Source: Phycisphaerales bacterium (GTDB lineage Bacteria; Planctomycetota; Phycisphaerae; UBA1845). Taken from it: DNA of 64,000 bases. The notes under the pieces are model-generated. The model worked only from the letters and a program-made list of their open reading frames with translations. It made no database searches and was not told where the DNA came from. Of the stretch, positions 1 to 64,000 are shown piece after piece. The translations under genes and the position numbers were made by a program. The stretch's first letter is position 1; the number at the start of each line of letters is the position of its first letter. The stretch is taken from positions 1 to 64,000 of the forward strand of contig QZJT01000020.1 of assembly GCA_003597935.1 (NCBI GenBank). The letters run 5' to 3'.

Positions 1-849
1 GCGTACCCGAGTAGTTGGAAGGCTGCCGAGGGTGAGCGCCCGCACATCGTACAGAAGTTCGTCAGCGAGGGCGGACGTGGTTTTGAGATTGTAATGATCA
101 TCACCAGTGATCTTCCACTCCCTCCTGGAACAGTTATTACGGAGCAGGGCCAAAGAGAAATGTTCGCGCCCTCAGAGTTGGGGGACATGTTGCCCGAGGG
201 AGCCACTTTTGTTAATGCCCAGTCCACTCAGATCGAGGGCGTTCCAGCCGGGATCCTTGAGTATAGGATGCCTGGCGAGCGCGCAGGTATGAAGTTCATG
301 AGTCAAGCTTGGATTCTCAACTTCCTCATAGGCAAGACTCTAGTCCAAGTTCAGTTCTCAGTAGCTGAGCTTCCTGGATCAAATGACGACGTATCGAGTC
401 GCATGACCGCATTCAAACCCTTGTTCACCCTAATGGCCAACAGTATCGTGTTTCCTGACAAGTGGATCCCTGCCTCCGAAGCGCCGGCCAGCACCATTAC
501 TCCGTCGTCATCTTCGTTCCCGCTCCCGCTTGATGACCCTCCACTGCTTGTTATGACAGTCGTTGTAAGCTTGATCGTTACATGGACTCTAGGGCTAACG
601 CCACCACTTCTGATTCGCTACGTTTTCGTGCGCCGTCCGCTGAGCAAGATGGCCGCCTCGTGGATCGCCGCCGGCTTCGCTGCCTTTTTCTGGCTCGGCT
701 TCCGTGCATTGAGTCAGACGCAATGGGTTAGGTCCGGAACCGGAGCGGTCTGGATCATCATGTTTTTTGTAGCTCGCTGGATCATGTCTCGTGGGTACCG
801 GCTTCGGACACAATCGCCAGAGCCGACAAGTGAGGGGTTACGGCCCTAG
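1..849 (+). CDS. partial membrane protein of unknown function
   Basis: The frame is open to the left edge of the window, so the start lies outside it; the first in-window ATG is at 94, but readable protein-like sequence precedes it. The visible 282 codons give a soluble region of about 160 residues, then a Pro/Ser-rich linker, then three hydrophobic segments near the C-terminus (starting roughly at codons 180, 215 and 240). I do not recognise the family. The base composition is visibly lower in G+C than the housekeeping genes further right, which suggests an accessory or acquired segment. It ends 147 bases before the convergent gene at 997-1905. Function unknown; coding status is fairly secure because of its length and the hydrophobicity pattern. 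Confidence 0.6.
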   Translation, partial: AYPSSWKAAEGERPHIVQKFVSEGGRGFEIVMIITSDLPLPPGTVITEQGQREMFAPSELGDMLPEGATFVNAQSTQIEGVPAGILEYRMPGERAGMKFMSQAWILNFLIGKTLVQVQFSVAELPGSNDDVSSRMTAFKPLFTLMANSIVFPDKWIPASEAPASTITPSSSSFPLPLDDPPLLVMTVVVSLIVTWTLGLTPPLLIRYVFVRRPLSKMAASWIAAGFAAFFWLGFRALSQTQWVRSGTGAVWIIMFFVARWIMSRGYRLRTQSPEPTSEGLRP

Positions 850-996
850 TCAACCGGCGCAGTCAAGTAGGACAGCTTCGGTCCGCCCTCGCCCTTAGCG
901 AGAATCCACCGACCGCCGTAGACATCGCCAAGGGCGAACCCGCATAGTTGGCTGGTCATTGTTATCTTCGACGGATCATGTAAGTCAGTGACCACA

Positions 997-1905
997 TCAT
1001 TCCAGGCGTTCCAGGTTGGGTAAGCCTCTGCCATAAGCGTATGCGAATTCTTTAGCTTCACGCTCTCGGCGTTGATTATAGCTTGGGGTATGAATCCACA
1101 TTCTCATTCCCGCCAGAGACCAGGTATTGTCGTGCAAGCGAAGCTGATGATCGTGAATGACGATGCCACACACGCCTTTTCCGCGCACGCGATCCTGAAG
1201 CTTGGCGTAAAACGGGCTAAAATGGGCACTGATTGCCCGGGAGTAGAGCCGTCCAAACTCAGCGTCTGCGATTTGCACAGGAATACGTGCATTGTCCGGA
1301 TTGAAGGCAAGGCACGTATCCAACGCAATGACGCCTGGAAGTCGTGAGCGTTGTATCTGGTTGGCACCGTCGGCCACCCTGTCTTCAAGTTTCTCTGCAT
1401 TCTTGACCCGCTTGGCGGCAATTCCAAACTTCATTCCATTGACACGGCAAGTCACGTCCGGCTCCTCGAAATCCACTGGGGTGAGATCGCTGGCGTAGCA
1501 CACGGCGGCAACGTACAACTCGAATTGGACATCCCGACCCTTGGAATTCTTCCGGTCAGATTCAGGCATGACGGAATCTTTGATCAACGTCTTTAGCTTC
1601 CGCGTAAAGGCGTCATTTCCGGACTCGAAGGGTAGCTGATCGAACACAAACTCAAGTATCTGCATGTCCCGCAAAGCTTCAAGTGCCGTTTCAAACTCCG
1701 GATCGTCGTGCTCGATAACCCGACCTCTTTTGCCATTTGGACTGGAAAGTACACGATGCATCGCCGATAGGCGTGAGGAACTTAGACTGATGCCCAAGGA
1801 CTGGAGGCGTTCGATGACGTAGGAGGATTTCTGTTGAAGCGTTCTTTGCATTGGCTTCTTCCATAGCAGCAGAATCCCGAGCACGCTCGGAGGGTCAGGC
1901 GGCAT
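997..1905 (-). CDS. hypothetical protein, possible PD-(D/E)XK-like fold
   Basis: 302 codons if started at the ATG at 1905, which overlaps the end of the nucleotidyltransferase gene upstream; an internal ATG at 1851 would give 284. The central region reads QFELYVAA, then EEPDV, then FGIAAKRV, which resembles the E...PD...(D/E)xK layout of restriction-type nucleases except that the usual acidic residue before the lysine is Ala. That assignment is inference. The first nine codons (MPPDPPSV) look like the start of a HEPN protein rather than of this protein, so the natural start may be 1851. A second minus-strand frame (846-1061) continues past the stop and could be a frameshifted C-terminus. Lower-GC neighbourhood, so probably part of an accessory patch. 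Confidence 0.6.
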   Translation of the reverse strand: MPPDPPSVLGILLLWKKPMQRTLQQKSSYVIERLQSLGISLSSSRLSAMHRVLSSPNGKRGRVIEHDDPEFETALEALRDMQILEFVFDQLPFESGNDAFTRKLKTLIKDSVMPESDRKNSKGRDVQFELYVAAVCYASDLTPVDFEEPDVTCRVNGMKFGIAAKRVKNAEKLEDRVADGANQIQRSRLPGVIALDTCLAFNPDNARIPVQIADAEFGRLYSRAISAHFSPFYAKLQDRVRGKGVCGIVIHDHQLRLHDNTWSLAGMRMWIHTPSYNQRREREAKEFAYAYGRGLPNLERLE

Positions 1906-2215
1906 GGGTGAATGCTCTTCCCTGTCGGGCCGCCTCGTGGATGACGTTGTTAGGCAGGTCTTTCCAGCCGTCGAACGCCGCGCGGCTGACGACGAGGTGG
2001 TCCACCGGGACTGCCAGGGGCCGCAAGACCTGCCGGAGCCGGACCATCTCGGCACGTCGGGACCGCGGCATCGGCTCGACGACGAGGAAATCGAGGTCGC
2101 TGTCGTCGTTCGCAGTGTCGCGGGCGCACGAGCCGAACAGGATGACCTGCGACCCGGCCGGGGCTGCGTCGAGCAGCGTCCGTATCGCTTCGTCGATGGT
2201 GCTCCGATCGATCAT
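1895..2215 (-). CDS. MNT-type nucleotidyltransferase domain protein
   Basis: 106 codons from the ATG at 2215. It carries the minimal nucleotidyltransferase signature GSCARDTANDDSDLDFLV (GS followed by DxD), the active site of the MNT superfamily. In such pairs the MNT protein is usually the antitoxin that modifies or binds a HEPN RNase toxin encoded immediately downstream with overlapping start and stop codons. Here the overlap survives (ATGCCGCCTGA, 1895-1905), and the overlapping frame begins with HEPN-like residues, but no HEPN domain follows. The gene therefore looks like an orphan of a decayed MNT/HEPN toxin-antitoxin module. Enzymatic residues appear intact. Confidence 0.75.
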   Translation of the reverse strand: MIDRSTIDEAIRTLLDAAPAGSQVILFGSCARDTANDDSDLDFLVVEPMPRSRRAEMVRLRQVLRPLAVPVDHLVVSRAAFDGWKDLPNNVIHEAARQGRAFTHAA

Positions 2216-2270
2216 CACGCTGCCGCTGTCGACGATACCGGATCGCCGGCCATCACGGAAGCAGCGGAAC

Positions 2271-2303
2271 AAAAAAAAAGCCCGCCGATCGGCTCGGCGG
2301 GCG
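2271..2303 (-). terminator. intrinsic terminator after beta-propeller gene
   Basis: On the minus strand a GC-rich stem (CCCGCCGA / TCGGCGGG) with a five-base loop is followed by a run of nine or more T. It lies about 70 bases past the stop codon of the minus-strand lipoprotein gene ending at 2375 and insulates it from the nucleotidyltransferase gene starting at 2215. Confidence 0.85.
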
Positions 2304-2374
2304 TCGGGTTCAAGCTCAAGACCTGGCAGCGGGGGGGCGTTTACTCTACTCCCCCCGCCTCCGCCGCGGCGGCG

Positions 2375-4774
2375 TCAGCGGTCGCCCGGCGGCATTTGGC
2401 CGAAGTGGCGGAAGAGCATCTCCCAGAACTCCGGCGGCAGGTCTTCCAGGTTGCCCTCGTAGTCGCCGCCGTATTGCTGCAGGATGTACTCTTCCAGCAG
2501 AATGGCCAACTCGGCGCGGAGAATCTCCACGTCGCCTTCGTCGCCGATCTCGAACCCATACTCCCTGATGAGCATCTCGATCAGCAGTTCGATCTCGGGG
2601 ATCGGCCGCTCGGACGGCGGTTCGACGAGATAGAGTTCGTACGGCGCCTCTTCGATGCCGTCCAGCGGGGCGCCGCGGATCACCTGGTTGGACACCGCGA
2701 AGGCGTTGTCGCCGATGAAGAGGCCGCGCATGAACGACGTGTACTGGAACAGGCTGACCGTCTGGGTGCTGATCCTGCCCAATGACTCGAAGCCGGCTTC
2801 GGTCGAGACGCGGTAGAAGGCCACGCCCTCGAAATAGTCCGGATCGAACGGGAAGGGGTCGATGAAGGGCGGATCGAACGGCTCTTCGCCTTGGCCGTCG
2901 GGATCCTCCATCGGCGGTCCGGAGGGACCGTCGCCGTCCGGATCCTCCATCGGAAAGTCGCCGCCCTCGTAGGGGGGAACCTCAAAGCCGCCGTCACCGC
3001 CGCCTTCGTCACCCTCCTCGAAGCCGCCGTCGAAGCCGCCATAGATCGTCACCGGCACCGCCACCAGCCCGCGCTGGGCGAACCAGGTGAAGGCCTTGGG
3101 GTTCCACAGCGCCTCGGACCAGGCGTCGCCCTCGCCCACCACCTCGTTGTGCAGCAGTTGCGGATCGGCGAAGTCCGTGATGTCGAAGATGGAAAGCTGC
3201 ACCCCCAGGGAGAAGCTGTTCTCGGGGATGTGCTGGCCCACCGTCAGCAGGTGGTTCTCATCCATCGGCACAATGTAGGTCGAGAAGCCCGGCACCTTCA
3301 GTTCGCCGACGACCACGGGGTTGGTCGGCTCGGACAGATCCAGCGTAAAGAGCGGATCGATCTGTTCGAAAGTGACGACGAAGCCGCGGTTGCCCACGAA
3401 ACGGGCCGCCTGGATCGTCTCGCCCGGGGCGATGCCCTCGATGCTGCCGACCACGTTCAGCGCGTCGTCGACCTGCTCCAGCACGTAGACGTTGTTGCTG
3501 GACTGGCTGACGCCGTTCTCGTCGAAGATCGGCCCGACGGTGGTGGCGATGCGCAGGCGCGCCTCGAACTCGCTCATCGAATACTGGTTGAGCACCCGGC
3601 CGGGCACCTGGCCGGAGGCGGTCAGCGCCACGCCGTCCTCACCCAGCGCGAACTTGTACAGGTTGGTCGTCTCGCGCAGCTCACCGGTGAAGTCGTACTG
3701 GGTGTCGGTCAGATAGATCGCGTCCGTCGAGGCGTACACCAATCCCGGCTGGGCCAGCACGCCCAGCGAGGTGAACTCGCCGCCGGCGGTGACGTCCATG
3801 CTGATCAGCGTCACGATGCCGAAGCCGTCCTCGGCGACGGGGTGATACACCGCGCCCGCGGAGACCACGTCGCCGCTGCGGGTTTCGCCGTCGGGGCCGA
3901 CGGTCTCGAAGTCCGGCAGCAGGGCGTCGGCCGTCAGTTCCACCGATGCCACGTCGTCGGTGCCCAGCGGCAGGATGTCGAAATAGAACTGCGGGTAGTT
4001 CGCCACCACCAGGTGCAGCACGCCGTCGATCATGCGGCTGGAGACGGCGTTGCCCTCGAAGGACGCCTCCGTCTCGATCGTTGGGTTGTTGCGTTCCGTG
4101 ATGTCGATGACGCTGACGATGGTCTTCGGACGCTCCAGTTCCGGAATGATGCCCGGGCCGGGCTCGATGCCCATCTCGCCGAAGGCGATATCCGGCCCGC
4201 CGATGGCGAAACCGTCGGAGTAGTAGAACCCGCCGTAGGTGGCGGTCAGCGCCACCAGGCGGTCGCCGATCAGGTACAGATCGCGGCCGGCGCCGGTCAA
4301 CTCGACCGACGCCACCACGGCCATGTTCGCCGGATCCTCCATGCTCACGATGCGGACGATCGAGTGGTCGAACTGCGAGTCGTCAATCAGATAGAGGTGG
4401 GCGCCGTCGGTTTTGATGACGTCGGATTCGTCGACGCCCTGCTCCTGCAGCGTGGTGCCGGAGAAGCCGAAGTCCTCGTCGGAACCCTCGCCGTCGCCCA
4501 GGCCGGAGTCATTGCCGCTGGGCGCCTCGGGAGAAGCGCCGTCGCCGGAATCCTCGATCGGCCCATCGCCGTCTTCGACGCCGCGGCCGTAGTCGGCGTA
4601 TTCTGAGTTGCGCCGGACGACTTCGGCGCGGAAGTACTCGACCAGTTCTTCGTCGGAGGCGAACCGCGCCATTTCGGCGGTCGTCTTCGGCCCGTCATCC
4701 GCAGGCGGGTCATTCAGCGTGCAGCCGGCCAGGGTCAACAGTCCCGCGGCGATCCACAATCCGTGCATCCTCAT
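2375..4774 (-). CDS. secreted beta-propeller domain lipoprotein (PF09826-like)
   Basis: 799 residues from the ATG at 4774, chosen because a GGAG ribosome site precedes it and the product begins with a lipoprotein signal peptide ending in the lipobox LAGC (Cys about residue 16). The motif GVDESDVIKTDG around residue 105 is the hallmark of the secreted beta-propeller family PF09826. A long propeller follows, then a strongly acidic Gly/Asp/Glu/Pro low-complexity insert (about residues 580-650), and then a return to propeller-like sequence and an acidic helical tail. Likely lipid-anchored outside the inner membrane; biochemical role unknown. Followed by a strong terminator at 2271-2303. Monocistronic as far as can be seen. 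Confidence 0.85.
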   Translation of the reverse strand: MRMHGLWIAAGLLTLAGCTLNDPPADDGPKTTAEMARFASDEELVEYFRAEVVRRNSEYADYGRGVEDGDGPIEDSGDGASPEAPSGNDSGLGDGEGSDEDFGFSGTTLQEQGVDESDVIKTDGAHLYLIDDSQFDHSIVRIVSMEDPANMAVVASVELTGAGRDLYLIGDRLVALTATYGGFYYSDGFAIGGPDIAFGEMGIEPGPGIIPELERPKTIVSVIDITERNNPTIETEASFEGNAVSSRMIDGVLHLVVANYPQFYFDILPLGTDDVASVELTADALLPDFETVGPDGETRSGDVVSAGAVYHPVAEDGFGIVTLISMDVTAGGEFTSLGVLAQPGLVYASTDAIYLTDTQYDFTGELRETTNLYKFALGEDGVALTASGQVPGRVLNQYSMSEFEARLRIATTVGPIFDENGVSQSSNNVYVLEQVDDALNVVGSIEGIAPGETIQAARFVGNRGFVVTFEQIDPLFTLDLSEPTNPVVVGELKVPGFSTYIVPMDENHLLTVGQHIPENSFSLGVQLSIFDITDFADPQLLHNEVVGEGDAWSEALWNPKAFTWFAQRGLVAVPVTIYGGFDGGFEEGDEGGGDGGFEVPPYEGGDFPMEDPDGDGPSGPPMEDPDGQGEEPFDPPFIDPFPFDPDYFEGVAFYRVSTEAGFESLGRISTQTVSLFQYTSFMRGLFIGDNAFAVSNQVIRGAPLDGIEEAPYELYLVEPPSERPIPEIELLIEMLIREYGFEIGDEGDVEILRAELAILLEEYILQQYGGDYEGNLEDLPPEFWEMLFRHFGQMPPGDR

Positions 4775-5021
4775 GGGGGAGAACTCCAAGACACAAAGGG
4801 ACTCTCTACCAACGACGCGCCAACGCCATAACGGTACGTTTGCACCAACTGACCGGTCAAGGTCGGCGCCGCCTCGGCCTCCGTCATATCGGCTCGAAGG
4901 CCGGGCGCAGCGTCGGGCCGGTCCAGCGCTGCGGATAACGCCGCCGCAGTAACGCGAGTGCAGCGAACCGCCGGGCGGACCGGCACGGCGGCGTCGCAGC
5001 ACGCTTGCGACTGGGCAGCGC

Positions 5022-5510
5022 TTAGGAGGGCAGTTCGTGAAAGGCCAGCACGTCGCGGGCCAGATCCAGCGTGGCTACGGAGGGCGGACGGGCTCGGTGC
5101 AGGGCGCCGGGATTGATCACGCGGGCGGTGCCGACGCGCTCGTCGCGACGGACGTGCGAGTGTCCGTGGAGGACATAGTCAGTGCTTGGACGGTGCAGCG
5201 CCGATAAAAAGGGCCGCTCATGGCCGTGAAAGACTGCCAGCGTGCGTGCCGCCAGTGTCAGCACGACGGGGACGGCGGCGGGCAGCGGCAGCCCCAGGCC
5301 GGCCACGTAGCGCTCCAGCGCCGGGTCAGGATCGTCGCAGTTGCCCCACACGTACGTGCAGGCACGGCCCGCCAGCAGGTCGAACACGTCCATCCCGCCC
5401 ACGTCGCCGCAGTGGATCAGGTATTCGGCGCCGGCCTGATCGAAGAGGTTCAAGGCCCGCCGTACCGGCTCACACCGGCCGTGGCTGTCCGAGAGGATGC
5501 CGACGATCAA
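5022..5510 (-). CDS. metallophosphoesterase, YfcE/MJ0936 family
   Basis: 162 residues. All calcineurin-like motifs of the small phosphodiesterase family are visible: SDSHG near residue 7, HCGDVGG near 33, GNCDDPD near 56, FHGHE near 94 and LHGHSH near 113. These coordinate a two-metal centre that hydrolyses phosphodiesters; the physiological substrate of this subgroup is usually unknown. Length matches the family (about 150-180 residues), so the protein is a single cytoplasmic domain. The start at 5510 places the metal-binding DSH at its normal position. A palindromic repeat (5583-5633) lies just upstream. Confidence 0.9.
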   Translation of the reverse strand: MIVGILSDSHGRCEPVRRALNLFDQAGAEYLIHCGDVGGMDVFDLLAGRACTYVWGNCDDPDPALERYVAGLGLPLPAAVPVVLTLAARTLAVFHGHERPFLSALHRPSTDYVLHGHSHVRRDERVGTARVINPGALHRARPPSVATLDLARDVLAFHELPS

Positions 5511-5582
5511 GCCTCCATCCCTCCTGCGCGGCCGTCATCCGCCGACAGAGACGCGATCCGCAGCTCCGTCGCTGGTCGAAAC

Positions 5583-5633
5583 TCCGCGCGGGCTGAAGCC
5601 CGCGGCTCGCCCACTGAAGCCCGCGGCTCGCCG
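5583..5633. repeat. palindromic repeat, family B (one full and one partial copy)
   Basis: Contains CGCGGGCTGAAGCCCGCG, a hairpin with seven-base arms and a TGAA loop, followed by GCTCGCC, then a second copy lacking its left arm. Same family as at 19093, 28525, 34573, 51413, 51473, 54246 and 54931. It lies between the phosphoesterase start (5510) and the pseudopilin-like gene (5659). Confidence 0.9.
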
Positions 5634-5658
5634 GCGGCGCATGATCGCGCATGGTGAC

Positions 5659-6438
5659 CTAGCCACCTTCCGGAGGAGTGTAGCCCCAGTACAGCTTGGG
5701 ATCATCCCAGATGATCTGCCCGTTTTCCCAGTCGCCGTCGGTGACGAACCGGGTCACGTCGAACCGCTCGATGGTGCCGGACAGGAACAGGACATTGGCG
5801 CCGCGGTCGTGGACGCGGCCGGCGGCCCGCGGATCGCCATGGGGCACGTTCGGCGCCGTGTCGAACATCAGCACCGTGGAATGGACCCGCCGCTCGAACC
5901 GTCGCGCCGGCAGCGGATCGTCGCCCATGTCGGGAAACCCGGGCGTGACGCTGCCGCCGTCGTCCCGTCCGGTCCCGTCCAGCACGCGGTTCATGGCGTA
6001 GTGGAACTGGTTCTTGCCAGTGTTGCTGAACGCAAGATCGGTCAGGTTCTTTTCCGGGCAGATCCAGACGTGGATGTTCGGCAGTTCGACGATCTGGTTT
6101 CCCCGCCGCTCGAACTCCGTGTAGGGCGGCAGGCCGAGGTAGGGCGGCAGGACGGTAAACCAGGTGTGCGGCTTTTCCATATTCAGGTAGGTGCCCTCGG
6201 TCGCGAGGTAGTCGTGGTAGTCGCCGCGGTACATCTGCCAGGCGTTGGCCCACTGTCGCAGGTTTTGGGCGCAGAGCACCTGCCGGGTCGCCGCCCGGAC
6301 CTTGCTCAGCGACGGCAGCAGCACAGCCAGCAGCAGCGCGATGATCGCGATGACCACCAGCAATTCGAGTTGACTCAGCGCCTGACGCTGTGCCTGGCGC
6401 CCCTGGATGGCGGTCCGGCCGCCGTGTCTCTCAGCCAC
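5659..6438 (-). CDS. type II pseudopilin-like protein (DUF1559-like, planctomycete type)
   Basis: 259 residues. The N-terminus has the prepilin methylation motif form LSQLELLVVIAIIALLLAV around residues 21-40: a charged leader, a Glu at the +5 position and a hydrophobic helix. The canonical Gly-Phe at the cleavage site is replaced by Ala-Leu. The globular part begins with the ARxxxCxxNLRQ pattern typical of planctomycete pseudopilins, and near the C-terminus HDRGANVLFLSG matches the H-X9-DG-type ending of these families, with Ser for Asp. Probably an envelope-localised minor pseudopilin of a type II secretion or related system; planctomycetes encode many paralogs. Confidence 0.8.
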   Translation of the reverse strand: MAERHGGRTAIQGRQAQRQALSQLELLVVIAIIALLLAVLLPSLSKVRAATRQVLCAQNLRQWANAWQMYRGDYHDYLATEGTYLNMEKPHTWFTVLPPYLGLPPYTEFERRGNQIVELPNIHVWICPEKNLTDLAFSNTGKNQFHYAMNRVLDGTGRDDGGSVTPGFPDMGDDPLPARRFERRVHSTVLMFDTAPNVPHGDPRAAGRVHDRGANVLFLSGTIERFDVTRFVTDGDWENGQIIWDDPKLYWGYTPPEGG

Positions 6439-6555
6439 TTCTGCGCCTCCGTCGGTGCTCCGGACTCAGTGATTCCACAATGGGGCGGCAGGCTAAGCCA
6501 ATGGGGATAGTTCCGCAAGCCGTCCACCGCTCGGCGGGACGTCTTCGCCGGTTCA

Positions 6556-7134
6556 TCAGATAGCGTTCATCCGCCCGCCGGCGGCCACCACGGTGCCGAG
6601 AAACGCCTCGAAGCGGCGATACGCCCAGCGCGGACTGGCCTGGATCCTCAGAGTGAAGGTATATGCGTATCCTTCTCGAACGATGGCGCGAACCGCGATT
6701 CGCGCGTCCGGTGAGGCGCACTGAACCTCGGCCCCTTCGAAAGCCCCCACCTGGGCCGCAGTCGGCTCGAGCACGGCCGTCAGTCGCTCCACCAGGCCCA
6801 ACTGCCGCCGGCAGGCGTCGGCGGCGGCCTCGGCCGCGCTGCCATTGGTGCCGGCCGCCCGCCTTTCCACGCTCAGCAGGGCCGACGGACGGTCGCCGGT
6901 ATCCAGCGCGTATCGCACCATCGAGCCGTTGGCGCTTCGGCCGCCTTCAACCGGTCGAAAGTCCCCAGGGACGCGGAAGGTGATCCCCCAGCCGGGTGGA
7001 TGCACGCCGACGGCGCCGCGGCGGGCGGTCAGAAGGGCAGCCAGCAGCATCGACGCGACAAAGAGCGCCAGGGACACGGCCAGCGCGCGCCGGGGCCGGC
7101 GGGCGGCGCGGTGGGTGTTGACGGTCAGTTCCAC
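6556..7134 (-). CDS. hypothetical protein with N-terminal membrane anchor
   Basis: 192 residues. A basic N-terminus (about residues 1-16) precedes one hydrophobic segment (about 17-36), then a soluble domain beginning near WGITFRVPGDF. The domain resembles small planctomycete envelope proteins that start with a xxFxVPxxF strand, as does the lipoprotein at 16208-17044 (LAVPEGW), but I cannot name a family. It is transcribed divergently from the DUF502 operon starting at 7283. Function unknown; likely a periplasm-facing anchored protein. Confidence 0.65.
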   Translation of the reverse strand: MELTVNTHRAARRPRRALAVSLALFVASMLLAALLTARRGAVGVHPPGWGITFRVPGDFRPVEGGRSANGSMVRYALDTGDRPSALLSVERRAAGTNGSAAEAAADACRRQLGLVERLTAVLEPTAAQVGAFEGAEVQCASPDARIAVRAIVREGYAYTFTLRIQASPRWAYRRFEAFLGTVVAAGGRMNAI

Positions 7135-7282
7135 GGGGGCATGGTAGGGGCGTGGCGTCGGACCTGCCAGCGTTGACGGTTCGCCCGCGTTTCAATAGAT
7201 TCAGGCTGAGGGTGTTGGCGGGGAACGTCCGGGGCGGGCGTCGCCGGCGGACCGCACCGGTAGGAGACTCTCTGAGGCGCGT

Positions 7283-8200
7283 ATGGCCAGGCGATCCGCA
7301 ACGCCCCGCTCGACGGGCTTCATGGACGACTTTCGCCGTTTCCTGCTGCGCGGGCTGGCCGCCCTCTTGCCGGCCCTGCTGACCATCGCCATCCTTGTCT
7401 GGGCGTACCGTTTCGTCGACGCCAATATGGGCACCTACATCACGCGGGCGATGCTGGCGCTGTGCCTGGCGGCCAGTGACAGCCCTCCCGGCGGGCTTCT
7501 CAGCGCCGAGGACGCCCTCCGCTACGGCGAGCCGATCGACCAGTGGGATGAATCCGGCCGGCGCCTGACGGTCGAAGCCGTTGTGCTGCAGCGCTACGCG
7601 GCGGCCCAGGCGCAGACCCGCGACGCCGACCTGCGGGAGGACCAGCGCAGCGCGGCCCGGGCGCGGGTGGCCGAGATGGAACCCCGGCACAACCGCACCA
7701 TGTGGCGCATCTTCTTCAGCAAGTACAAGCTGCACCTGCTCGGTTTCGTCATCGCGGTGATTTTCGTATACTTTCTGGGCTATTTCCTGGCCAGCTTCAT
7801 CGGCCGGTCCGCCTGGCGGTCGGCCGAGAGCCTGATCACGCGCGTGCCGCTGATCAAGCAGGTGTACGTGAACATCAAGCAGGTCACGGATTTTCTGTTC
7901 TCCGAGCGGCGGGTGGAGTTCTCCGGCGTGGTGGCGGCCCAGTATCCTCGGCGGGGTCTGTGGTCGATCGGTCTGGCAACCGGTCCGCCGCTGCGGGCGA
8001 TCCAGCGGGTCTCGGAGAACGACTTGGTGACCGTGTTCATCCCCAGTTCTCCCACGCCGGTCACCGGTTACGTAATCACGGTGCCGCGGGAAGACGTCAT
8101 CGAGCTGGAAATGACCATTGACGAGGCGCTTCGCTTCACCATCAGCGGCGGCGTGCTCAAGCCGGGCACCGTGCTGGCGGAGAGCGAAGGCGCGGATTGA
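7283..8200 (+). CDS. DUF502 family membrane protein
   Basis: 305 residues. The N-terminal helix (about residues 22-42) includes LLRGLAALLPALLTIAIL, the typical DUF502 (PF04367) opening; a second membrane segment is near 156-176. It is followed by the conserved RVPLIKQVYVNIKQVTDFL and the C-terminal GYVITVPREDV...LRFTISGGV. Between the two helices is a charged, partly helical insert of about 90 residues, longer than in most members. Inner-membrane protein of unknown biochemical role. It is first in a co-directional run with hpf, ptsN, HPr and ptsI, with only 44 bases to hpf, so a shared transcript is likely. Confidence 0.85.
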   Translation: MARRSATPRSTGFMDDFRRFLLRGLAALLPALLTIAILVWAYRFVDANMGTYITRAMLALCLAASDSPPGGLLSAEDALRYGEPIDQWDESGRRLTVEAVVLQRYAAAQAQTRDADLREDQRSAARARVAEMEPRHNRTMWRIFFSKYKLHLLGFVIAVIFVYFLGYFLASFIGRSAWRSAESLITRVPLIKQVYVNIKQVTDFLFSERRVEFSGVVAAQYPRRGLWSIGLATGPPLRAIQRVSENDLVTVFIPSSPTPVTGYVITVPREDVIELEMTIDEALRFTISGGVLKPGTVLAESEGAD

Positions 8201-8244
8201 AAGGACGATCGGTCCGCGCCGGCGGATCGAGGAGCGTAAAGAGT

Positions 8245-8571
8245 ATGCAGATTTCCGTCATCGGACGCCACGTGGACATCACTGACGAGATTCGAAGCTA
8301 CGCCCAGGAGAAGGGCGCCAAGCTGCCGCGGTTTTACGATCGCGTATCGTCCATCGAGTTCGTCCTGGATCACGAATCCGACCACCTGACCGCCGAGGTG
8401 ATCGTCAAGGCCGACCGGACGCACGAGTTCGTGGCCCGGGAGACGGGCAGCGACCCGGCCGCGCTCATCGACGTCATCGTGGAAAAAATGGAGCGGCAAC
8501 TCAAGAAACACAAGGAAAAGTCGCGCAATCACCGCCACGGCGGCGCCAAGGACGTGACCGGGGAACCCTGA
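8245..8571 (+). CDS. hpf: ribosome hibernation promoting factor (HPF/YfiA family)
   Basis: 108 residues from the ATG at 8245; GAGGAG at 8229-8234 supports this start over an upstream in-frame codon. The sequence MQISVIGRHVDITDEIRSYA and the EFVLDHE...AEVIVKADR strands match the short HPF/YfiA fold, which binds the 30S decoding region and inactivates ribosomes under stress. The C-terminal tail is short and basic with no long dimerisation domain, so this is the short form. Its position directly upstream of ptsN resembles the rpoN-hpf-ptsN locus of proteobacteria, although no rpoN is present here. Confidence 0.92.
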   Translation: MQISVIGRHVDITDEIRSYAQEKGAKLPRFYDRVSSIEFVLDHESDHLTAEVIVKADRTHEFVARETGSDPAALIDVIVEKMERQLKKHKEKSRNHRHGGAKDVTGEP

Positions 8572-8608
8572 CGCCCGCCGCGACGGACCGAGCCTCGAGG
8601 ACGAAGCG

Positions 8609-9082
8609 ATGAAACTGTCCGAGTTGATCATACCGGGCGCCGTCATTCCCGAACTGGAAGCCACGGACCGCAATGGCGTCATCCGCGAACTGGTCGAGTC
8701 GTTGCGCGACCACGCGGTCTTCGATCCGGACGACGAGGAAAAAATCGTCCAGGCGGCGGTCGCCCGCGAGCGGCAGGGGAGCACCGGCTTCGGCAAGGGC
8801 GTGGCGGTGCCGCACGTGAAGCACAAGGGCGTCAAACGGATGGCGGCGACCATCGGCCGCTCCAGCCGGGGCGTGGACTTCGCCGCCCTGGACCGCGCCC
8901 CGGTCTATACCATCGTCCTGCTGCTGAGCCCGGCGGACGATGCCGAGGGCCACCTGGGGGCGATGGAGAAGATCTTCCGGCACCTCCAGCGGGACAGCTT
9001 TCGCCGTTTCCTGCGGCAGGCCGAGTCGCGGGAGGCGATTGTCGAGTTGATAAACGAGTCCGACGACGTGCAGTCGGAATGA
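8609..9082 (+). CDS. ptsN: PTS IIA-type regulatory protein (PtsN-like)
   Basis: 157 residues of the EIIA-fructose/nitrogen family. The phospho-accepting histidine is His69 in GVAVPHVKH, and the N-terminal region (ERQGSTGFGKG) is typical. No EIIB or EIIC domain is fused or adjacent, so it probably acts as a regulator that senses phosphorelay flux rather than as part of a sugar transporter. It sits 37 bases after hpf and upstream of HPr and enzyme I, so the whole relay is together. The target is not evident from the sequence. Confidence 0.9.
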   Translation: MKLSELIIPGAVIPELEATDRNGVIRELVESLRDHAVFDPDDEEKIVQAAVARERQGSTGFGKGVAVPHVKHKGVKRMAATIGRSSRGVDFAALDRAPVYTIVLLLSPADDAEGHLGAMEKIFRHLQRDSFRRFLRQAESREAIVELINESDDVQSE

Positions 9083-9190
9083 CGCGGCGGGGGTTGGGAG
9101 GCCGGCGATTGAAGGACGAGCGGAGCGTCAATCCGAGACCGCAGCGCTGCGGCGCCGGCCGGACGGCGCGTTGACCGGCGATGCTCAACC

Positions 9191-9195
9191 GGAGG
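9191..9195 (+). promoter_or_regulatory. ribosome binding site deciding HPr start
   Basis: GGAGG lies nine bases before a GTG at 9205. The alternative ATG at 9181 lies upstream of this site and has no comparable site, so the GTG is the better start for HPr. Confidence 0.6.
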
Positions 9196-9204
9196 CGCGA
9201 CCCA

Positions 9205-9501
9205 GTGCCGGGACCCCCGTCCGAGATTCGTGAGGTGACGGTCACCAACGCCGAGGGCGTTCACGCCCGGCCGGTGATGAGGCTGGTCGACGTGGCGTCG
9301 GCCTTCGCCTCGCGGATCACCGTCGCGAACGTCAGCGGCACCGGGGAGGAACTCGACGGTAAGAGCGCGATGAGCCTGATGCTGCTCGACGCCCCGAAGG
9401 GATCGGTCCTGCGGATCCGGGCGTGGGGCGAAGATGCGGCCGAGGCGGTGGACGCGATGGTCAGACTCATCGAGAACGGTTTCAGCGATCCATCCGCGTA
9501 G
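9205..9501 (+). CDS. HPr family phosphocarrier protein
   Basis: 98 residues from a GTG at 9205. The active-site motif GVHARP places the phosphorylated histidine at residue 20, and GKSAMSLM gives a serine (about 54) at the position of regulatory Ser46 of Gram-positive HPr. The fold is complete (short strands followed by the C-terminal helix EAVDAMVRLIE). It accepts phosphate from enzyme I, encoded 65 bases downstream, and should pass it to the EIIA at 8609-9082. No HPr kinase is in the window, so serine regulation cannot be judged. Confidence 0.92.
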   Translation: MPGPPSEIREVTVTNAEGVHARPVMRLVDVASAFASRITVANVSGTGEELDGKSAMSLMLLDAPKGSVLRIRAWGEDAAEAVDAMVRLIENGFSDPSA

Positions 9502-9566
9502 TGCCTCGCGGGCCCGGCGCCCGGCAGCGCCCGAAGGCAGACTTGCGAACGGATGTTCGGGTCCTC

Positions 9567-11309
<1,743 letters not shown>

Positions 11310-11437
11310 GTTGGGACGACGTCGGCTCGAGGCGGCACGGATAGACGATCGAACGGTGCGTCCGCGGCGCGGCCGCCTTCGCCGAAGGCGCCGCCCCGGC
11401 GGCGCCGGCGGCGCCCGCCCAGGGCGGGGTCCACGAT

Positions 11438-12133
11438 GTGTGCGACGGCCTTCAGGGGTTGCGGCTCGCGATTCACTTTCGCATCTCATCAGACGTGCGG
11501 TTCATCTCGCACCACGACGCGATGCGGATGTTTCAGCGCGCGCTGGCCCGGGCGGGCCTGCCGGTCGCGTACAGCGAGGGCTTCAATCCGCACCCGCGGT
11601 TGAGCCTGCCGCTGCCGCGGCCGGTCGGGATGGCCAGCGAGGCCGAACTGCTGCTGGTGCGGCTGACGGCGCCGGTCGGAGCGGACGAGGCCCTCGCCCG
11701 CCTGGCGCCGCAGATGCCGAAGGGCATCGAGCTGACGCGCATCGAGTGCGTCGCGCCCGACGGCAGGGCGAGCGAGTTCGAACCGGTCGCGGCCCGTTAC
11801 CGACTGGCGGCCGCGCCGGATGAGCATCCGCCCGACCTGGCCGCGCGTGTGGCCGCCGTTCAACACGCCGACGTCGTTCCCGTCATTCGCGTGGATCGAA
11901 AGACATCCAGAGTGCGCACGCTCGATCTGAAGGATTTCCTGATGGACATCCAACTGGCCGCGGACTCTGGCGTGGACTTCTGGCTCAAAGTCACCCCTCA
12001 AGGCTCGATCCGCCCGTCTGAAGTCGCCGCTACGCTGGGATACGATGCGGATTCGATCAACCATCGCATCCGCCGGCTGGAGGTCCGATGGTCAACTCGA
12101 CGGAATCAACCGAGTCACAACGCACAGCAGTAA
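11438..12133 (+). CDS. DUF2344 radical SAM-linked protein
   Basis: 231 residues. The opening (LRLAIHFRISSDVRFISHHD) and SEGFNPHPRLSLPLPRPVG are diagnostic of the DUF2344 / TIGR03936 family, normally found fused to, or next to, a radical SAM domain and often beside rne/rng. Here only the DUF2344 part exists, with no radical SAM partner adjacent. It overlaps the RNase E/G start by 46 bases, so translation is probably coupled. The start at 11438 is preceded by a purine-rich GGGCGGGG; other starts are possible. The DNA between enzyme I and this gene is extremely GC-rich with several potential hairpins. Confidence 0.85.
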   Translation: MCDGLQGLRLAIHFRISSDVRFISHHDAMRMFQRALARAGLPVAYSEGFNPHPRLSLPLPRPVGMASEAELLLVRLTAPVGADEALARLAPQMPKGIELTRIECVAPDGRASEFEPVAARYRLAAAPDEHPPDLAARVAAVQHADVVPVIRVDRKTSRVRTLDLKDFLMDIQLAADSGVDFWLKVTPQGSIRPSEVAATLGYDADSINHRIRRLEVRWSTRRNQPSHNAQQ

Positions 12134-14811
12134 CCGAAGACGTCTCGCAGGAGAGCAAACCCACGGAAAAGAAGACGCCCACCCGCGGCCGCAGGAAGAG
12201 CGTGCGGAAGCGCGCGGGCAAGAAGAAGACCGCTGCCGGGGGCGGGATCAACACTGAAGGGACCACCGGCCTTGTGGCCGGCGCGGTCGCGCCGAAGGTA
12301 GACGACCCGGGTCATGGTGCGGCAGGTGCGACGGCCGCCGCTGCCACGCAGGAGGGCAAGAAGAAGACCGGCCGCAAGCGGGCTGCACGTCGCAAGAAGG
12401 TCAGCGGCGAGCCTCAACCCGCGACGAAGGGCGAGACGGCCCAGTCGTCGATGGAATCGTCCAATCCGCCCTCGGCGGCCTCCGATCAGCGGTCGCCGGC
12501 TGCCGGTGGCAGCGATGAAGCGCCCGCTGCCCGGGCCGTCGCCGAGCCAACCGGCGCCGGCGGGAAAGGCGCTGCCGCGGGCGGGGCGTCGAAAGCCCCG
12601 GCGGAGCGCGAAGCGGCGCGCAGCGGACAGCCCGCGCGGGCGGGAGATGCCCGCGTATGGCCACCCTACGACCCGCGGCTGAATGCCGTGCGACCGTCGC
12701 TGAGGCGGCGGATTCGGGGGCGGAGCGGCTCTTCCGGGGAACACCGGCTGGAAGCCGGTGCCACACCAGAAGGCCACCGGTTGGAAGCCGGTGCCACACC
12801 GGAAGGTCGCCGGCTGGAAGCCGGTGCCTCACTGGAAGGTCACCGGTTACAAACCGGTGCCACACCGGACAGCCACCGGCTGGAAGGCGGTGCCACACCC
12901 GTCTCGTCCGACGCACGTTCCGAACCCGGGGTGGGGGGCGAAACGCCCACTGGACGCAAACGGCGCCGGCGCGGGGGGAGGCGTCGCCGCCGTGGGGCCG
13001 GCGCGGCCGCGCCCACGCCGGCGGAGCCGCTCAACGACGAAACCGACGAGGACGATTTCGCCGAGCCATCGGAGGACGTGGACGACGCGGCGCTCTCGGC
13101 GCCGCAGCCGTCCGAGGCCGCCGGTCAAACCGCTCGAACGCCGGCGCGGGCGCCGGAGGTCCTGCCGGGCCGGTCGACGAAGTCGGTCGGCGCCAAGCCG
13201 TTCCTGAAGGGCCGGCAGATGCTGGTCAACATCTCCGGCAGCGAAGAGTGCCGGATCGCGGTCATCCACGACGGGAAGCTCGAAGAACTTTTCATGGAGC
13301 GTCAAAGCTCCGCCTCCCACGTCGGCAACATCTACAAGGGGCGCGTCACCAACGTCGAACCCAGCATTCAGGCGGTGTTCGTCGATTTCGGCCTTCCGCG
13401 CAACGGCTTCCTGCACATCTCCGACGTACACACGCGGTATTTTCCCGACCGCAAGTCGGAGAGCGAGGACGTGGGCCGCAAGATCGCCCGCCGCGACCGG
13501 CCGCCCATCCAGACGTGCCTGCGCCGGGGGCAGGAAGTGATCGTGCAGATCACCAAGGAAGGCGTCGGCACCAAAGGCCCGACGCTGACGACGTATCTGT
13601 CCATCCCGGGCCGATACCTGGTGATGATGCCGGGCATGAGCAAGCTGGGTGTGTCGCGCCGCATCGAGGACGACGCCGTCCGCCGCGAAATGCGCGACAT
13701 CCTGAACGAACTCGTGCTCCCCGACGACATGGGCTTCATCCTGCGGACCGCCGGCATGGGGCAGAACAAGCGCGAACTGCAGCGTGACCTGAACTATCTG
13801 ACGCGGCTGTGGAAGACGATCGAGGAACGCAATGCCAAACTGGCGGCGCCGGTCGAACTCTATCGCGAATCGGACCTGGTCACGCGGACCATCCGCGACG
13901 TGTACACCTCGGATTACGAGTGCATCGTGGTCGATGATCCGCAGGTCTGCGATCAGGTGGAGGAGTTCCTGCGGATCGCCACGCCGCGCACCAAGGGCCA
14001 AGTGGTGCGGTACGACCGGCGGGAGCCGCTCTTCCACCACTACGGGATCGAAGAGGAGATCGCGCGGCTGAATTCGCGGCACGTGCCGCTGCCGTCGGGC
14101 GGATCGCTGGTGATCGACTCGCACGAGGCGATGGTGACGATCGACGTCAACAGCGGCCGCTTTCGATCGCCCGATAACGCGGAAGAGACGGCGCTGCGGA
14201 TCGACCTGGAGGCGGCCGAGGAGATCGCCCGGCAACTGCGCCTGCGCGACCTCGGGGGCCTGATCGTGTGCGACTTCATCGACATGCGCTTGCAGAGCAA
14301 CTGCCGCAAGGTGGTCAATGCGCTGAAGAACGCACTCAAGAAGCACAAGGAGCGGGCCCGGGTGCTGAACATGAGCCCGTTCGGCCTGGTCGAGATCACC
14401 CGCCAGCGGCAGCGGCCGTCGATCATGCGCTCGATCTACCAGGACTGCCCCTGCTGCAAGGGCCGCGGGATGATCAAGACGGCCGAGTCGATGACGCTGG
14501 ACGTGACGCGGTTCATCCAGTTCGCGGCCTATCAGGACGCCGTCTGTTCGGTGCGACTGCGGGTGTCCGACCCGGTGGCGCACGAAGTGCTCAACCGCAA
14601 GCGGGCCCACATTCACCGGATCGAGTCCGAGACGGGCAAGCGGATCGTGATTGAGGGCCGCGACGGCTTGCAGGGCGACCAGATCGAGGTGGAGTGCCTG
14701 GACGAGCGCGGCAACCTGGTGGAGCTGCCGGGCTTCAGCGACCTGAGTCAGCCGGTCGGGGCCGCGCCGGCCGCGGCGGCGTCGCGGGCGGGGCGGTACA
14801 GGCGGCGCTGA
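12088..14811 (+). CDS. ribonuclease E/G family endoribonuclease
   Basis: 907 residues, with GGAGG four bases before the ATG. The first ~370 residues are low-complexity, Lys/Arg/Ala-rich and presumably disordered, unlike E. coli RNase E where the disordered part is C-terminal. The catalytic half follows: S1 domain (HVGNIYKGRV near 410), RNase E core with metal-binding aspartates in DVNSGRF (near 685) and CDFIDM (near 727), and the zinc-link CPCCKG near 786. It should cleave single-stranded RNA in mRNA decay and rRNA/tRNA processing. A five-unit 33-bp tandem repeat (12741-12901) is translated in frame inside the N-terminal extension (about residues 218-271). Confidence 0.93.
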   Translation: MVNSTESTESQRTAVTEDVSQESKPTEKKTPTRGRRKSVRKRAGKKKTAAGGGINTEGTTGLVAGAVAPKVDDPGHGAAGATAAAATQEGKKKTGRKRAARRKKVSGEPQPATKGETAQSSMESSNPPSAASDQRSPAAGGSDEAPAARAVAEPTGAGGKGAAAGGASKAPAEREAARSGQPARAGDARVWPPYDPRLNAVRPSLRRRIRGRSGSSGEHRLEAGATPEGHRLEAGATPEGRRLEAGASLEGHRLQTGATPDSHRLEGGATPVSSDARSEPGVGGETPTGRKRRRRGGRRRRRGAGAAAPTPAEPLNDETDEDDFAEPSEDVDDAALSAPQPSEAAGQTARTPARAPEVLPGRSTKSVGAKPFLKGRQMLVNISGSEECRIAVIHDGKLEELFMERQSSASHVGNIYKGRVTNVEPSIQAVFVDFGLPRNGFLHISDVHTRYFPDRKSESEDVGRKIARRDRPPIQTCLRRGQEVIVQITKEGVGTKGPTLTTYLSIPGRYLVMMPGMSKLGVSRRIEDDAVRREMRDILNELVLPDDMGFILRTAGMGQNKRELQRDLNYLTRLWKTIEERNAKLAAPVELYRESDLVTRTIRDVYTSDYECIVVDDPQVCDQVEEFLRIATPRTKGQVVRYDRREPLFHHYGIEEEIARLNSRHVPLPSGGSLVIDSHEAMVTIDVNSGRFRSPDNAEETALRIDLEAAEEIARQLRLRDLGGLIVCDFIDMRLQSNCRKVVNALKNALKKHKERARVLNMSPFGLVEITRQRQRPSIMRSIYQDCPCCKGRGMIKTAESMTLDVTRFIQFAAYQDAVCSVRLRVSDPVAHEVLNRKRAHIHRIESETGKRIVIEGRDGLQGDQIEVECLDERGNLVELPGFSDLSQPVGAAPAAAASRAGRYRRR
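12741..12901. repeat. five-unit 33-bp palindromic tandem array, family A, inside RNase E/G
   Basis: Five direct copies at a strict 33-base period (hairpins at 12742, 12775, 12808, 12841 and 12874). Each hairpin has eight-base arms around a three-base loop: CACCGGCT-GGA-AGCCGGTG in copy 1 and CACCGGTT-ACA-AACCGGTG in copy 4. The change from C-G to T-A in copy 4 is compensatory; copies 2 and 3 keep pairing through a G-T wobble, and copy 5 has one mismatch. The 11-codon period keeps the RNase E/G frame and encodes HRLEAGATPEG-like units. A single relative lies outside genes at 23809-23827. Confidence 0.92.
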
Positions 14812-14826
14812 ATCCCGAAAAGGGGG

Positions 14827-14855
14827 TTGACTTCGCCTTGACAAAAGATTACACT
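14827..14855 (+). promoter_or_regulatory. sigma70-type promoter
   Basis: TTGACT, 17 bases, TACACT. It lies downstream of the RNase E/G stop and about 150 bases upstream of the secreted protein gene starting at 15004, so it should drive that gene with a leader of roughly 140 bases. Confidence 0.7.
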
Positions 14856-15003
14856 ACGGCGGTCAAATGAAGCAGGCACCGCGACGCGGAATCACGTCTG
14901 CGCGTCACGCTTGAGGTGCCGGGGTCATGGGTCGAGGTTTTGCCGGTGCGGCTGGGCCGCGTCCGGCGCCCACTCTGTCAAAGCCATTACAGGAGGCAAG
15001 AAC

Positions 15004-15984
15004 ATGCGGAACAAATGGATGGTCGGATTGTGCTGCGCTCTGTCGGCGTCGTTGGCGCTGGGGCAGCACTCGGAGGACAACGAGGGTCTCAACGCGACAC
15101 CGGAAGGGACGGACCTGAACGGTCAGTCCGGGTATTACAACCCGGTGAATCCGGGCAGCGTGACCGCCAAGGTCTACACCTACACGGACAACGGCCTGGG
15201 GTTCCCCGCGAACCCGAACGGCGGCGACAAGTTCGTCGGCGGCACCGGTCCTGGCGGGAGCGTCTTCGTCCGTTCGCAGAAGGACATCACCTTCGGCGAT
15301 GGAACCGGCGTGTGGCGGGTGTCGTTCGACATCGCCGCCAAGTTCATCGGCAACTTGCCGGCGGCGCAGAATCTGGGCAGCTTCTCCACCCAGACGTTCC
15401 CGGGCGACCAGACGTTCATCGCCTTGGCCAGGTGGACTGATCCCAACACGGCCGAGAAGTGGAACTGCGACGTCGTGTGGTTCAACAACGTGAACGGGCA
15501 GCTCACGGAGATCATCCCGGATGCCAATTTCCAGGGGCTGGCCGTAAACCACTGGTATCGCGAATCCTGGACGTTTGATCTGGACAGCCACAAGTTCCTC
15601 GAGGTGTCGATCACCGATCTTTCCACCGGCGTGACGCACACGTATGAGCCGGTGGACCGGTATCTGTATGGCGGCCAGAACGGCGCCCCGGCCCCGGACG
15701 GGTTCCGCTACTTCGCCGGCTCAGCGAATCCCGCCGGCAACACGCTCGCCTTCGACAACCTCGTGATCGAAGAGGTCTCGGAAGGCCCGTTCTGCAACTA
15801 CACGCTGAAGAAGTCCAAGGGCAAGAAGTGCGACAGTTGCCCGGCGAAGGGCTCCAACGTGGCGACCGAGGAAGTCTGCGAGGTCGTAAAGGACTGCACC
15901 AAGAAGTACAAGGAGACGATCGCCTGCCCGGGCGGCGGCGACGGCAAGTGCAAGCTGAAAGGCAAGCGCACCTCGTGCGAATAG
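15004..15984 (+). CDS. secreted protein with Cys/Lys-rich tail
   Basis: 326 residues from the ATG at 15004, preceded by AGGAGG. An N-terminal signal peptide (hydrophobic to about residue 20, ending ALGQ) is followed by a beta-rich region that resembles lectin/glucanase-type sandwiches in pattern only; I cannot assign a family. The last ~60 residues are rich in Cys and Lys (CDSCPAKGS, DCTKKYKE, GDGKCKLKGK), a small disulfide- or metal-type knot. Probably exported. It is flanked by its own promoter (14827-14855) and a strong terminator (16045-16088), so it is a single-gene unit, which often marks an abundant product. Function unknown. Confidence 0.8.
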   Translation: MRNKWMVGLCCALSASLALGQHSEDNEGLNATPEGTDLNGQSGYYNPVNPGSVTAKVYTYTDNGLGFPANPNGGDKFVGGTGPGGSVFVRSQKDITFGDGTGVWRVSFDIAAKFIGNLPAAQNLGSFSTQTFPGDQTFIALARWTDPNTAEKWNCDVVWFNNVNGQLTEIIPDANFQGLAVNHWYRESWTFDLDSHKFLEVSITDLSTGVTHTYEPVDRYLYGGQNGAPAPDGFRYFAGSANPAGNTLAFDNLVIEEVSEGPFCNYTLKKSKGKKCDSCPAKGSNVATEEVCEVVKDCTKKYKETIACPGGGDGKCKLKGKRTSCE

Positions 15985-16044
15985 CCTGATCCGAATGCGT
16001 GGTCGCATGGTCGCTCGGCGCGTTGGACGCCGCCAGTGACCCGC

Positions 16045-16088
16045 CCCGCCCCCGAGGCATTGAGTGCCCCGGGGGCGGCTCCTTTTTC
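16045..16088 (+). terminator. intrinsic terminator
   Basis: A GC stem pairs CCGCCCCC...GGCA with TGCC...GGGGGCGG around a short loop and is followed by CCTTTTTCC, 60 bases after the stop of the secreted protein gene. Confidence 0.8.
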
Positions 16089-16147
16089 CGGCTGACGCGG
16101 GCGAGCCGCCCGGAACGCGGCACGTCGCGTGCGGGGGGACTGCGCCG

Positions 16148-16153
16148 TATAAT
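16148..16153 (+). promoter_or_regulatory. possible -10 element
   Basis: A perfect TATAAT lies 55 bases before the lipoprotein start at 16208. The hexamer 17 bases upstream (TCGCGT) is a poor -35, so only the -10 is supported. Confidence 0.4.
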
Positions 16154-16207
16154 CCGGCCCGCTGAAACGGACCGCACGAGCCTCAGACCCGGAATGGAGG
16201 TTACCTG

Positions 16208-17044
16208 ATGTCGCCACACGTTCGATTCCCCGCGGACCGCGCGCTTTGCCTGGTGCTCGCCTGCACGCTGGGCGGCTGTGAACGGTCCGGGCCGCAGAAG
16301 CCGACCGCCCTTCCCCCCACCGCCGAGAAGCGGGCGGACGGCAGCAAGCCGGCGCCGAAACCCGGCAGCGAGACGGCCGGGCAGCGCGACGCCGCGGATG
16401 CCCCGGCCGCGGCGCCTCAGGCGGCGACTTCACCGGCAGGCGGCCCGGGAACCTCCGATTCTCAGTCGGCGCTGCCGCCCGGGCACCCACCCATCCCCGC
16501 GCAGAGCGCAACGGGCGCGCGGCCGGCCGTGGTGGGAACGGCGGTGACCGACAGCGTGCTGACGCTGCCGGGCGTGAAGCTGGCGGTGCCCGAAGGATGG
16601 GTGAGCAGACCCGCGACGCCCGGCGGGATGGGGCCGGTCGCCGTTTTCGAGCTGCCGGGTTCAGACGGGGCGGGGGCGGCCGAGGTGCGCATCACCCACT
16701 TCCCCAACATGAAGGGGATGGACCAGATGAACATCGACCGCTGGCTGGGGCAGGTGCAGACCGCCGAAGGGCAGCCGATCTCGCGCGAAGACGCCGACAT
16801 CTCCGTCGATTCGCGCGACGGCGTCACGCTGACCGTGGTGGACGTCTCGGGATCGGTGCCGTCATCCGGCGCGATGGTGGACGCGGGCGGGGGGCGGATC
16901 GAGGACGGTCGCATGATCGCGGCGATCATCGATCACGACCTGGGGCCGCACTACGTCAAGGTGCTCGGCCCGGCCGCAACCATGGGACGATGGAGCGATT
17001 CCATCCTGGCCTTCATCCACAGCGCCGAAGCGACGCCGCCGTAG
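16208..17044 (+). CDS. lipoprotein of unknown function
   Basis: 278 residues with a GGAGG-type site before the ATG. The signal peptide ends in the lipobox LGGC (Cys about residue 22). Residues ~25-105 are Pro/Ala/Gly-rich linker, then a folded domain begins near VKLAVPEGW and runs to the end. The VPEGW strand start resembles planctomycete envelope proteins such as the one at 6556-7134. No catalytic motif is recognised. Likely lipid-anchored in the periplasmic or outer-membrane face. It converges on the metal permease gene at 17126, with short CGAAGGTC-type direct repeats in between (about 17068-17113). Confidence 0.75.
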   Translation: MSPHVRFPADRALCLVLACTLGGCERSGPQKPTALPPTAEKRADGSKPAPKPGSETAGQRDAADAPAAAPQAATSPAGGPGTSDSQSALPPGHPPIPAQSATGARPAVVGTAVTDSVLTLPGVKLAVPEGWVSRPATPGGMGPVAVFELPGSDGAGAAEVRITHFPNMKGMDQMNIDRWLGQVQTAEGQPISREDADISVDSRDGVTLTVVDVSGSVPSSGAMVDAGGGRIEDGRMIAAIIDHDLGPHYVKVLGPAATMGRWSDSILAFIHSAEATPP

Positions 17045-17125
17045 CGAAGGCGCGGCGGCAGATCCGGGGTCGAAGGCCGAAGGTCAAACGTCGAAGGTCA
17101 AAGGTCGAAGGTCTGGTGATCGGGG

Positions 17126-18049
17126 TCACGTCTTGCAGCGGGAACCCGAGTCCCGTTCCCGTGCTGGTGCGGCGGAAAGAAACGCCGCGACGCCGGCCGG
17201 TGCATCCGACGGGTGCGGGCGGGCGAAGGATCGCCGCCGCCGCACAAGCGCATAGGCGGCGGAAAACGACGCCACCATCGCACCGAAGACGGCCACGATC
17301 GACATGGCGGGCGGCAGGTCCCACGTCCAGCTCGCCGTCAGTCCGAAGACGGTGGCGATCATGCCCAGTGACCAGCCGGTCAGCAGCCGCGCCGTGGCGG
17401 AATCGAAGAACATCATCGCGCACACCGCGGGGGCCACCAGGAAGCTGAACACCAGCAGCACGCCGGCGATCTGAACCGAACTGGTGACCACCAGTCCGAA
17501 CGTCATGTAGAACAGGAAGTCCCACCCGCGCCGGGCCGAGGCGGTCATCGTGCGGCCGTGGTCGCGCGAGATGGCGAAGAAGGGGCGTCGGAACGTCCAG
17601 TGGATCAGCCCCACCCCGCCATAGATGACCAGCGTCTTGTAAACCTGCGGCCACGTCACGAACAGCAACTCGCCCTCCAGCATGCTCTTGAGTTGTTCGG
17701 TCTCGACGGCGGACTTGGACAGGATCAGCAGTGTGACGGCCGTGCTGACGGCATACGTGATGCCGATCATCGCTTCCTGTGGCACGCGGTGGTCCTTGAA
17801 ACGGGCGAGCGAAAACACGGCCGCGCCGACGAAGGTGAACACCAGCGACACCAGGTATATTGCGATCGAACCCGGCTCAAGGCCGCAGATCAGCCCCACG
17901 GCCGTACCCATCGCCGCGATCTGCGCCAGCGCCAGGTCGACGAAGATCACCCCGCGCATCACGACGTGCAGACCCAGGTAACAGTGGATGCCGGTCAGCA
18001 CCGCACAGGCGATGAAGGGAAGCCAGATGATGTCAAGAACGTCGGTCAC
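17126..18049 (-). CDS. metal ABC transporter permease (ZnuB/MntB family)
   Basis: 307 residues, about eight hydrophobic segments. The pattern GLHVVMRGVIFVDLALAQIAAMG at residues 27-49 and VQIAGVLLVFSFLVAPA near 210 are typical of the zinc/manganese/iron ABC-3 permease family. It forms the membrane channel of an importer with the binding protein encoded 32 bases upstream (18082-19062). No ATP-binding subunit lies in this cluster, so the ATPase must be encoded elsewhere or the system is incomplete. The last ~25 residues after RRRRSFARP are low complexity. Confidence 0.9.
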   Translation of the reverse strand: MTDVLDIIWLPFIACAVLTGIHCYLGLHVVMRGVIFVDLALAQIAAMGTAVGLICGLEPGSIAIYLVSLVFTFVGAAVFSLARFKDHRVPQEAMIGITYAVSTAVTLLILSKSAVETEQLKSMLEGELLFVTWPQVYKTLVIYGGVGLIHWTFRRPFFAISRDHGRTMTASARRGWDFLFYMTFGLVVTSSVQIAGVLLVFSFLVAPAVCAMMFFDSATARLLTGWSLGMIATVFGLTASWTWDLPPAMSIVAVFGAMVASFSAAYALVRRRRSFARPHPSDAPAGVAAFLSAAPARERDSGSRCKT

Positions 18050-18081
18050 GGGTCACCTCATTCACTCATTCCCTTCTTCGA

Positions 18082-19062
18082 TCACGGGTCGCCTGCAACG
18101 GGCGTACTCGGCGTTTTGGCCTTCCCGGTCGCCTCGAGGGCGCGGATGAGCGTCTCGACGTTGTATTCGAAGAGCTTTTCATACGTGTCCGCCTGCGACA
18201 GCGCTTTGACTTCCTGCGCCAGCACGACGGCCTGACCTCCGACGCGCGTGGCGACCGATTCGGCGTTCGACAGGCTGTTGAAGGATTCCACGATGACCAC
18301 ACGGGTGTCCGTCGCTCTCATCGTCTCGACGCAGTCGGCCAGGTGCTGCGGCCCCGGCGAGACGCCCGGCTTGGGCTCGATCTCGTCGACGGCGACGAGG
18401 CCGAAGCGATCCAGAAAATAGGGCCAGGTGCGGTGATAGACGACGACGCGAGCGCCGGCGTATGGCTTCGTCCGCGCCTCCAGCCGGCCGGCCAGATCGC
18501 GCAGGCGGGCCGCGAACTCCTGATAGCGCGCCTCGAACGCCTCGGCGTGGGCCGGGTCCGCGCGTTTCAGGGCGTCGGTTATGTTCCGGCCCACGATGAC
18601 GCCGTTGAGCGGATCGAGCAGGTAGTGGATGTTGCCGTATGCGTGGATGTCGCCCAGCGCCCGCGTCGCCTCGCCGCGCCGGGGGACTTCCTTGAGGGTG
18701 ATGCCGCGCGACACGTCCACGTTGCCGTCGCCGCCCGGCAGCAGCTCGCGCTTGCGGGCGCCCTTCAGCAGCAGCGGCGCCCACAGCTCTGCGTCCAGCC
18801 CGCTGTGGATGAACAGATCGGCGCGTTTGACCATCATCATGTGACTGGGTTTGGCCTGCACGTTGTGGATGTCTTCCGGCCCGCGCATGACGGAGTCGAT
18901 GTCCACGAAGTCGCCGCCGATCTGACGCGTGATGTCCGCCAGCGCCGGCGTGGTGGTGACCACGCGGACGGCGGCTCGCCCCTGCGATACACACAACGCG
19001 AGGGCGCCCACTGCGCACCCAACGGCCGCGGGGCGAATGGTGTTTCCGAGTCGGGCCCTCAC
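18082..19062 (-). CDS. metal ABC transporter substrate-binding protein (ZnuA family)
   Basis: 326 residues from a GTG at 19062; codons further upstream run into a palindromic repeat and are unlikely to be translated. A hydrophobic export segment (about residues 10-28, ending SQGRA) precedes VRVVTTTPALADITRQIGGD, the normal start of cluster 9 binding proteins. Candidate metal ligands are His in AKPSHMMM, His in GNIHYLLDP (usual form NPHxWLDP) and the acidic loop near the C-terminus. No long His-rich loop is present, so zinc versus manganese cannot be decided. It pairs with the permease just downstream and follows a porin and a small lipoprotein in the same direction. Confidence 0.88.
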   Translation of the reverse strand: MRARLGNTIRPAAVGCAVGALALCVSQGRAAVRVVTTTPALADITRQIGGDFVDIDSVMRGPEDIHNVQAKPSHMMMVKRADLFIHSGLDAELWAPLLLKGARKRELLPGGDGNVDVSRGITLKEVPRRGEATRALGDIHAYGNIHYLLDPLNGVIVGRNITDALKRADPAHAEAFEARYQEFAARLRDLAGRLEARTKPYAGARVVVYHRTWPYFLDRFGLVAVDEIEPKPGVSPGPQHLADCVETMRATDTRVVIVESFNSLSNAESVATRVGGQAVVLAQEVKALSQADTYEKLFEYNVETLIRALEATGKAKTPSTPVAGDP

Positions 19063-19092
19063 TGCAGCTCCGGGCGGTTGCAACCAGGCACG

Positions 19093-19120
19093 TCCGCCCG
19101 GGCTGAAGCCCGCGGCTCGC
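19093..19120. repeat. palindromic repeat, family B
   Basis: CCCGGGCTGAAGCCCGCGGCTCGC, one copy, in the gap between the small lipoprotein stop (19130) and the binding-protein start (19062), so it probably lies in the operon transcript. Confidence 0.85.
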
Positions 19121-19129
19121 CGGCCGCCG

Positions 19130-19384
19130 CTACTGGTGAATGAACAGTGCATTGCCGCCCTCCTCGTGCGCATCTCCCTCAGCGGCTTCCTCGGCGTGTT
19201 CTTCGGCGCTGACGCCGAACTGCGCTTCGAAGAACCCCGTGATGAAGCCCTCGGTGGCGGCCAGCGCGCCGGTCAGCGCGCCCTGAAGCACGCTGTCGCG
19301 GACGATCGTATCGCAACCGGCGGCGGCATACGTGATACACACCGTTGCCAGGATCAGTCGTTTCGTCAGTTGCTTAAATCGCAT
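19130..19384 (-). CDS. small lipoprotein
   Basis: 84 residues. A basic start (MRFKQLTKR) is followed by a hydrophobic stretch and the lipobox AAGC at about residue 23. The remainder is a Gly/Ala-rich helix (LQGALTGALAATEGFITG) and an acidic, His-containing tail (EEHAEEAAEGDAHEEGG). Small lipoproteins with a similar DTIVRDSVLQG opening recur in planctomycete genomes, with unknown role. Its place between porin and metal-binding protein, and the Glu/His tail, suggest participation in metal uptake, which is inference. Confidence 0.7.
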   Translation of the reverse strand: MRFKQLTKRLILATVCITYAAAGCDTIVRDSVLQGALTGALAATEGFITGFFEAQFGVSAEEHAEEAAEGDAHEEGGNALFIHQ

Positions 19385-19528
19385 GATTGGTTCCTCCTAT
19401 CGAAAACGTGCAGTGGAAGCCGGGACCGCGCGATCTGATGTAGGGCGCTTGATCGTCGGCCAGCGGCGGACGGCTTCGATCGAGCCCTGCGAAGAATCCG
19501 CTCCCTCACGGTCGCGGCTCTGATCCGC

Positions 19529-19632
19529 CATTCGACATTCGCCATTCGACATTCGCCATTCGACATTCGACATTCGACATTCGACATTCGACATTCGACA
19601 TTCGACATTCGACATTCGACATTCGCTATTCG
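19529..19632. repeat. 7-bp tandem repeat (CATTCGA)n
   Basis: About fifteen copies of a seven-base unit, with alternating CATTCGA and CATTCGC units at the left end and uniform CATTCGA to the right. It ends three bases before the stop codon of the porin gene. Such arrays change length by slippage. A short related stretch is at 26958-26985. Confidence 0.95.
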
Positions 19633-19634
19633 CA

Positions 19635-21008
19635 CTATCGCCTCACCCAGTACGGGTGGGGCGGATGGGCGCCGATCACGCCCGTGAACTGCAAGAAAAC
19701 CGCCTCTTCGCTGCGGTCGCCATCGTCCAGTTCGAACATGCGGTGCTGGTATTCGAGCCGCATGCGCAGGAACTCGGTCAGATACCAGGTCACATAGGGT
19801 GAAATGGCGATATCGTAGTCATCCGGACCGCGCGATTCAGAATTGGGAAACTCGGAATAATCACCGCGCAGCCCCACGTACCAGTCGCGGTGGAACTGAT
19901 ACTGGGCGAAGGCGTAGGCGCCGAAGGCGTGATTGCGGCCGGAACCGAACAGCCCGCGGTCGATGTCATTGGCGGACCAGAACGCCTCGCCCTGGACCAG
20001 CAGGCTGCGGAACTTCGACGGATCGGGATGGGTCCACTGATAGGCCGCGTCGATACCGAACACGTTGGCGTCGAAGTTCGTGTCATCGGAGGTGTGGGCG
20101 AACAGATAGGTGCCGCCCAGCTCGAACGAACTGGTCTCCGTGACGTCGTCGAAGAACGTGAAATGAGCGAGCACCGCCGGGTTCTCGGCGTTGGGACCGC
20201 CCAGGATGGGCGATTCGTGTCCGCCGTCGGCGTTGACGAGTTCGACTCTGGCTTCCAGGTACTTGTCCAGCGGATTGGGCACCAGCCAGCTCAACGACGC
20301 GCCGATGGTGGCCATTCCCTCGCCGCCGAGGAAGTTCGTCACCGCCAGCGGGCGCGTCACCTGCGGCAGGTCGTGCGTGTGCAGCAGGTTGTTGCGGCCG
20401 AAGGCGTTGCGGAACTTGCCGACCTTCAGCGCCAAGTGATAGGGAAGCGTGTGGAAGTCGATGTAGCCCTCCTCGATGTCGACGTGGCGGTCGATCTCCA
20501 CGTCGCCGCCGGCGTCGCTTTCGATCTCCTCGCCCAGGGCGATGATCAGGACGCCATCGGCCGAGGGGGATATCGCCGCCCGCAGGTCCAGCTCCACCTC
20601 GCGGAGATTGAACCGGTTGAGCGCCTTGTTCTCGCCGCGGCTGGAGATGCTCCCCCCGGTGTCGATGAACACCGTGATCTGCGGGTTGAGCAGGTTCCCG
20701 CCGCCGGCGCCGCCGCCGGCCAGGTCGAACATCGACGACGTCGGCGCCGGCTCCGCGGCCGGCGGCTGGGTCTGTAGCGTTTCGATCGCCTCGTCCCGCC
20801 GGACGTCCGCCTGGGCCATGCTGTCGAGGCGTTTCTCCAGCTCCCGAATTCGCGCCTGATCCTCGTCGTGACGGCGCTCCAGCGCCTTGAGACGCTCCTG
20901 TAACTTCCGCAGTTCCTGCAACACGGGGTCCTCGGCAGCCCGCTCCTGAGCCGCCGCCCAACCCGTGATCAACAGCGCCGCGGCCGGCGCCATACGATGC
21001 CAACGCAT
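19635..21008 (-). CDS. outer-membrane porin-like protein
   Basis: 457 residues: signal peptide ending about residue 20 (GWAAAQ), a coiled-coil (about 27-80, LQELRKLQERLKALERRHDEDQARIRELEKR), a Pro-rich linker, then a beta-barrel with alternating hydrophobic and aromatic strands ending in an aromatic-rich C-terminus. This coiled-coil plus barrel layout is seen in phosphate-selective O/P-type and zinc-linked planctomycete porins. Adjacency to zinc-type ABC genes suggests metal entry across the outer membrane; that is inference from context. The stop codon abuts a (CATTCGA)n array, so length changes there would alter the mRNA 3' region but not the protein. Confidence 0.8.
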   Translation of the reverse strand: MRWHRMAPAAALLITGWAAAQERAAEDPVLQELRKLQERLKALERRHDEDQARIRELEKRLDSMAQADVRRDEAIETLQTQPPAAEPAPTSSMFDLAGGGAGGGNLLNPQITVFIDTGGSISSRGENKALNRFNLREVELDLRAAISPSADGVLIIALGEEIESDAGGDVEIDRHVDIEEGYIDFHTLPYHLALKVGKFRNAFGRNNLLHTHDLPQVTRPLAVTNFLGGEGMATIGASLSWLVPNPLDKYLEARVELVNADGGHESPILGGPNAENPAVLAHFTFFDDVTETSSFELGGTYLFAHTSDDTNFDANVFGIDAAYQWTHPDPSKFRSLLVQGEAFWSANDIDRGLFGSGRNHAFGAYAFAQYQFHRDWYVGLRGDYSEFPNSESRGPDDYDIAISPYVTWYLTEFLRMRLEYQHRMFELDDGDRSEEAVFLQFTGVIGAHPPHPYWVRR

Positions 21009-21254
21009 GGATCCTCCCCTTTACGACGCGCGGGTCGCGCCGGCAGCCAACCCGGGATCGAGCCACCGGTCTTCGGGCGTTACCCGCGACGTCGCGCTTG
21101 ATCTGGTGTCATGGAGCCATCGATCCGGCGCAGACGCACGGATCACAGCCAACTGTTGGGTTCAACGCGTGGTTGCAGGCGACGGCCGGGCATCCGCACT
21201 TTCCGCGCACAAAACAGGCGCGCGGCGGCGCAGACCGGTCCATCGCAACTCAAA

Positions 21255-21689
21255 TCACGCGATGACAAAAGACGCAGGCTGAGGCACGAGGCCGGGCGGG
21301 GCGCGGGCGGCATGGGTCCGCGGAGAGGGTGAGCCATTCGTCTGGGTCGTCTCGGAGGTGAACCGGCCGACTGGACCAGCGTCGGCGCAGGCGCTGCCCA
21401 CCGCCGCCACCGCCGCGGGGGCACTGCTCAGGACGCGGCAGATGACGCACGGGTCGTCAGCGGACAGCGGCCCGTGGTGATGGTCCGGGTCGGCACAGCC
21501 GCCGTCGCAGGCCGGACCGATCAGCCGGGCGGCATCGTGAGGGCCGCGGCCGGCGTGGTCCGCATGATCGTGGTGCAGCAGCGGCGCGAGCGTGTACAGC
21601 CCGTAGAGCGCCGACACCAGCGCGGCGGCGCTGCGGGTCGAACCGAAGCTGGACTTGTTCCGGGGACCGGTCACGAGTTTCAGTATCAC
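21255..21689 (-). CDS. His-rich Cys-containing protein (DUF2946-like)
   Basis: 144 residues from a GTG at 21689 that overlaps the preceding stop (GTGA). A hydrophobic segment (about 20-38) leads into LLHHDHADHAGRGPHD, then CDGGCADPDHHHG and CVICRVL, all metal-ligand-like, and the C-terminus contains RTHAARAPPG, similar to the ARxPP ending of DUF2946 proteins. These small proteins often accompany copper, cobalt or zinc uptake genes. The next genes downstream are a porin and a metal ABC system, 247 bases away, which supports a metal-handling role by inference. Family assignment is tentative. Confidence 0.65.
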   Translation of the reverse strand: MILKLVTGPRNKSSFGSTRSAAALVSALYGLYTLAPLLHHDHADHAGRGPHDAARLIGPACDGGCADPDHHHGPLSADDPCVICRVLSSAPAAVAAVGSACADAGPVGRFTSETTQTNGSPSPRTHAARAPPGLVPQPASFVIA

Positions 21690-21883
21690 GTATCCCGGTC
21701 CTGCGTGTCAATATCCAGGGGGGTGTGGTGGTGTTCGGCCGGCGTGGATTCGCGCAGGATCCGGTAGAGGCAGAACGCCGACAGCCCGCCCACGATCAGG
21801 AAGCTGCACGCCATGACGGCAGCGCCGCCGAAGGTCAGGCCCTCAACCGGCGCCATCTGGGCCAGCAGGGAGATCGTCATCAT
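21686..21883 (-). CDS. MetS-like small subunit of NSS transporter
   Basis: 65 residues from ATG at 21883 (or 64 from the next ATG). One hydrophobic segment with GLTFGGAAVMACSFLIVGGLSAFCLYRIL, resembling the MetS family of single-pass proteins that partner sodium-dependent methionine/alanine importers. Start and stop codons overlap both neighbours by four bases: ATGA with the NSS transporter and GTGA with the His-rich gene, implying translational coupling. The tail has an HHH cluster. The function rests on position and size as much as on sequence. Confidence 0.7.
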   Translation of the reverse strand: MMTISLLAQMAPVEGLTFGGAAVMACSFLIVGGLSAFCLYRILRESTPAEHHHTPLDIDTQDRDT

Positions 21884-23721
21884 GATCGGTATGCCTCCAG
21901 TCCGGCGTCGTTCTGTTCGGCCAGGTGCAGCGAGCTTCCGATGCGTCCCTGGCAGGCGATGTGGGTCAGCGCTACCAGAAGCACGACGAGCAGTAGGATG
22001 GCGATGAAAACGCACAGCGCCACCACGGACGTCCCGACGGCCGCATCGCGGGCCTGGCGGGCCTCTTGGGCGTGGGGCGCCAATTCGGGCGGTAAGTCGG
22101 ACGGCACGCCGCGTTTGCCCAGGATGGCCTCGGTGTGGGCGGCCAGTTCTTCCTCGGACAGCGAACCGGCGGCCTGCTCCGCGATGGCGGCGGCGTACAC
22201 CGCCCGTTCGGCCTCGTCGCCGACCGCGAGCGGGTTGAGGTTATGAAGATAAGCGGGCGCATTCTGAATCGCCCACATCACCAGCACGACGGCCAGGAAC
22301 GTAGGCGTGATGTAACGAAGGACGAACGGCATGAACTGCGGCAGCGGGAAGTCCGCTCCGCGGTTCGCCTCGTCCACGCCGGGTTTCGCCCCGTACACCC
22401 AGCCGAAGATGATGACCTGCCCCAGCGCTGCCAGGATCATCATGAAGTTGCACCAGAAGTCGGTGTGATCCAGGGCCGTCAGGCCGGCGCTGAAGTAGAA
22501 GATCGGCGCCGCTCCGATGGCGGTCAGGATGCCGAGCAGCGCGACGCTGGCGGGGCGACCCAGGCCGAAGCCGTCTTCGATGAAGGCGATGGCCGGCTGC
22601 AGCATGCTCAGCGAACTGGTCACGGCCGCCAGGAACAGCAGCCCGAACCACATGCCGCCGAAGAACCAGCCTCCGGGCATGTAGTGCATGATGGCGGGCG
22701 TGGTGACGAACCCCAGGCCGAACGTGGTGCCGGTCGCATTCTCCGGACCCAGGAACAGGAACGCGCAGGGAATCACGATCAGACCGCCGAGAATGACCTC
22801 GCAGAACTCGTTGGTGCTGCACGCGGTCAGCGAGGTGAGCACGACGTCGTCGTCGCGCTTCAGGTAGCTCGAATAGCAGAGGATCAACCCGAAGCCCACG
22901 CTGAGGGTGAAGAAGATCTGCCCCGCGGCCGCCAGCCAGACGCCCGGCTCCCACAGCTTCTCCCAGTGCGGGTTCCACATGAACCCCAGACCGCCGCCGA
23001 TCGAGCGAACCGTTTCGCCGCCGCCGGCATGGTGAACGACCACGTCCGGCAGCGTCAGCGCCCGCACCAGGATGACGCAGGCGCAGGCGATCAGCAGCGG
23101 CATGGCGTAGCGGCAGAACGTCTCGATGCCGCGGGTGACGCCGCGGTAGATGATGACGAAGTTGATGATGAAGCAGGCAAGGACCAGCCAGACCAGTTGA
23201 CCTTTGTTCGCAGCGCCGTGTCCGCCCATGCCGACGGATTTGCCGAAATGCTCGCCCGACGCCGCGACCACCGCGGCTGCATCGGCGGCGTCCTTACCGA
23301 TGTCCTTGAAGGTCTCAGCCATGCCGCCGGTGAAGAATTCAATCGCGTACCCCAGGCACCACGCCTCGACGATGACGTAATAGGTGTACACCACGACCGG
23401 AATGAGCAGCGTCAGCGCCCCGACGAACTTGGCCGGCGCTGCCCGCCAGATGGCGTACATGATGCCCGGACCGTTGTTCTGCCCGAAGCGCCCGCCCAGC
23501 CGGCCCATCGTCCACTCGCACCAGCAGATCGGGATTCCCAGCAGCAGGAAGCTGATCAGGTAGGGCAGCATGAACGCCCCGCCGCCGTTGTTGACCGCCT
23601 GCCCCGGAAATCGCAGGAAGTTGCCCAGCCCGACGGCCGATCCGGCCACCGCCAGGATCACCCCCATCTTCGAGCCCCAGTTCTCCTTGCGCGGCCGCGT
23701 CAGACTCGGTTCGGTGCTCAT
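21880..23721 (-). CDS. sodium-dependent transporter, NSS/SNF family
   Basis: 613 residues from the ATG at 23721. The opening WGSKMGVILAVAGSAVGLGNFLRFPGQAVNNGGGAF (given in part) contains the sodium and substrate site helix of LeuT-type carriers; about twelve membrane helices follow. An extra periplasmic or cytoplasmic loop (AADAAAVVAASGEHFGKSVG) lies near residue 150, and a long loop near the C-terminus (AVYAAAIAEQAAGSLSEEE) separates the last helices. Likely substrate is a neutral amino acid by family; the MetS-like neighbour points to methionine or alanine. Stop codon overlaps the small-subunit start. Confidence 0.92.
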   Translation of the reverse strand: MSTEPSLTRPRKENWGSKMGVILAVAGSAVGLGNFLRFPGQAVNNGGGAFMLPYLISFLLLGIPICWCEWTMGRLGGRFGQNNGPGIMYAIWRAAPAKFVGALTLLIPVVVYTYYVIVEAWCLGYAIEFFTGGMAETFKDIGKDAADAAAVVAASGEHFGKSVGMGGHGAANKGQLVWLVLACFIINFVIIYRGVTRGIETFCRYAMPLLIACACVILVRALTLPDVVVHHAGGGETVRSIGGGLGFMWNPHWEKLWEPGVWLAAAGQIFFTLSVGFGLILCYSSYLKRDDDVVLTSLTACSTNEFCEVILGGLIVIPCAFLFLGPENATGTTFGLGFVTTPAIMHYMPGGWFFGGMWFGLLFLAAVTSSLSMLQPAIAFIEDGFGLGRPASVALLGILTAIGAAPIFYFSAGLTALDHTDFWCNFMMILAALGQVIIFGWVYGAKPGVDEANRGADFPLPQFMPFVLRYITPTFLAVVLVMWAIQNAPAYLHNLNPLAVGDEAERAVYAAAIAEQAAGSLSEEELAAHTEAILGKRGVPSDLPPELAPHAQEARQARDAAVGTSVVALCVFIAILLLVVLLVALTHIACQGRIGSSLHLAEQNDAGLEAYRS

Positions 23722-23786
23722 CCGCTCAATCCAACGGGTTATCGAGTTCGTCGTGAGACGGTCGGTCGTGCGGTCCACTCAGGGCC

Positions 23787-23830
23787 CCGCCATTCATGGC
23801 GGGCGGATCACCGGCTGAGAGCCGGCGCCA
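23787..23830. repeat. two adjacent hairpins, one of family A
   Basis: CCGCCAT-TC-ATGGCGG (23787-23802) is followed by CACCGGCT-GAG-AGCCGGCG (23809-23827) and CCACAC, the same core and 3' flank as the units inside RNase E/G. It abuts the nadC stop codon (23834). Confidence 0.8.
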
Positions 23831-23833
23831 CAC

Positions 23834-24763
23834 TCAGAGCCCGACCCGCTCCAGCGCGATGTCCAGCGCCGCGGCGGAGTGGGTCAGCGCCCCCACCGAG
23901 ATGCGGTCGATGCCGGTCTCGGCGATGGCGCGGACCTGGGGGAGCATGATGCCGCCGGATGCCTCCAGCGCCAACCGCCCCGCCAGACCCCGCTCGTTCC
24001 GCAGCCGCACCGCCTCACGCATCTGGTCGGGCGTGAAGTTGTCCAGCAGGATCACGTCGATGCCGACCACGTCCAGCAGCGCGGTGAACTGCTCCAGCGA
24101 ATCCACCTCGACCTCGACGAAGGAGACGGCCTGACGATCCAGGAGACGATTCAGCAGATCGAACACGCACGCCGCCAGCCGCGCCGCCGGCACGCCGGCG
24201 AGGTGATTGTCCTTCAGCAACACGGCGTCATACAGGCCGAAGCGGTGGTTGTGCCCCCCTCCGCAGCGGACCGCGTACTTCTCCAGCAGCCGAAAGCCCG
24301 GCGTCGTCTTGCGCGTATCGAAGATCTCCGCCTGGGTCCCTGCCACCGCGTCGACGAAAGCCCGCGTCAGCGTCGCTACGCCGGAGAGGCGCTGGACGAA
24401 GTTGAGTGCCACGCGCTCGGCGGAGAGCAGCGGCCCCAGCGGACCGGTGAACGCGCCTGCGGCGGCCGGCGGATGTGAAACGGCATCGCCGTCGGCCAGA
24501 TCGCCAAGCACGAACGCCAGCCGCCCGTCGTACGCCTCCAGCACGGCCGGCACGATCGCCAGACCAGCGACGACGCCCGGCTGCTTGACCCTCAGTTCGA
24601 ACCGGGCCGGCTCGTCTGGATCGGCCAGCAACCCTGCCGTGAGGTCGCCGGCGCCGATATCCTCTCGCCGCGCCAGGTCGATCAATTGGCGGACCGACGG
24701 ATCGGCCGCGATTTGTGCGGCCGACTCGGTCAGCGAGGGTCGAACGGATCGATCAATGGGCAA
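23834..24763 (-). CDS. nadC: nicotinate-nucleotide pyrophosphorylase (carboxylating)
   Basis: 309 residues. The enzyme makes nicotinate mononucleotide and CO2 from quinolinate and PRPP in de novo NAD synthesis. Visible family motifs: REDIGAGDLT near 35, ALNFVQRLSGVAT near 120, DTRKTTPGFR near 148, CGGGHNHRFGL near 168, DVILLDNFTPDQMREAV near 233, and the C-terminal LEASGGI...ISVGALTHS. Length is normal (about 280-300). It stands alone; nadA and nadB are not in the window. The start at 24763 gives a slightly long N-terminus. Confidence 0.95.
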   Translation of the reverse strand: MPIDRSVRPSLTESAAQIAADPSVRQLIDLARREDIGAGDLTAGLLADPDEPARFELRVKQPGVVAGLAIVPAVLEAYDGRLAFVLGDLADGDAVSHPPAAAGAFTGPLGPLLSAERVALNFVQRLSGVATLTRAFVDAVAGTQAEIFDTRKTTPGFRLLEKYAVRCGGGHNHRFGLYDAVLLKDNHLAGVPAARLAACVFDLLNRLLDRQAVSFVEVEVDSLEQFTALLDVVGIDVILLDNFTPDQMREAVRLRNERGLAGRLALEASGGIMLPQVRAIAETGIDRISVGALTHSAAALDIALERVGL

Positions 24764-24867
24764 TGGGTCCGTCGTAATGCGACTCCGGGTTTGGACGTGT
24801 GCGTTGGAACGCCAATTATCGAGAACGAATTCCCACGGGCCATGAACGAATCATGCCGTACTTCTGA

Positions 24868-24955
24868 CGCCCGGAGGGCGCACGATCGTAGCCAGGGACT
24901 TCAGTCCCTGCTGACGCCCCCCCCAAGAGACTCTGCCGCCCGGAGGGCGGACGAA
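24868..24955. repeat. palindrome-rich repeat, family C-like
   Basis: GCCCGGAGGGC, then CAGGGACTTCAGTCCCTG (arms CAGGGACT/AGTCCCTG), then a second GCCCGGAGGGC. Related in layout to the elements at 30865 and 31345. The rest of the 300-base gap between polX and nadC shows no gene. Confidence 0.75.
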
Positions 24956-25063
24956 GCGGCAGAGGACGCAACCGCATCGAGGTTGGTCGGATCGTACCCT
25001 GCCGACTGACTCGCCTCGCGCCCTTCTTCGCTCACTCCCTTGCTCCCTGACGCTCTCACTTCC

Positions 25064-26809
25064 TCACTTCCTGGCCCGCTCGCGCTTCGCGCGGATTCGC
25101 TTCTTGAACTGCGCCAGGGGCAACGCGTTCAGCACGTCCGCTCGCCGCGCCCCGGCCCGGCGGGCGGTCATCACGCCGAAGCGCATCTGCCGCAGACCCT
25201 CGGTTGAGTGGGCGTCGGTGTCGATCGCCAGGGTCACGCCCGCGTCCAGCGCCTGCCGCGCGTGCTCGGCCTTCAGGTCCAGCCGTTGCCACGCGGCGTT
25301 GATTTCGAGCACGGTGCCGTTTTCGGCCGCGGCCGCAACGATCGCCGCCACGTCCAGGTCCATCGCCTCCCGCTTGCCCAGCAGCCGCCCGGTCGGGTGT
25401 CCGATGACGGTCACGTACGGATTCGCGATCGCCGCAAGCGTCCGCTCGGTGGGCGACGCCTTGTCCTTACCGCCTTTGCCCATCGACACGTGGATGCTGG
25501 CCACCACCAGGTCGAGTTCGGCGAGCAGATCGTCCGGGTAATCGAGCGATCCGTCGGGGAGAATGTCGCACTCCGACCCGGCGAGGATCTCGATCCCTTT
25601 CACCGCGTCGTTGGCGGCGCGGATGGCCGCCAGGTGTTCGCGGGCCCGCTCGATGGAGAGGCCGTTGGCGATGACGCTGCTCTCCGAGTGATCGCAGATG
25701 GCGACGTACTTGTAACCCAGCGCCCTGGCCGCCTCCGCCATCTCTTCGATGCTGTTCTTCCCGTCGCTGGCGACGGTGTGTACGTGCAGGTCGCCGCGGA
25801 TGTCATCGAGCGTGATCAGATCTTCGAATGAAAAGTCCGCCGCCAGTTCGCCGCGGTCTTCGCGCAGCTCCGGCGGCGGGCAGGTGACACCCAGATTCCC
25901 GTAGATGGATTCTTCGGTCCTGCCCGCCAAGGACTTTTCGCCGTCGAAGAGACCATACTCGTTGAGCCGCAGCTTCTTTCTGACCGCGATCTCGCGCAGA
26001 CGGACGTTGTGCTCCTTGGAGCCGGTGAAATACTGCCAGGCCGCCCCGAAGGACTCGCCCGGCACCACACGCAGGTCGACCTGAAGCTCGCCCCCCCCCG
26101 GCAACCCCACTGTGATCGATCCCTTGGTGCCGCCCGAGGCCAGCACGCGCTTCACCTCCTCGAAAGCGACGAACTTCTCGACGATGGACTTGCCGTCGGC
26201 GGCCTCGCACAGGATGTCCACGTCGCCGATCGTCTCCCGCCCGCGGCGCAGCGACCCGGCGACCTCGGCCCGGGCCACGCCCGGCAGCGCCCGCACTTTC
26301 TCCAGCAGGGCTTCGGCGATCGGCAGCGCAACGCCCAGCGGCGTGCGTCCGGTGGACCGCTCCAGAAACTCGATGCCCTCCAGGATACGTTTGGCGCTGG
26401 TTTCACCGAACCCGTCCAGTTCCGCTACCAGCCCGTCGGCCACGGCCGCTTTCAGGTCTTCGATCGACGCGACGCCCAGATCGCGATGAAGTTGGGCGAT
26501 CTTCCTGGGCCCCAGCCCCTGGATCGCGAGCATGTCGGGCAGATGGGGGGGGAGTTTGCCCTCCAGTTCGCGCAGGACGTTGATGCTGCCGGTCTGGAGG
26601 TACTGCTCGATGCGCGCCACGGTACCCTTGCCGACGCCGGGCAGCGTGCCGAGCTTTCCCGATTCGGCCAATGCCTCGACGGCATCCGGCGCGTCCTTGA
26701 CGCTGCGTGACGCACGGCGGTAGGAGTTGACGCGGAAGCGGTCGGCGCCGTCGATTTCGAGCAGGTCGGCGATGCGCTCCAGAACCGCTGCGACCTCGGC
26801 GTTTCGCAT
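25064..26809 (-). CDS. polX: DNA polymerase X with PHP exonuclease domain
   Basis: 581 residues. Order: N-terminal 8-kDa helical domain (residues 1-80, [12 protein letters not shown]), helix-hairpin-helix repeats ([24 protein letters not shown]), family X palm with [16 protein letters not shown] near 185 and the third Asp in LQVDLRVV, then the PHP domain starting [14 protein letters not shown] near 338 with YVAICDHS and VIGHPTGR. Polymerase aspartates and PHP metal ligands look intact, so both gap-filling polymerase and 3'-5' exonuclease activity are expected in base-excision or end repair. Normal length for the bacterial PolX family. Confidence 0.95.
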
Positions 26810-26994
26810 GGAATCACCCGGCAGGCACAGGCTCGTCCACCCCGTGGGCCGCCCCGCCCCATCTCAGCAACAGCGGGGCGCCGCAACGGGGCGCCGAGCG
26901 GCGATTCGCGGCCGGTAGCACCAGCGACAACCGGCGTGCGTTCCCGGCCGCCTACTGCATTCGGTATTCGCCATTCGCCATTCTTCCGCGAGAT

Positions 26995-27067
26995 TGACCC
27001 CAAGGGGACTCGAACCCCTGTTACTGGCATGAAAAGCCAGTGTCCTGGACCACTAGACGATGGGGCC
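26995..27067 (-). tRNA. tRNA-Glu (UUC)
   Basis: 73-nt cloverleaf on the minus strand: acceptor GGCCCCA pairs with TGGGGTC (one G-T), anticodon stem CTGGC/GCCAG around the loop TTTTCAT giving anticodon UUC, T arm GGGGTTCGAGTCCCC, discriminator A. The CCA end is not encoded. Confidence 0.97.
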
Positions 27068-27465
27068 GCGGGCGCCGAGGCGTGACCTTCCACCAGCGTC
27101 GGCGCTTGGGTTGGAGAGTGTATTCAGCACTCCACCCATGGTCAAGATTGCTCAATCCGCACCAGGGGGCGCCCAGGACCCCGGCAGCCCAGCGAGGTTT
27201 ATCACAAAGCGGGCCTGTCCACCGACGCTGACCGAGCCGGCGGGAAAGAACCGGCCGTCCGCAGGTCGCAGACTGTATGCCAGGTCGCGGGGCGCGAGGG
27301 ACGGAGTCGCCCAGCCTCGGACTCGTCGTGCGTGCGGGTGGTCGCCTCAGTCCGGGACGAGAGGCGGCGGCGGCGTATTCAGGATCGTGCAGCCAGCTCC
27401 TGCTGTCCGCCGACGTGCCGTGGTCCGCTGGCCCCGAACACGGCGCGAACGCGGCACCGCGGCGG
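27068..27465. other. gap without a supported gene
   Basis: 398 bases between tRNA-Glu and the toxin-antitoxin pair. A minus-strand frame without a convincing start stays open and stops at 27152; its last ~40 residues (DGRFFPAGSVSVGGQARFV and onward) look protein-like, so this could be the eroded C-terminus of a former gene. Nothing else is recognisable. Confidence 0.4.
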
Positions 27466-27819
27466 CTACGCCGTCACCGTCTTCCTGCCTGCCGGAACGA
27501 AGCGTATTTCGACCCGTTGATCGAGCGCCGCAGCGATGCGACGCAGCATGGAGAGTGAGTGCCCCTCGTAGTCGGCGTCTTCCAAACGGCAGATGGCGGA
27601 CGCGGCAGTGCCGACCAGCCTGGCGAGCGCCCGTTGCGTAAGGCCCGCCGCGGTGCGGAGTTCGTAAATCTGCCGGGCGATGTCCGCGTTGTCGAGGTGG
27701 GCTTCGTAGGCGACCTGCTGCTTCGGGTCGCCAGCAACGTAGCGGCTGTACAGGTGCTTGAGGGCGACAGACTTCGGCTTCCTTCGTGTGATACGCTTGT
27801 TGGACTTCTGCGTGCGCAA
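27466..27819 (-). CDS. HigA-type antitoxin, XRE helix-turn-helix
   Basis: 117 residues from a TTG at 27819, one base after the toxin stop; AGGGAG (27826-27831) precedes it at suitable spacing and no ATG or GTG fits better. The C-terminal half is a helix-turn-helix (RQIYELRTAAGLTQRALARLVGTAASAICRLE), which should bind its own promoter. The N-terminal half is basic (KSNKRITRRKPK) and helical and may contact the toxin. Gene order toxin first, antitoxin second, is the HigBA arrangement. Likely neutralises the RelE/HigB-like RNase upstream and represses the operon. Confidence 0.85.
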   Translation of the reverse strand: MRTQKSNKRITRRKPKSVALKHLYSRYVAGDPKQQVAYEAHLDNADIARQIYELRTAAGLTQRALARLVGTAASAICRLEDADYEGHSLSMLRRIAAALDQRVEIRFVPAGRKTVTA

Positions 27820-27820
27820 T

Positions 27821-28195
27821 TCAGGCTCCCTGCGGTCGAAACGTGTGCTTCTCGGGGCGGCGTTCAAAGCGGCGCTTTCGCTCCACGGCCCTGTCGATCT
27901 CCTTCGCAGGAACGGCGCGTTCCTTCTCGATGCCGTGCGAGACGACGGCGGCGACTCGTCCGTGAAAGAAGTAGAGCATCCGGTAGTTGACGCTCTGGAG
28001 CCGCACACGAAGCTCGTAAATGTCGTCCTGGAGGTAATCAGCTTCCGGCCGCCGCAACTCGTGGCCGAGCAGTTCCAGCCGATGAAGGGCGGCGACGCAC
28101 TTGGTGCGGGCCTTCCTCGGGAGTCCGTCGAGCCATTCGATTAACGGGACGGAATCGTCGTCCTCCTTGAACAGGATAACCTCGGTCGGAGGCAT
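27821..28195 (-). CDS. RelE/HigB family toxin
   Basis: 124 residues from the ATG at 28195 with a very strong site (GGAGGTGAGG) just before it. The core (PLIEWLDGLPRKARTKCVAALHRLELLGHELRRPEADYLQDDIYELRV, read in part) and YRMLYFFHGRVAAVVSHGIEKE match the HigB-like branch of RelE toxins, ribosome-dependent mRNA interferases. A basic tail (ERKRRFERRPEK) extends beyond the fold. It is the first gene of a two-gene operon with a recognisable promoter and operator at 28206-28235. Toxicity is predicted, not shown. Confidence 0.88.
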   Translation of the reverse strand: MPPTEVILFKEDDDSVPLIEWLDGLPRKARTKCVAALHRLELLGHELRRPEADYLQDDIYELRVRLQSVNYRMLYFFHGRVAAVVSHGIEKERAVPAKEIDRAVERKRRFERRPEKHTFRPQGA

Positions 28196-28205
28196 CCTCA
28201 CCTCC

Positions 28206-28235
28206 TATTGTTCTCAAAAATGCGAACAAAGTCAA
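28206..28235 (-). promoter_or_regulatory. toxin-antitoxin promoter with overlapping operator
   Basis: Reading the minus strand: TTGACT, 17 bases, AACAAT, then GGAGG a few bases later. Between and over the -10 lies the inverted repeat TGTTC-N10-GAACA (28209-28228), a likely binding site for the antitoxin. The leader is very short. Confidence 0.7.
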
Positions 28236-28524
28236 GCGGCACGTCCACGTCGTGGGTCCGCCGGAACGGGCGTGCGTAGCAAGGTCCGGGAAAGGTACTC
28301 GGGTAGGCTCGGTGGGGCCAGGCTGGGGGCAGCCAGCTATCTGTCGAACCGCCGCGCCGCGGTCTGCACGAAGTTGCAGCGAGTAGGCAGGTCAGCCGGT
28401 GCGGAGTCGCCCGTACGGGTACCGTCTCCTTCTGGAAGCGCGTGCCACGCTGAAGGGGCGTTCGCCGCAAGTCGTCTACAGCCCGAAGCCGCGGGTGCGT
28501 GACAAAATCGGCGGGGCATCTGAG

Positions 28525-28640
28525 CGAGCCGCGTGGCTTCAGCCCGCGCGGAGTCCCGACTTGGATGCCGCGTTCTGAGGGGGGACGACAGTCCCGCAGT
28601 CGCCAGGCTGGAGCCTGGCGATCCCAGGGGGACCGCCGAT
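28525..28640. repeat. composite repeat: family B plus CGCCAGGCT hairpin
   Basis: A family B copy in reverse orientation (28525-28554), then GGGGGGACGACAGTCCC, then the perfect hairpin CGCCAGGCT-GG-AGCCTGGCG (28601-28620) and ATCCCAGGGGGAC. The same order of parts recurs in degenerate form at 34573-34690. The rest of 28236-28707 shows no gene. Confidence 0.8.
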
Positions 28641-28707
28641 TGTGTCACGCACCGCGAAGCCGCTCGCAAGCGCCTGCGACTTGACGCCTTCCGGGCACCT
28701 CGTCACG

Positions 28708-29934
28708 ATGAAAACCGCCACGATGAACGTGTTGATCGCTGACAAGTTCCAGGCCTGGGGGATCGACGAGCTGAAGCTCGCCGGCTGCACCGTCGCGTGC
28801 GAGCCCAACCTGCACGGCGACGCTCTCCGCGACGCCGTCCGGCGCACCGGCTGCCACGTCCTGATCGTCCGCAGCACCAAGGTTCCCGCCCAAGCGATGG
28901 AGGATTGCCCCGATCTGGGCCTGATCATCCGCGCCGGGGCCGGCTACAACACCATCGACGTCGAAGCCGCCTCGCGCAACAGCATCTTCGTGGCCAACTG
29001 CCCGGGCAAGAACGCGGTGGCCGTGGCCGAGTTGACCTTCGCCCTGATCCTCGCCCTCGACCGCCGCATCGTCGAGAACACCCTCGCCCTGCGCGACGGC
29101 AGGTGGAACAAGAAGGAGTTCTCCAACGCCGACGGCCTGAAAGACCGGACCCTGGGCGTCATCGGGCTGGGCGAGATCGGCAGGGCGGTGGCGCGGCGGG
29201 CACAGGCCTTCGAGATGAAGGTGGCGGCGTGGAGCCGCTCGCTGACGTCCGAGGGGGCGGCCGAAATGCACGTCCGCAAGTGCGACAGCCCGGCCGAGGT
29301 CGCCGCCCACAGCCACGTCGTCACCATCCACCTGGCCGCCAACGCCGACACGAAACACATCATCAACGCCGACGTGCTGGAGCGCATGCAGCCGGGCTCC
29401 TGCCTGATCAACACCGCCCGCGCCGAGGTGCTGGACTACGCCGCCCTGGCCCGGGTGGTGAGGGACCGCCGCATCCGCGTGGGGCTGGACGTCTTCCCGG
29501 ACGAGCCGGCGGGGGGGGAAGCGGACTACCGGGCCGCCATCCTCGAAGCCGGCGGCGTCATCTACGGCACCCACCACGTCGGGGCGTCCACGTCTCAGGC
29601 GCAGAACGCCATCGCGGCCGAGGCGGTGCGGATCGTCAAGGTCTTCATGAAGCGCGGCGTCGTGGAGAACTGCGTCAACGTCGCCGCGGACACGCCGGCG
29701 AAGTCCGTGCTGCTGGTCCGCCATCGCAACCGGCCGGGCGTGCTCGCCCACGTGCTCAACGCCATCAGCGTCGCCGGCGTCAACGTCAGCGAGATGGAGA
29801 ACACGCTCTGCGCCGGGCTGGAATCCGCCTGCGCCAAGATCCACCTGGACGACGCGCTTTCCGATGCAGTGCTCGCGACGATCCGCGACGGCCACGAGCA
29901 CGTGCTGGCGGTGTCGCAGATGAAGGCGAAGTAG
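28708..29934 (+). CDS. serA: D-3-phosphoglycerate dehydrogenase-like, with ACT domain
   Basis: 408 residues from the ATG at 28708 (28723 also possible). D-isomer-specific 2-hydroxyacid dehydrogenase fold: NAD-binding GLGEIGRAVARR near 152, catalytic Arg in NTARAEV near 234, and His in THHVGAST near 289. A C-terminal ACT domain (about 332-405, RNRPGVLAHVLNAISVAGVNVSEME) suggests serine feedback. This domain order is that of SerA, which oxidises 3-phosphoglycerate in serine synthesis. The gene is flanked on both sides by intergenic repeats and stands alone, so the assignment to SerA rather than another family member rests on the ACT domain and length. Confidence 0.82.
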   Translation: MKTATMNVLIADKFQAWGIDELKLAGCTVACEPNLHGDALRDAVRRTGCHVLIVRSTKVPAQAMEDCPDLGLIIRAGAGYNTIDVEAASRNSIFVANCPGKNAVAVAELTFALILALDRRIVENTLALRDGRWNKKEFSNADGLKDRTLGVIGLGEIGRAVARRAQAFEMKVAAWSRSLTSEGAAEMHVRKCDSPAEVAAHSHVVTIHLAANADTKHIINADVLERMQPGSCLINTARAEVLDYAALARVVRDRRIRVGLDVFPDEPAGGEADYRAAILEAGGVIYGTHHVGASTSQAQNAIAAEAVRIVKVFMKRGVVENCVNVAADTPAKSVLLVRHRNRPGVLAHVLNAISVAGVNVSEMENTLCAGLESACAKIHLDDALSDAVLATIRDGHEHVLAVSQMKAK

Positions 29935-29939
29935 CGACG

Positions 29940-30148
29940 AACCGCAGATGAACGCTGAGAAACCAACCACAGATGAACGCAGATGAACGCTGATAAGAGG
30001 AGAGCCGGGACAGCCGCGCTGAGTTCGAGCCTTCGGATTCCGGGCCGTCGGCGTTAGCGACCTCGGCGAGCGTACCGGCTATTTCCCACATGGGCCTTGT
30101 CGATTCGCCGCCGCTCTGATCCGCGTTTATCCGCGTTCATCTGCGGTT
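29940..30148. repeat. inverted pair of CAGATGAACGC-type repeats
   Basis: AACCGCAGATGAACGCTGA and AACCACAGATGAACGCAGATG at 29940-29990 face TTATCCGCGTTCATCTGCGGTT at 30128-30148. This sequence type is common in intergenic DNA of planctomycetes and other high-GC bacteria. No gene in between. Confidence 0.75.
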
Positions 30149-30161
30149 CGTCTTCTGCCTG

Positions 30162-30234
30162 TGCCGGGCCTGCGGGTATGATCTGACGGGCGTGACGTCG
30201 GGCCGCTGTCCAGAATGCGGAGGCATCGCGTGAT
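30162..30234 (+). pseudogene. zinc-ribbon C-terminal remnant
   Basis: Codons from 30162 read CRACGYDLTGVTSGRCPECG and a stop at 30232-30234, the complete zinc ribbon that ends many planctomycete membrane proteins, but the upstream part of the protein is missing and replaced by intergenic repeat. The stop overlaps the GTG start of the next gene. Confidence 0.7.
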
Positions 30235-30804
30235 CCGCAAGGGGTCCATCGCAGTTCTGTCGATCCTGGCCGCGGCGGTGATGGCGTTGTGGGCGGTAAG
30301 CACGTTCGGCGGCGTGGGGTTCGAGTCGCGGCGCGATGTGCCGGCGCCGAACGCGTCGTCGCAGCGCACCACGCTCAACGTCGACCTCGTCAACGGGCTG
30401 CTGATCGTGCGGCGCGAGACGCTTACGCCCGGCCCGATCGTCAGGATCGCGGCGGAAGATTCGTCCTGGACCGTCGACTTCTACGGCCGCGGCGCGCCGC
30501 TGGACCGCGGCGTGGCGACGAAGCCCCCACCGCCTTCACCTCGCTGTACGTGCCCGACTTTCGCTGGATTCCGCGATACACAATCACCACGATCCCGACC
30601 GCGGCCGACGTCTGGGTGAGCGTACCGCTGTATCTCGTCTTTCTGATCTCGGCCGCGTGGCCGCTCACCGCGTTGATCCTCCCTCCGTTGCGCCGCGGCC
30701 TGAGACGGAGGCGCGGCCAGTGCATCGCCTGCGGCTACAACCTCACGGGATTGGCGTCACGCAAGTGTCCGGAATGCGGAGAAGCAGCATGTCTGGCCGA
30801 GTGA
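30230..30804 (+). pseudogene. frameshifted zinc-ribbon membrane protein
   Basis: Starts at a GTG (30230) overlapping the previous stop. The first frame gives a membrane segment (SIAVLSILAAAVMALWAVST) and an extracytoplasmic domain up to about 30520; a second frame then continues coherently with TAFTSLYVPDFRWIPRY, a second membrane segment (VPLYLVFLISAAWPLTAL) and the zinc ribbon CIACGYNLTGLASRKCPECG ending near 30804. The shift falls in or near the C-run at 30525-30530 (AAGCCCCCACC). One inserted or deleted base would restore a protein of about 190 residues. Either a true mutation or a sequencing error. Confidence 0.75.
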
Positions 30805-30890
30805 CAAGCGTCATGCTGATCGTCGCTGCGCTGGCCGCGGCTGTGGCTTGTAAGATGCGCGAGCAGCCCCGGAGGGGCGCAAGTCAATAG
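30789..30890 (+). pseudogene. truncated start of a further small membrane protein
   Basis: An ATG at 30789 inside the end of the previous gene begins MSGRVTSVMLIVAALAAAVACK, a signal- or membrane-type sequence, and runs directly into a family C repeat (from 30865) that supplies the stop at 30888-30890. The rest of the gene is absent, so insertion or recombination at the repeat probably truncated it. Confidence 0.5.
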
Positions 30891-30955
30891 CCAGGGGCGT
30901 AAGCCCCTGGAGAACGGCGACCCCACAAACGAAGCCCTGGAAGGGCGACAGTAAC
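30865..30955. repeat. palindromic element, family C, copy 1
   Basis: CAGCCCCGGAGGGGCG, then AGTCAATAGCCAGGGGCGTAAGCCCCTGG (hairpin CCAGGGGC-GTAA-GCCCCTGG), then GAAGCCCTGGAAGGGCGACAGTA. A copy in opposite orientation is at 31345-31446. Confidence 0.88.
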
Positions 30956-31065
30956 GCCACAAACCCCGTTTCGTCCGCGGTTGGCCGCCGATCGCCGCCT
31001 GATATGATGTGTGCCGTCGTCGTCCGCAGTACCATTCGTAATCTACACGGGGAGGTCCGCGCCTC

Positions 31066-31287
31066 GTGCCTCAATCATACGTTTCGATGCATGTCCACGT
31101 CGTCTTCGCCACGCACAACCGCGCGGTGGCGATCACACCGGAGGTGGGACTGTCCAACCTCGATCAAGTGCGCGGATACATCGCAAACCAGGCCAAACAC
31201 CACCGCACTGCGACGTTCGAAGAAGAGTTCGTTTCGTTCTTGCGGGCACACAACATCGAGTTTGATGAGCGACATCTGCCGCAATGA
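31066..31287 (+). pseudogene. IS200/Y1-type transposase remnant, internally deleted
   Basis: 73 residues from a GTG with GGGGAGG upstream. The N-terminus (SYVSMHVHVVFATHNR...ITPE) matches the first strand of IS200-like TnpA, and the C-terminus (QVRGYIANQAKHHRTATFEEEF...EFDERH) matches its last helices, including the catalytic tyrosine context YIANQ. About 80 residues between, which carry the HUH metal-binding motif in intact members, are missing at the VGLSN junction. It therefore cannot be an active transposase. It lies between oppositely oriented family C palindromes (30865-30955 and 31345-31446). Confidence 0.85.
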
Positions 31288-31344
31288 TCGCGTGATGTGG
31301 TCCTGCCGACATCAATGGGTTTCAGGAAGGCGTCATGCGATGCG

Positions 31345-31446
31345 GTGTCACCGCGCTACTGCCGCCCTTCCAGGGCTCAGACTGCGCGACGGCTGGTACC
31401 AGGGGCTCACGCCCCTGGCTATTGACTACCGCCCCTCCGGGGCTCG
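31345..31446. repeat. palindromic element, family C, copy 2 (inverted)
   Basis: Reverse orientation of copy 1: CTGCCGCCCTTCCAGGGCT, then CCAGGGGCTCACGCCCCTGG followed by CTATTGACT and CCGCCCCTCCGGGGCT. With copy 1 it brackets the transposase remnant. Confidence 0.88.
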
Positions 31447-31512
31447 GAATTCCGGGCGTGCTGAGATTCGTCCGCGCTCGTCCCGATCTGCGCGGCCGCG
31501 ATCCGGCGCGGG

Positions 31513-32166
31513 ATGCACCGCGGCCGCAACGTCGTACTCCTCTGCCTCGCATTAGCCGCCGGCTACGGTGTGGTCGCGTCGGTCACAAGTCTGACGATCT
31601 CAATGATCTCATCACCCACGTTCGGATGGCGCGACGGCCTGGTAACGCCGTCGCGGCACGTCGTGGGCGTCATCTGGCGCGCCTTGCCGTATGGGTTGCA
31701 CGCCTCGCCGGCCGCCGTGCTCCTGAACAACGGTCCTGGCGGTGCGCTGGACTACGACTGGGGCTACGACGAGCATTACCACGCCGCCATCCGCGCCCTG
31801 CGCCGCGCGGCCGCCAACCAGTTGAACCTCCAGCTTTCGCCCGGATTCGCGGTCCATGCGACTTCCCAGCCCTTCGCCCAAGCGGTCGTTCGCATACCGC
31901 TGTGGGCGCCGACCGTGCTGCTGCTGGCCGCCGGACCAGGCACGATGATGGTGTCGGCCAACCGTCGCCGGCGCCGCCGCAGGCAAGGTCGGGGCGTGCG
32001 CTGCGGCTACGACCTGCGCGGATGTGCTGATGGGCGGTGCAGCGAATGTGGGCACGTCGCGCCGGCGGCGGGTGAGGGCTGCGCCCGCGGACGACCGATC
32101 CGGGACGCCAATCGGGAAGGTATCGCTTACCCGACACGCGGCCGCCATGGAACTCCATCGCGATGA
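31513..32166 (+). CDS. zinc-ribbon-tailed membrane protein, degraded ribbon
   Basis: 217 residues from the ATG at 31513. Two membrane segments (VVLLCLALAAGYGVVASVTS near 8-27; IPLWAPTVLLLAAGPGTMMV near 127-148) enclose an extracytoplasmic region, then a basic stretch (RRRRRRRQGRG) and GVRCGYDLRGCADGRCSECG. The first Cys of the usual CxxCGYDLRG is replaced by Gly, so the zinc site has only three ribbon cysteines in register plus one shifted Cys. The ~35 residues after the ribbon are unlike the family and may reflect a lost stop. It is a relative of the broken genes at 30162-30890. Role unknown. Confidence 0.6.
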   Translation: MHRGRNVVLLCLALAAGYGVVASVTSLTISMISSPTFGWRDGLVTPSRHVVGVIWRALPYGLHASPAAVLLNNGPGGALDYDWGYDEHYHAAIRALRRAAANQLNLQLSPGFAVHATSQPFAQAVVRIPLWAPTVLLLAAGPGTMMVSANRRRRRRRQGRGVRCGYDLRGCADGRCSECGHVAPAAGEGCARGRPIRDANREGIAYPTRGRHGTPSR

Positions 32167-32204
32167 CCCATCCCAGGGCGGGCGGCGGCCGCGACCGCCC
32201 AGGA

Positions 32205-32609
32205 CTACGGGTGCGCAAGGTTGACCTGCCATGTCACGCCATGGCGATCCTGGAGCCAGGCAAAGCGCTTCCAGAATCCGTAGTCGCCCGGCGGCGTCAG
32301 GAACTTGCCTTCCGGCGAAAGCCGATCGGGCAGGGACTTCATCTCGGCTTCGGACGTAGACTCCACGAACAGCGACATCGACGGCGTGAAGTCAAACTCG
32401 TGCCTGACCGCACCGTCGGCACACATGATGCGCTGGCCGAGAAGCTCGAAGATGCCAAGCCGGACCGCGCCCGCTGCGTCTGTGCCCCCGGCGGCGTGAC
32501 GTTCGATACTGACGATCCGGGCATCCGGAAACGCCCTCACATAGAAGTTCATCGCCTCTTCGGCGCGACCGTCCTGAAAGAGCAGAAACGGCGTGACTCT
32601 TGCCCTCAC
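32205..32609 (-). CDS. VOC family protein (PhnB/3-demethylubiquinone-methyltransferase-like)
   Basis: 134 residues from a GTG at 32609; an in-frame ATG far upstream (32822) would add 71 residues unlike the family. The sequence RVTPFLLFQDGRAEEAMNFYVRAFPDARI and FTPSMSLFVESTSEAEMKSL...GDYGFWKRFAWLQDRHGVTWQVNL (read in part) is the PhnB-type vicinal-oxygen-chelate fold used by small metal-dependent enzymes and resistance proteins. The start lacks a clear ribosome site. Substrate cannot be predicted; proteins of this subgroup are usually annotated only by fold. Confidence 0.8.
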   Translation of the reverse strand: MRARVTPFLLFQDGRAEEAMNFYVRAFPDARIVSIERHAAGGTDAAGAVRLGIFELLGQRIMCADGAVRHEFDFTPSMSLFVESTSEAEMKSLPDRLSPEGKFLTPPGDYGFWKRFAWLQDRHGVTWQVNLAHP

Positions 32610-33185
32610 ACGGGCCTTCGGGGTCACGCCTGTGTTTACAACGTCCACGATGTCGCGCCCCGCGAGGTCATTCGCGCAGGCCGCGTTCCAATCGACTTTC
32701 AGGCCCGCCCGGTTGGCCGCGGCCAGGGCCTGTGCCACGTGCCGCACCTGAGGTGACGCCGGTGCGACTTGGTGCCACTGGTGCCGAGATGCCACCGGCG
32801 TCACCGGTCTTCCTGGTGGCACCGGCAGTTCTCGTCGCCGGTGGAGGCGTTCTGGGAGGCTCGCTTGTCGTGCAAGTCCACGTCGTCGTCGTCGAAGTCG
32901 AAGTCGGCGCCCGGCGCGTGCCGCCGATCTCCACCTGCATCACGGCCGACTCTTCCAGCGTCAGATCCGCCTCGGAATCGAGCCAACCGGCAAGCGGGGC
33001 TCCCCGCTCTGTTGGCGGCAGAAAGAGAAACCCGCTTTGGCTGCGCCCGAGCACCAATTCCTCGCTCGCGCTTCCTTCGCCCGAACACGCAACGACTCGC
33101 CGGTCGTGCAGCGGCAGTGGTGAACTCCGGCTGGATCGCGTGGCGGTCCCCGGCCCGGGCGCGATCGAACGCCGCCAAAGAAGGG
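32610..33185. other. gap with no secure gene
   Basis: 576 bases. Several long frames exist on both strands, as expected at this GC content. The most protein-like piece is on the minus strand, where DSEADLTLEESAVMQVEIGG in one frame seems to continue as GADFDFDDDDVDLHDKRAS in another (ending 32801), which could be a frameshifted small acidic protein. Support is weak. Confidence 0.3.
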
Positions 33186-33407
33186 TCACGCCTGCGGCTT
33201 CTCGCCTTCTTCCGCAGCGGCCTTCTTCTTTTTCGCCTTGCCGCCGACGGCTACCTTGCGGTGGGCCACCTTCGGCAGGCCCAGCGGCGACGATTCCTCG
33301 TCCCACTTGCCCAGGTCGGTCAGCTTCTCGATCCGTTCCGCGCGGGTCAGCACGTTGCGGTGACGCGCGAGCGTGTTGGCTGATTTCAGCGTCTTATCTC
33401 GGGACAT
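33186..33407 (-). CDS. PVC-superphylum small basic protein (TIGR04137-like)
   Basis: 73 residues. The core MSRDKTLKSANTLARHRNVLTRAERIEKL and SPLGLPKVAHRKV (read in part) matches the short basic protein described as a signature of Planctomycetes, Verrucomicrobia and Chlamydiae, thought to associate with ribosomes or nucleic acid. The Lys/Ala/Glu tail (GKAKKKKAAAEEGEKPQA) is an extension of the kind seen in members. This is the strongest single-gene evidence for the lineage of the window. It stands alone, convergent or unlinked to its neighbours. Confidence 0.9.
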   Translation of the reverse strand: MSRDKTLKSANTLARHRNVLTRAERIEKLTDLGKWDEESSPLGLPKVAHRKVAVGGKAKKKKAAAEEGEKPQA

Positions 33408-33554
33408 CCGTCCAATACTCCTCAGCGCTGGTCGCTGAACTCACCAGGTGTCACTACTCAGCGTCACCGGTCACTCTTCATCTTCAGTCGCCGTCGCCGC
33501 CGGGCGCTGCCCGGTCGTTCCCACCGGGGCTTCGCAACGCTCCACCGGCCGGAT

Positions 33555-34427
33555 TCACCACGTATCGCTCTTGAGCTTCATCAGGAAGCACGTCTGGAAA
33601 TCGTATCGTCCGCCGGCCGACCGGAAGACGGCGCCGACGCTGCGGATCCGCTGCTGCAGGGCGTCGGCCAGCGGCTTCTGGGCGGCGTCGTCGAGATTAA
33701 AGCCCTGTGTCGTGATGACCCAGAACCCGCCGTCGGCCTTGGAAACGATCTGCGTGCCTATGTCATGCCGGGCCAGATAATCCTGCACGGTGACGGCGTC
33801 GTCCAGCGCTCCCGGCTTGAAGCTCTGCACGACGACATAGTTGTTCCCCCGCACCCAGCTCACCGCGCCGGCCGGTATCGTACTTGTTGACGCCGGACCA
33901 GGCGAGGGCGGACCGGGCCATACCGGATCCGCCGGGCCGGTGGCCTCTCCCGGCACGCCGCTGCCGGTCGCCGGGACCGGCGGGCGCTGAGGCACCGTCA
34001 GCCCCTCGGTCAGCCGCGGATCCACGGCCGCTCGGCGGGCCTGGGCGATCTCGTCCTCACCCATCCGCCGCACCGTCTGGAACCCTTCGGCCCGGCCGAG
34101 GGTGCGGCCGCGGTGGAAACCGACCAGGTATACGCCGCACGCCAGCATCCCCAGCACAAACAACACGACCGCCGCCGAGGTGCTTGAAAGCGACACCTGC
34201 GCCCGCCCGCCGTCCAGCGTCACCAGGCGGGACCCCCCGGGCGGGGTTTGTGTGCCGGCCGGCGGCTCGGTCGCCGCGGGGCACGCCCGACCGCTCGGCA
34301 CGGCCGATCGCGGGAGGCGCGGGGCCGAACCTGCCGCCGTCGGCGGTGATGAACCCTTTCCTGGCAAGCGACGTCCGGCCGTGTCAAACAACTCGAACAA
34401 CGCCGGTCCGTGTCGTGACCCGGCCAT
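33555..34427 (-). CDS. single-pass membrane protein with SPOR-like C-terminal domain
   Basis: 290 residues; GGAGG nine bases before the ATG at 34427 supports the start. The first ~75 residues are Pro/Gly/Ala-rich and cytoplasmic, one membrane segment follows (about 83-104, AAVVLFVLGMLACGVYLVGF), then a Pro-rich linker and a C-terminal domain (about 195-290, NNYVVVQSFKPGALDDAVTVQDYL...FWVITTQGF) whose strand pattern resembles SPOR/sporulation-related repeat domains. SPOR domains bind denuded peptidoglycan, but planctomycete relatives are uncharacterised. Assignment is by pattern only. Confidence 0.7.
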   Translation of the reverse strand: MAGSRHGPALFELFDTAGRRLPGKGSSPPTAAGSAPRLPRSAVPSGRACPAATEPPAGTQTPPGGSRLVTLDGGRAQVSLSSTSAAVVLFVLGMLACGVYLVGFHRGRTLGRAEGFQTVRRMGEDEIAQARRAAVDPRLTEGLTVPQRPPVPATGSGVPGEATGPADPVWPGPPSPGPASTSTIPAGAVSWVRGNNYVVVQSFKPGALDDAVTVQDYLARHDIGTQIVSKADGGFWVITTQGFNLDDAAQKPLADALQQRIRSVGAVFRSAGGRYDFQTCFLMKLKSDTW

Positions 34428-34572
34428 GGCGAAGACCTCCGTGTGATCACCGAAACAGCGTGGTCACCATAGCGTCTCGTTGCCGGTTTGCAAAGGGCTT
34501 GTGATAGAATCGGTGGGCGAGCGGGCCGTCGGGCCGGCGCCCGGTTCGTGACGCATTCTGCCGGCTCCGGCA

Positions 34573-34690
34573 GCGAGCCGCGGGTTTGAAGCCCGCGCGC
34601 AGTTCCCCGGTGAGTGCGGCCTCAAACCGGCAACGCCTTGCTCCGCTGCCGCCAGGCTGGCGCCGGGCGGTGCCAGGGGCGCCCACCGAT
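34573..34690. repeat. composite repeat, family B plus degenerate hairpin
   Basis: GCGAGCCGCGGGTTTGAAGCCCGCGCGCAG (a family B variant) is followed by a degenerate GCCAGGCTGGCGCCGGGCGGTGCCAGGGG. Same order of parts as 28525-28640. The surrounding 34428-34825 shows no gene. Confidence 0.7.
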
Positions 34691-34825
34691 CCCGTCACGC
34701 GCCCGCATCCGCGGAGGACCACGGTCGAAACGCCCTCCCGAGGCGGACTGCGTATCCACCCAACCGCATCCGCGGAGAGCCAGGGGTTCGCTTGACCGGG
34801 TGGAGCCGCCGGTTATAGGAGCGTT

Positions 34826-35407
34826 ATGCGACGATGCACGGGTTGGGTGCTGGGTGTGTGGGTGCTTTCGGCCGGGTGCCAGCGGCCGCCGGCGCCGATC
34901 GAGCTGACCACGCAGACGCTGGATCCGGCCATTACCGACGCCGATGCGCTGTTCGACGCGGCCGTGGAGACGCTGCGCCAACGCCGTTTCCGGCTGGACA
35001 GGGTCGACCGGCGCGAGCGGGTCGTCACCACCCATCCGGCATCGAGCCAGCACTTCTTCGAGGCCTGGCGGCGCGACGTGGCCACCGCCTATGACTGGAT
35101 CGATTCGACGGTCAACCCGGTGCGGCGACAGGCGCAGGTGCGCGTCATCGAGCACGAGAGCGGGATCGAGCTTGAGGTCACGGTGCTGCGGCAGCGGCGG
35201 TCCATGCCGGACCGGCAGTTCAACGACGCCGGCGCCGCGTACCAGTTCTTCGGCTACTCGCTTCCCGCCACCACCGGGGCGGAACGCATCACCCGCGAGG
35301 ACGAGACCTGGCTCAGCCGCGGCCGTGACGCAGCGATGGAGGCTCGCCTGCTCGACGAGATCCTCTCCCGTGCCGCAGGCCACGGACGCCAGGGCGCTGC
35401 GGGCTGA
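34826..35407 (+). CDS. lipoprotein of unknown function
   Basis: 193 residues; TAGGAG five bases before the ATG. Signal peptide with lipobox LSAGC (Cys about residue 18). The mature part begins with a Pro linker, then ALFDAAVETLRQRRFRLDRVDRRERVVTT, which resembles small lipoproteins of planctomycetes and proteobacteria with an alpha/beta fold where a helix and two strands repeat. No catalytic motif. Likely periplasm-facing. It converges on the protease gene ending at 35613, with that gene's terminator between them. Confidence 0.75.
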   Translation: MRRCTGWVLGVWVLSAGCQRPPAPIELTTQTLDPAITDADALFDAAVETLRQRRFRLDRVDRRERVVTTHPASSQHFFEAWRRDVATAYDWIDSTVNPVRRQAQVRVIEHESGIELEVTVLRQRRSMPDRQFNDAGAAYQFFGYSLPATTGAERITREDETWLSRGRDAAMEARLLDEILSRAAGHGRQGAAG

Positions 35408-35511
35408 TCCGTCCGGGCCCGGGAATCGACCCGCGACGGGCGATCGCAACGGGCAGACGCCGGTCCGCTCGTCCCATCCTCCGCCGCCGGGCGTCCGCGA
35501 CTGCAACCATG

Positions 35512-35539
35512 AAAAAAAGCCGGACCTGACGGTCCGGCG
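35512..35539 (-). terminator. intrinsic terminator of protease gene
   Basis: On the minus strand, GCCGGACC-GTCAG-GGTCCGGC (read with its short loop) is followed by seven T. It lies 74 bases after the protease stop at 35613. Confidence 0.85.
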
Positions 35540-35612
35540 TTGAAAGGCCGAAGGCGCTGTCACTCCATCTCAAGAGTCAGACCGCTCCGGCGAGGGGGCG
35601 CCCCCGTTCGCG

Positions 35613-37988
35613 TCAGGGGCCGTCGTCGGGTTTGGGCTTGTCTTCCTCCGGTTCGTCCTCGAAGGATTGATCGTCCTTCTCCTTCTGCAAGTCCGGATCC
35701 TCGATTCGGAATCCATACTCCCACAACTTTTCGAAGTATTCCCAGTAAATCTCCTCCAGTCGCTGGCGCTCCTGCGCGATCTCGCGCATCCGGCGCTCCA
35801 TCCCCGCGTTCGCACTGACCTGCCGGCCGCCCCGGATGGGCGTGGCGCTGCGGTTCTGCTGCTCCTTCTCCATTTCCTCGACTTCCTTGTCGAGCCGCTG
35901 GAACTCGCGGATGACCGACCGCGTGCAGTATTTCCACAGGCGCATCAGTTCGTCGTCGGCGTCGCCCCCGCCCAGCACGCCCGCCAGTTCCAGTTGCGGC
36001 GTGTAGCGTTTCACCTCAACCAGGGCACGGGCGAACTCGCCCCTGCGGCCCGTCATCGTCTGTTCGTCCTTGAGCAGATCGCGCACCTTCTGAATGATCT
36101 CGTTGGCGAGTTCCAGCCCGGCGGCCGCGAAGGTGGCCATGTCGCTGATCGGCTTCCCGTTATATGTGTACTTGTTCGGCTCGCAGCGTCTCAGCACCTC
36201 CATGCTGGCCTTGGCATAGGCCTGTACGTTGCCGTCCTGGGCACGGCTGTTCAGCGCGAAGGCCTTCTTCGCTTCCTCGTATTTGCCGTTCCGCAATTGC
36301 CACACGGCGTCCAAGAGGCGCACCTGTTCCTTTTTGACGTCCGGCAGGCGCCTGAACGCGTCCGGCTCGAGCAACGGCTTCAGGTAGCGCTCGGCGGCGG
36401 ACCGGTCGTCCGATTCGATGATGTTCGCGATCTTGCGCACGTCCTTGTCGGCGGTGTGCATCACCTGGATCAGGTTGATGCCCGCCACGTTCTCCAGGCC
36501 GTAAAAGCTGTTCTCGATGATGGCCTTCTGGACGTGCTCCAGCGAGAAGCGGATGGGCGTGTTGGTGGCGGCGATGATGCCTTCCAGCTTGTCGTCGGTG
36601 AAGTTGCCGCTCATGACCCGCCCGTCGGCCATGATCACCGTCTGCTGACCGTCGTCGCGCGTCTCGATGCGCTGCATGTCCTGCAACTTGAGCTTCAGCG
36701 TGCCCGCCCGGGTCTCGAACGCCGCCTCGCCTTTGACGTCCGACATCACCAGGTAAGCGATGTCGGCGTCGAGAATGACCGCTTCTCCCTTGACCTTGTT
36801 CAGCTCGCGGTCGGAGGTCTTGAAGCCCACCGCCGCGACGTCGAGAAACTCGTGCTCGCTCCTGGTGCCGCCCAGCGGGGCAAACTCGAAATGGGAGGGG
36901 TCCTGCGAAGCCAGAATCCGGTTGCCACCCTCGAGGAAAATCTCCGAACCCATCGCGTCGGTCAGGACGTACGCGATCGCTTCGTTCGGGACTTCCAGCG
37001 TGCCCAGGTCGGACTCCCAGATGATCTTGTCCGTCTGGATGTTGCCGTGGAACCGATTGCCATCCGGGAAGAACACCACGTCGCGTTCCTTCAGCCGCCC
37101 GTACTGCGGGATGTTGATGCGGCCGTCTTCGTTGGTCAGCATCGCCATGAAGGGTTTGAAGTCGGTGCTGCCGGGGATCTTGTCCAGGGCGTAGGCGCTG
37201 CGGATGAAATCGGCCGTCAACGCCGCCGGTACCAGAGCGCTGAAGTTGGCGCCGCCCGTGTCCTCACGCCCTTCGGGCTTGGTCATCAGCGTCACCGTGC
37301 CTACGAGGAAACCGTCCACGTCCACCATGGCGCCGCCGCTGTTGCCCGGGCGGGCGATGACGTCGGTGTAGATGCGGCGGATCCGCCCGCCCGCGGTGCG
37401 CGGGAACTCGAGTACGTGGCCGACGGTGATGGTAACCTCGGGGTGCTTGTCGCGCACGGTGCGCTGCCGGTCCCCGCCGGGAAAGCCGAGGGCATAGACC
37501 TTGGCCCGCTTGGTCAGCCGCGATTCCGGCAGGAAACGCAGGAAGCTCGGCGTCTGCAACGGTTCCTTGTCGTCGTCGAAGACTTGCAGGATCGCCTGGT
37601 CGGCCGCTTCGTTCTGGTAGACGACGACGGCCTCCCAGGTCTTCTCGTCGTCCGTCCCGGAGTCGGTGATGATCCACCAGGTGTGGATGCCGTACTGATA
37701 GTAGTACTGGTGCTTGTACCAATCCGGCGCGCCGTGCGTCGGATCGACCACGTGGTTGTTCGTGATCATCAGCCCGGTGCTGTTGATGAAGTAGCCGGAG
37801 CCGGATCCCAGCGGCGTGTCACCCTTCTCCTGCGCCGAGCGGGCGGTGAAGACCATCACGGCCGCCTTCTTCACCTTCGCGGTGGTCTCGGCGTCCATCA
37901 CTTCGTACTGGGCCCACACCGTCCCGGGGATGGTCGCAGCGGCCATCATACCTAGAGTCAGCAGAATACAGCGTCCGAGTCTGTTCAT
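35613..37988 (-). CDS. trypsin-like serine protease, secreted, with long C-terminal region
   Basis: 791 residues from the ATG at 37988. Signal peptide to about residue 27 (GTVWAQ). The S1C-type protease domain has the triad His79 (NNHVVD), Asp130 (AADQAIL) and Ser217 (GNSGGA), with LGFPGGDRQR and GTVTLMTKP typical of Deg/HtrA-like enzymes. No PDZ domain is evident; instead residues ~330-560 carry beta-rich repeats of the VxFxDG type, followed by helical, Glu/Lys-rich coiled-coil sequence to the end. Presumably a periplasmic stress or processing protease. It has its own promoter with an overlapping palindrome (38101-38136) and a terminator (35512-35539), so it is singly transcribed. Confidence 0.88.
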   Translation of the reverse strand: MNRLGRCILLTLGMMAAATIPGTVWAQYEVMDAETTAKVKKAAVMVFTARSAQEKGDTPLGSGSGYFINSTGLMITNNHVVDPTHGAPDWYKHQYYYQYGIHTWWIITDSGTDDEKTWEAVVVYQNEAADQAILQVFDDDKEPLQTPSFLRFLPESRLTKRAKVYALGFPGGDRQRTVRDKHPEVTITVGHVLEFPRTAGGRIRRIYTDVIARPGNSGGAMVDVDGFLVGTVTLMTKPEGREDTGGANFSALVPAALTADFIRSAYALDKIPGSTDFKPFMAMLTNEDGRINIPQYGRLKERDVVFFPDGNRFHGNIQTDKIIWESDLGTLEVPNEAIAYVLTDAMGSEIFLEGGNRILASQDPSHFEFAPLGGTRSEHEFLDVAAVGFKTSDRELNKVKGEAVILDADIAYLVMSDVKGEAAFETRAGTLKLKLQDMQRIETRDDGQQTVIMADGRVMSGNFTDDKLEGIIAATNTPIRFSLEHVQKAIIENSFYGLENVAGINLIQVMHTADKDVRKIANIIESDDRSAAERYLKPLLEPDAFRRLPDVKKEQVRLLDAVWQLRNGKYEEAKKAFALNSRAQDGNVQAYAKASMEVLRRCEPNKYTYNGKPISDMATFAAAGLELANEIIQKVRDLLKDEQTMTGRRGEFARALVEVKRYTPQLELAGVLGGGDADDELMRLWKYCTRSVIREFQRLDKEVEEMEKEQQNRSATPIRGGRQVSANAGMERRMREIAQERQRLEEIYWEYFEKLWEYGFRIEDPDLQKEKDDQSFEDEPEEDKPKPDDGP

Positions 37989-38100
37989 CACAATACCCCT
38001 GCCTTCGATGCGATCAGCGAGCGGCCGGCATAGACCGATCTTTCCCGATTCCGGGCCGGCCCCGAACCGCTCGGCGCCGCCCCTTGAATATCGGCTCAAG

Positions 38101-38136
38101 GTGCTAGTATTCTAGCACACCCGCCGGGCAACGCAA
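38101..38136 (-). promoter_or_regulatory. protease promoter with overlapping perfect palindrome
   Basis: On the minus strand: TTGCGT, 16 bases, TAGAAT. The -10 sits inside GTGCTAG-TATT-CTAGCAC (38101-38118), perfect seven-base arms, a probable operator. The protease start is about 110 bases downstream. Confidence 0.6.
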
Positions 38137-38461
38137 GACCCTTTCCGATAATCCCGTCGGACAGACAAAATCTTACAAATCGATGTTTCTCGGACTCCAG
38201 CTCCGCCCGCTTGACCGATTCTGCCGGAGCCGCCGACTTCGAGGAATGCACCACCTCGGCCCGCTCCGCCCGCCCCGCCCGCTACACCGACGCCGCCGAC
38301 GCCGCCCGCTCCACCGACCGCGTCGACGCCGCCGATTCAGGCCTTGCAATCCAAACAAAAAGCGAATATCCTCGGGAAAGGTCGGCCGATGCTCGCTGCG
38401 GCCGGAGCGCGCCGCGGAAGGTGGCTCCCGCCTCCCTGATCCGCAGCCGACGCTCGCCGTG

Positions 38462-39586
38462 GTGGGCTCGCGCCCGCCGCGGCGCCTGGACGGTGAACCG
38501 ACTCATCCGCTGCGCGAGAGAACCGACTCATCCGCTCCACGGGAGGACCGACTGATCCGCTGCACGCCCGTTGCCAACCCGCCCAACCCCTTCGAGAGCC
38601 GCCACGCGGAGTGGCTTGGGCCGCCTCCGATCGCGCGGCTGGAGGTGTTTCACGACCATTCCAGGTCGATCCTGTCGCGCAACGACAGCCCCGACCTTCC
38701 GTTCCGATGGTCGGTCAACCCCTATCGCGGCTGCCAGCACGCCTGCGCCTACTGCTACGCCCGGCCGAACCACGAGTACCTCGGCTTCGGCGCCGGCACC
38801 GACTTCGACACCCGGATCGTGGTCAAGGAGGACGCGCCGCAGTTGCTGCGGAAGGCGCTTTTCTCCCGGCGGTGGAAGCGGGAGCTGATCTGCTTCTCCG
38901 GCGTCACCGACTGCTACCAGCCGCTGGAGGCGACGTATGAGATCACGCGGCGGTGTCTGGAGGTCTGCGTGGAGGCCGCCAATCCGGTGGGCATCGTCAC
39001 CAAGGGTTTCCTGGTCGTCCGCGACATCGACGTCCTGACGCGGTTGCAGCGCCGGGCGTCCGTGAGCGTCTACGTCAGCATCCCGTTCGCCCGGCAGGCT
39101 GCGGCCGCGGCCATCGAGCCGGTCGCGCCGCCGCCGGACCGGCGGTTCGAGGCCCTGACCCGGCTCAGCGCCGCCGGGATTCCCACCGGCGTCATGGTGT
39201 CGCCCATCATTCCCGGCCTGAACGACCGGGACGTGCCGGAGATCCTGACCCGGGCCGCCCGGGCCGGGGCCCGGTGGGCGTCATACACTGCGCTGCGCCT
39301 GCCGGGCAACGTGGCGGCGGTGTTTCTGGACCGCTTGAAGGCCGCGATGCCGACCGTCGCGGGGCGGGTCGAGGCGCTGGTCCGAGGCATGAGGAGCGGG
39401 GAACTGAGCGACAGCCGCTTCGGCCATCGGATGCGGGGCAGCGGCGCCCACTGGAAAGCGGTCGAGGCGCTCTTCGAGCTGCACGCCCGGCGCAACGGCC
39501 TGAACGCTCAGGAGGCGGACTCCGAGCCTTGCGGCACGCCACCCCGCGCATCTGAGAGTCAACTGGCGCTCTTCGACCTGGGATAG
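38462..39586 (+). CDS. radical SAM protein, PA0069/SplB-like family
   Basis: 374 residues from a GTG at 38462; the start is uncertain because upstream codons are low complexity. The family opening NPPNPFESRH is near residue 40. The radical SAM cluster motif CQHACAYC (CxxxCxxC) is near 95, and YARPNHEYLGFGAGTDFDTRIVVKEDAP follows in part. Later motifs GVTDCYQPLEATYEITRRCLE and PGNVAAVFLDRL are also family-like. Such proteins bind a 4Fe-4S cluster and SAM; reaction unknown. Three 25-bp direct repeats (38495-38569) encode the linker just before the conserved N-terminus. The 350 bases upstream (38110-38461) hold no supported gene. Confidence 0.85.
   Translation: MGSRPPRRLDGEPTHPLRERTDSSAPREDRLIRCTPVANPPNPFESRHAEWLGPPPIARLEVFHDHSRSILSRNDSPDLPFRWSVNPYRGCQHACAYCYARPNHEYLGFGAGTDFDTRIVVKEDAPQLLRKALFSRRWKRELICFSGVTDCYQPLEATYEITRRCLEVCVEAANPVGIVTKGFLVVRDIDVLTRLQRRASVSVYVSIPFARQAAAAAIEPVAPPPDRRFEALTRLSAAGIPTGVMVSPIIPGLNDRDVPEILTRAARAGARWASYTALRLPGNVAAVFLDRLKAAMPTVAGRVEALVRGMRSGELSDSRFGHRMRGSGAHWKAVEALFELHARRNGLNAQEADSEPCGTPPRASESQLALFDLG
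38495..38569. repeat. three 25-bp direct repeats at the start of the radical SAM gene
   Basis: GAACCGACTCATCCGCTGCG and its continuation repeat at 38495, 38520 and 38545 with few changes. Since 25 is not a multiple of three, each copy is read in a different frame, and the number of copies sets which upstream start codon is in frame with the enzyme. Confidence 0.85.
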
Positions 39587-39677
39587 CTGACGCTTCCCGT
39601 GCTCGATGGCGGCGGCGTGGCACGTGGGGTCCGTGGCCCGCTCCGACCGGGTGTCGATATCGACGATTGACGCTACC

Positions 39678-40295
39678 ATGAGCGCGGTCGAGGCGGAGCT
39701 GACGGTGTCGAAGCGTGACAAGGAAAGCACTGGCGTGAACATCGGCGAGCCGGGCATCTGGCTGACTGATCCCAAGGCGTATCAGAAGAAACTATCGGAT
39801 CTGCTGGGCGAACGCGACCCGCTGGACGTCATGGCGGAGACGCCTGCGTTTCTGGCCAACCTGGTCAGCGCCCATTCCCCGGAGGTCATGCGGACGCGGC
39901 CCTTCCCGAAGAAGTGGACGCCCAACGAGATCATCGGCCACCTGACGGACACGGAGATCGTCTTCGCCTTCCGCATCCGCACGATCCTCTGTGAGGACAA
40001 CCCCGTCATCCTGGGGATGGACCAGGAACTGTGGGTCGAGCGGCAACGGCACAACGAACGGGAGCCGGTGGACCTGGCCTCGATGTTCCAAGCCCTTCGA
40101 CACGCCAACTTGGTGCTGTGGCGGCAGATGAAGCCGGCGGACCTGAAGCGCACCGGCCGCCACTCGGAACGCGGACCGGAGACGCTCAAGACGATGCTGC
40201 GCATGGAGGCCGGGCACGACATCTGGCATATGGATCAGATCACGCGCTATCTGAGCGCGATCACCGGGGCGGGCGCCAACGCGGCGGAGGAATGA
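39678..40295 (+). CDS. DinB family protein
   Basis: 205 residues from the ATG at 39678. A four-helix DinB/YfiT-type fold with the metal histidines in HLTDTE (EIIGHLTDTEIVFAFRIR, near 87) and AGHDIWHMDQI near 185. These small metal-binding proteins act as thiol-dependent transferases or hydrolases in some bacteria; the role here is unknown. About 40 residues precede the fold. It is followed 87 bases later by the DUF480 gene in the same direction, so they may share a transcript. Confidence 0.85.
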   Translation: MSAVEAELTVSKRDKESTGVNIGEPGIWLTDPKAYQKKLSDLLGERDPLDVMAETPAFLANLVSAHSPEVMRTRPFPKKWTPNEIIGHLTDTEIVFAFRIRTILCEDNPVILGMDQELWVERQRHNEREPVDLASMFQALRHANLVLWRQMKPADLKRTGRHSERGPETLKTMLRMEAGHDIWHMDQITRYLSAITGAGANAAEE

Positions 40296-40381
40296 ACCCC
40301 CGTCCGCAACGGAGAATCCAGTGACCGCAGGGGACGCCAGGGGCGCCGCGGAACCGAACCTCATTCGCGCAAGAGAACTGC

Positions 40382-41101
40382 ATGAACACAACATTCAGCG
40401 CCGAGGAGCTTCGCCTGCTGGGCGTCCTGATCGAAAAGTCCATGACCACGCCGGACGGCTATCCGCTGACGATCAACGCGATGGTGGCCGGGTGTAACCA
40501 GAAGCAGAACCGCGACCCGGTGGTCCACTACGACGAGGGCACGATCAGCCGGGCGCTGCGTAACCTGCGTCAGAAGGGCGTGGTCGATCAGGCCCCGCCG
40601 TCGCCGGGGGCAAGGTCCAACCGGTACCTGCACCGCGCCACCGAGCACTTCGGTTGGGACCGGCGCGAACTGGCGATCATGACGGAACTGATGCTTCGCG
40701 GTCCGCAGACGCCGGGGGAGCTGCGCACCCGCGCCGGCCGCATGACGCCGTTTCAGGACGTCCAGTCGGTGGTCAACATCCTGGAGGGGCTCAAGGCCGG
40801 CCAGACCCGCTTCGTCGAGGTGCTCCCGCGCGAGCCGGGCCAGTCCGCCAACCGCTGGCGTCACCTGATCGGCGACGGCTCGGAGCGACAGCCAGGCCCG
40901 CACGCGCCGGGATCTCCCCACCCGGCCGGCGCGGACTCGGCGGCTCTCGCCACACAAAGCGCGGACGCGCCGACGCCCGGCGTCCAACCGGACGGGGACA
41001 CTGCCGCTCGTCTGGCGGCCATCGAATCGCGGCTGGATGAACTCGTACGGCGCGTCGACGCCTTGGAGCGGCGGCTGGCCGAGCCGAACGGACAGGACTG
41101 A
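40382..41101 (+). CDS. YceH/DUF480 family protein
   Basis: 239 residues. Two winged-helix-like domains with LRLLGVLIEKSMTTPDGYPLTINA near the start and LMLRGPQTPGELRTRAGRM near 110 identify the DUF480/YceH family, conserved but uncharacterised in bacteria. The last ~65 residues form a Pro/Ala/Gly linker and a short coiled coil (RLAAIESRLDELVRRVDALERRL), which is seen in several members. It probably binds nucleic acid, judging from the fold. Followed by a promoter-like TATACT (41139-41144) before the aminotransferase. Confidence 0.88.
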   Translation: MNTTFSAEELRLLGVLIEKSMTTPDGYPLTINAMVAGCNQKQNRDPVVHYDEGTISRALRNLRQKGVVDQAPPSPGARSNRYLHRATEHFGWDRRELAIMTELMLRGPQTPGELRTRAGRMTPFQDVQSVVNILEGLKAGQTRFVEVLPREPGQSANRWRHLIGDGSERQPGPHAPGSPHPAGADSAALATQSADAPTPGVQPDGDTAARLAAIESRLDELVRRVDALERRLAEPNGQD

Positions 41102-41175
41102 TCGGCTGTATCCGTTTTTTCCGCCGGGGGAGGACGCGTATACTCGGAAGGGGCGGGCACGGCGAGGCTGACGCG

Positions 41176-42384
41176 ATGGACGATCATCAACGTATCTCCG
41201 CCAAGCTGTCGAAGTTCGTGCCCTCCTTGACGCTGGAGCTGAAGCGGAAAGTGGCGCAGCGGCGGGCGGAAGGGCTGCCGGTGTACGACTTCGGGCTGGG
41301 GGAGACCAAAGGGCATCTCGACGAGCGGATCCGTGCCGCCGGCGAGCAGGCGTTCCGCGAAGAGCACACCATGTACACCGACCCGGCCGGTCTGCCCGAG
41401 CTGCGCGACGCGGTGCTGCGCTGGTTGAACCTGACCCAGCACTACACCCGCGACGACGTGGTCGTCACGGTCGGGGCCAAGCAGGCGCTGTTCAATGTGT
41501 TTCTGGCGGTGACGAACCCGGCGGACGCGGTGCTGTTCGACGCGGCCCCGTGGGTCTCCTATCAGCCGCTGGCGGTGACGGCCTATGCATTTCCGGTGAT
41601 GGTGCTGCCGCTGGGGGCGCGGGCGCAAGGGGCGAAGGTGACGCCCGCCGACCTGATCCGTAACCTCGACGCCCGGCCGCACGCCAAGCTGTTCCTGATC
41701 AACAATCCCTGCAACCCGACCGCCCAGTTGTACTCCGCCGATGAGATCGAGGCGCTGCTGCGCATCTGCGTCGAGCGGCGCATCTACTTCGTGCTGGACC
41801 GCCTCTATTGGCGGATCGTCTTCGACGGGCGGGCGTACCCCGAGCCGCGGGTGGACGCCGAGACCCGGCCCTGGCTGATCCAGGTGGACGGCATGTCGAA
41901 GAACTTCCGCCGCACCGGAGGGATGCGCATCGGCTGGGCGGTGGGCCCGCGCGACGTGATCGCGGCCATGGTCAACCTGCAGAGCCACTATACGTCCGGC
42001 CCCGCCACGCCCACGCAGCGGGCGGCGCTGGCCGCGATCGACCGGCCCTACGAGGCCGACATGGTGCGCGAACTGGAGGCCAAGCGCAACCTGCTGCTTC
42101 GCGAGGCGGCCGACATGCCGCACGTGACGATCTGGCCCACGCCGGCCACGTTCTATTCCTTCTGGGACGTCACCGGCTGCTTCGGACGCCGAAAGCCGGA
42201 TGGCGCGCTCCTGAAGACGTCGGACGACGTCGCAAAGTATCTGCTGGAGTCGGCCGGGGTGGCGACGGCGTCCGGCTCGGCCTTCATGCAGCCCGGCTTC
42301 CTGCGGCTGTCGTTCGCGACATCCAACGAAGACATCACCGCCGGCATGGCCGCCGCCCGCAAGGCGCTGGGGGCGACGAACTGA
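41176..42384 (+). CDS. PLP-dependent aminotransferase, class I/II
   Basis: 402 residues. Fold type I aspartate-aminotransferase family: YTDPAGLPELRDAVLRWL near 73, NNPCNPTAQLYS near 175 with the substrate-binding Asn, LDRLYWRIVFDG near 204, the PLP Lys near 241 in DGMSKNFRRTGGMRIGWAVG, and the C-terminal FLRLSFATS with the carboxylate-binding Arg. The Tyr-Trp in LYWR and the FRRTG sequence resemble prephenate/aspartate or LL-diaminopimelate-type aminotransferases, but the donor and acceptor cannot be fixed from sequence alone. It ends eight bases before the convergent accessory gene at 42392. Confidence 0.9.
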   Translation: MDDHQRISAKLSKFVPSLTLELKRKVAQRRAEGLPVYDFGLGETKGHLDERIRAAGEQAFREEHTMYTDPAGLPELRDAVLRWLNLTQHYTRDDVVVTVGAKQALFNVFLAVTNPADAVLFDAAPWVSYQPLAVTAYAFPVMVLPLGARAQGAKVTPADLIRNLDARPHAKLFLINNPCNPTAQLYSADEIEALLRICVERRIYFVLDRLYWRIVFDGRAYPEPRVDAETRPWLIQVDGMSKNFRRTGGMRIGWAVGPRDVIAAMVNLQSHYTSGPATPTQRAALAAIDRPYEADMVRELEAKRNLLLREAADMPHVTIWPTPATFYSFWDVTGCFGRRKPDGALLKTSDDVAKYLLESAGVATASGSAFMQPGFLRLSFATSNEDITAGMAAARKALGATN

Positions 42385-42391
42385 CCCAACC

Positions 42392-43531
42392 TCAGCGCCG
42401 CTCTGTTCGGCCTCGCTTCTTGGCTGCTTTCCGCCGCCGTGCAGGCTGGAACTCATCGACCTGGAGTACGGTCCTGCTCGTTTGAATTCCGGTGACGGCT
42501 ACGCGCGTGCGCTTCGCGGCGCACAGTACCGCATGCTGGAGCAGATCATCTTCAGCCTTAAGTCGGAATTCGCTGGCGTCATCGGTAATGAGCTTGATGA
42601 CGGGATTGTCTTCATCCTTCGTGTTGATGAAGAATACCCGACCATAGAACTTCTGCGGCTCGCGTGATGGGACGAAGACGGCGCTCCTATTGTCCCGATG
42701 GGGCGTGCGCTTCATCTGCAGTCGCCGTTCCGTATTGCCCTTGGCCGTCGTTAGACCGACCATTCGTACGCGATCCCCGTCCGGCGCAAACCGGGAAGCG
42801 AGTTCGATGAAGTTGTCAAAGTACTGTTGTCCGGGAATAGCCTGATGCAGCGCGTCGAATTCTTCACGATCGAACATCTCCAACCGATCAAGCAGTCGAT
42901 GTAGCACTTCGGACGATTCGGCAAACTCGAATTCTCCCTGGTCCTTCTCGCTGGCGACCCGTAATGAGACGGCAAAACTCGCCACCCGGGGGACGGAAAC
43001 GAACAGTCTCAGGGGGATCTTTGGATCGCCGCGCTCGCGGTATTCTGCGCCTTGGTCGCTCTCGGACGTTCGGTGCAACAGGCGCTGCATGGTCGAGATG
43101 CGGTCCACGAACTCATCGGAATCGGCCATGCCGGGCGAAATCGCGTGCCCAACCAGCACAAGCTGTACGTCATTGTTTTGCAACTCGACGCCGTGGCGAT
43201 CGAGATGTCTATGGAAGCCCACGTCCTCGAACAGAGCACGCAGTTCCTGGGCGAGTTCCTCAGGCGGCTCGCCGGCCAGCGCAGAACCGATGAGCTGTTC
43301 CGCCCGCCGTAGTTCATCGACGTCGATCGCGAGATGGGCAGCGCTTTTGAGCAGTATCGAACGTGTGGGTTCCGGGGCGCCGCCGTTGACCGCCAACCAG
43401 GCTGCCCGTTCTTCTTGTTCGAACGCCTCCTTGAGACTATTCCGCGCCGCTTTCGTATCACCACGCGCGCGCTCGATCATGGCCCTCTCGGCGAGGTCCA
43501 TAGCGGCTGAATGGAGAATCTGAAGGTTCAT
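42392..43531 (-). CDS. unrecognised protein, second gene of a coupled pair
   Basis: 379 residues. The first ~90 are helical and TPR-like (MDLAERAMIERARGDTKAARNSLKEAFEQEERAAWLA, read in part). The middle contains a strand-rich region, and the C-terminus ends in a very basic tail (ARRRKAAKKRGRTERR), suggesting nucleic-acid contact. The start codon overlaps the stop of the gene at 43528-44064 by four bases (ATGA), so the two are translationally coupled. Base composition is lower in G+C than neighbours. I do not recognise either member. A role in defence or stress is possible from the context only. Confidence 0.7.
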   Translation of the reverse strand: MNLQILHSAAMDLAERAMIERARGDTKAARNSLKEAFEQEERAAWLAVNGGAPEPTRSILLKSAAHLAIDVDELRRAEQLIGSALAGEPPEELAQELRALFEDVGFHRHLDRHGVELQNNDVQLVLVGHAISPGMADSDEFVDRISTMQRLLHRTSESDQGAEYRERGDPKIPLRLFVSVPRVASFAVSLRVASEKDQGEFEFAESSEVLHRLLDRLEMFDREEFDALHQAIPGQQYFDNFIELASRFAPDGDRVRMVGLTTAKGNTERRLQMKRTPHRDNRSAVFVPSREPQKFYGRVFFINTKDEDNPVIKLITDDASEFRLKAEDDLLQHAVLCAAKRTRVAVTGIQTSRTVLQVDEFQPARRRKAAKKRGRTERR

Positions 43532-44064
43532 CGTCGCCTCTTGAAGACGCTCTTTGGCTGACCGAATTCAATGACGGCTACGAACGCAGGGAGTTTGCCC
43601 GCAGAACGATCCGTTTGCTTCATTTTCGCTTTGACTCGGGCTTCGAGTTGATCTGCGTTATCGACGATACCCGACACTTCCAGACGAGCGGCCTGTTGAA
43701 ATGGGTGTTCGCCGCCCACCCCGAGCCAATAGTCGAACCCGGTCCCCTTGCGGCTTCGCTCGATGACTCTGAAATCCGTCAACTCCTCGGCCAACAGGAA
43801 TGCGACGCCGTACGCTCCCTGCTCGGCCGCCGACGGCAGGTCATTGTGCGTACGAACTGCATCATCGTGCAATGCCGGCCAGGCTACTCTGTAGCGGTGT
43901 CGCCTGCTTGCGGCCACCTCCATGACCACACCTCGTTTGTGTCGATTGTGCTCGAGGACCACGGACGCCGCCTCCGCCGCGAACTGACCCATCGCAGGCG
44001 TGACCCCGGGCGGGCTGCCTTCGGCCAGCCGGCCGAGGTCGAGTACGGGGATCTTCTTCGCCAT
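43528..44064 (-). CDS. unrecognised protein, first gene of a coupled pair
   Basis: 178 residues from the ATG at 44064. The sequence FRVIERSRKGTGFDYWLGVG...ARLEVSGI near 100-135 has an acidic-acidic-x-Ser pattern (D then E-x-S after ~20 residues) reminiscent of PD-(D/E)XK nuclease cores, and FVAVIEFGQPKSVFKRRR ends the protein with a basic tail. That resemblance is weak and unproven. It overlaps the 42392-43531 gene by four bases. The pair lies in a stretch of lower GC between housekeeping genes, which fits an acquired cassette. Confidence 0.7.
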   Translation of the reverse strand: MAKKIPVLDLGRLAEGSPPGVTPAMGQFAAEAASVVLEHNRHKRGVVMEVAASRRHRYRVAWPALHDDAVRTHNDLPSAAEQGAYGVAFLLAEELTDFRVIERSRKGTGFDYWLGVGGEHPFQQAARLEVSGIVDNADQLEARVKAKMKQTDRSAGKLPAFVAVIEFGQPKSVFKRRR

Positions 44065-44235
44065 CGCACAACAGCATACCGTGATGGGTATGACCGTCAC
44101 AAGCAGCCCGCGATGGTGGTGCCCCCCCGAGACGCCCGACCATCAGCGCTCTCGTTTTCTCGCGGCGTAGTCGTCGTTTGACCCCTCCGCGCCGCATCCC
44201 TACCATCCCCGCGGAATGAGCGGAATCCGCACGCC

Positions 44236-45663
44236 ATGACCACCCATCGCCCCAAGACCGTCGGCGCCCTGAAGGAGACCGACTACCGCCCGCGCAGCGT
44301 CAAGGACGAACTCCGCCGCAACCTTATCGTGCGGATCCGCCAGAACGCGCCCATCTTCGATGGCATCATCGGCTACGACGACACCGTCATTCCCCAGATC
44401 GCCAACGCCATCCTCAGCCGGCACGATCTGCTGCTGCTGGGCCTGCGCGGGCAGGCCAAGACGCGGCTCATCCGGGCGCTGCCGCGGCTGCTGGACGAGT
44501 GGTGTCCGGTGATCGCCGGGACCGACCTGCCGGACGACCCGCTGGCGCCGCAGTTCCCGCGGCACCGCCGCATGGCGGCCGAGCAGGGGGATGAACTCGA
44601 AATCCGCTGGCTGCACCGCGACGAGCGCTTCCACGAGAAGCTCGCCACGCCCGACGTGACGGTGGCGGACCTGGTCGGCGAGATCGACCTGGTCAAGCAC
44701 GCCGAGGGGCGGTATCTGACCGACGAAGCGGTGGTACACTACGGGCTGGTGCCGCGCACCAACCGCGGCATCTTCGCGATCAACGAGCTGCCGGACCTCG
44801 CCCCGCGCATCCAGGTGGCCTTGTTCAACGCCCTGGAAGAGCGGGACATCCAGATCCGCGGCTTCCCGATCCGCCTGCCGCTGGACGTGATGATGGCGTT
44901 CACCGCCAACCCGGAGGACTACACCAACCGCGGCCGCATCGTCACGCCGCTGAAGGACCGCATCGGCTCGGTGGTGCGCACGCACTATCCGCTGCGCCCC
45001 GAGCACGCCCTCGCCATCACCCAGGGCAACGCCTGGCTGCGGCGCGAGTCGCCCGGCGGCATGACGGTCGACGTGCCGCCCTACATGTTCGAGATCATCG
45101 AGGAACTGGCGCGGCTGGCCCGCAAGAGTCCGCACGTCAACCAGCAATCGGGCGTCAGCGTGCGGGCCTCGATCGCCAACGCCGAGAACCTCGTCTCCAA
45201 TGCCGAGCGCCGGTGCCTGAAGACCGGCGAAAAGCACGTGGTACCGAGGGTCAGCGACTTGCAGCACCTGATCGCGAGTTGTCGCGGCAAGTTGGAGTTG
45301 ATCCTGGCCGAAGACGAGCGGGCGGAGGACAAGCTGATCCACGCCCTGATCGGCGAGGCGGTGAAAAACGTATTCGAGAACTACGGCGACCTGAACGAAC
45401 TGGATTCCGTCATTGAGGCGTTCGCGGGCGGCAAGACGAACGTCGAGGTGGGCGACGAGGTGACCAGCGAGGATCTGCTGGCCGCGGCCGGAAGACTCCA
45501 GGGGCTGGTCCCGGCGGCCCGCAAGCTCTGCAAGACGGCCGAACGCCCCATCGACGACCCGGCCGAACTGGCCGGGGCCGTCGAGTTCATCCTGGAGGCC
45601 CTCTTCGTCTCCAACAAGCTGAGCAAGTACGCCTATCACGGCAGGACGTTCTTCAAGCGCTGA
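44236..45663 (+). CDS. AAA+ ATPase, MoxR/magnesium-chelatase type
   Basis: 475 residues. Walker A GLRGQAKT near 69-76, Walker B-like GIFAINELPDL near 176, and the sensor FTANPEDYTNRGRIVTPLKDRIGS near 215 follow the MoxR/chelatase clade; the C-terminal lid and a helical region complete it. Such ATPases usually work with a von Willebrand factor A protein to remodel or insert metals into partners, but no VWA gene is next to it. The lack of a neighbouring partner leaves its target unknown. Its upstream region is short and lower in GC. Confidence 0.88.
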   Translation: MTTHRPKTVGALKETDYRPRSVKDELRRNLIVRIRQNAPIFDGIIGYDDTVIPQIANAILSRHDLLLLGLRGQAKTRLIRALPRLLDEWCPVIAGTDLPDDPLAPQFPRHRRMAAEQGDELEIRWLHRDERFHEKLATPDVTVADLVGEIDLVKHAEGRYLTDEAVVHYGLVPRTNRGIFAINELPDLAPRIQVALFNALEERDIQIRGFPIRLPLDVMMAFTANPEDYTNRGRIVTPLKDRIGSVVRTHYPLRPEHALAITQGNAWLRRESPGGMTVDVPPYMFEIIEELARLARKSPHVNQQSGVSVRASIANAENLVSNAERRCLKTGEKHVVPRVSDLQHLIASCRGKLELILAEDERAEDKLIHALIGEAVKNVFENYGDLNELDSVIEAFAGGKTNVEVGDEVTSEDLLAAAGRLQGLVPAARKLCKTAERPIDDPAELAGAVEFILEALFVSNKLSKYAYHGRTFFKR

Positions 45664-46040
45664 CGCTCCGAAGAAGTAGGGAGTGTGGGAGTGAGGGAGT
45701 GAGGGAAAGAGGAGGAGTGTGATCTGTCTTTCTTCCCAGACTCCGTGACTCCCTGACTCCCTGACTCCCTTATTCCCTCACTCCCCTTGCCCGATGAGGA
45801 TTGCCGCTCCAGATGGATAATGCGCGCAAAAAGGCAACAAGTTCCGCCGTCAGAGACTGACTCCTCTGTTTTCTGCCTCCTTTGTTCCGTGACTGCCTCA
45901 CTCCTTTCCAGGGCTTCGGTTGCAGCCGCAGGCCGCCTTGGAGAGTGACTGAGCAAGGAGGAGTCCGGCGTCCGACGCAAAGCGTGCGGCAGCGCAGGGC
46001 GCTGCCGGACGCGGTCCGAGGCCTGCGGACGGGACGGTGG
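45664..46040. other. gap with GACTCCCT/GGGAGTGAG direct and inverted repeats
   Basis: A run of GGGAGTGAG-type units (about 45679-45715) faces a run of GACTCCCT units (about 45748-45786) and can form a long imperfect hairpin after the ATPase gene. No gene is seen in the remaining bases up to 46040. Confidence 0.6.
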
Positions 46041-47267
46041 CTACGGCCGCCGGATCCGGGCGATCACGCCCGCGCCGGCCGGATCGGTGCCCAGCATGTA
46101 CATGTGAAACGGATCGAAAGTCAGCCCGCTCCAGACCACCGCCTCATCGGGCACTTCGAAGGATTCGAGCACCTCGCCGGTGACCGCGTTGACGCGCACC
46201 ACGGACTGGCTCGCCATCGTCACCACGCCCCACATGTCCGTCCCATCGAACGCCAGGGCGCGAAGTTCGCGGTTGAAGGGAATCGACTGGACCAGAACGT
46301 CCGGCTCGCCGTTCGTATCGACGATGGAGAACGACGCCAGGCCCGTGGACTGGAGCCGGCCGTGCAGCCACAGGCGGTCATCCACGGAGTCGTAAGCCAT
46401 CGCGCGGATCGTCTGAAAGTCGCCCAGTTCGTTCGGCGTGCTGACGGTGTCGAAGACCGTATTGAGGTCGCGGCGGAACGCGTCCGGGCTGCCGCCGCAC
46501 GCGCAGTGCGTCCAGAAGTGGTTGCCCTGGACCGTCTGCACCAGCCGTCCGGCCGTCGATCCCAGCGGCACGCCCAGCCGGTTCGTATTCAGGTCGAACC
46601 GCTCGATCAGGCCGTCCTGGGAGTTGTAGACAAGGTCGCCGTCGAAGGGCACCAGGTCGCTGAAAAAGGAGGGCGCGGGAACGTTCTCGAAGGTACGCTG
46701 GATCTCGAGCCGTCCGCAGGTCAGTTCCTGCGGCAGTGCCGACTGCCGTGAGAACCATGCGATCTGGCCCGCCTCGTCCGCGACGCCCAGGGCGCCGTGG
46801 TCCACCACCACCACCACCACGGGAAAAGTGAAAAAACGCTCGACGCCGAGCGCCAGATTGGGGTCCGCCGAGAAGTCCAGCACGAGCGTTTCGCCGTCGA
46901 AGACGTTGTAGGTCTGCACGCAGTCGCGAGTGCCCGTCTGGCCGTCGAAGAGAAAGACCCGTCCGGAGCCGTCCTCGTTGAGAATCATGGCCGTCACCTC
47001 CACGCCGGAGACGAAGGTCGTCAGCATAGCCCCTCCATCGAGCAGCCAGGTTCCAAAGATATCCGGCGAGGGCGCTTCGTGTACGCCTTGCGGCGGGAGC
47101 GGGACCGGCTCCGCTTCGGAAACGACGTCGTCCCCGAGCGGGGCAGGCGGCGTTTCCTCGCCCGCGTCGGCCGCCACCGCCACCACCGATCCGCCGCCGC
47201 TGACCGTCGGCGGCTGCAGCCCGCAGCCGCCTACCACACACGCAAACACGCCGAACATCGTCGGCAC
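46041..47267 (-). CDS. lipoprotein with beta-propeller-like repeats
   Basis: 408 residues. Lipobox VGGC at about residue 15 after a short hydrophobic stretch. Residues 20-60 are Pro/Gly-rich linker. A region near 65-165 (GTWLLDGGAMLTTFVSGVEV) looks like a beta-sandwich, and from 190 onward repeated DGDLVYNSQDGLIERFDLNT, YDSVDDRLWLHGRL and AFDGTDMWGVVTMA strands suggest an NHL/YVTN-type propeller that reports on model or sensor values. Probably surface or periplasm anchored. No enzyme motif is evident. Confidence 0.75.
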   Translation of the reverse strand: MPTMFGVFACVVGGCGLQPPTVSGGGSVVAVAADAGEETPPAPLGDDVVSEAEPVPLPPQGVHEAPSPDIFGTWLLDGGAMLTTFVSGVEVTAMILNEDGSGRVFLFDGQTGTRDCVQTYNVFDGETLVLDFSADPNLALGVERFFTFPVVVVVVDHGALGVADEAGQIAWFSRQSALPQELTCGRLEIQRTFENVPAPSFFSDLVPFDGDLVYNSQDGLIERFDLNTNRLGVPLGSTAGRLVQTVQGNHFWTHCACGGSPDAFRRDLNTVFDTVSTPNELGDFQTIRAMAYDSVDDRLWLHGRLQSTGLASFSIVDTNGEPDVLVQSIPFNRELRALAFDGTDMWGVVTMASQSVVRVNAVTGEVLESFEVPDEAVVWSGLTFDPFHMYMLGTDPAGAGVIARIRRP

Positions 47268-47724
47268 CAGGACACGTTACGCTCTGCTCATCTGAACCTA
47301 TTTCCGAACTTGTCCGTCGCGCCCTCCGGGACGGTTCCCGAATCCGGGCCGTCCGGGCAAGGCGACGTTCGGCGGTCGGGTTTCACGCGATCGCAGCAAA
47401 ACAAGCCGCCGGCGTGGTCGAATGTCGATCGGTGCGGTGCCCGTCCAGGCGGCTCCTCGGCGCGACCGCGATTCGCACCGCAGGTCGTTCAAGGGGTCGG
47501 CTCCGTCTGAGTGCCGGCGAGGCCGGGCAGGTCAGCGGAAACGCGTGTTCACGGATGAAACGCCCAGCGAAGAGCCGCTTGAGTGGCCGACGGACGTGCC
47601 ACGGCCACGTGCGCAGCCCCATGGGAACCTGGCGCCCACGTCCGGCGACGCGACCGGGAGACTCCGAACAAATACCGGCCAGCGCCTGGCCACGGTCGTC
47701 GGACCGCGGTATGATGGCCGCGTG
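47268..47724. other. gap upstream of the restriction-modification locus
   Basis: 457 bases without a supported gene. A -10-like TATGAT at 47710-47715 lies ten bases before the methyltransferase ATG (47725), so the mRNA may be nearly leaderless; the -35 (TGGCCA at 47687) is weak. Confidence 0.45.
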
Positions 47725-48174
47725 ATGCGACAGGAGGCCAGGACACTCTTCGGGAATCCGTCGGCGGATGGGCGGCGCCAAGCAGAGGCGACGCGCATCC
47801 CCGAGCCCCGCCCGTACGCCGGACCGCCCACGCTGCACGTCCTGAGCCTTGGCGACGCGCGGGAACTCGACTGGATTGCGGACGAGTCGGTCCATCTGGT
47901 CGTGACTTCGCCACCCTATTTCAACCTGAAGAAGTACAACACGCATGAAGCCCAGTTGGGTGACGTGCAGGACTATTCGGCGTTCCACGACGAACTCGAC
48001 AAGGTGTGGCGGCACTGTTTTCGCGTGCTGGTCTCGGGGGGTCGTCTCGTCTGCAATGTCGGAGACGTGTGTGTCGCGCGGCGCGCCAACAAGGGGCGGC
48101 ACGTGGAGCGGCCGCTCCAGGCTGACGACCGTCGGTTACGACGCTGGTATGGAGGAGTCGCATGCTCGCGATAG
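47725..48174 (+). pseudogene. truncated DNA methyltransferase, beta class (m4C/m6A)
   Basis: 149 residues from the ATG at 47725. It contains the catalytic motif TSPPYFNLKKY (motif IV), the LDKVWRHCFRVLVSGGRLVCNVGD segment that normally follows, and RRANKGRHVERPLQAD, then stops at 48174. In this class the target-recognition domain and the SAM-binding motif (DPFxGxGTT) lie C-terminal, and both are missing, so the protein cannot be a complete enzyme. The end overlaps the start of the next methyltransferase by 13 bases. The missing part probably was lost by deletion, since the region beyond is occupied by another gene. Confidence 0.75.
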
Positions 48175-49637
48175 CGCGTGCGCCAGCGCGATCGGCGAAG
48201 GCAGTCGGGGCTTATTATACGCCGGAGCCCGTTGTGCGCTCCCTCGTGTCATGGGCCGTCCACCGACAGACCGATCGCATGCTCGACCCGGCTTGTGGAG
48301 ACGGCCGATTCCTCGTTTGCCACGCGAACAGCGTCGGCGTCGAGCAGGATCCAGACGCTTGTACCACCGTCTACGCCCGCACTCACGGCCGTCTCATTCA
48401 CCAGGGAGAGTTCTTCTCCTGGGCAGAACGGACCCAGGAGCGATTCGACTGCGCCGCGGGCAATCCACCCTTCATCCGGTACCAACGTTTCAGCGGTGCA
48501 ACACGTGATGCCGCGCTGCGGCTGTGCCGACGACACGGCGCCGCCTTCTCGGCTTTGACGTCGTCCTGGGGGCCGTTCCTTGTTGCCACGGCAGCGCTGC
48601 TTAGGCGGGGCGGACGTATGGCATTCGTCGTTCCCGCCGAAATCGGCCATGCGCCGTACGCGGCACCGTTGCTCGAGTTCATGATGAATTCGTTTGCCGG
48701 CGTACAGTTGGTCGCGATTCGCGAAAAGTTTTTTTCTGAACTCTCTGAAGACTGTTGGCTGCTATACGCACAGGGGTTCGGGGAACAGTGCGACGGAATC
48801 AGCCTGTCGCTGACGGACAGGTTCGACCCTTGCACGAAACCGCCGGCCGCAACGCTCGTTGCTACGCGATCGGACCTGGAGAAGTGGAGTGGGCGTGTTC
48901 GGCCATTCTTGTTGCCGTCTACAGCTCGTGAAGCCTACCGGCACATCGCGGATTCCCAGCACTCAATCCGGCTGGGCGACGTGGCGCGCGTCAGGATTGG
49001 GTACGTCACTGGGGCGAACGACTTCTTTCATCTGCGGCCGTCCCAGGCCCGTCGTCTCCAGATTCCGCGGCGCCTGCTCCATCCGGCGGTCCGAAACGGG
49101 AAGTGCCTCGCGGGTCGTAGTGTTGACACTCATCGGGTCCGCGCGTGGATGGAAGCCGATGAGCCGATCTTACTGCTCCGGCTACGAGACGCCACCAAAC
49201 TGCCGGAAGCGGTGCGAGATTATCTCGATACGGAGCAGGGACAGCAGGCCCGGCAAACCTACAAATGCCGCAACCGCAAGCCGTGGTACGTCGTTCCGGA
49301 CGTCACCGTACCGGACGGTTTTCTCTCATACATGAGCGGCGAAGGACCCAGGCTGGTCGAAAACGCAGCCGGATGTGTGTGCACCAATTCTGTGCATGCG
49401 CTCCGGCTGACCAACGGGATGGCGATGTCCCGCCTGGTGGAATTGTGGGCAACACCGTTGACGAGACTCTCCTGCGAAATAGAAGGACACCCCCTCGGAG
49501 GAGGCATGCTCAAGGTCGAGCCACGCGAAGCCGCGCGAATTGTCCTCGCGGACCGTGCGAGAGATACGGCCTGGCAGCGAGAGATATTCTGTGATGCGCT
49601 GACAACCATGAAACGCTGGAGGCACTATGGCGGTTGA
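48162..49637 (+). CDS. N6-adenine DNA methyltransferase (Eco57I-like)
   Basis: 491 residues. GAYYTPEPVVRSLVSWAV near 16 and LDPACGDGRFLV near 41 (motif I) bind SAM; GNPPFIRYQRF near 97 is the catalytic NPPF (motif IV). The C-terminal ~250 residues include IRLGDVARVRIGYVTGANDFF and LRDATKLPEAVRDYLDTEQGQQARQTYKCRNRKPWYVVP, the target-recognition layout of type II N6-methylases. It overlaps both neighbours by 11-13 bases, forming one operon with the truncated methylase and the putative endonuclease. It appears intact and should methylate adenine in the site cut by its partner. Confidence 0.92.
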   Translation: MLAIARAPARSAKAVGAYYTPEPVVRSLVSWAVHRQTDRMLDPACGDGRFLVCHANSVGVEQDPDACTTVYARTHGRLIHQGEFFSWAERTQERFDCAAGNPPFIRYQRFSGATRDAALRLCRRHGAAFSALTSSWGPFLVATAALLRRGGRMAFVVPAEIGHAPYAAPLLEFMMNSFAGVQLVAIREKFFSELSEDCWLLYAQGFGEQCDGISLSLTDRFDPCTKPPAATLVATRSDLEKWSGRVRPFLLPSTAREAYRHIADSQHSIRLGDVARVRIGYVTGANDFFHLRPSQARRLQIPRRLLHPAVRNGKCLAGRSVDTHRVRAWMEADEPILLLRLRDATKLPEAVRDYLDTEQGQQARQTYKCRNRKPWYVVPDVTVPDGFLSYMSGEGPRLVENAAGCVCTNSVHALRLTNGMAMSRLVELWATPLTRLSCEIEGHPLGGGMLKVEPREAARIVLADRARDTAWQREIFCDALTTMKRWRHYGG

Positions 49638-50481
49638 GACGCAGGCTTGCCGATGGATCACGCTGCACGAAGCCCTCGCGGTGTTCGCGCTGAACCCGTC
49701 GGGCCACCAGGGGCAAGGCCATATCCGGCCGCTCCACCACTACGTCGCGTCCCGCCTCGTCGTGGAAGGCGGTTTCGAGCCGGACGAAATAACCCCGCGT
49801 CCGCCGTTTCGCGTCGTAACGCAAGGCGGAAAACGCCTGCTGAATTACGACCCTGCGACCGGCGGAACCGGTGAGCGCACGGTTCTGGGTGGTCTGCGGA
49901 CCAAGGCCATCGACGTGGTGGTGACGAAGGAGGGCGTCAGGCCGGTGCTCGCCGTCTCGATGAAGGGATCGCTGAGTGCCTTCCGCAACCTGACCAACCG
50001 AATGGAGGAGGCGATCGGCGACTGCACAAACGTCCACATCGCGTATCCTGCGCTTGTTTATGGCTTCTTTCACGTGCTTAGGGCGTCAAAGGTCGGCGCT
50101 GGCGTTCGCGCGTCAGACGCCTGCGTGCTGGCCGACGGCGCGATCGCAGAGCCCATCACTCGATACCACGACGTCCTCACGCGTCTGGAGGATCGGATAG
50201 ATCTGCGAAATGAAGTGACAAAGTACGAGGCCGTTTCACTTATCCTGGTCAACCCTGAGCCTCCCGCGCCGGGGTCACTACATCCTGGGTTCCCACCGGC
50301 GGAGTCTGCGCTTGCGCTCTCGAGATTCTTTCCGAGCATGTATCGGGCGTATGACCTTCGTTTTGTCTACCCAGCGCCCAGCATCGCTTCGCTTACGAGG
50401 CGTCAGGTCTGGGACGAGGCGTCGCCAGCATTCGTAGACGCTCCGGTCCTTGATTACGCACCACGTGTAGGGCCGACATGA
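49627..50481 (+). CDS. putative type II restriction endonuclease
   Basis: 284 residues. A nuclease-like core is KAIDVVVTKEGVRPVLAVSMKG near 97-118: an acidic residue, ~14 residues, then SxK, the layout of PD-(D/E)XK enzymes with Ser instead of an acidic residue. A GHQGQGHIRPLHHYVASRLVVEGGF start is typical of small restriction enzymes linked to N6-methylases. It overlaps the methylase gene by 11 bases, and gene order supports an R-M role. No family name can be assigned with certainty. Confidence 0.7.
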   Translation: MAVETQACRWITLHEALAVFALNPSGHQGQGHIRPLHHYVASRLVVEGGFEPDEITPRPPFRVVTQGGKRLLNYDPATGGTGERTVLGGLRTKAIDVVVTKEGVRPVLAVSMKGSLSAFRNLTNRMEEAIGDCTNVHIAYPALVYGFFHVLRASKVGAGVRASDACVLADGAIAEPITRYHDVLTRLEDRIDLRNEVTKYEAVSLILVNPEPPAPGSLHPGFPPAESALALSRFFPSMYRAYDLRFVYPAPSIASLTRRQVWDEASPAFVDAPVLDYAPRVGPT

Positions 50482-50565
50482 CGCACACGGCGGTGCGGCG
50501 TCTGCGGGAGCTGAAGCGCGGCTCGCTGCAGATGAGGACTCGCCGCATTCCGCAGCGCGCACGCG

Positions 50566-53500
50566 TCAGACCCGCGCCAGCGCAATCTCCAACCGACTCC
50601 CCTCGATCGTGACCGTGCTCGTCGCGACTTCCTGCGCCGATGCCGCGGGCAGCGTGTCGCCCAACGCCACTGCCAGCGTCTCCGCCACGATGTGCTCCCG
50701 GTTGGCGTCGATGGCGGCGCGGAGTTCGGCGGAATCGGTGTGCAGCCAGAGCTTGATCCGGTCCGCGATGTCCAGGCCGGCGTCTTTGCGGAGGTTCTGG
50801 ACGTTGCGGATGACGTCGCGGGCGAGGCCCTCGTGCCTGAGGGCCTCGGTCACACGCCGGTCGGCGAGCACGGTGGTGGGCCCGTCGTCGGCGCCGGCCC
50901 AGGCCGCCCCCCACGATTTGCGCACTTTGACGTACTCCTGCACGACCTCGAAATGTAGATTGTCGTCCGCGACGGTATAGGCCTCGCCCGCAGCGAGCGC
51001 GGCGGCGAGCCGTTTCCCGTCGGCGGATTCGATGGCGGCGCGGGCGGCCGCGGTCTGCTTGCCGAACTTGGCGCCCAGCGCCTTCATATTGGGTTCGACA
51101 CTAACCTGCATGATGTCGTCCACGCTGTCGCGGGTCGACACCTTCTTGACGTTCAGTTCTTCGAGAAAGTGCTCCTCGAACATCACGACGGCCTGCCGCT
51201 CGACGTCATTGCCGGGCACGATCACCACCTCGGCCAGCGGCTGGCGGACCTTCAGGTTCGAGTTCTTGCGGGCCGCGCGACCGAGCGAGACCAGCCGGAT
51301 CGTCGCGGCCACCGCGTCCGACAATGCGTTGTCGATCAGCGCATCATCAGCCTGCGGGATGTGGACGTGGTGGACGCTTGCGGGGACGGCGGGTCGCGCC
51401 AAAGCCGGTGAATCCGCGCGGGCTGAAGCCCGCGGCTCGCTGGTGGTGGCGGGCCGAGCCAAAGCCGGGGAGTCCGCGCGGGCTGAAGCCCGCGGCTCGC
51501 CGGCGGCGCCTGACGGCACAGCATCACCTGACGCCCCCAAACTCGGCCGCACCACCAGATGCTGATAGATCTCCTCCGTAAGAAACGGCATGATCGGCGC
51601 GATCACCCGGTTGAACGTCGTCAACACCTCATACAACGTCGAGTATGCTGCTCGCTTGTCCGCCGGCCAGCCCTCTCCATAGAACCGCCGCCGCGAGCGC
51701 CGCACGTACCACGTGGAAAAGTTCTCAATGAACTTGCGGGCGTCCTGGCAGAAGCGCGGCAGGTTGAAGCTGCTGTAGGACTCATGCGCCTCGCGGATCA
51801 GCTTGTGCAGATCGGATAGTATCCATCGGTCCAGCAGCGAGCGCTCCTCCGCCGTCGCGACGTGAACGTGCGGGTCGAACCCGTCCACGCGGGCGAGGTT
51901 GCAGAAGAAGGCGTAGATGTTCCACAGCGGCAGGATCACCTGCCGCCGCGTCTCGTCGGCCGGTCCGGACGTCACGCGGCAGAGCGGTTCACCGTCGACG
52001 GTGCGGTCGATCACCTGGCCGTCCCCGCAGTCGATGGCGATCTTCTCCTCCGGATGCCGCATACCGAAGGGCAGGTCGATCGTCGGGATCTGCTGGCAGT
52101 ACATCCAGCGCATGACGTCCACGCCGATCTGCTCGGCCGCCTCCTCGAACCAGATGGCGGTGCCGTCCGACTTGTGCATCGCCTGCCGCTCTTCGTTGAG
52201 CACCAGGGCGTGGCCCAGCAGCGTGCGGAACGGCGGACGCGGATTCTCCTTGCCCAGTTCCATCATGGTGGACATGGCCAGAATGGAATAGAACCAGTTG
52301 CGGAACTGGCCGGGGAAGCACTCCGTGATGAGGTCCGCCGGGATCCATTTTTCCCAGTATTCGCGGTTGGCGTTATAATGGGTGGTCGAATAGGCCACGA
52401 TCCCCGCGTCCAGCCACGGATTGCCCACGTCAGGAATGCGCGAAACCTCGTTGTTGCCGCATTTCTCACATTTAATCTTCACCGCGTCCACGTACGGCCG
52501 GTGCGGCGTGTGTCCGTCGAACTGTTCCCAGCCGGAAACGACCCGCTTGCACAGTTCTTCGCGGCTGCCGATCACGTCGAAATGGCCGCAATGATGGCAT
52601 TCCCAGATCGGCAGCGCCAGCCCCCAGTAACGTTTCTTCGAGATCATCCAGTCGCGCATGGTGGTCAGCCAGTCCAGCTCGCGCTCCAGCCCGCGCATCG
52701 CCGGCGGCAGCCAGGTCACCTGTTGCGCGACCTTCTTGATCTGGTCGCGCCAGGCCATCGAGATGTACCACTCGTCCACCAGCCGGAATACCAGCGGGTC
52801 GCCCGTCCGCCAGCAATGCGGATAGACGTGCGGGTACTTTTCCGCGGCGACCAGCAGGCCCTTCTCCTTGAGCTGTGCGATGACCGCCTCCGCCGTGGAC
52901 TCGTCGGCGGCCCTCATACCGGTCAGCGAACCGAACCCCTCGACGAACCGCCCCTCGTCGTCGAGCGGGGCGATCGCCGGCAGCTTGAACTGCTCGCCCC
53001 ACACGTGGTCGACGTCGCCGCAGCCCGGCGCGGAGTGAACGATCCCCGTCCCCTCGCCGGCCACCACGTAGGGCTCGCCTTTAGGATCCGTGCCCGGGTC
53101 GAACACGACATGCGCGTCCCGCCCGCAGGGCCAGTCGCGCTGCTCGGCCGGGATGATGTCCAGCGGCTCCGCGAATCCGCCCTTGTGCTGCTGCGCCGGC
53201 AGGTCGTCGAACGGTCCGTCGTAGGTCCAGCCGACCATGTCGCTGCCGGACAGCGTCCCCAGCACGTCGTACCCCCCGTGCTCGGTGAATATCTGATGGA
53301 TCGTCTTGAGCTTCGGCACGCCCTTCGGCCACGGCGACGAGCCGAAGCCTTCCTTGTACTCCTTCGTCAGCCGCTGGAAGTTCAGGTTCTCCTTGGCCAG
53401 GTAGTACACCGCCCCGTCGCGCTTCGCCCGGATCCGGACGTACTCCAGGTTCCCCCCTACGGCCGCGCCGGTGTTGCCCGGCAGCGTCCATGGCGTGGTC

Positions 53501-54174
53501 GTCCAAATGAGCAGGTACTCGTTGTCCCGCCCGCGGATCGGGAACCGCACGAACACCGACGTGTGCGTCACCAGCCTCCGCCCCTCGGCGATCTCCATGT
53601 GCGAGTAGGCGCACCCCGCCCGCCCGGACCAGGGCATCACGTCGGTGCCCTTGTAAAGGTAGCCCGACTGGTGGCACTTCTTGAGGAAGGACCAGATGGT
53701 GTAGTTGTTCTCGTCGGACATGGTGAAGTAGGAGTTGTCCCAGTCCATCCACTGCCCGAGCCGCTTAGACTGCTCGGTCTGCACGGCTGCGTACTTGCGG
53801 ACGCGGGCCTTGCACGCCTCCGTGAACTTGTCCAGCCCGGCCCGCTCGATGTCCGCCTTGGTCGAGATCCCCAGTTCGCGCTCGACCTCGACCTCCACCC
53901 ACAGCCCCTGGCAGTCGAACCCGTTCTGGTAGCGCTGGTCGCGCCCCAGCCCCGCGAAGTAGCGCTGGAACACGTCCTTGTACGTCCGCCCCCAGGCGTG
54001 GTGGACGCCCATCGGGTTGTTGGCGGTGATCGGCCCGTCCAGGAACGACCACGTCGGCTTGCCCGCGTTGATCCGGCGCAGCGTGTCGAACGCCCGCGAC
54101 CGGTCCCAGAACTTCAGGATCTTCCGCTCCAGCGCGGGGAAATCGACCTTGGGATCGACCTTGTCAAACGGCAT
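50566..54174 (-). CDS. ileS: isoleucine-tRNA ligase
   Basis: 1202 residues; charges tRNA-Ile with isoleucine. The class I motif is PMGVHHAWG (HIGH-type) near 54-62, the editing domain lies about 200-400, and the KMSKS loop is the variant AMHKSDG near 663, known in some bacterial IleRS. Anticodon-binding sequence (ADKRAAYSTLYEVLTTFNRVIAPIMPFLTEEIYQHL, read in part) is normal. Residues ~889-928 are encoded by two 60-bp repeat units (51391-51510) in a variable loop before the SVHH strand, repeating EPRASARADSPALARPA. Length is otherwise typical. A family B hairpin (54246-54273) lies 72 bases upstream of the start. Confidence 0.96.
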   Translation of the reverse strand: MPFDKVDPKVDFPALERKILKFWDRSRAFDTLRRINAGKPTWSFLDGPITANNPMGVHHAWGRTYKDVFQRYFAGLGRDQRYQNGFDCQGLWVEVEVERELGISTKADIERAGLDKFTEACKARVRKYAAVQTEQSKRLGQWMDWDNSYFTMSDENNYTIWSFLKKCHQSGYLYKGTDVMPWSGRAGCAYSHMEIAEGRRLVTHTSVFVRFPIRGRDNEYLLIWTTTPWTLPGNTGAAVGGNLEYVRIRAKRDGAVYYLAKENLNFQRLTKEYKEGFGSSPWPKGVPKLKTIHQIFTEHGGYDVLGTLSGSDMVGWTYDGPFDDLPAQQHKGGFAEPLDIIPAEQRDWPCGRDAHVVFDPGTDPKGEPYVVAGEGTGIVHSAPGCGDVDHVWGEQFKLPAIAPLDDEGRFVEGFGSLTGMRAADESTAEAVIAQLKEKGLLVAAEKYPHVYPHCWRTGDPLVFRLVDEWYISMAWRDQIKKVAQQVTWLPPAMRGLERELDWLTTMRDWMISKKRYWGLALPIWECHHCGHFDVIGSREELCKRVVSGWEQFDGHTPHRPYVDAVKIKCEKCGNNEVSRIPDVGNPWLDAGIVAYSTTHYNANREYWEKWIPADLITECFPGQFRNWFYSILAMSTMMELGKENPRPPFRTLLGHALVLNEERQAMHKSDGTAIWFEEAAEQIGVDVMRWMYCQQIPTIDLPFGMRHPEEKIAIDCGDGQVIDRTVDGEPLCRVTSGPADETRRQVILPLWNIYAFFCNLARVDGFDPHVHVATAEERSLLDRWILSDLHKLIREAHESYSSFNLPRFCQDARKFIENFSTWYVRRSRRRFYGEGWPADKRAAYSTLYEVLTTFNRVIAPIMPFLTEEIYQHLVVRPSLGASGDAVPSGAAGEPRASARADSPALARPATTSEPRASARADSPALARPAVPASVHHVHIPQADDALIDNALSDAVAATIRLVSLGRAARKNSNLKVRQPLAEVVIVPGNDVERQAVVMFEEHFLEELNVKKVSTRDSVDDIMQVSVEPNMKALGAKFGKQTAAARAAIESADGKRLAAALAAGEAYTVADDNLHFEVVQEYVKVRKSWGAAWAGADDGPTTVLADRRVTEALRHEGLARDVIRNVQNLRKDAGLDIADRIKLWLHTDSAELRAAIDANREHIVAETLAVALGDTLPAASAQEVATSTVTIEGSRLEIALARV
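51391..51510. repeat. two 60-bp direct repeats carrying family B hairpins, inside ileS
   Basis: Two copies (51391-51450 and 51451-51510), each with AAAGCCGG, a spacer and CCGCGCGGGCTGAAGCCCGC. Sixty bases are twenty codons, so the reading frame of ileS is kept. On the ileS strand each copy reads EPRASARADSPALARPA. Confidence 0.93.
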
Positions 54175-54245
54175 ATTGCTACCTCAAATGGGGCTCAGAT
54201 GGCACATAGGGCCTCGATTGGCCGCAATGCGGTCGCTTCCGAAGG

Positions 54246-54273
54246 CGAGCCGCGGGCTTCAGCCCGCGCGGTG
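54246..54273. repeat. palindromic repeat, family B, reverse
   Basis: GCGAGCCGCGGGCTTCAGCC and its right arm, 72 bases upstream of the ileS start codon, in the probable leader region. Confidence 0.9.
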
Positions 54274-54806
54274 TCTCCTTTCGTCCAGCCGCCAGCGTCC
54301 GGAAGGCCGCTCAGATCGAAACAGCCCTTATAACACCGCCTGCCCACCGAGTGAACGCTCGCGCGTCAGAGACTCAGCTCAGTTGGCCACGTCGCCAAAC
54401 GGTGACGGCGCGAATGGGTGCAACCACGAATGCGGCGGCGGGCCGTAGCTGCGGGTGAGGCCGTCGCTACTGCCCCGCGCCGCATGCGCGGCTGAAGAAG
54501 AGCGGGGGCGCGTCAGACGGTACGTCCGGTCGAAACCAATCCGATCAACCGGGGCTGCCTCACGCAACGCCGGCACTTCTCACCCTACGTCCGCTCGAAA
54601 CCCCTTGACCTCCCCCTTCTTCCCCCTCGCCGCGCTCTCCGCGTCCTCTGCGGTTGTTCCACCGCAGCGGACGCAGAGAGCGCGGAGACGCAGGGGGAGT
54701 GGGAATGCACTGTTGACGGCAGTTGTGGTATACTGCGCGTTGCCGGATGGGGGGCGGTGAACGATGGATGCATATCCTCCGCTGCCGCGGTGCTTCGGAC
54801 CTGCCG

Positions 54807-54815
54807 AAGGAGGGG
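54807..54815 (+). promoter_or_regulatory. strong ribosome binding site of propeller gene
   Basis: AAGGAGGGG, five bases before the ATG at 54820, decides this start in favour of downstream Met codons at 54877 and beyond. Confidence 0.7.
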
Positions 54816-54819
54816 AGTC

Positions 54820-56319
54820 ATGATCGGGGTGAGTGTCTCAATGACCGCGTGGCCGGGGGCGTCGCCAAGCCCGACGATGCCGAACCTGGTTAGGCGCGCT
54901 GCCTGCGTCTCTGCGGTCAAGCCCGACCGTCCGCGCGGGCTGAAGCCCGCGGCTCGCTGCTTTGTCGCCCTCGCCGTCGTCTTCGTTGCGCTCGCGGTGT
55001 GCGACGCGATGCCGGCCAACGTCCACGCCCAGGGCGCCCGCGTCTTCGACCCGCCTGACCCCGCCAACTTCTTCCAGAACACCACCTTCGCCATCGACGG
55101 CCGGATCGGCTACGTGCCGACGTTCGGGCGCGACATGCTGTGGTCGTTCGACGTGCTGACCGGCCGCATCATCGACCCGGACGGCCTGGTGCTGCCCGGC
55201 GTCAACGCCAGCGACCCGTTCCTGACGGCCGGTGAGCGCCTCGTCATCCCCGGCTGGTTTCCGAACCAGGCGGTGCTGGTGGCGGATATCTCCAACCCGG
55301 CCGATCTGAAGGTGGCGGGCGTGATCCCGGTCGTGGGCCAGGTCAACATCCAGGGGCAGAACATCGAGATGAGCGCCGGCGGGATCATCGGCTTCGTCGC
55401 CTCGTTCCCGAACGACACGCTCTATTCCTTCAACGTCGATACGATGAGCCTCGAAGACCCGGACGGCCTGGCCCTGCCCGGCAATCCGGATCGCATCGCC
55501 CTGGCCGGCGACCGGCTGGCCCTCGTCGATACCACCAACGGCCGCATCATGGTCGCGGACGTCTCCAACCCCGCGAACCTGACGCTGGCCGGCGTCATCA
55601 CGCTGCCCGGCGGCAACTCCTTCGGCTCGAATGACAACATCGTCTTCGCGGCTGACGGCCGCACCGGCTTCGTCTCCAATCAGCAGCGCGCGATCCACTC
55701 GTTCGACGTCGTCAGCCTCAGCGTCGTCGATCCGGACGGCCTGCCCTTCGGCACCCAGGGCTTCGGCGATCACGTCGCCCTTCACGGCGATACGCTGGCG
55801 GCCATCTACTCCCGCGGCCTGACGTTTGTTGACGTCAGCGACCCGGCCGACATGCACATCATCAGCGAAGCCCAGTTCGGCGGCACCGTCGCCCCGCAGG
55901 GCGACGCCCGCGTCGCCTTCAGCCGCGACGGCACCCGCGCGGCCATGCCCGTCATCTTCCCGGCCATGCGCGTCTACGTCTTCGACGTGGCCACCGGCGC
56001 CCAGGCCGCGAACCCGTTTCCGGTCGACGATCAACCGAACTTCCTGACCGTCTTCCAGCCCGGCGACCGCGTCGGCGTGGCCTGCTCCGGCATCGACGCC
56101 GACAACGTCTACCTCATCCACAACCTGGTCAGCAAGACCGGCGACGGCGACGACGACGGCGACGTGGATCTGGTCGACGTGTCTGGTTTTCAGGACTGCT
56201 ACAGTGGTTCCGGTGGCGGCGTCGGGCCGCAATGCGAGCCGTTCGACCTCGATGGCGACAAGGATATCGACCTGCGCGACTGGGCCGCGCTCGCGACGAA
56301 CATGACCGGAGCGCTCTGA
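54820..56319 (+). CDS. secreted LVIVD-type propeller with dockerin-like tail
   Basis: 499 residues. Long signal region: residues 1-48 include a family B repeat read as DRPRGLKPAAR, then the hydrophobic core CFVALAVVFVALAVC and a cleavage-like ANVHAQ. The body is a propeller with repeated VADISNPADL/VADVSNPANL/VDVSDPADM segments (LVIVD type). The C-terminus has GDGDDDGDVDLVDVSGFQDCYSG and FDLDGDKDIDLRDWAAL, a paired Ca-binding dockerin-like module common in planctomycete secreted proteins. Probably exported and bound to the cell envelope. The unusual signal sequence may reduce export efficiency. Confidence 0.82.
   Translation: MIGVSVSMTAWPGASPSPTMPNLVRRAACVSAVKPDRPRGLKPAARCFVALAVVFVALAVCDAMPANVHAQGARVFDPPDPANFFQNTTFAIDGRIGYVPTFGRDMLWSFDVLTGRIIDPDGLVLPGVNASDPFLTAGERLVIPGWFPNQAVLVADISNPADLKVAGVIPVVGQVNIQGQNIEMSAGGIIGFVASFPNDTLYSFNVDTMSLEDPDGLALPGNPDRIALAGDRLALVDTTNGRIMVADVSNPANLTLAGVITLPGGNSFGSNDNIVFAADGRTGFVSNQQRAIHSFDVVSLSVVDPDGLPFGTQGFGDHVALHGDTLAAIYSRGLTFVDVSDPADMHIISEAQFGGTVAPQGDARVAFSRDGTRAAMPVIFPAMRVYVFDVATGAQAANPFPVDDQPNFLTVFQPGDRVGVACSGIDADNVYLIHNLVSKTGDGDDDGDVDLVDVSGFQDCYSGSGGGVGPQCEPFDLDGDKDIDLRDWAALATNMTGAL
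54931..54957. repeat. palindromic repeat, family B, inside the signal-peptide region
   Basis: CCGCGCGGGCTGAAGCCCGC followed by GGCTCGC, in frame, encoding PRGLKPAAR in the n-region of the secreted propeller protein. Confidence 0.9.
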
Positions 56320-56515
56320 CGTTTTCGGACGCTGGCGCGATGGCACAAAGTCCGCACGGCCGGCCGCACGCTTGCCCGGACACTCGGTGGAGGGCAAGAA
56401 TCAGACAACCGGCGCGCGGTCCGCGCCTGGGTTGCGACTACAGAGACGCCCGAAACGCCGTGCCACGCGGCTCTTTCCGGCCGGAACGGTCACCACGCCA
56501 CTTCGAGGAGCCACG

Positions 56516-58690
56516 ATGCTTCGACCCTGCCCGCGCTCGGCAAAAGGCTGTCCATCAACGGATCGACGGGAATCGGCCACCGGAAGGGGCCGCCGGGCGC
56601 CGCGCATCGCTGCCGGCCGAGCGCCGGTCGCTGCCTGCCAGGCGATTCTCCTCCTCCTGGCGGGCGGGTGCGTAGACTTGGGCGGCGGCTCGAACTCGCC
56701 GGAAGACCCGCAGGCCGACGCCGCTCGCACCGTCACCCGGACGGACACGCCGGATGGCCGGCCGGTGCGGGTCACGCTGGACGCCTCCGCCAGCCGCGAC
56801 GGCGGCGCCCCGATCGTCTCCTACGAGTGGATCCTCGACGGCGAGGTGATCGCCGTGGGGCAGAAGGCCGACGTGACCCTCGAACCGGGCGATTACGCTT
56901 TCACGCTCCGCGTCACCGACGAGGTCGGCCGCGTCGATGAGGACTCGGTGACGGTCAAGGTCGGCGGGCCGCGGCGCACGGACTTCAACCTCGTAATCAG
57001 CACCAGCGGCGGCGGCGGATCGGTCGAGCCGCCGGTGGGGGTCTCCACGTTTCCAGCGGGGAGCACCGTGGTCGTGCGGGCGACGGCGGATGAGGGCTTC
57101 CGGTTCGTGCGCTTCAGCGGCGACATCAGCACGACCGAGGCCGCCACCGCCGTCGTCATGGACCGCGACCGCTTCGTCACCGCCGAGTTCGTCTCCATCG
57201 AAGCGGCCGATCATCCACTCTTCTTCGCCCCCTGGGCGCCGGGCGAGATCCGCAACGTCAGCCAGGGCAACAACGGCCCCTTCACGCACCAGGGCCTGTT
57301 CGCCTGGGACGTCCCCATGCCCATCGGTACGCCCGTGCTGGCGGTCGGCGCTGGGCGGGTCATCCGCGTGGTCGAGGAGCATCCGCGCAACGACCCCGAA
57401 GACCCCGACCAGGTGCGGCAGGCGAACTTCGTCACCATCGACCACGGCGACGGGCTGGTGTCGAACTACGTCCATCTCGATCAGCGGGGCGTCATCGTCG
57501 AGCCGGGGCAGTTCGTCGCCCGCGGACAGGTCATCGCCTTCAGTTGCGACACCGGAAACACGACCGGCCCCCACCTGCACTATGAGATCGTCGATCCATC
57601 GAACCGCAGCGTTCCCAGCGGATTCTTCGAGGCGCCGCGCAGGGGCGGCGTGGCCGAGCAGGGCGACGAGTTCGCCTCCCGCAATGAGCTCAGCATCGAG
57701 TCGCTGGACGGCTACGTGCAGTCCAAGCTGCCGCTGGACGCGTTTCTGGGCAACGGGGTGGAGCTTTTCGATGACTCGCTGCCCGCGTTTTTCTACGACA
57801 ACCAGGAAACGTACACCGTCCGCGGCCGGGTGATCGACGGCACGCGCCTGGTCTGCGTGGCGCTGGTCGAGCCGGCGACCAATGAGACGGTCTTCTGCAA
57901 CCTGACACCCGTCGATGACGAGGGGCGGTTCGATATCGAGTTGACGTTCGGTGAGGAGTTCGACGGGTCATACTTCATGGGCATGATCACCGGCGACGAA
58001 GGCGCCGAGGGCGTGCTCACGCACCAGGTCGTGATCCACCCGCCGCTCGACGCGGAAGCGCGCCCGCTGGCCGTCATCGACGAACCCGGGACGATCGTGA
58101 CCCGTTTCAACGAGGTCCACGCGCTGATCGGCGAGAACAGCGTTTCGCCCGTCGGCCGGGGGCTGTCCTATCGCTGGACGCAGGTCGGCGGACCGACCGT
58201 GCTCATCGACGACCCCACCGCCGCCAACACGGTTTTTCGCACGGAACCTGCCATCGGCGAGGAGCGCGTCTCGTTCCAACTGGTGGTCTTCGACGGCCTC
58301 TCCTACAGCCTGCCCGCCCAGATCGATTTCTTCATGCCCGACAGCTTCTTCGTCGAAGGCATCGGCGTCTCGAACACGGTGTGCGAAAGCGAGGACGAGT
58401 GCGTCGCGGACGGGACTTCGGTCATCAGCCTGTCGGCCGGTACGATCGCCGGCTGGGTGCAACTCCTCAACATCGAGCCGGGCGACAGCGCCATCTTCCA
58501 GATCATCGACCCCCAGGGCCACATGGTGCGGGCGAAACTCCTGCCGGAGTTCGACCAGCGCGCCGGCCGCAGCTTCCTGCGCTTCGCCTGGTCCACTGAA
58601 GGTCTCGAACCTTTGCCCGGCACCTGGGTCGGCCTCTACCAGCACAACGGCCGCGGAGCGGCGCAGGTGACGTTCGAGGTGGCGCCGTAG
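56516..58690 (+). CDS. M23 peptidase-like lipoprotein with PKD-type domains
   Basis: 724 residues from the ATG at 56516, with GAGGAG five bases upstream. A long basic n-region leads to the lipobox AGGC (Cys52). Residues ~75-155 form a PKD/Ig-like fold (VTLDASASRDGGAPIVSYEWILDG), followed by a second beta domain, then the M23/LytM metallopeptidase (about 250-370) with HQGLFAWDVPMPIGTPVLA and the catalytic GPHLHYEI near 353. After it come more beta domains (VRGRVIDG...; LSYRWTQVGGPTVLIDDPT, PKD-like). It may cut peptide crosslinks in the envelope. The first metal ligand lacks the usual downstream Asp spacing (HxGxxxWD), so activity is likely but not certain. Confidence 0.82.
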   Translation: MLRPCPRSAKGCPSTDRRESATGRGRRAPRIAAGRAPVAACQAILLLLAGGCVDLGGGSNSPEDPQADAARTVTRTDTPDGRPVRVTLDASASRDGGAPIVSYEWILDGEVIAVGQKADVTLEPGDYAFTLRVTDEVGRVDEDSVTVKVGGPRRTDFNLVISTSGGGGSVEPPVGVSTFPAGSTVVVRATADEGFRFVRFSGDISTTEAATAVVMDRDRFVTAEFVSIEAADHPLFFAPWAPGEIRNVSQGNNGPFTHQGLFAWDVPMPIGTPVLAVGAGRVIRVVEEHPRNDPEDPDQVRQANFVTIDHGDGLVSNYVHLDQRGVIVEPGQFVARGQVIAFSCDTGNTTGPHLHYEIVDPSNRSVPSGFFEAPRRGGVAEQGDEFASRNELSIESLDGYVQSKLPLDAFLGNGVELFDDSLPAFFYDNQETYTVRGRVIDGTRLVCVALVEPATNETVFCNLTPVDDEGRFDIELTFGEEFDGSYFMGMITGDEGAEGVLTHQVVIHPPLDAEARPLAVIDEPGTIVTRFNEVHALIGENSVSPVGRGLSYRWTQVGGPTVLIDDPTAANTVFRTEPAIGEERVSFQLVVFDGLSYSLPAQIDFFMPDSFFVEGIGVSNTVCESEDECVADGTSVISLSAGTIAGWVQLLNIEPGDSAIFQIIDPQGHMVRAKLLPEFDQRAGRSFLRFAWSTEGLEPLPGTWVGLYQHNGRGAAQVTFEVAP

Positions 58691-58770
58691 AAAAGGTGTC
58701 AGTGTGTCAGGATGTTTTGTGGACGCCACAGTCGGCCATGCCGCGTCACCAAATCATCCTGACACCTTTT
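58691..58770. repeat. long inverted repeat AAAAGGTGTCAG...CTGACACCTTTT
   Basis: Left arm AAAAGGTGTCAGTGTGTCAG (58691) and right arm CATCCTGACACCTTTT (58755-58770), loop ~40 bases. It starts at the base after the M23 gene stop and, on the other strand, encodes the last codons of the 58754-59800 gene, so it may serve as a bidirectional terminator. Confidence 0.85.
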
Positions 58771-59800
58771 CCCTGGAGGAGTTCAGCTTGCGTTCGATCT
58801 TGGCCAGCACGTGGTCGAGCCGTTCATGATCGGCGAAGCGCGTCTTCAGCCGCGCAATCCACGGCGCCAGCCTGGCCCGTCGCCACTCTACCGGCTTGTC
58901 CCAGGAGGCGTAGTTCACGGCCAGGTCCGCCACGGACCAGAAGTAGTCCCGGTCCGCGTCGATGGAACGCAAATAATACGTCTCGGCCTCCTCGCGACGG
59001 CCGAGCGCCGCCAGGGCCTCGGCCCGGACGTAGTCCAGCCGTCCGGGGCGGGCCGGATAGGGCCAGCGGTCGGCGTCGTCCGCCGCCGCCAGCGCCTCGG
59101 CATATCGACGCTGGTTCATCAGGGCCTGCACGCGCTCAAACTGCTCCCCGCGCTCGCGGCGCAACTGATGGGTCGCTCCGGCCGACAGCAGCGTGAACAG
59201 CACCGCGATTCGTGCGGCAAGACGATGCCCGCGCGGGCTGCGGGGTTCGAGCGGCTCGCGCTCGTCGCGCCCGCGGGCGACATCCGCGATGCGCCGAACG
59301 TATGCGGCGCCCGCGACGAGCGCGAAGAGCACGAGGAACAGCAGCGCTTCGCCGATCGGATCACGCGGGATGATCTCGAGCCATTCGGGCGCCGCCCATC
59401 CCGACACCGGCCAGAATGGCCGGCGGATCGTGCCCTGAAGCATGTCCATCAGCACGTGGAGGAGCGTGACGAACAGCGTGATCGAAAGCGCGTTGCGCGA
59501 CGTGAGGCCCAGCAGTCGAGCGATCGGCCACGCCGTCATCAGGCTGAACGCCGCCACAAACGTCACCGAGTGGGTCACGTGCCGAACGTCGTGCGACGCG
59601 CCGCCGATCATGGCGGCCTGCGAGGCGACGTCGGGCACGTAGGAGAGGACAACCAGCAACGGCGGCCACCAGGCCACGGCGCGCGGCGGGTAGGTCGGCC
59701 GCGTGTAAACCGCGACCGCGCCACCAGCCAGCGCATGTCCGAGCACGGGCAATGGGTCACTCCATCGGAAAGTGGATAAAAGATGCGGCGTCCACTTCAC
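58754..59800 (-). CDS. DUF457/YdjM-like membrane-bound metal-dependent hydrolase
   Basis: 348 residues. HALAGGAVAVYTRP near 22, then VVLSYVPDV and DVRHVTHSVTFVAAF near 70-80, and TLLHVLMDMLQG near 115 are the histidine-containing helices of the DUF457 (PF04307) membrane hydrolase family, presumed to act on lipid-linked substrates. A soluble C-terminal region (about 230-340, FERVQALMNQRRYAEALAAADDADRWPYPARPGRLDYVRAEALAALGRREEAETYYLRSI, read in part) is TPR-like. The final residues KVSG are encoded by the inverted repeat 58691-58770. Start is not firmly set; a downstream codon is possible. Confidence 0.82.
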   Translation of the reverse strand: MKWTPHLLSTFRWSDPLPVLGHALAGGAVAVYTRPTYPPRAVAWWPPLLVVLSYVPDVASQAAMIGGASHDVRHVTHSVTFVAAFSLMTAWPIARLLGLTSRNALSITLFVTLLHVLMDMLQGTIRRPFWPVSGWAAPEWLEIIPRDPIGEALLFLVLFALVAGAAYVRRIADVARGRDEREPLEPRSPRGHRLAARIAVLFTLLSAGATHQLRRERGEQFERVQALMNQRRYAEALAAADDADRWPYPARPGRLDYVRAEALAALGRREEAETYYLRSIDADRDYFWSVADLAVNYASWDKPVEWRRARLAPWIARLKTRFADHERLDHVLAKIERKLNSSREKVSG

Positions 59801-60182
59801 ACACCGCTCTCATACCCGGTCCCCCGTGGCTGGTGTTCCCCCGCCCTCCACGCTGACCCAGCCAGTGGACGATCGTCACACGCGCCGCCAGGTCCCGTGC
59901 AGCCACTGGGTGCGGCCCGACGTCGGGTGTCACCGATGCTTCCACCGGCTCGCTGTCGATCGCGATCCGGCGGTCCGGCGGATCGCGGCACACGGTGTAG
60001 ACGCCCGTTGCATTCACGTCCAGACCGACCCCATTCGCCGGTGTCTCTCCTCCGGCCGCGTCTTTCATCGACACGAACTGCGTCTCGATGAAGGCAGCGT
60101 TCTCTGCCGACAGTCCGCGGATGCGGAAGTCACGCAGGACCGCTGTACGGCCGGACGCGCGCAGTTGGTTGCGTTCAGTCGG
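59757..60182 (-). pseudogene. C-terminal fragment of a glycosyltransferase-like gene
   Basis: From about 60182 leftward, the minus strand reads PTERNQLRASGRTAVLRDFR...AAFIETQFVSMKDAAG...GLDVNATGVYTVCRDPPD...VTPDVGPHPVAARDLAARVTIVHW, which parallels the C-terminus of the gene at 62204-64000 (TIRDQLRTSGCTVYLRDFR...). The rest of that gene is missing here, and sequence beyond is unrelated. So this is the tail of a duplicated paralog left after deletion or recombination. It overlaps the 58754-59800 gene at its left end. Confidence 0.75.
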
Positions 60183-60198
60183 CGAGGGGCGGCGGCCA

Positions 60199-60227
60199 TT
60201 GGAGCGAACAACGGGACAGGGTATACT
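60199..60227 (+). promoter_or_regulatory. sigma70-type promoter
   Basis: TTGGAG, 17 bases, TATACT, about 130 bases upstream of the VCBS-repeat gene at 60360. Confidence 0.65.
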
Positions 60228-60359
60228 ATCGGATGGCTTGAATGGAGGATACGGCTCTGCTGGGAAGCAACCGGAGCGCCGACCCGGTCGCCAAGAGCAA
60301 AGCCCGGGCGGCCTGCAGGCCGCCTGTCTTCCCTTGCCCGTCACAAGGAGACGTTTCGC

Positions 60360-62030
60360 ATGCGACATAGGAACTCGTTGATGCTGTCCGTCGCTCCAGC
60401 TTTGGTGGCGTGTTGCGGATGTTACGAACAGTTTGAACGAGAGTGGACGGTCCGTGGACGGCTGGTGGACGATATGACCTCCGAGCCGGTGGAAGGCCTG
60501 GAAGTCACAGCGGCGCTGACCTGGAGTGACGGATCCACCACGTTCACCGGAACCGTGATGACCGACGAACTCGGGGCGTTCGAAGCCACGACCCGCTTTA
60601 CCGATCAGCGCGACACCCTGTGTGAACTCCTGAAGCCGACGTACGAGTGCGTCGTCGAAGCGCCGATCATGGTGCGTATATCCGTGGTTCAGGACGGCCG
60701 CGTCATCGATGACGTGGGCGTGGCGGCACGCTGGGTTATCACCGACGAAGCGGGCCGGCCGGACGTCGTCTCCGGCGCTGTCGAACTGCCGCCGGTCGGC
60801 ATACCGGCGTGGTTTGACGAGACGGTTTATCCGTGCCGGTACGCGACCTCAGACGTCGCCATCGATGACCTCGATGGTGACGGCGATTCCGACGTGGTGG
60901 CCGCAGCCTCGTTCAGCGGTGACCTGTGCGTCTATCTGAATGACGGCGAAGGCGAGTTAAGTCGGCCGAACCGTTACCTGGCTGCCAAGGGCCGGTTCCG
61001 TAGTCGCGCGGTCTCCCTGGTCACGGGCGACATCGATGGGGACGAAGATCGTGATCTCGTGGGGCTTGTGCTCGGTGAAGAAGACGTAGAGGGCGGCTAT
61101 GTAAGCTCCATCGGGTACGTCTCGGTGCTCCTCAATAACGGAAACGGCGCCTTTGCTCCGCGGCGGGTGCATGCCGTGGATGACGAGCCGCTCTCGTTCA
61201 CCATGGGCGATCTCGACGAGGACGGGTACCCAGACCTGATCATTGTGAATTCACCGTGGTCGACGGGCTCGGAGCCCATCCCGAGCATCAGGGTGTTGAT
61301 GAACGACGGCGCTGGTGGCTTTTCCGATACGTTTACGCTCACCGCCGGCAAAGCGCCGTACGGTGTCGCTATGGCCGACTTGAATCATGACCAACACCTG
61401 GATGTGGTGGTGACGAACTTGTACCCGAATGACCTGGACCTCGACAATTGGGACCCCGACAACGCTGAACGTGAGGACTACAACGGGGCTTTGACCATAT
61501 TGCCGGGCAACGGGGACGGCACCTTCGCCAAGGCAGTCCATCGCGAGATCACCGCAATCCTCCCCTGGGCCGTGACGGCGGGCGACTTCAACGGTGACGG
61601 CACTACCGACCTGGCCACCGCGGGGTGGGGCTTTTGGGGCTTCCATTCGCCCGTTTTTGAACCCGGAGTATCAGTGTTGACCGGCAAGGGCGATGGGACC
61701 TTCGACGCGGAGGCGTTCCATCCGACGACGTGGGCCGCCATGGACGTTGTGGCCGGCGATTTCGACTCTGATGAAGATATTGATCTTGCCGTCGCCCAAA
61801 ACCTTCTCGCCCTTCTGGTCAACAACGGGGACGAGACGTTTACGATGAACTCCCGCGCGTGGGATGGTGCAGGTCGGGATTCGGCCGTGGGCAACGTGGG
61901 GAACTCGATGAGCGCCTTTGCGGTGGGCGATCTTGACGGGGACGGAGATCCGGACTTGGTTGCCGCCAACGGAGAGTCCTTTGATAGCTCATCCACCATT
62001 TCCGTCCTCCTGAACCGCCGGGCCCGATAG
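60360..62030 (+). CDS. FG-GAP/VCBS repeat lipoprotein
   Basis: 556 residues from the ATG at 60360, with AAGGAG ten bases upstream and a promoter at 60199-60227. Signal peptide with a lipobox-like ACCGC (Cys about residue 20). Residues ~28-125 form a beta domain with carboxypeptidase-regulatory-like features (VRGRLVDDMTSEPVEGLEVTA). The remaining 400 residues are at least seven FG-GAP repeats with Ca-binding DLDGDGDSDVV, DIDGDEDRDLV, DLDEDGYPDLI, DFNGDGTTDLA and DLDGDGDPDLV. Likely a surface integrin-like propeller, possibly for adhesion or scaffold roles. It lies between the parent glycosyltransferase gene and its duplicated tail. Confidence 0.88.
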   Translation: MRHRNSLMLSVAPALVACCGCYEQFEREWTVRGRLVDDMTSEPVEGLEVTAALTWSDGSTTFTGTVMTDELGAFEATTRFTDQRDTLCELLKPTYECVVEAPIMVRISVVQDGRVIDDVGVAARWVITDEAGRPDVVSGAVELPPVGIPAWFDETVYPCRYATSDVAIDDLDGDGDSDVVAAASFSGDLCVYLNDGEGELSRPNRYLAAKGRFRSRAVSLVTGDIDGDEDRDLVGLVLGEEDVEGGYVSSIGYVSVLLNNGNGAFAPRRVHAVDDEPLSFTMGDLDEDGYPDLIIVNSPWSTGSEPIPSIRVLMNDGAGGFSDTFTLTAGKAPYGVAMADLNHDQHLDVVVTNLYPNDLDLDNWDPDNAEREDYNGALTILPGNGDGTFAKAVHREITAILPWAVTAGDFNGDGTTDLATAGWGFWGFHSPVFEPGVSVLTGKGDGTFDAEAFHPTTWAAMDVVAGDFDSDEDIDLAVAQNLLALLVNNGDETFTMNSRAWDGAGRDSAVGNVGNSMSAFAVGDLDGDGDPDLVAANGESFDSSSTISVLLNRRAR

Positions 62031-62076
62031 CGGCGTGGAGATGCTCGTTCCACGGAGGGAATGCGACTCGGGAGAA

Positions 62077-62173
62077 GGGAAGGGAACAGGTTGATTAATC
62101 GTGTGTGCTGCTTCGGCCTGCCGCACGAGGCTGGCACGGTCGGCAGTAATCAACCCGACCCCTTTCCCTCCCT
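62077..62173. repeat. inverted repeat with ~50-base loop
   Basis: Left arm AGGGAAGGGAACAGGTTGAT TA (62077-62098) pairs imperfectly with TAATCAACCCGACCCCTTTCCCT (62147-62170). It occupies the convergent gap after the VCBS gene and before the glycosyltransferase stop, and may act as a terminator. Confidence 0.75.
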
Positions 62174-62203
62174 GGGCAATAAGTCTCTCGCTCGGCGGGA
62201 GGT

Positions 62204-64000
62204 TCAGCCGTCAGATGCTATTCCTTCATGCTGCCCCGGCTGGCGGACGATCGTCACGCGCGACGCCTTGTCGCAAGCCGTGACCCGATGCAATCCGACG
62301 TCCAGAGTCACCGGTGCGTCCACCGGATGTCCGTCGATCAAAACGTCGCAGTCCGGCGGAACGCGGCGCACCGTGTAGAGGCCCGCGGCGATCACGTCCA
62401 GCCCGCCGCCATTCGCCAGCCCTGCGGCATCGAATGCGCGGCCGGGAAGCCGGAGATCCTCATACGCGTCCTCGCGCCCCGTTGCGTCTTTCATCGACAC
62501 GTAGTGGGTCGCGATGAAAGCGGCGTCCTCGGCGGGCAGTTGCCGGCTGCGAAAGTCGCGCAGATAGACGGTGCAGCCGGACGTGCGGAGCTGATCGCGG
62601 ATCGTCGGGGTGATTTCGCCTCGGTGATAGCCCGTTAGGATCCCGCGCACCAGTGATGGATGCCGCAGCGCGTGGCGGCGGAAGACGGCGGCGCAACGGC
62701 CGTCGAAGACGACGTCATCGTCGCTCGTCCACCCGTGAATCCAGTCCAGATGGGCGAGCGCCGAGGCCAGCCGCGGGCCTTCGGCTTCACCCTTGGCGTC
62801 GATGCGCCACAACGGATGCACGGCGGCGACGGCGACGCACGCCACCACGCCCAGGCGGGCGACGTTTCGTCGCGGCGCCGCGGAAACCTCGTTGCAACCA
62901 GCCGCATGCGGACTCCCCGCGTTCAACAACGCGCCGGACAGGCGGCCGGCGAAGATCGCAAAAGCCGGTACGAAGAGCAGCGTGGATTGCAAGTAAGGAG
63001 AGGGCATCACGATCGCGTACATGGCGGCAGTCAGCCACGCCGTGATGACGACGAACATCGGTGCAGCGGCCGTCTTCCGCCCGCCGATAAAGGCGCGTAC
63101 CACCAGCACGCTTCCTCCCAGCGCCGCGGCGAAAAAGCCCCATGGCGCAGCGGTCTCCAGCGCCAGCAACGAACTGAACCGATCGAGGTGGCCGACGTTG
63201 TGCAACAGCGTATCCCTTATCGCGGCGCTGAGTGTGCCCAGACGCCATTCGTGCACAAGCCAGACCCCCGCCGGGACCGCGAAACCGGCGCCCAGGGCAG
63301 CGGCGCACGCCAGCGCAGCGGACATGAATATGGGCCGCCGACCATTGCGGGCCGAAGCGGGATCGCGCGCCGTGCCGGTTGGCGTCGCGACAGGCGCTGC
63401 CGTGTCCACACCTTCGGCCGCGACGACGGTCCGGGTAAGGAATGTAACGATCACGGCCGCGATTCCGCCGGCTGCCAGGGCAATGACAACCTTCGGGCTG
63501 AGGACGAACCCAAGCCCGAACGACAGCCCGCCGGAAAAGAGTGCCCGTCGCGCCGTCGCGCAATGGCCCTCGCGGATCGCGACCGCCCATCCCCACAGCC
63601 CCCCCACCGCACACGCGGACAGCAGCGCATCCGGCCGGATTTCGACGGACTTGTCGATATACGCCTCGCAGCAGGCCATCCACGCGACCGCCATCCACGC
63701 AACGCGTCCGCCGAACAGGAGCTTTGCCAGGCCAAAGGTCGCCGCGAGTACGGGAAGTCCCGCGAAGAACATCCAGTGCCGCATCATGCGGATCGCGTCG
63801 CCGGGCGAGTCGCCGGGACGCAGCAGTGTGGCGAGCAGATGGTGCAGGGCGGGCGTGTGATTGTCCCAGAAGTCCCGATAGGGCACGATGCCCTGCCCAA
63901 TGCACCAGGCGAAGTGCAGGTGCTGCAACTCGTCGTCGTCGAGGGCGTGGTTTTGCCCGAACTGCCAGCGCGCCGCCAGGGCCAAAGCGATCACGCCGAT
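62204..64000 (-). CDS. partial membrane glycosyltransferase (GT39-like)
   Basis: 598 codons visible; the frame is open to the right edge, so the start is outside. The sequence DDDELQHLHFAWCIGQGIVPYRDFWDNHTP near the visible start is the acidic first loop of GT39/ArnT-like enzymes that transfer sugar from polyprenyl phosphate. About ten membrane helices follow, then a soluble C-terminal domain (DLDVIAAGLYTVRRVPPDCDVLIDG and onward, read in part) with beta-rich features. A truncated copy of this C-terminal domain is at 59757-60182. Likely modifies cell-surface glycans. Confidence 0.82.
   Translation of the reverse strand: MGVIALALAARWQFGQNHALDDDELQHLHFAWCIGQGIVPYRDFWDNHTPALHHLLATLLRPGDSPGDAIRMMRHWMFFAGLPVLAATFGLAKLLFGGRVAWMAVAWMACCEAYIDKSVEIRPDALLSACAVGGLWGWAVAIREGHCATARRALFSGGLSFGLGFVLSPKVVIALAAGGIAAVIVTFLTRTVVAAEGVDTAAPVATPTGTARDPASARNGRRPIFMSAALACAAALGAGFAVPAGVWLVHEWRLGTLSAAIRDTLLHNVGHLDRFSSLLALETAAPWGFFAAALGGSVLVVRAFIGGRKTAAAPMFVVITAWLTAAMYAIVMPSPYLQSTLLFVPAFAIFAGRLSGALLNAGSPHAAGCNEVSAAPRRNVARLGVVACVAVAAVHPLWRIDAKGEAEGPRLASALAHLDWIHGWTSDDDVVFDGRCAAVFRRHALRHPSLVRGILTGYHRGEITPTIRDQLRTSGCTVYLRDFRSRQLPAEDAAFIATHYVSMKDATGREDAYEDLRLPGRAFDAAGLANGGGLDVIAAGLYTVRRVPPDCDVLIDGHPVDAPVTLDVGLHRVTACDKASRVTIVRQPGQHEGIASDG

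Follow-up and report, generated by a model that had tools for sequence, protein, structure and literature searches.

A probable decayed Y1 transposon of TnpA subclass 1.2 with inverted REP-like ends in a Phycisphaerales genome

The window analyzed here, a stretch of 64,000 nucleotides from a Phycisphaerales bacterium (contig QZJT01000020.1), contains between positions 30865 and 31446 a Y1 transposase gene without its HUH-bearing middle, placed between two inverted, hairpin-rich ends. We consider this locus to be a decayed autonomous Y1 (HUH, single-strand) transposon with a subclass-1.2 transposase and inverted REP-like ends, both still complete, with a probability of roughly 85%. The remnant itself is a case of ordinary decay; what is new is that subclass 1.2 is associated with REPs and REPINs. 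The genome of the window is a draft of 155 contigs, 77% complete, and counts for the whole genome were obtained from pattern and similarity searches. L- and G-numbers are the locus and genome labels of this analysis. The features of the locus are listed in Table 1.

The palindrome CCAGGGGC-GTAA-GCCCCTGG at 30891–30910 has an inverse counterpart, CCAGGGGC-TCAC-GCCCCTGG, at 31399–31418. The pattern CCAGGGGC-N4-GCCCCTGG, with up to two mismatches allowed, gave two matches in the whole window against 0.09 expected. The original prediction had placed the Y1 gene between two oppositely oriented palindromes; both are present in the correct layout, and the limits it gave for the locus are those of the outer hairpins. 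The inverted copies are, however, longer than first noted: the left arm matches the opposite strand of the right arm with 80% identity over 84 bp (E = 5e-14), and a local alignment extends to about 93 bp. From the outside inward, each end consists of a GC hairpin (GCCCC-GGA-GGGGC), a spacer up to the TCAATAG tag, the 20-nt palindrome, about 22 variable bases, a second GC hairpin (GCCCT-GGA-AGGGC), and a GACAG-like end. In the single-strand DNA fold, the tag and palindrome form the palindrome hairpin (z = -5.05), and all three hairpins appear in the fold of the right end module. When aligned, the left end agrees column by column with the right end, the halves of REPINs from the related genome G096, and the ends of intact Y1 genes.

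Table 1. Features of the Y1 locus and its left neighbor (positions in the window)
Feature	Position	Strand	Basis
33-codon ORF with a neighbor-like start that uses the TAG in the left tag as its stop; a gene probably interrupted by the element	30789–30890	+	Sequence
Left end module, ~85 bp: outer GC hairpin, AATAG tag, palindrome, inner GC hairpin, GACAGT	30865–30952	+	Column-for-column alignment, DNA fold
Outer GC hairpin, left end (GCCCC-GGA-GGGGC)	30866–30878	+	
AATAG tag and 20-nt palindrome CCAGGGGC-GTAA-GCCCCTGG, REP-like core	30886–30910	+	Pattern search, hairpin z = -5.05
Inner GC hairpin, left end (GCCCT-GGA-AGGGC)	30934–30946	+	Alignment, fold
Remnant Y1 transposase of 73 aa starting at GTG, in which the N-terminal 26 aa run in frame into the C-terminal 47 aa	31066–31287	+	Profile, alignment
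Deletion junction Glu26-Val27; ~231 bp absent relative to intact relatives, HUH included	31143–31147	+	Profile coordinates, alignment
Retained tyrosine motif YIANQAKHH (Y---Q--HH, subclass 1.2 type)	31177–31203	+	Alignment
Right end module, inverted relative to the left: inner GC hairpin (31364–31376), palindrome, CTATT tag, outer GC hairpin (31431–31443)	31358–31447	-	80% identity to left
20-nt palindrome and AATAG tag, right end, read on the minus strand	31399–31423	-	Pattern search

The transposase ORF was compared with a profile of 75 intact relatives. It matched positions 2–27 (E = 1e-4) and 104–148 (E = 1e-15) of the 150 profile positions, in order and in the same frame; searches of the 73-aa ORF against Pfam and NCBIfam gave no match. 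About 77 residues (231 bp) are gone, among them the DHVH motif and the larger part of the core, and GYIANQAKHH is kept. The N- and C-terminal pieces both match the same intact proteins, as had been proposed for a gene that lost its middle. In L047, for example, the identities are 12/26 and 25/47, respectively, and against the 25 closest intact proteins they range over 31–54% and 43–61%. The profile and the alignments thus bear out the internal deletion. Among intact proteins, the nearest shares only about 51% identity with the remnant, which counts against the main reading. A microhomology (GGTG) at the deletion junction is no more than a guess.

Because the HUH motif and the core are absent, the 73-aa product is not expected to cut DNA, as judged from related enzymes. 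In all likelihood the window copy is dead; at best, a related enzyme might mobilize it in trans. The reading frame invites another explanation, in which the shortened Y1 protein has been kept to bind the palindromes without cutting and thereby regulates or dampens transposition: the deletion is in frame, the start codon with its upstream GGGAGG and the stop codon are kept, and no further stop or frameshift is present. However, about one in three deletions would be in frame by chance, most of the core that bears the fold of IS200 proteins is gone, and the remnant is a single copy in its own genome. In addition, no other internally deleted Y1 copy was found among 17 damaged or truncated loci of relatives. 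Their lesions are mostly frameshifts or 5' truncations, and only the window locus combined an in-frame internal deletion with two preserved ends. A kept mini-protein is therefore considered improbable.

It had also been predicted that a small neighboring gene is truncated at the left element. The 33-codon ORF does end in the left tag, and it starts like members of the surrounding array; the truncation itself is only probable. This array of tandem small genes (window 30215–32166) has overlapping starts and C-terminal CxxC...CPECG motifs, and the element is located inside it. The ORF fits insertion into the array or rearrangement within it. The window copy may have arrived by insertion, although no empty site was found, which counts against the main reading.

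In Table 1 of Quentin et al. (2018; PMC6006769), TnpA-Y1 subclass 1.2 is described by DH[IV]H, WQ, YIKNQKEHH, and a length of 148 aa; it is listed as "no" for REPs and as occurring in Cyanobacteria and Bacteroidetes. The Y---Q--HH motif, YIANQAKHH in the window copy, is found in 72/75 and 75/76 of the intact relatives in two sets. DH[VIL]H is found in 62/75 and 64/76, and WQxGY in 72/75 and 76/76, the second set being partly selected on the WQxGY motif; both motifs are lost in the window copy. The relatives have median lengths of 150 and 149 aa, typically 148–150 aa. By motifs and length, these proteins match subclass 1.2. The published "no REP" entry, which is a reported property and not part of the sequence definition, looks incomplete.

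Intact relatives align to solved IS200-type transposases across the HUH and Tyr regions, and they pass the IS200 model NF033573, which the remnant does not. With the RAYT model NF047646 they score 22–27 bits against a cut-off of 80, and the Y---NP motif is present in 0 of 151 proteins. A classical RAYT (class 2 TnpA-REP) is ruled out by the absence of Y---NP and by the RAYT score below the cut-off, and TnpA-Y1 class 3 (Y----Q, CnGA foot) by Y---Q--HH together with the NTAG foot. The locus had been described as a RAYT with its REP pair; the layout is right, whereas the protein is strictly not of the classical RAYT type. The layout is that of a REPtron, a Y1 gene flanked by inverted tagged palindromes. 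Since the sequence fits the subclass but the arrangement does not fit its "no REP" entry, and since the proteins score as IS200, the arrangement is called REPtron/REPIN-like here, not RAYT.

To what extent inverted ends are general was examined in two sets. The first has 74 loci, namely the window and 73 intact homologues that have both flanks in 100 related genomes; the second has 69 intact loci on GTDB contigs. A few loci are common to both (e.g., L038/L146, L037/L129, and L033/L125), and the published cyanobacterial subclass-1.2 members lie outside these samples. Flanks were counted as inverted at a similarity score of at least 30. Random placements in the window (n = 1,441) served as the control, because a cross-locus flank control is too strict when palindrome families are shared between loci. 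Inverted flanks were found in 122 of the 143 loci (142 intact loci and the window), compared with 1.9% of random placements; the values for the two sets were 64/74 in related genomes and 58/69 in GTDB contigs. In the GTDB set, they were found in Planctomycetota (16/17), Verrucomicrobiota (20/22), Acidobacteriota (5/6), Bacteroidota (10/16), and other phyla (7/8). A tagged palindrome was present in both flanks, with the tag outward, in 26/73 and 34/69 intact loci, and the opposite orientation occurred in 1/74 and 1/69 loci. The commonest tags were ATAG, GTAG, and TTAG. It should be mentioned that the window palindromes are located about 155 bp upstream of the gene, whereas in relatives the median distance between the nearest upstream tag and the start of the matched gene region is about 82 bp; this counts against the reading of the locus as a decayed element.

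One module runs throughout the alignment, from the window ends to the ends of intact genes (L113, L058, and L084), three solo copies, and gene-less halves. The same AGTCAATAG-tagged module is carried by the intact genes L038 and L113; the palindromes are thus linked to Y1 genes, in agreement with the original prediction, and the result named in advance as its refutation did not occur. Similarity of the flanks is correlated with similarity of the proteins (143 loci, rho 0.40; the largest of 200 permutations gave 0.11), which shows an association, not independent co-evolution events, as the permutation was simple and the sequences are related. These observations bear on the idea that a REPIN formed or landed around an already dead Y1 gene, with ends and gene unrelated. 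REP pairs are indeed dispersed in these genomes. Nevertheless, intact relatives as a rule have ends that are paired, inverted, and tagged outward, and the similarity of the flanks tracks that of the protein, so that this explanation seems even less probable than the mini-protein.

The genome of the window contains three intact Y1 genes, on contigs 52, 45, and 37, with palindromic repeats in the surrounding sequence. Clear inverted flanks were observed for the contig-52 and contig-45 genes; the flanks of the contig-37 gene had an inverted score of 19, below the threshold, and a direct-repeat score of 39. A search for full-length Y1 genes between the same palindromes had been suggested, and inverted palindromes do surround intact genes of this genome and of relatives, some of them of the same type. 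The contig-45 gene is flanked by GTAG-CCAGGGGC-TTCA-GCCCCTGG, and this element differs from the window ends in the tag, the loop, and the outer hairpin. The genome has 14 CCAGGGGC sites, most of which carry the tag and outer hairpin of the contig-45 family. The window subfamily, with its TCAATAG tag, has only three other copies (contigs 24, 30, and 146), all solo and degenerate. The locus had been proposed as the decayed source of a palindrome family. That it is decayed stands; that it was a source holds only weakly, because most CCAGGGGC sites belong to the contig-45 element and the window subfamily has just these three degenerate copies. The contig-52 family has 32 sites with at most one mismatch and none in the reversed control. 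Several of them pair up as gene-less inverted pairs, 260–290 bp apart. A long doublet of this family, L244 (contig 45:30800-31900), has about 560 bp between its tags and no recognizable Y1 inside.

Gene-less doublets resembling REPINs are dispersed in this genome and in G096, G076, and G047. The pattern TAGCCNNGGGCNNNNGCCCNNGG occurs in 35 of the 51 genomes that have a Y1 match and in 9 of the 49 that have none (Fisher p = 4e-7), with almost no matches in the reversed control. In G096, G076, and G047, many of these matches form pairs about 100–180 bp apart, which have the full mirror architecture and no gene. Strict mirror doublets are represented by L224-L231 in G096, L232-L238 in G076, and L239-L241 in G047, and up to 80-odd tagged palindromes occur per genome. 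REPINs are thus found in relatives and in the contig-52 family, whereas the window subfamily has solo copies only. The least probable explanation, that the flanks are transcription terminators or mRNA-stability hairpins with no tie to transposition, would account for GC-rich hairpins adjoining the gene, but the left hairpin is upstream of the gene, there is no T-run, the flanks are 84-bp mirror copies whose unpaired tag is conserved, and these modules are also found as gene-less pairs.

No Y1 residues were found inside the gene-less doublets or L244, so that the data do not show an origin of REPINs by gradual internal deletion. The window copy is what a deletion step toward a gene-less pair would look like. 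Units of gene and ends were also found in several copies. G071 has four copies of the gene with both ends (L042, L070, L077, and L089), 91–94% identical over about 740 bp. On the right side, the similarity of every copy stops at the outer hairpin; on the left, a longer stretch of flank is common to two of the copies only. G017 has four copies of gene and ends that are 85–90% identical over about 700 bp. To judge from these sequences, the G071 unit looks recently active, unlike classical RAYTs.

How an autonomous transposon of this type would work may be proposed by comparison with IS200/IS605 and TnpA-REP. The transposase of a live copy would recognize each end by its tagged hairpin in single-stranded form. 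The tag would select the cleavage site, and the tyrosine would cut next to the hairpin; the DNA between the ends would then be moved or copied. Gene-less, REPIN-like pairs of ends might be mobilized in trans by the same enzyme. In the window copy, the in-frame deletion of about 231 bp removed the metal-binding HUH motif and the core of the fold.

A broader model, whose chances we regard as about even, is that subclass-1.2 Y1 transposases, so far described as neither IS nor associated with REPs, drive their own REP/REPIN system in Planctomycetota, Verrucomicrobiota, Acidobacteriota, and part of Bacteroidota. The unit of gene and ends would still transpose as a whole, unlike that of classical RAYTs; an IS200-like element would give rise to REPINs once its gene is lost, and the window copy would be a partly emptied element. 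If REP/REPIN ends and multiplication as a unit are indeed combined, subclass 1.2 is a candidate for an intermediate stage between IS200 insertion sequences and RAYT/REPIN systems. This bears on how REPINs originated, as well as the domesticated RAYT genes responsible for their spread. As apparently live units, gene-less pairs, and dead copies are present in related genomes, the step from transposon to REPIN is testable. The intact relatives, until now listed as hairpin-less, carry such hairpins in several bacterial phyla.

Among known systems, IS200/IS605 elements (subclass 1.1; ISDra2 and IS608) share the transposase family, the motifs, and subterminal hairpins with the present elements. The ends of IS200 are not known to be inverted copies of each other, whereas the two ends here are. 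REPtrons or RAYTs with REPINs or BIMEs (PMC2817692, PMC3116915, PMC6006769, PMC8266576) share the bracketing by inverted tagged palindromes, the dispersed palindrome pairs, and palindrome types specific to the transposase. They differ in that the present elements have Y---Q--HH, an IS200-type score, a tag that is mostly ATAG, GTAG, or TTAG, multi-hairpin ends, and, in some genomes, several near-identical units of gene and ends; for tnpA-REP, no evidence of mobility has been reported (PMC8266576, PMC8049555). The published subclass 1.2 (PMC6006769) agrees in the length of 148–150 aa, DH[VI]H, WQ, Y---Q--HH, low copy number, and presence in Bacteroidetes. It differs in the inverted flanks, which are seen here in most members from Planctomycetota, Verrucomicrobiota, and Acidobacteriota and in 10/16 from Bacteroidota. 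TIRtrons/TIRYTs (Di Nocera et al. 2013, PMC3733652) likewise have a Y1 gene between long terminal inverted repeats and moderate genomic repetition, but the ends here hold tagged palindromes, and TIRYTs have for the most part been assigned to subclass 2.1/2.2. The palindromes by themselves are no novelty, since GTAG palindromes and Y1 genes with flanking repeats were already reported in the PVC group (PMC3733652). A literature search, largely without subscription journals, found no paper tying such palindromes to subclass 1.2.

Other palindromes are present elsewhere in the window. A solitary, slightly degenerate GTAGC-CAGGGACTTCAGTCCCTG at 24893–24910 resembles the contig-45 palindrome family. 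Another family, the repeated palindrome CGCGGGCTGAAGCCCGCG with GCTCGC beside it, was found at 5587, 51417, 51477, 54251, and 54934. The CACCGGTTNNNAACCGGTGCCACA palindromes at 12742–12859 belong to a family whose arrays also lie next to Y1-like genes on contigs 52 and 140 (L001 and L005).
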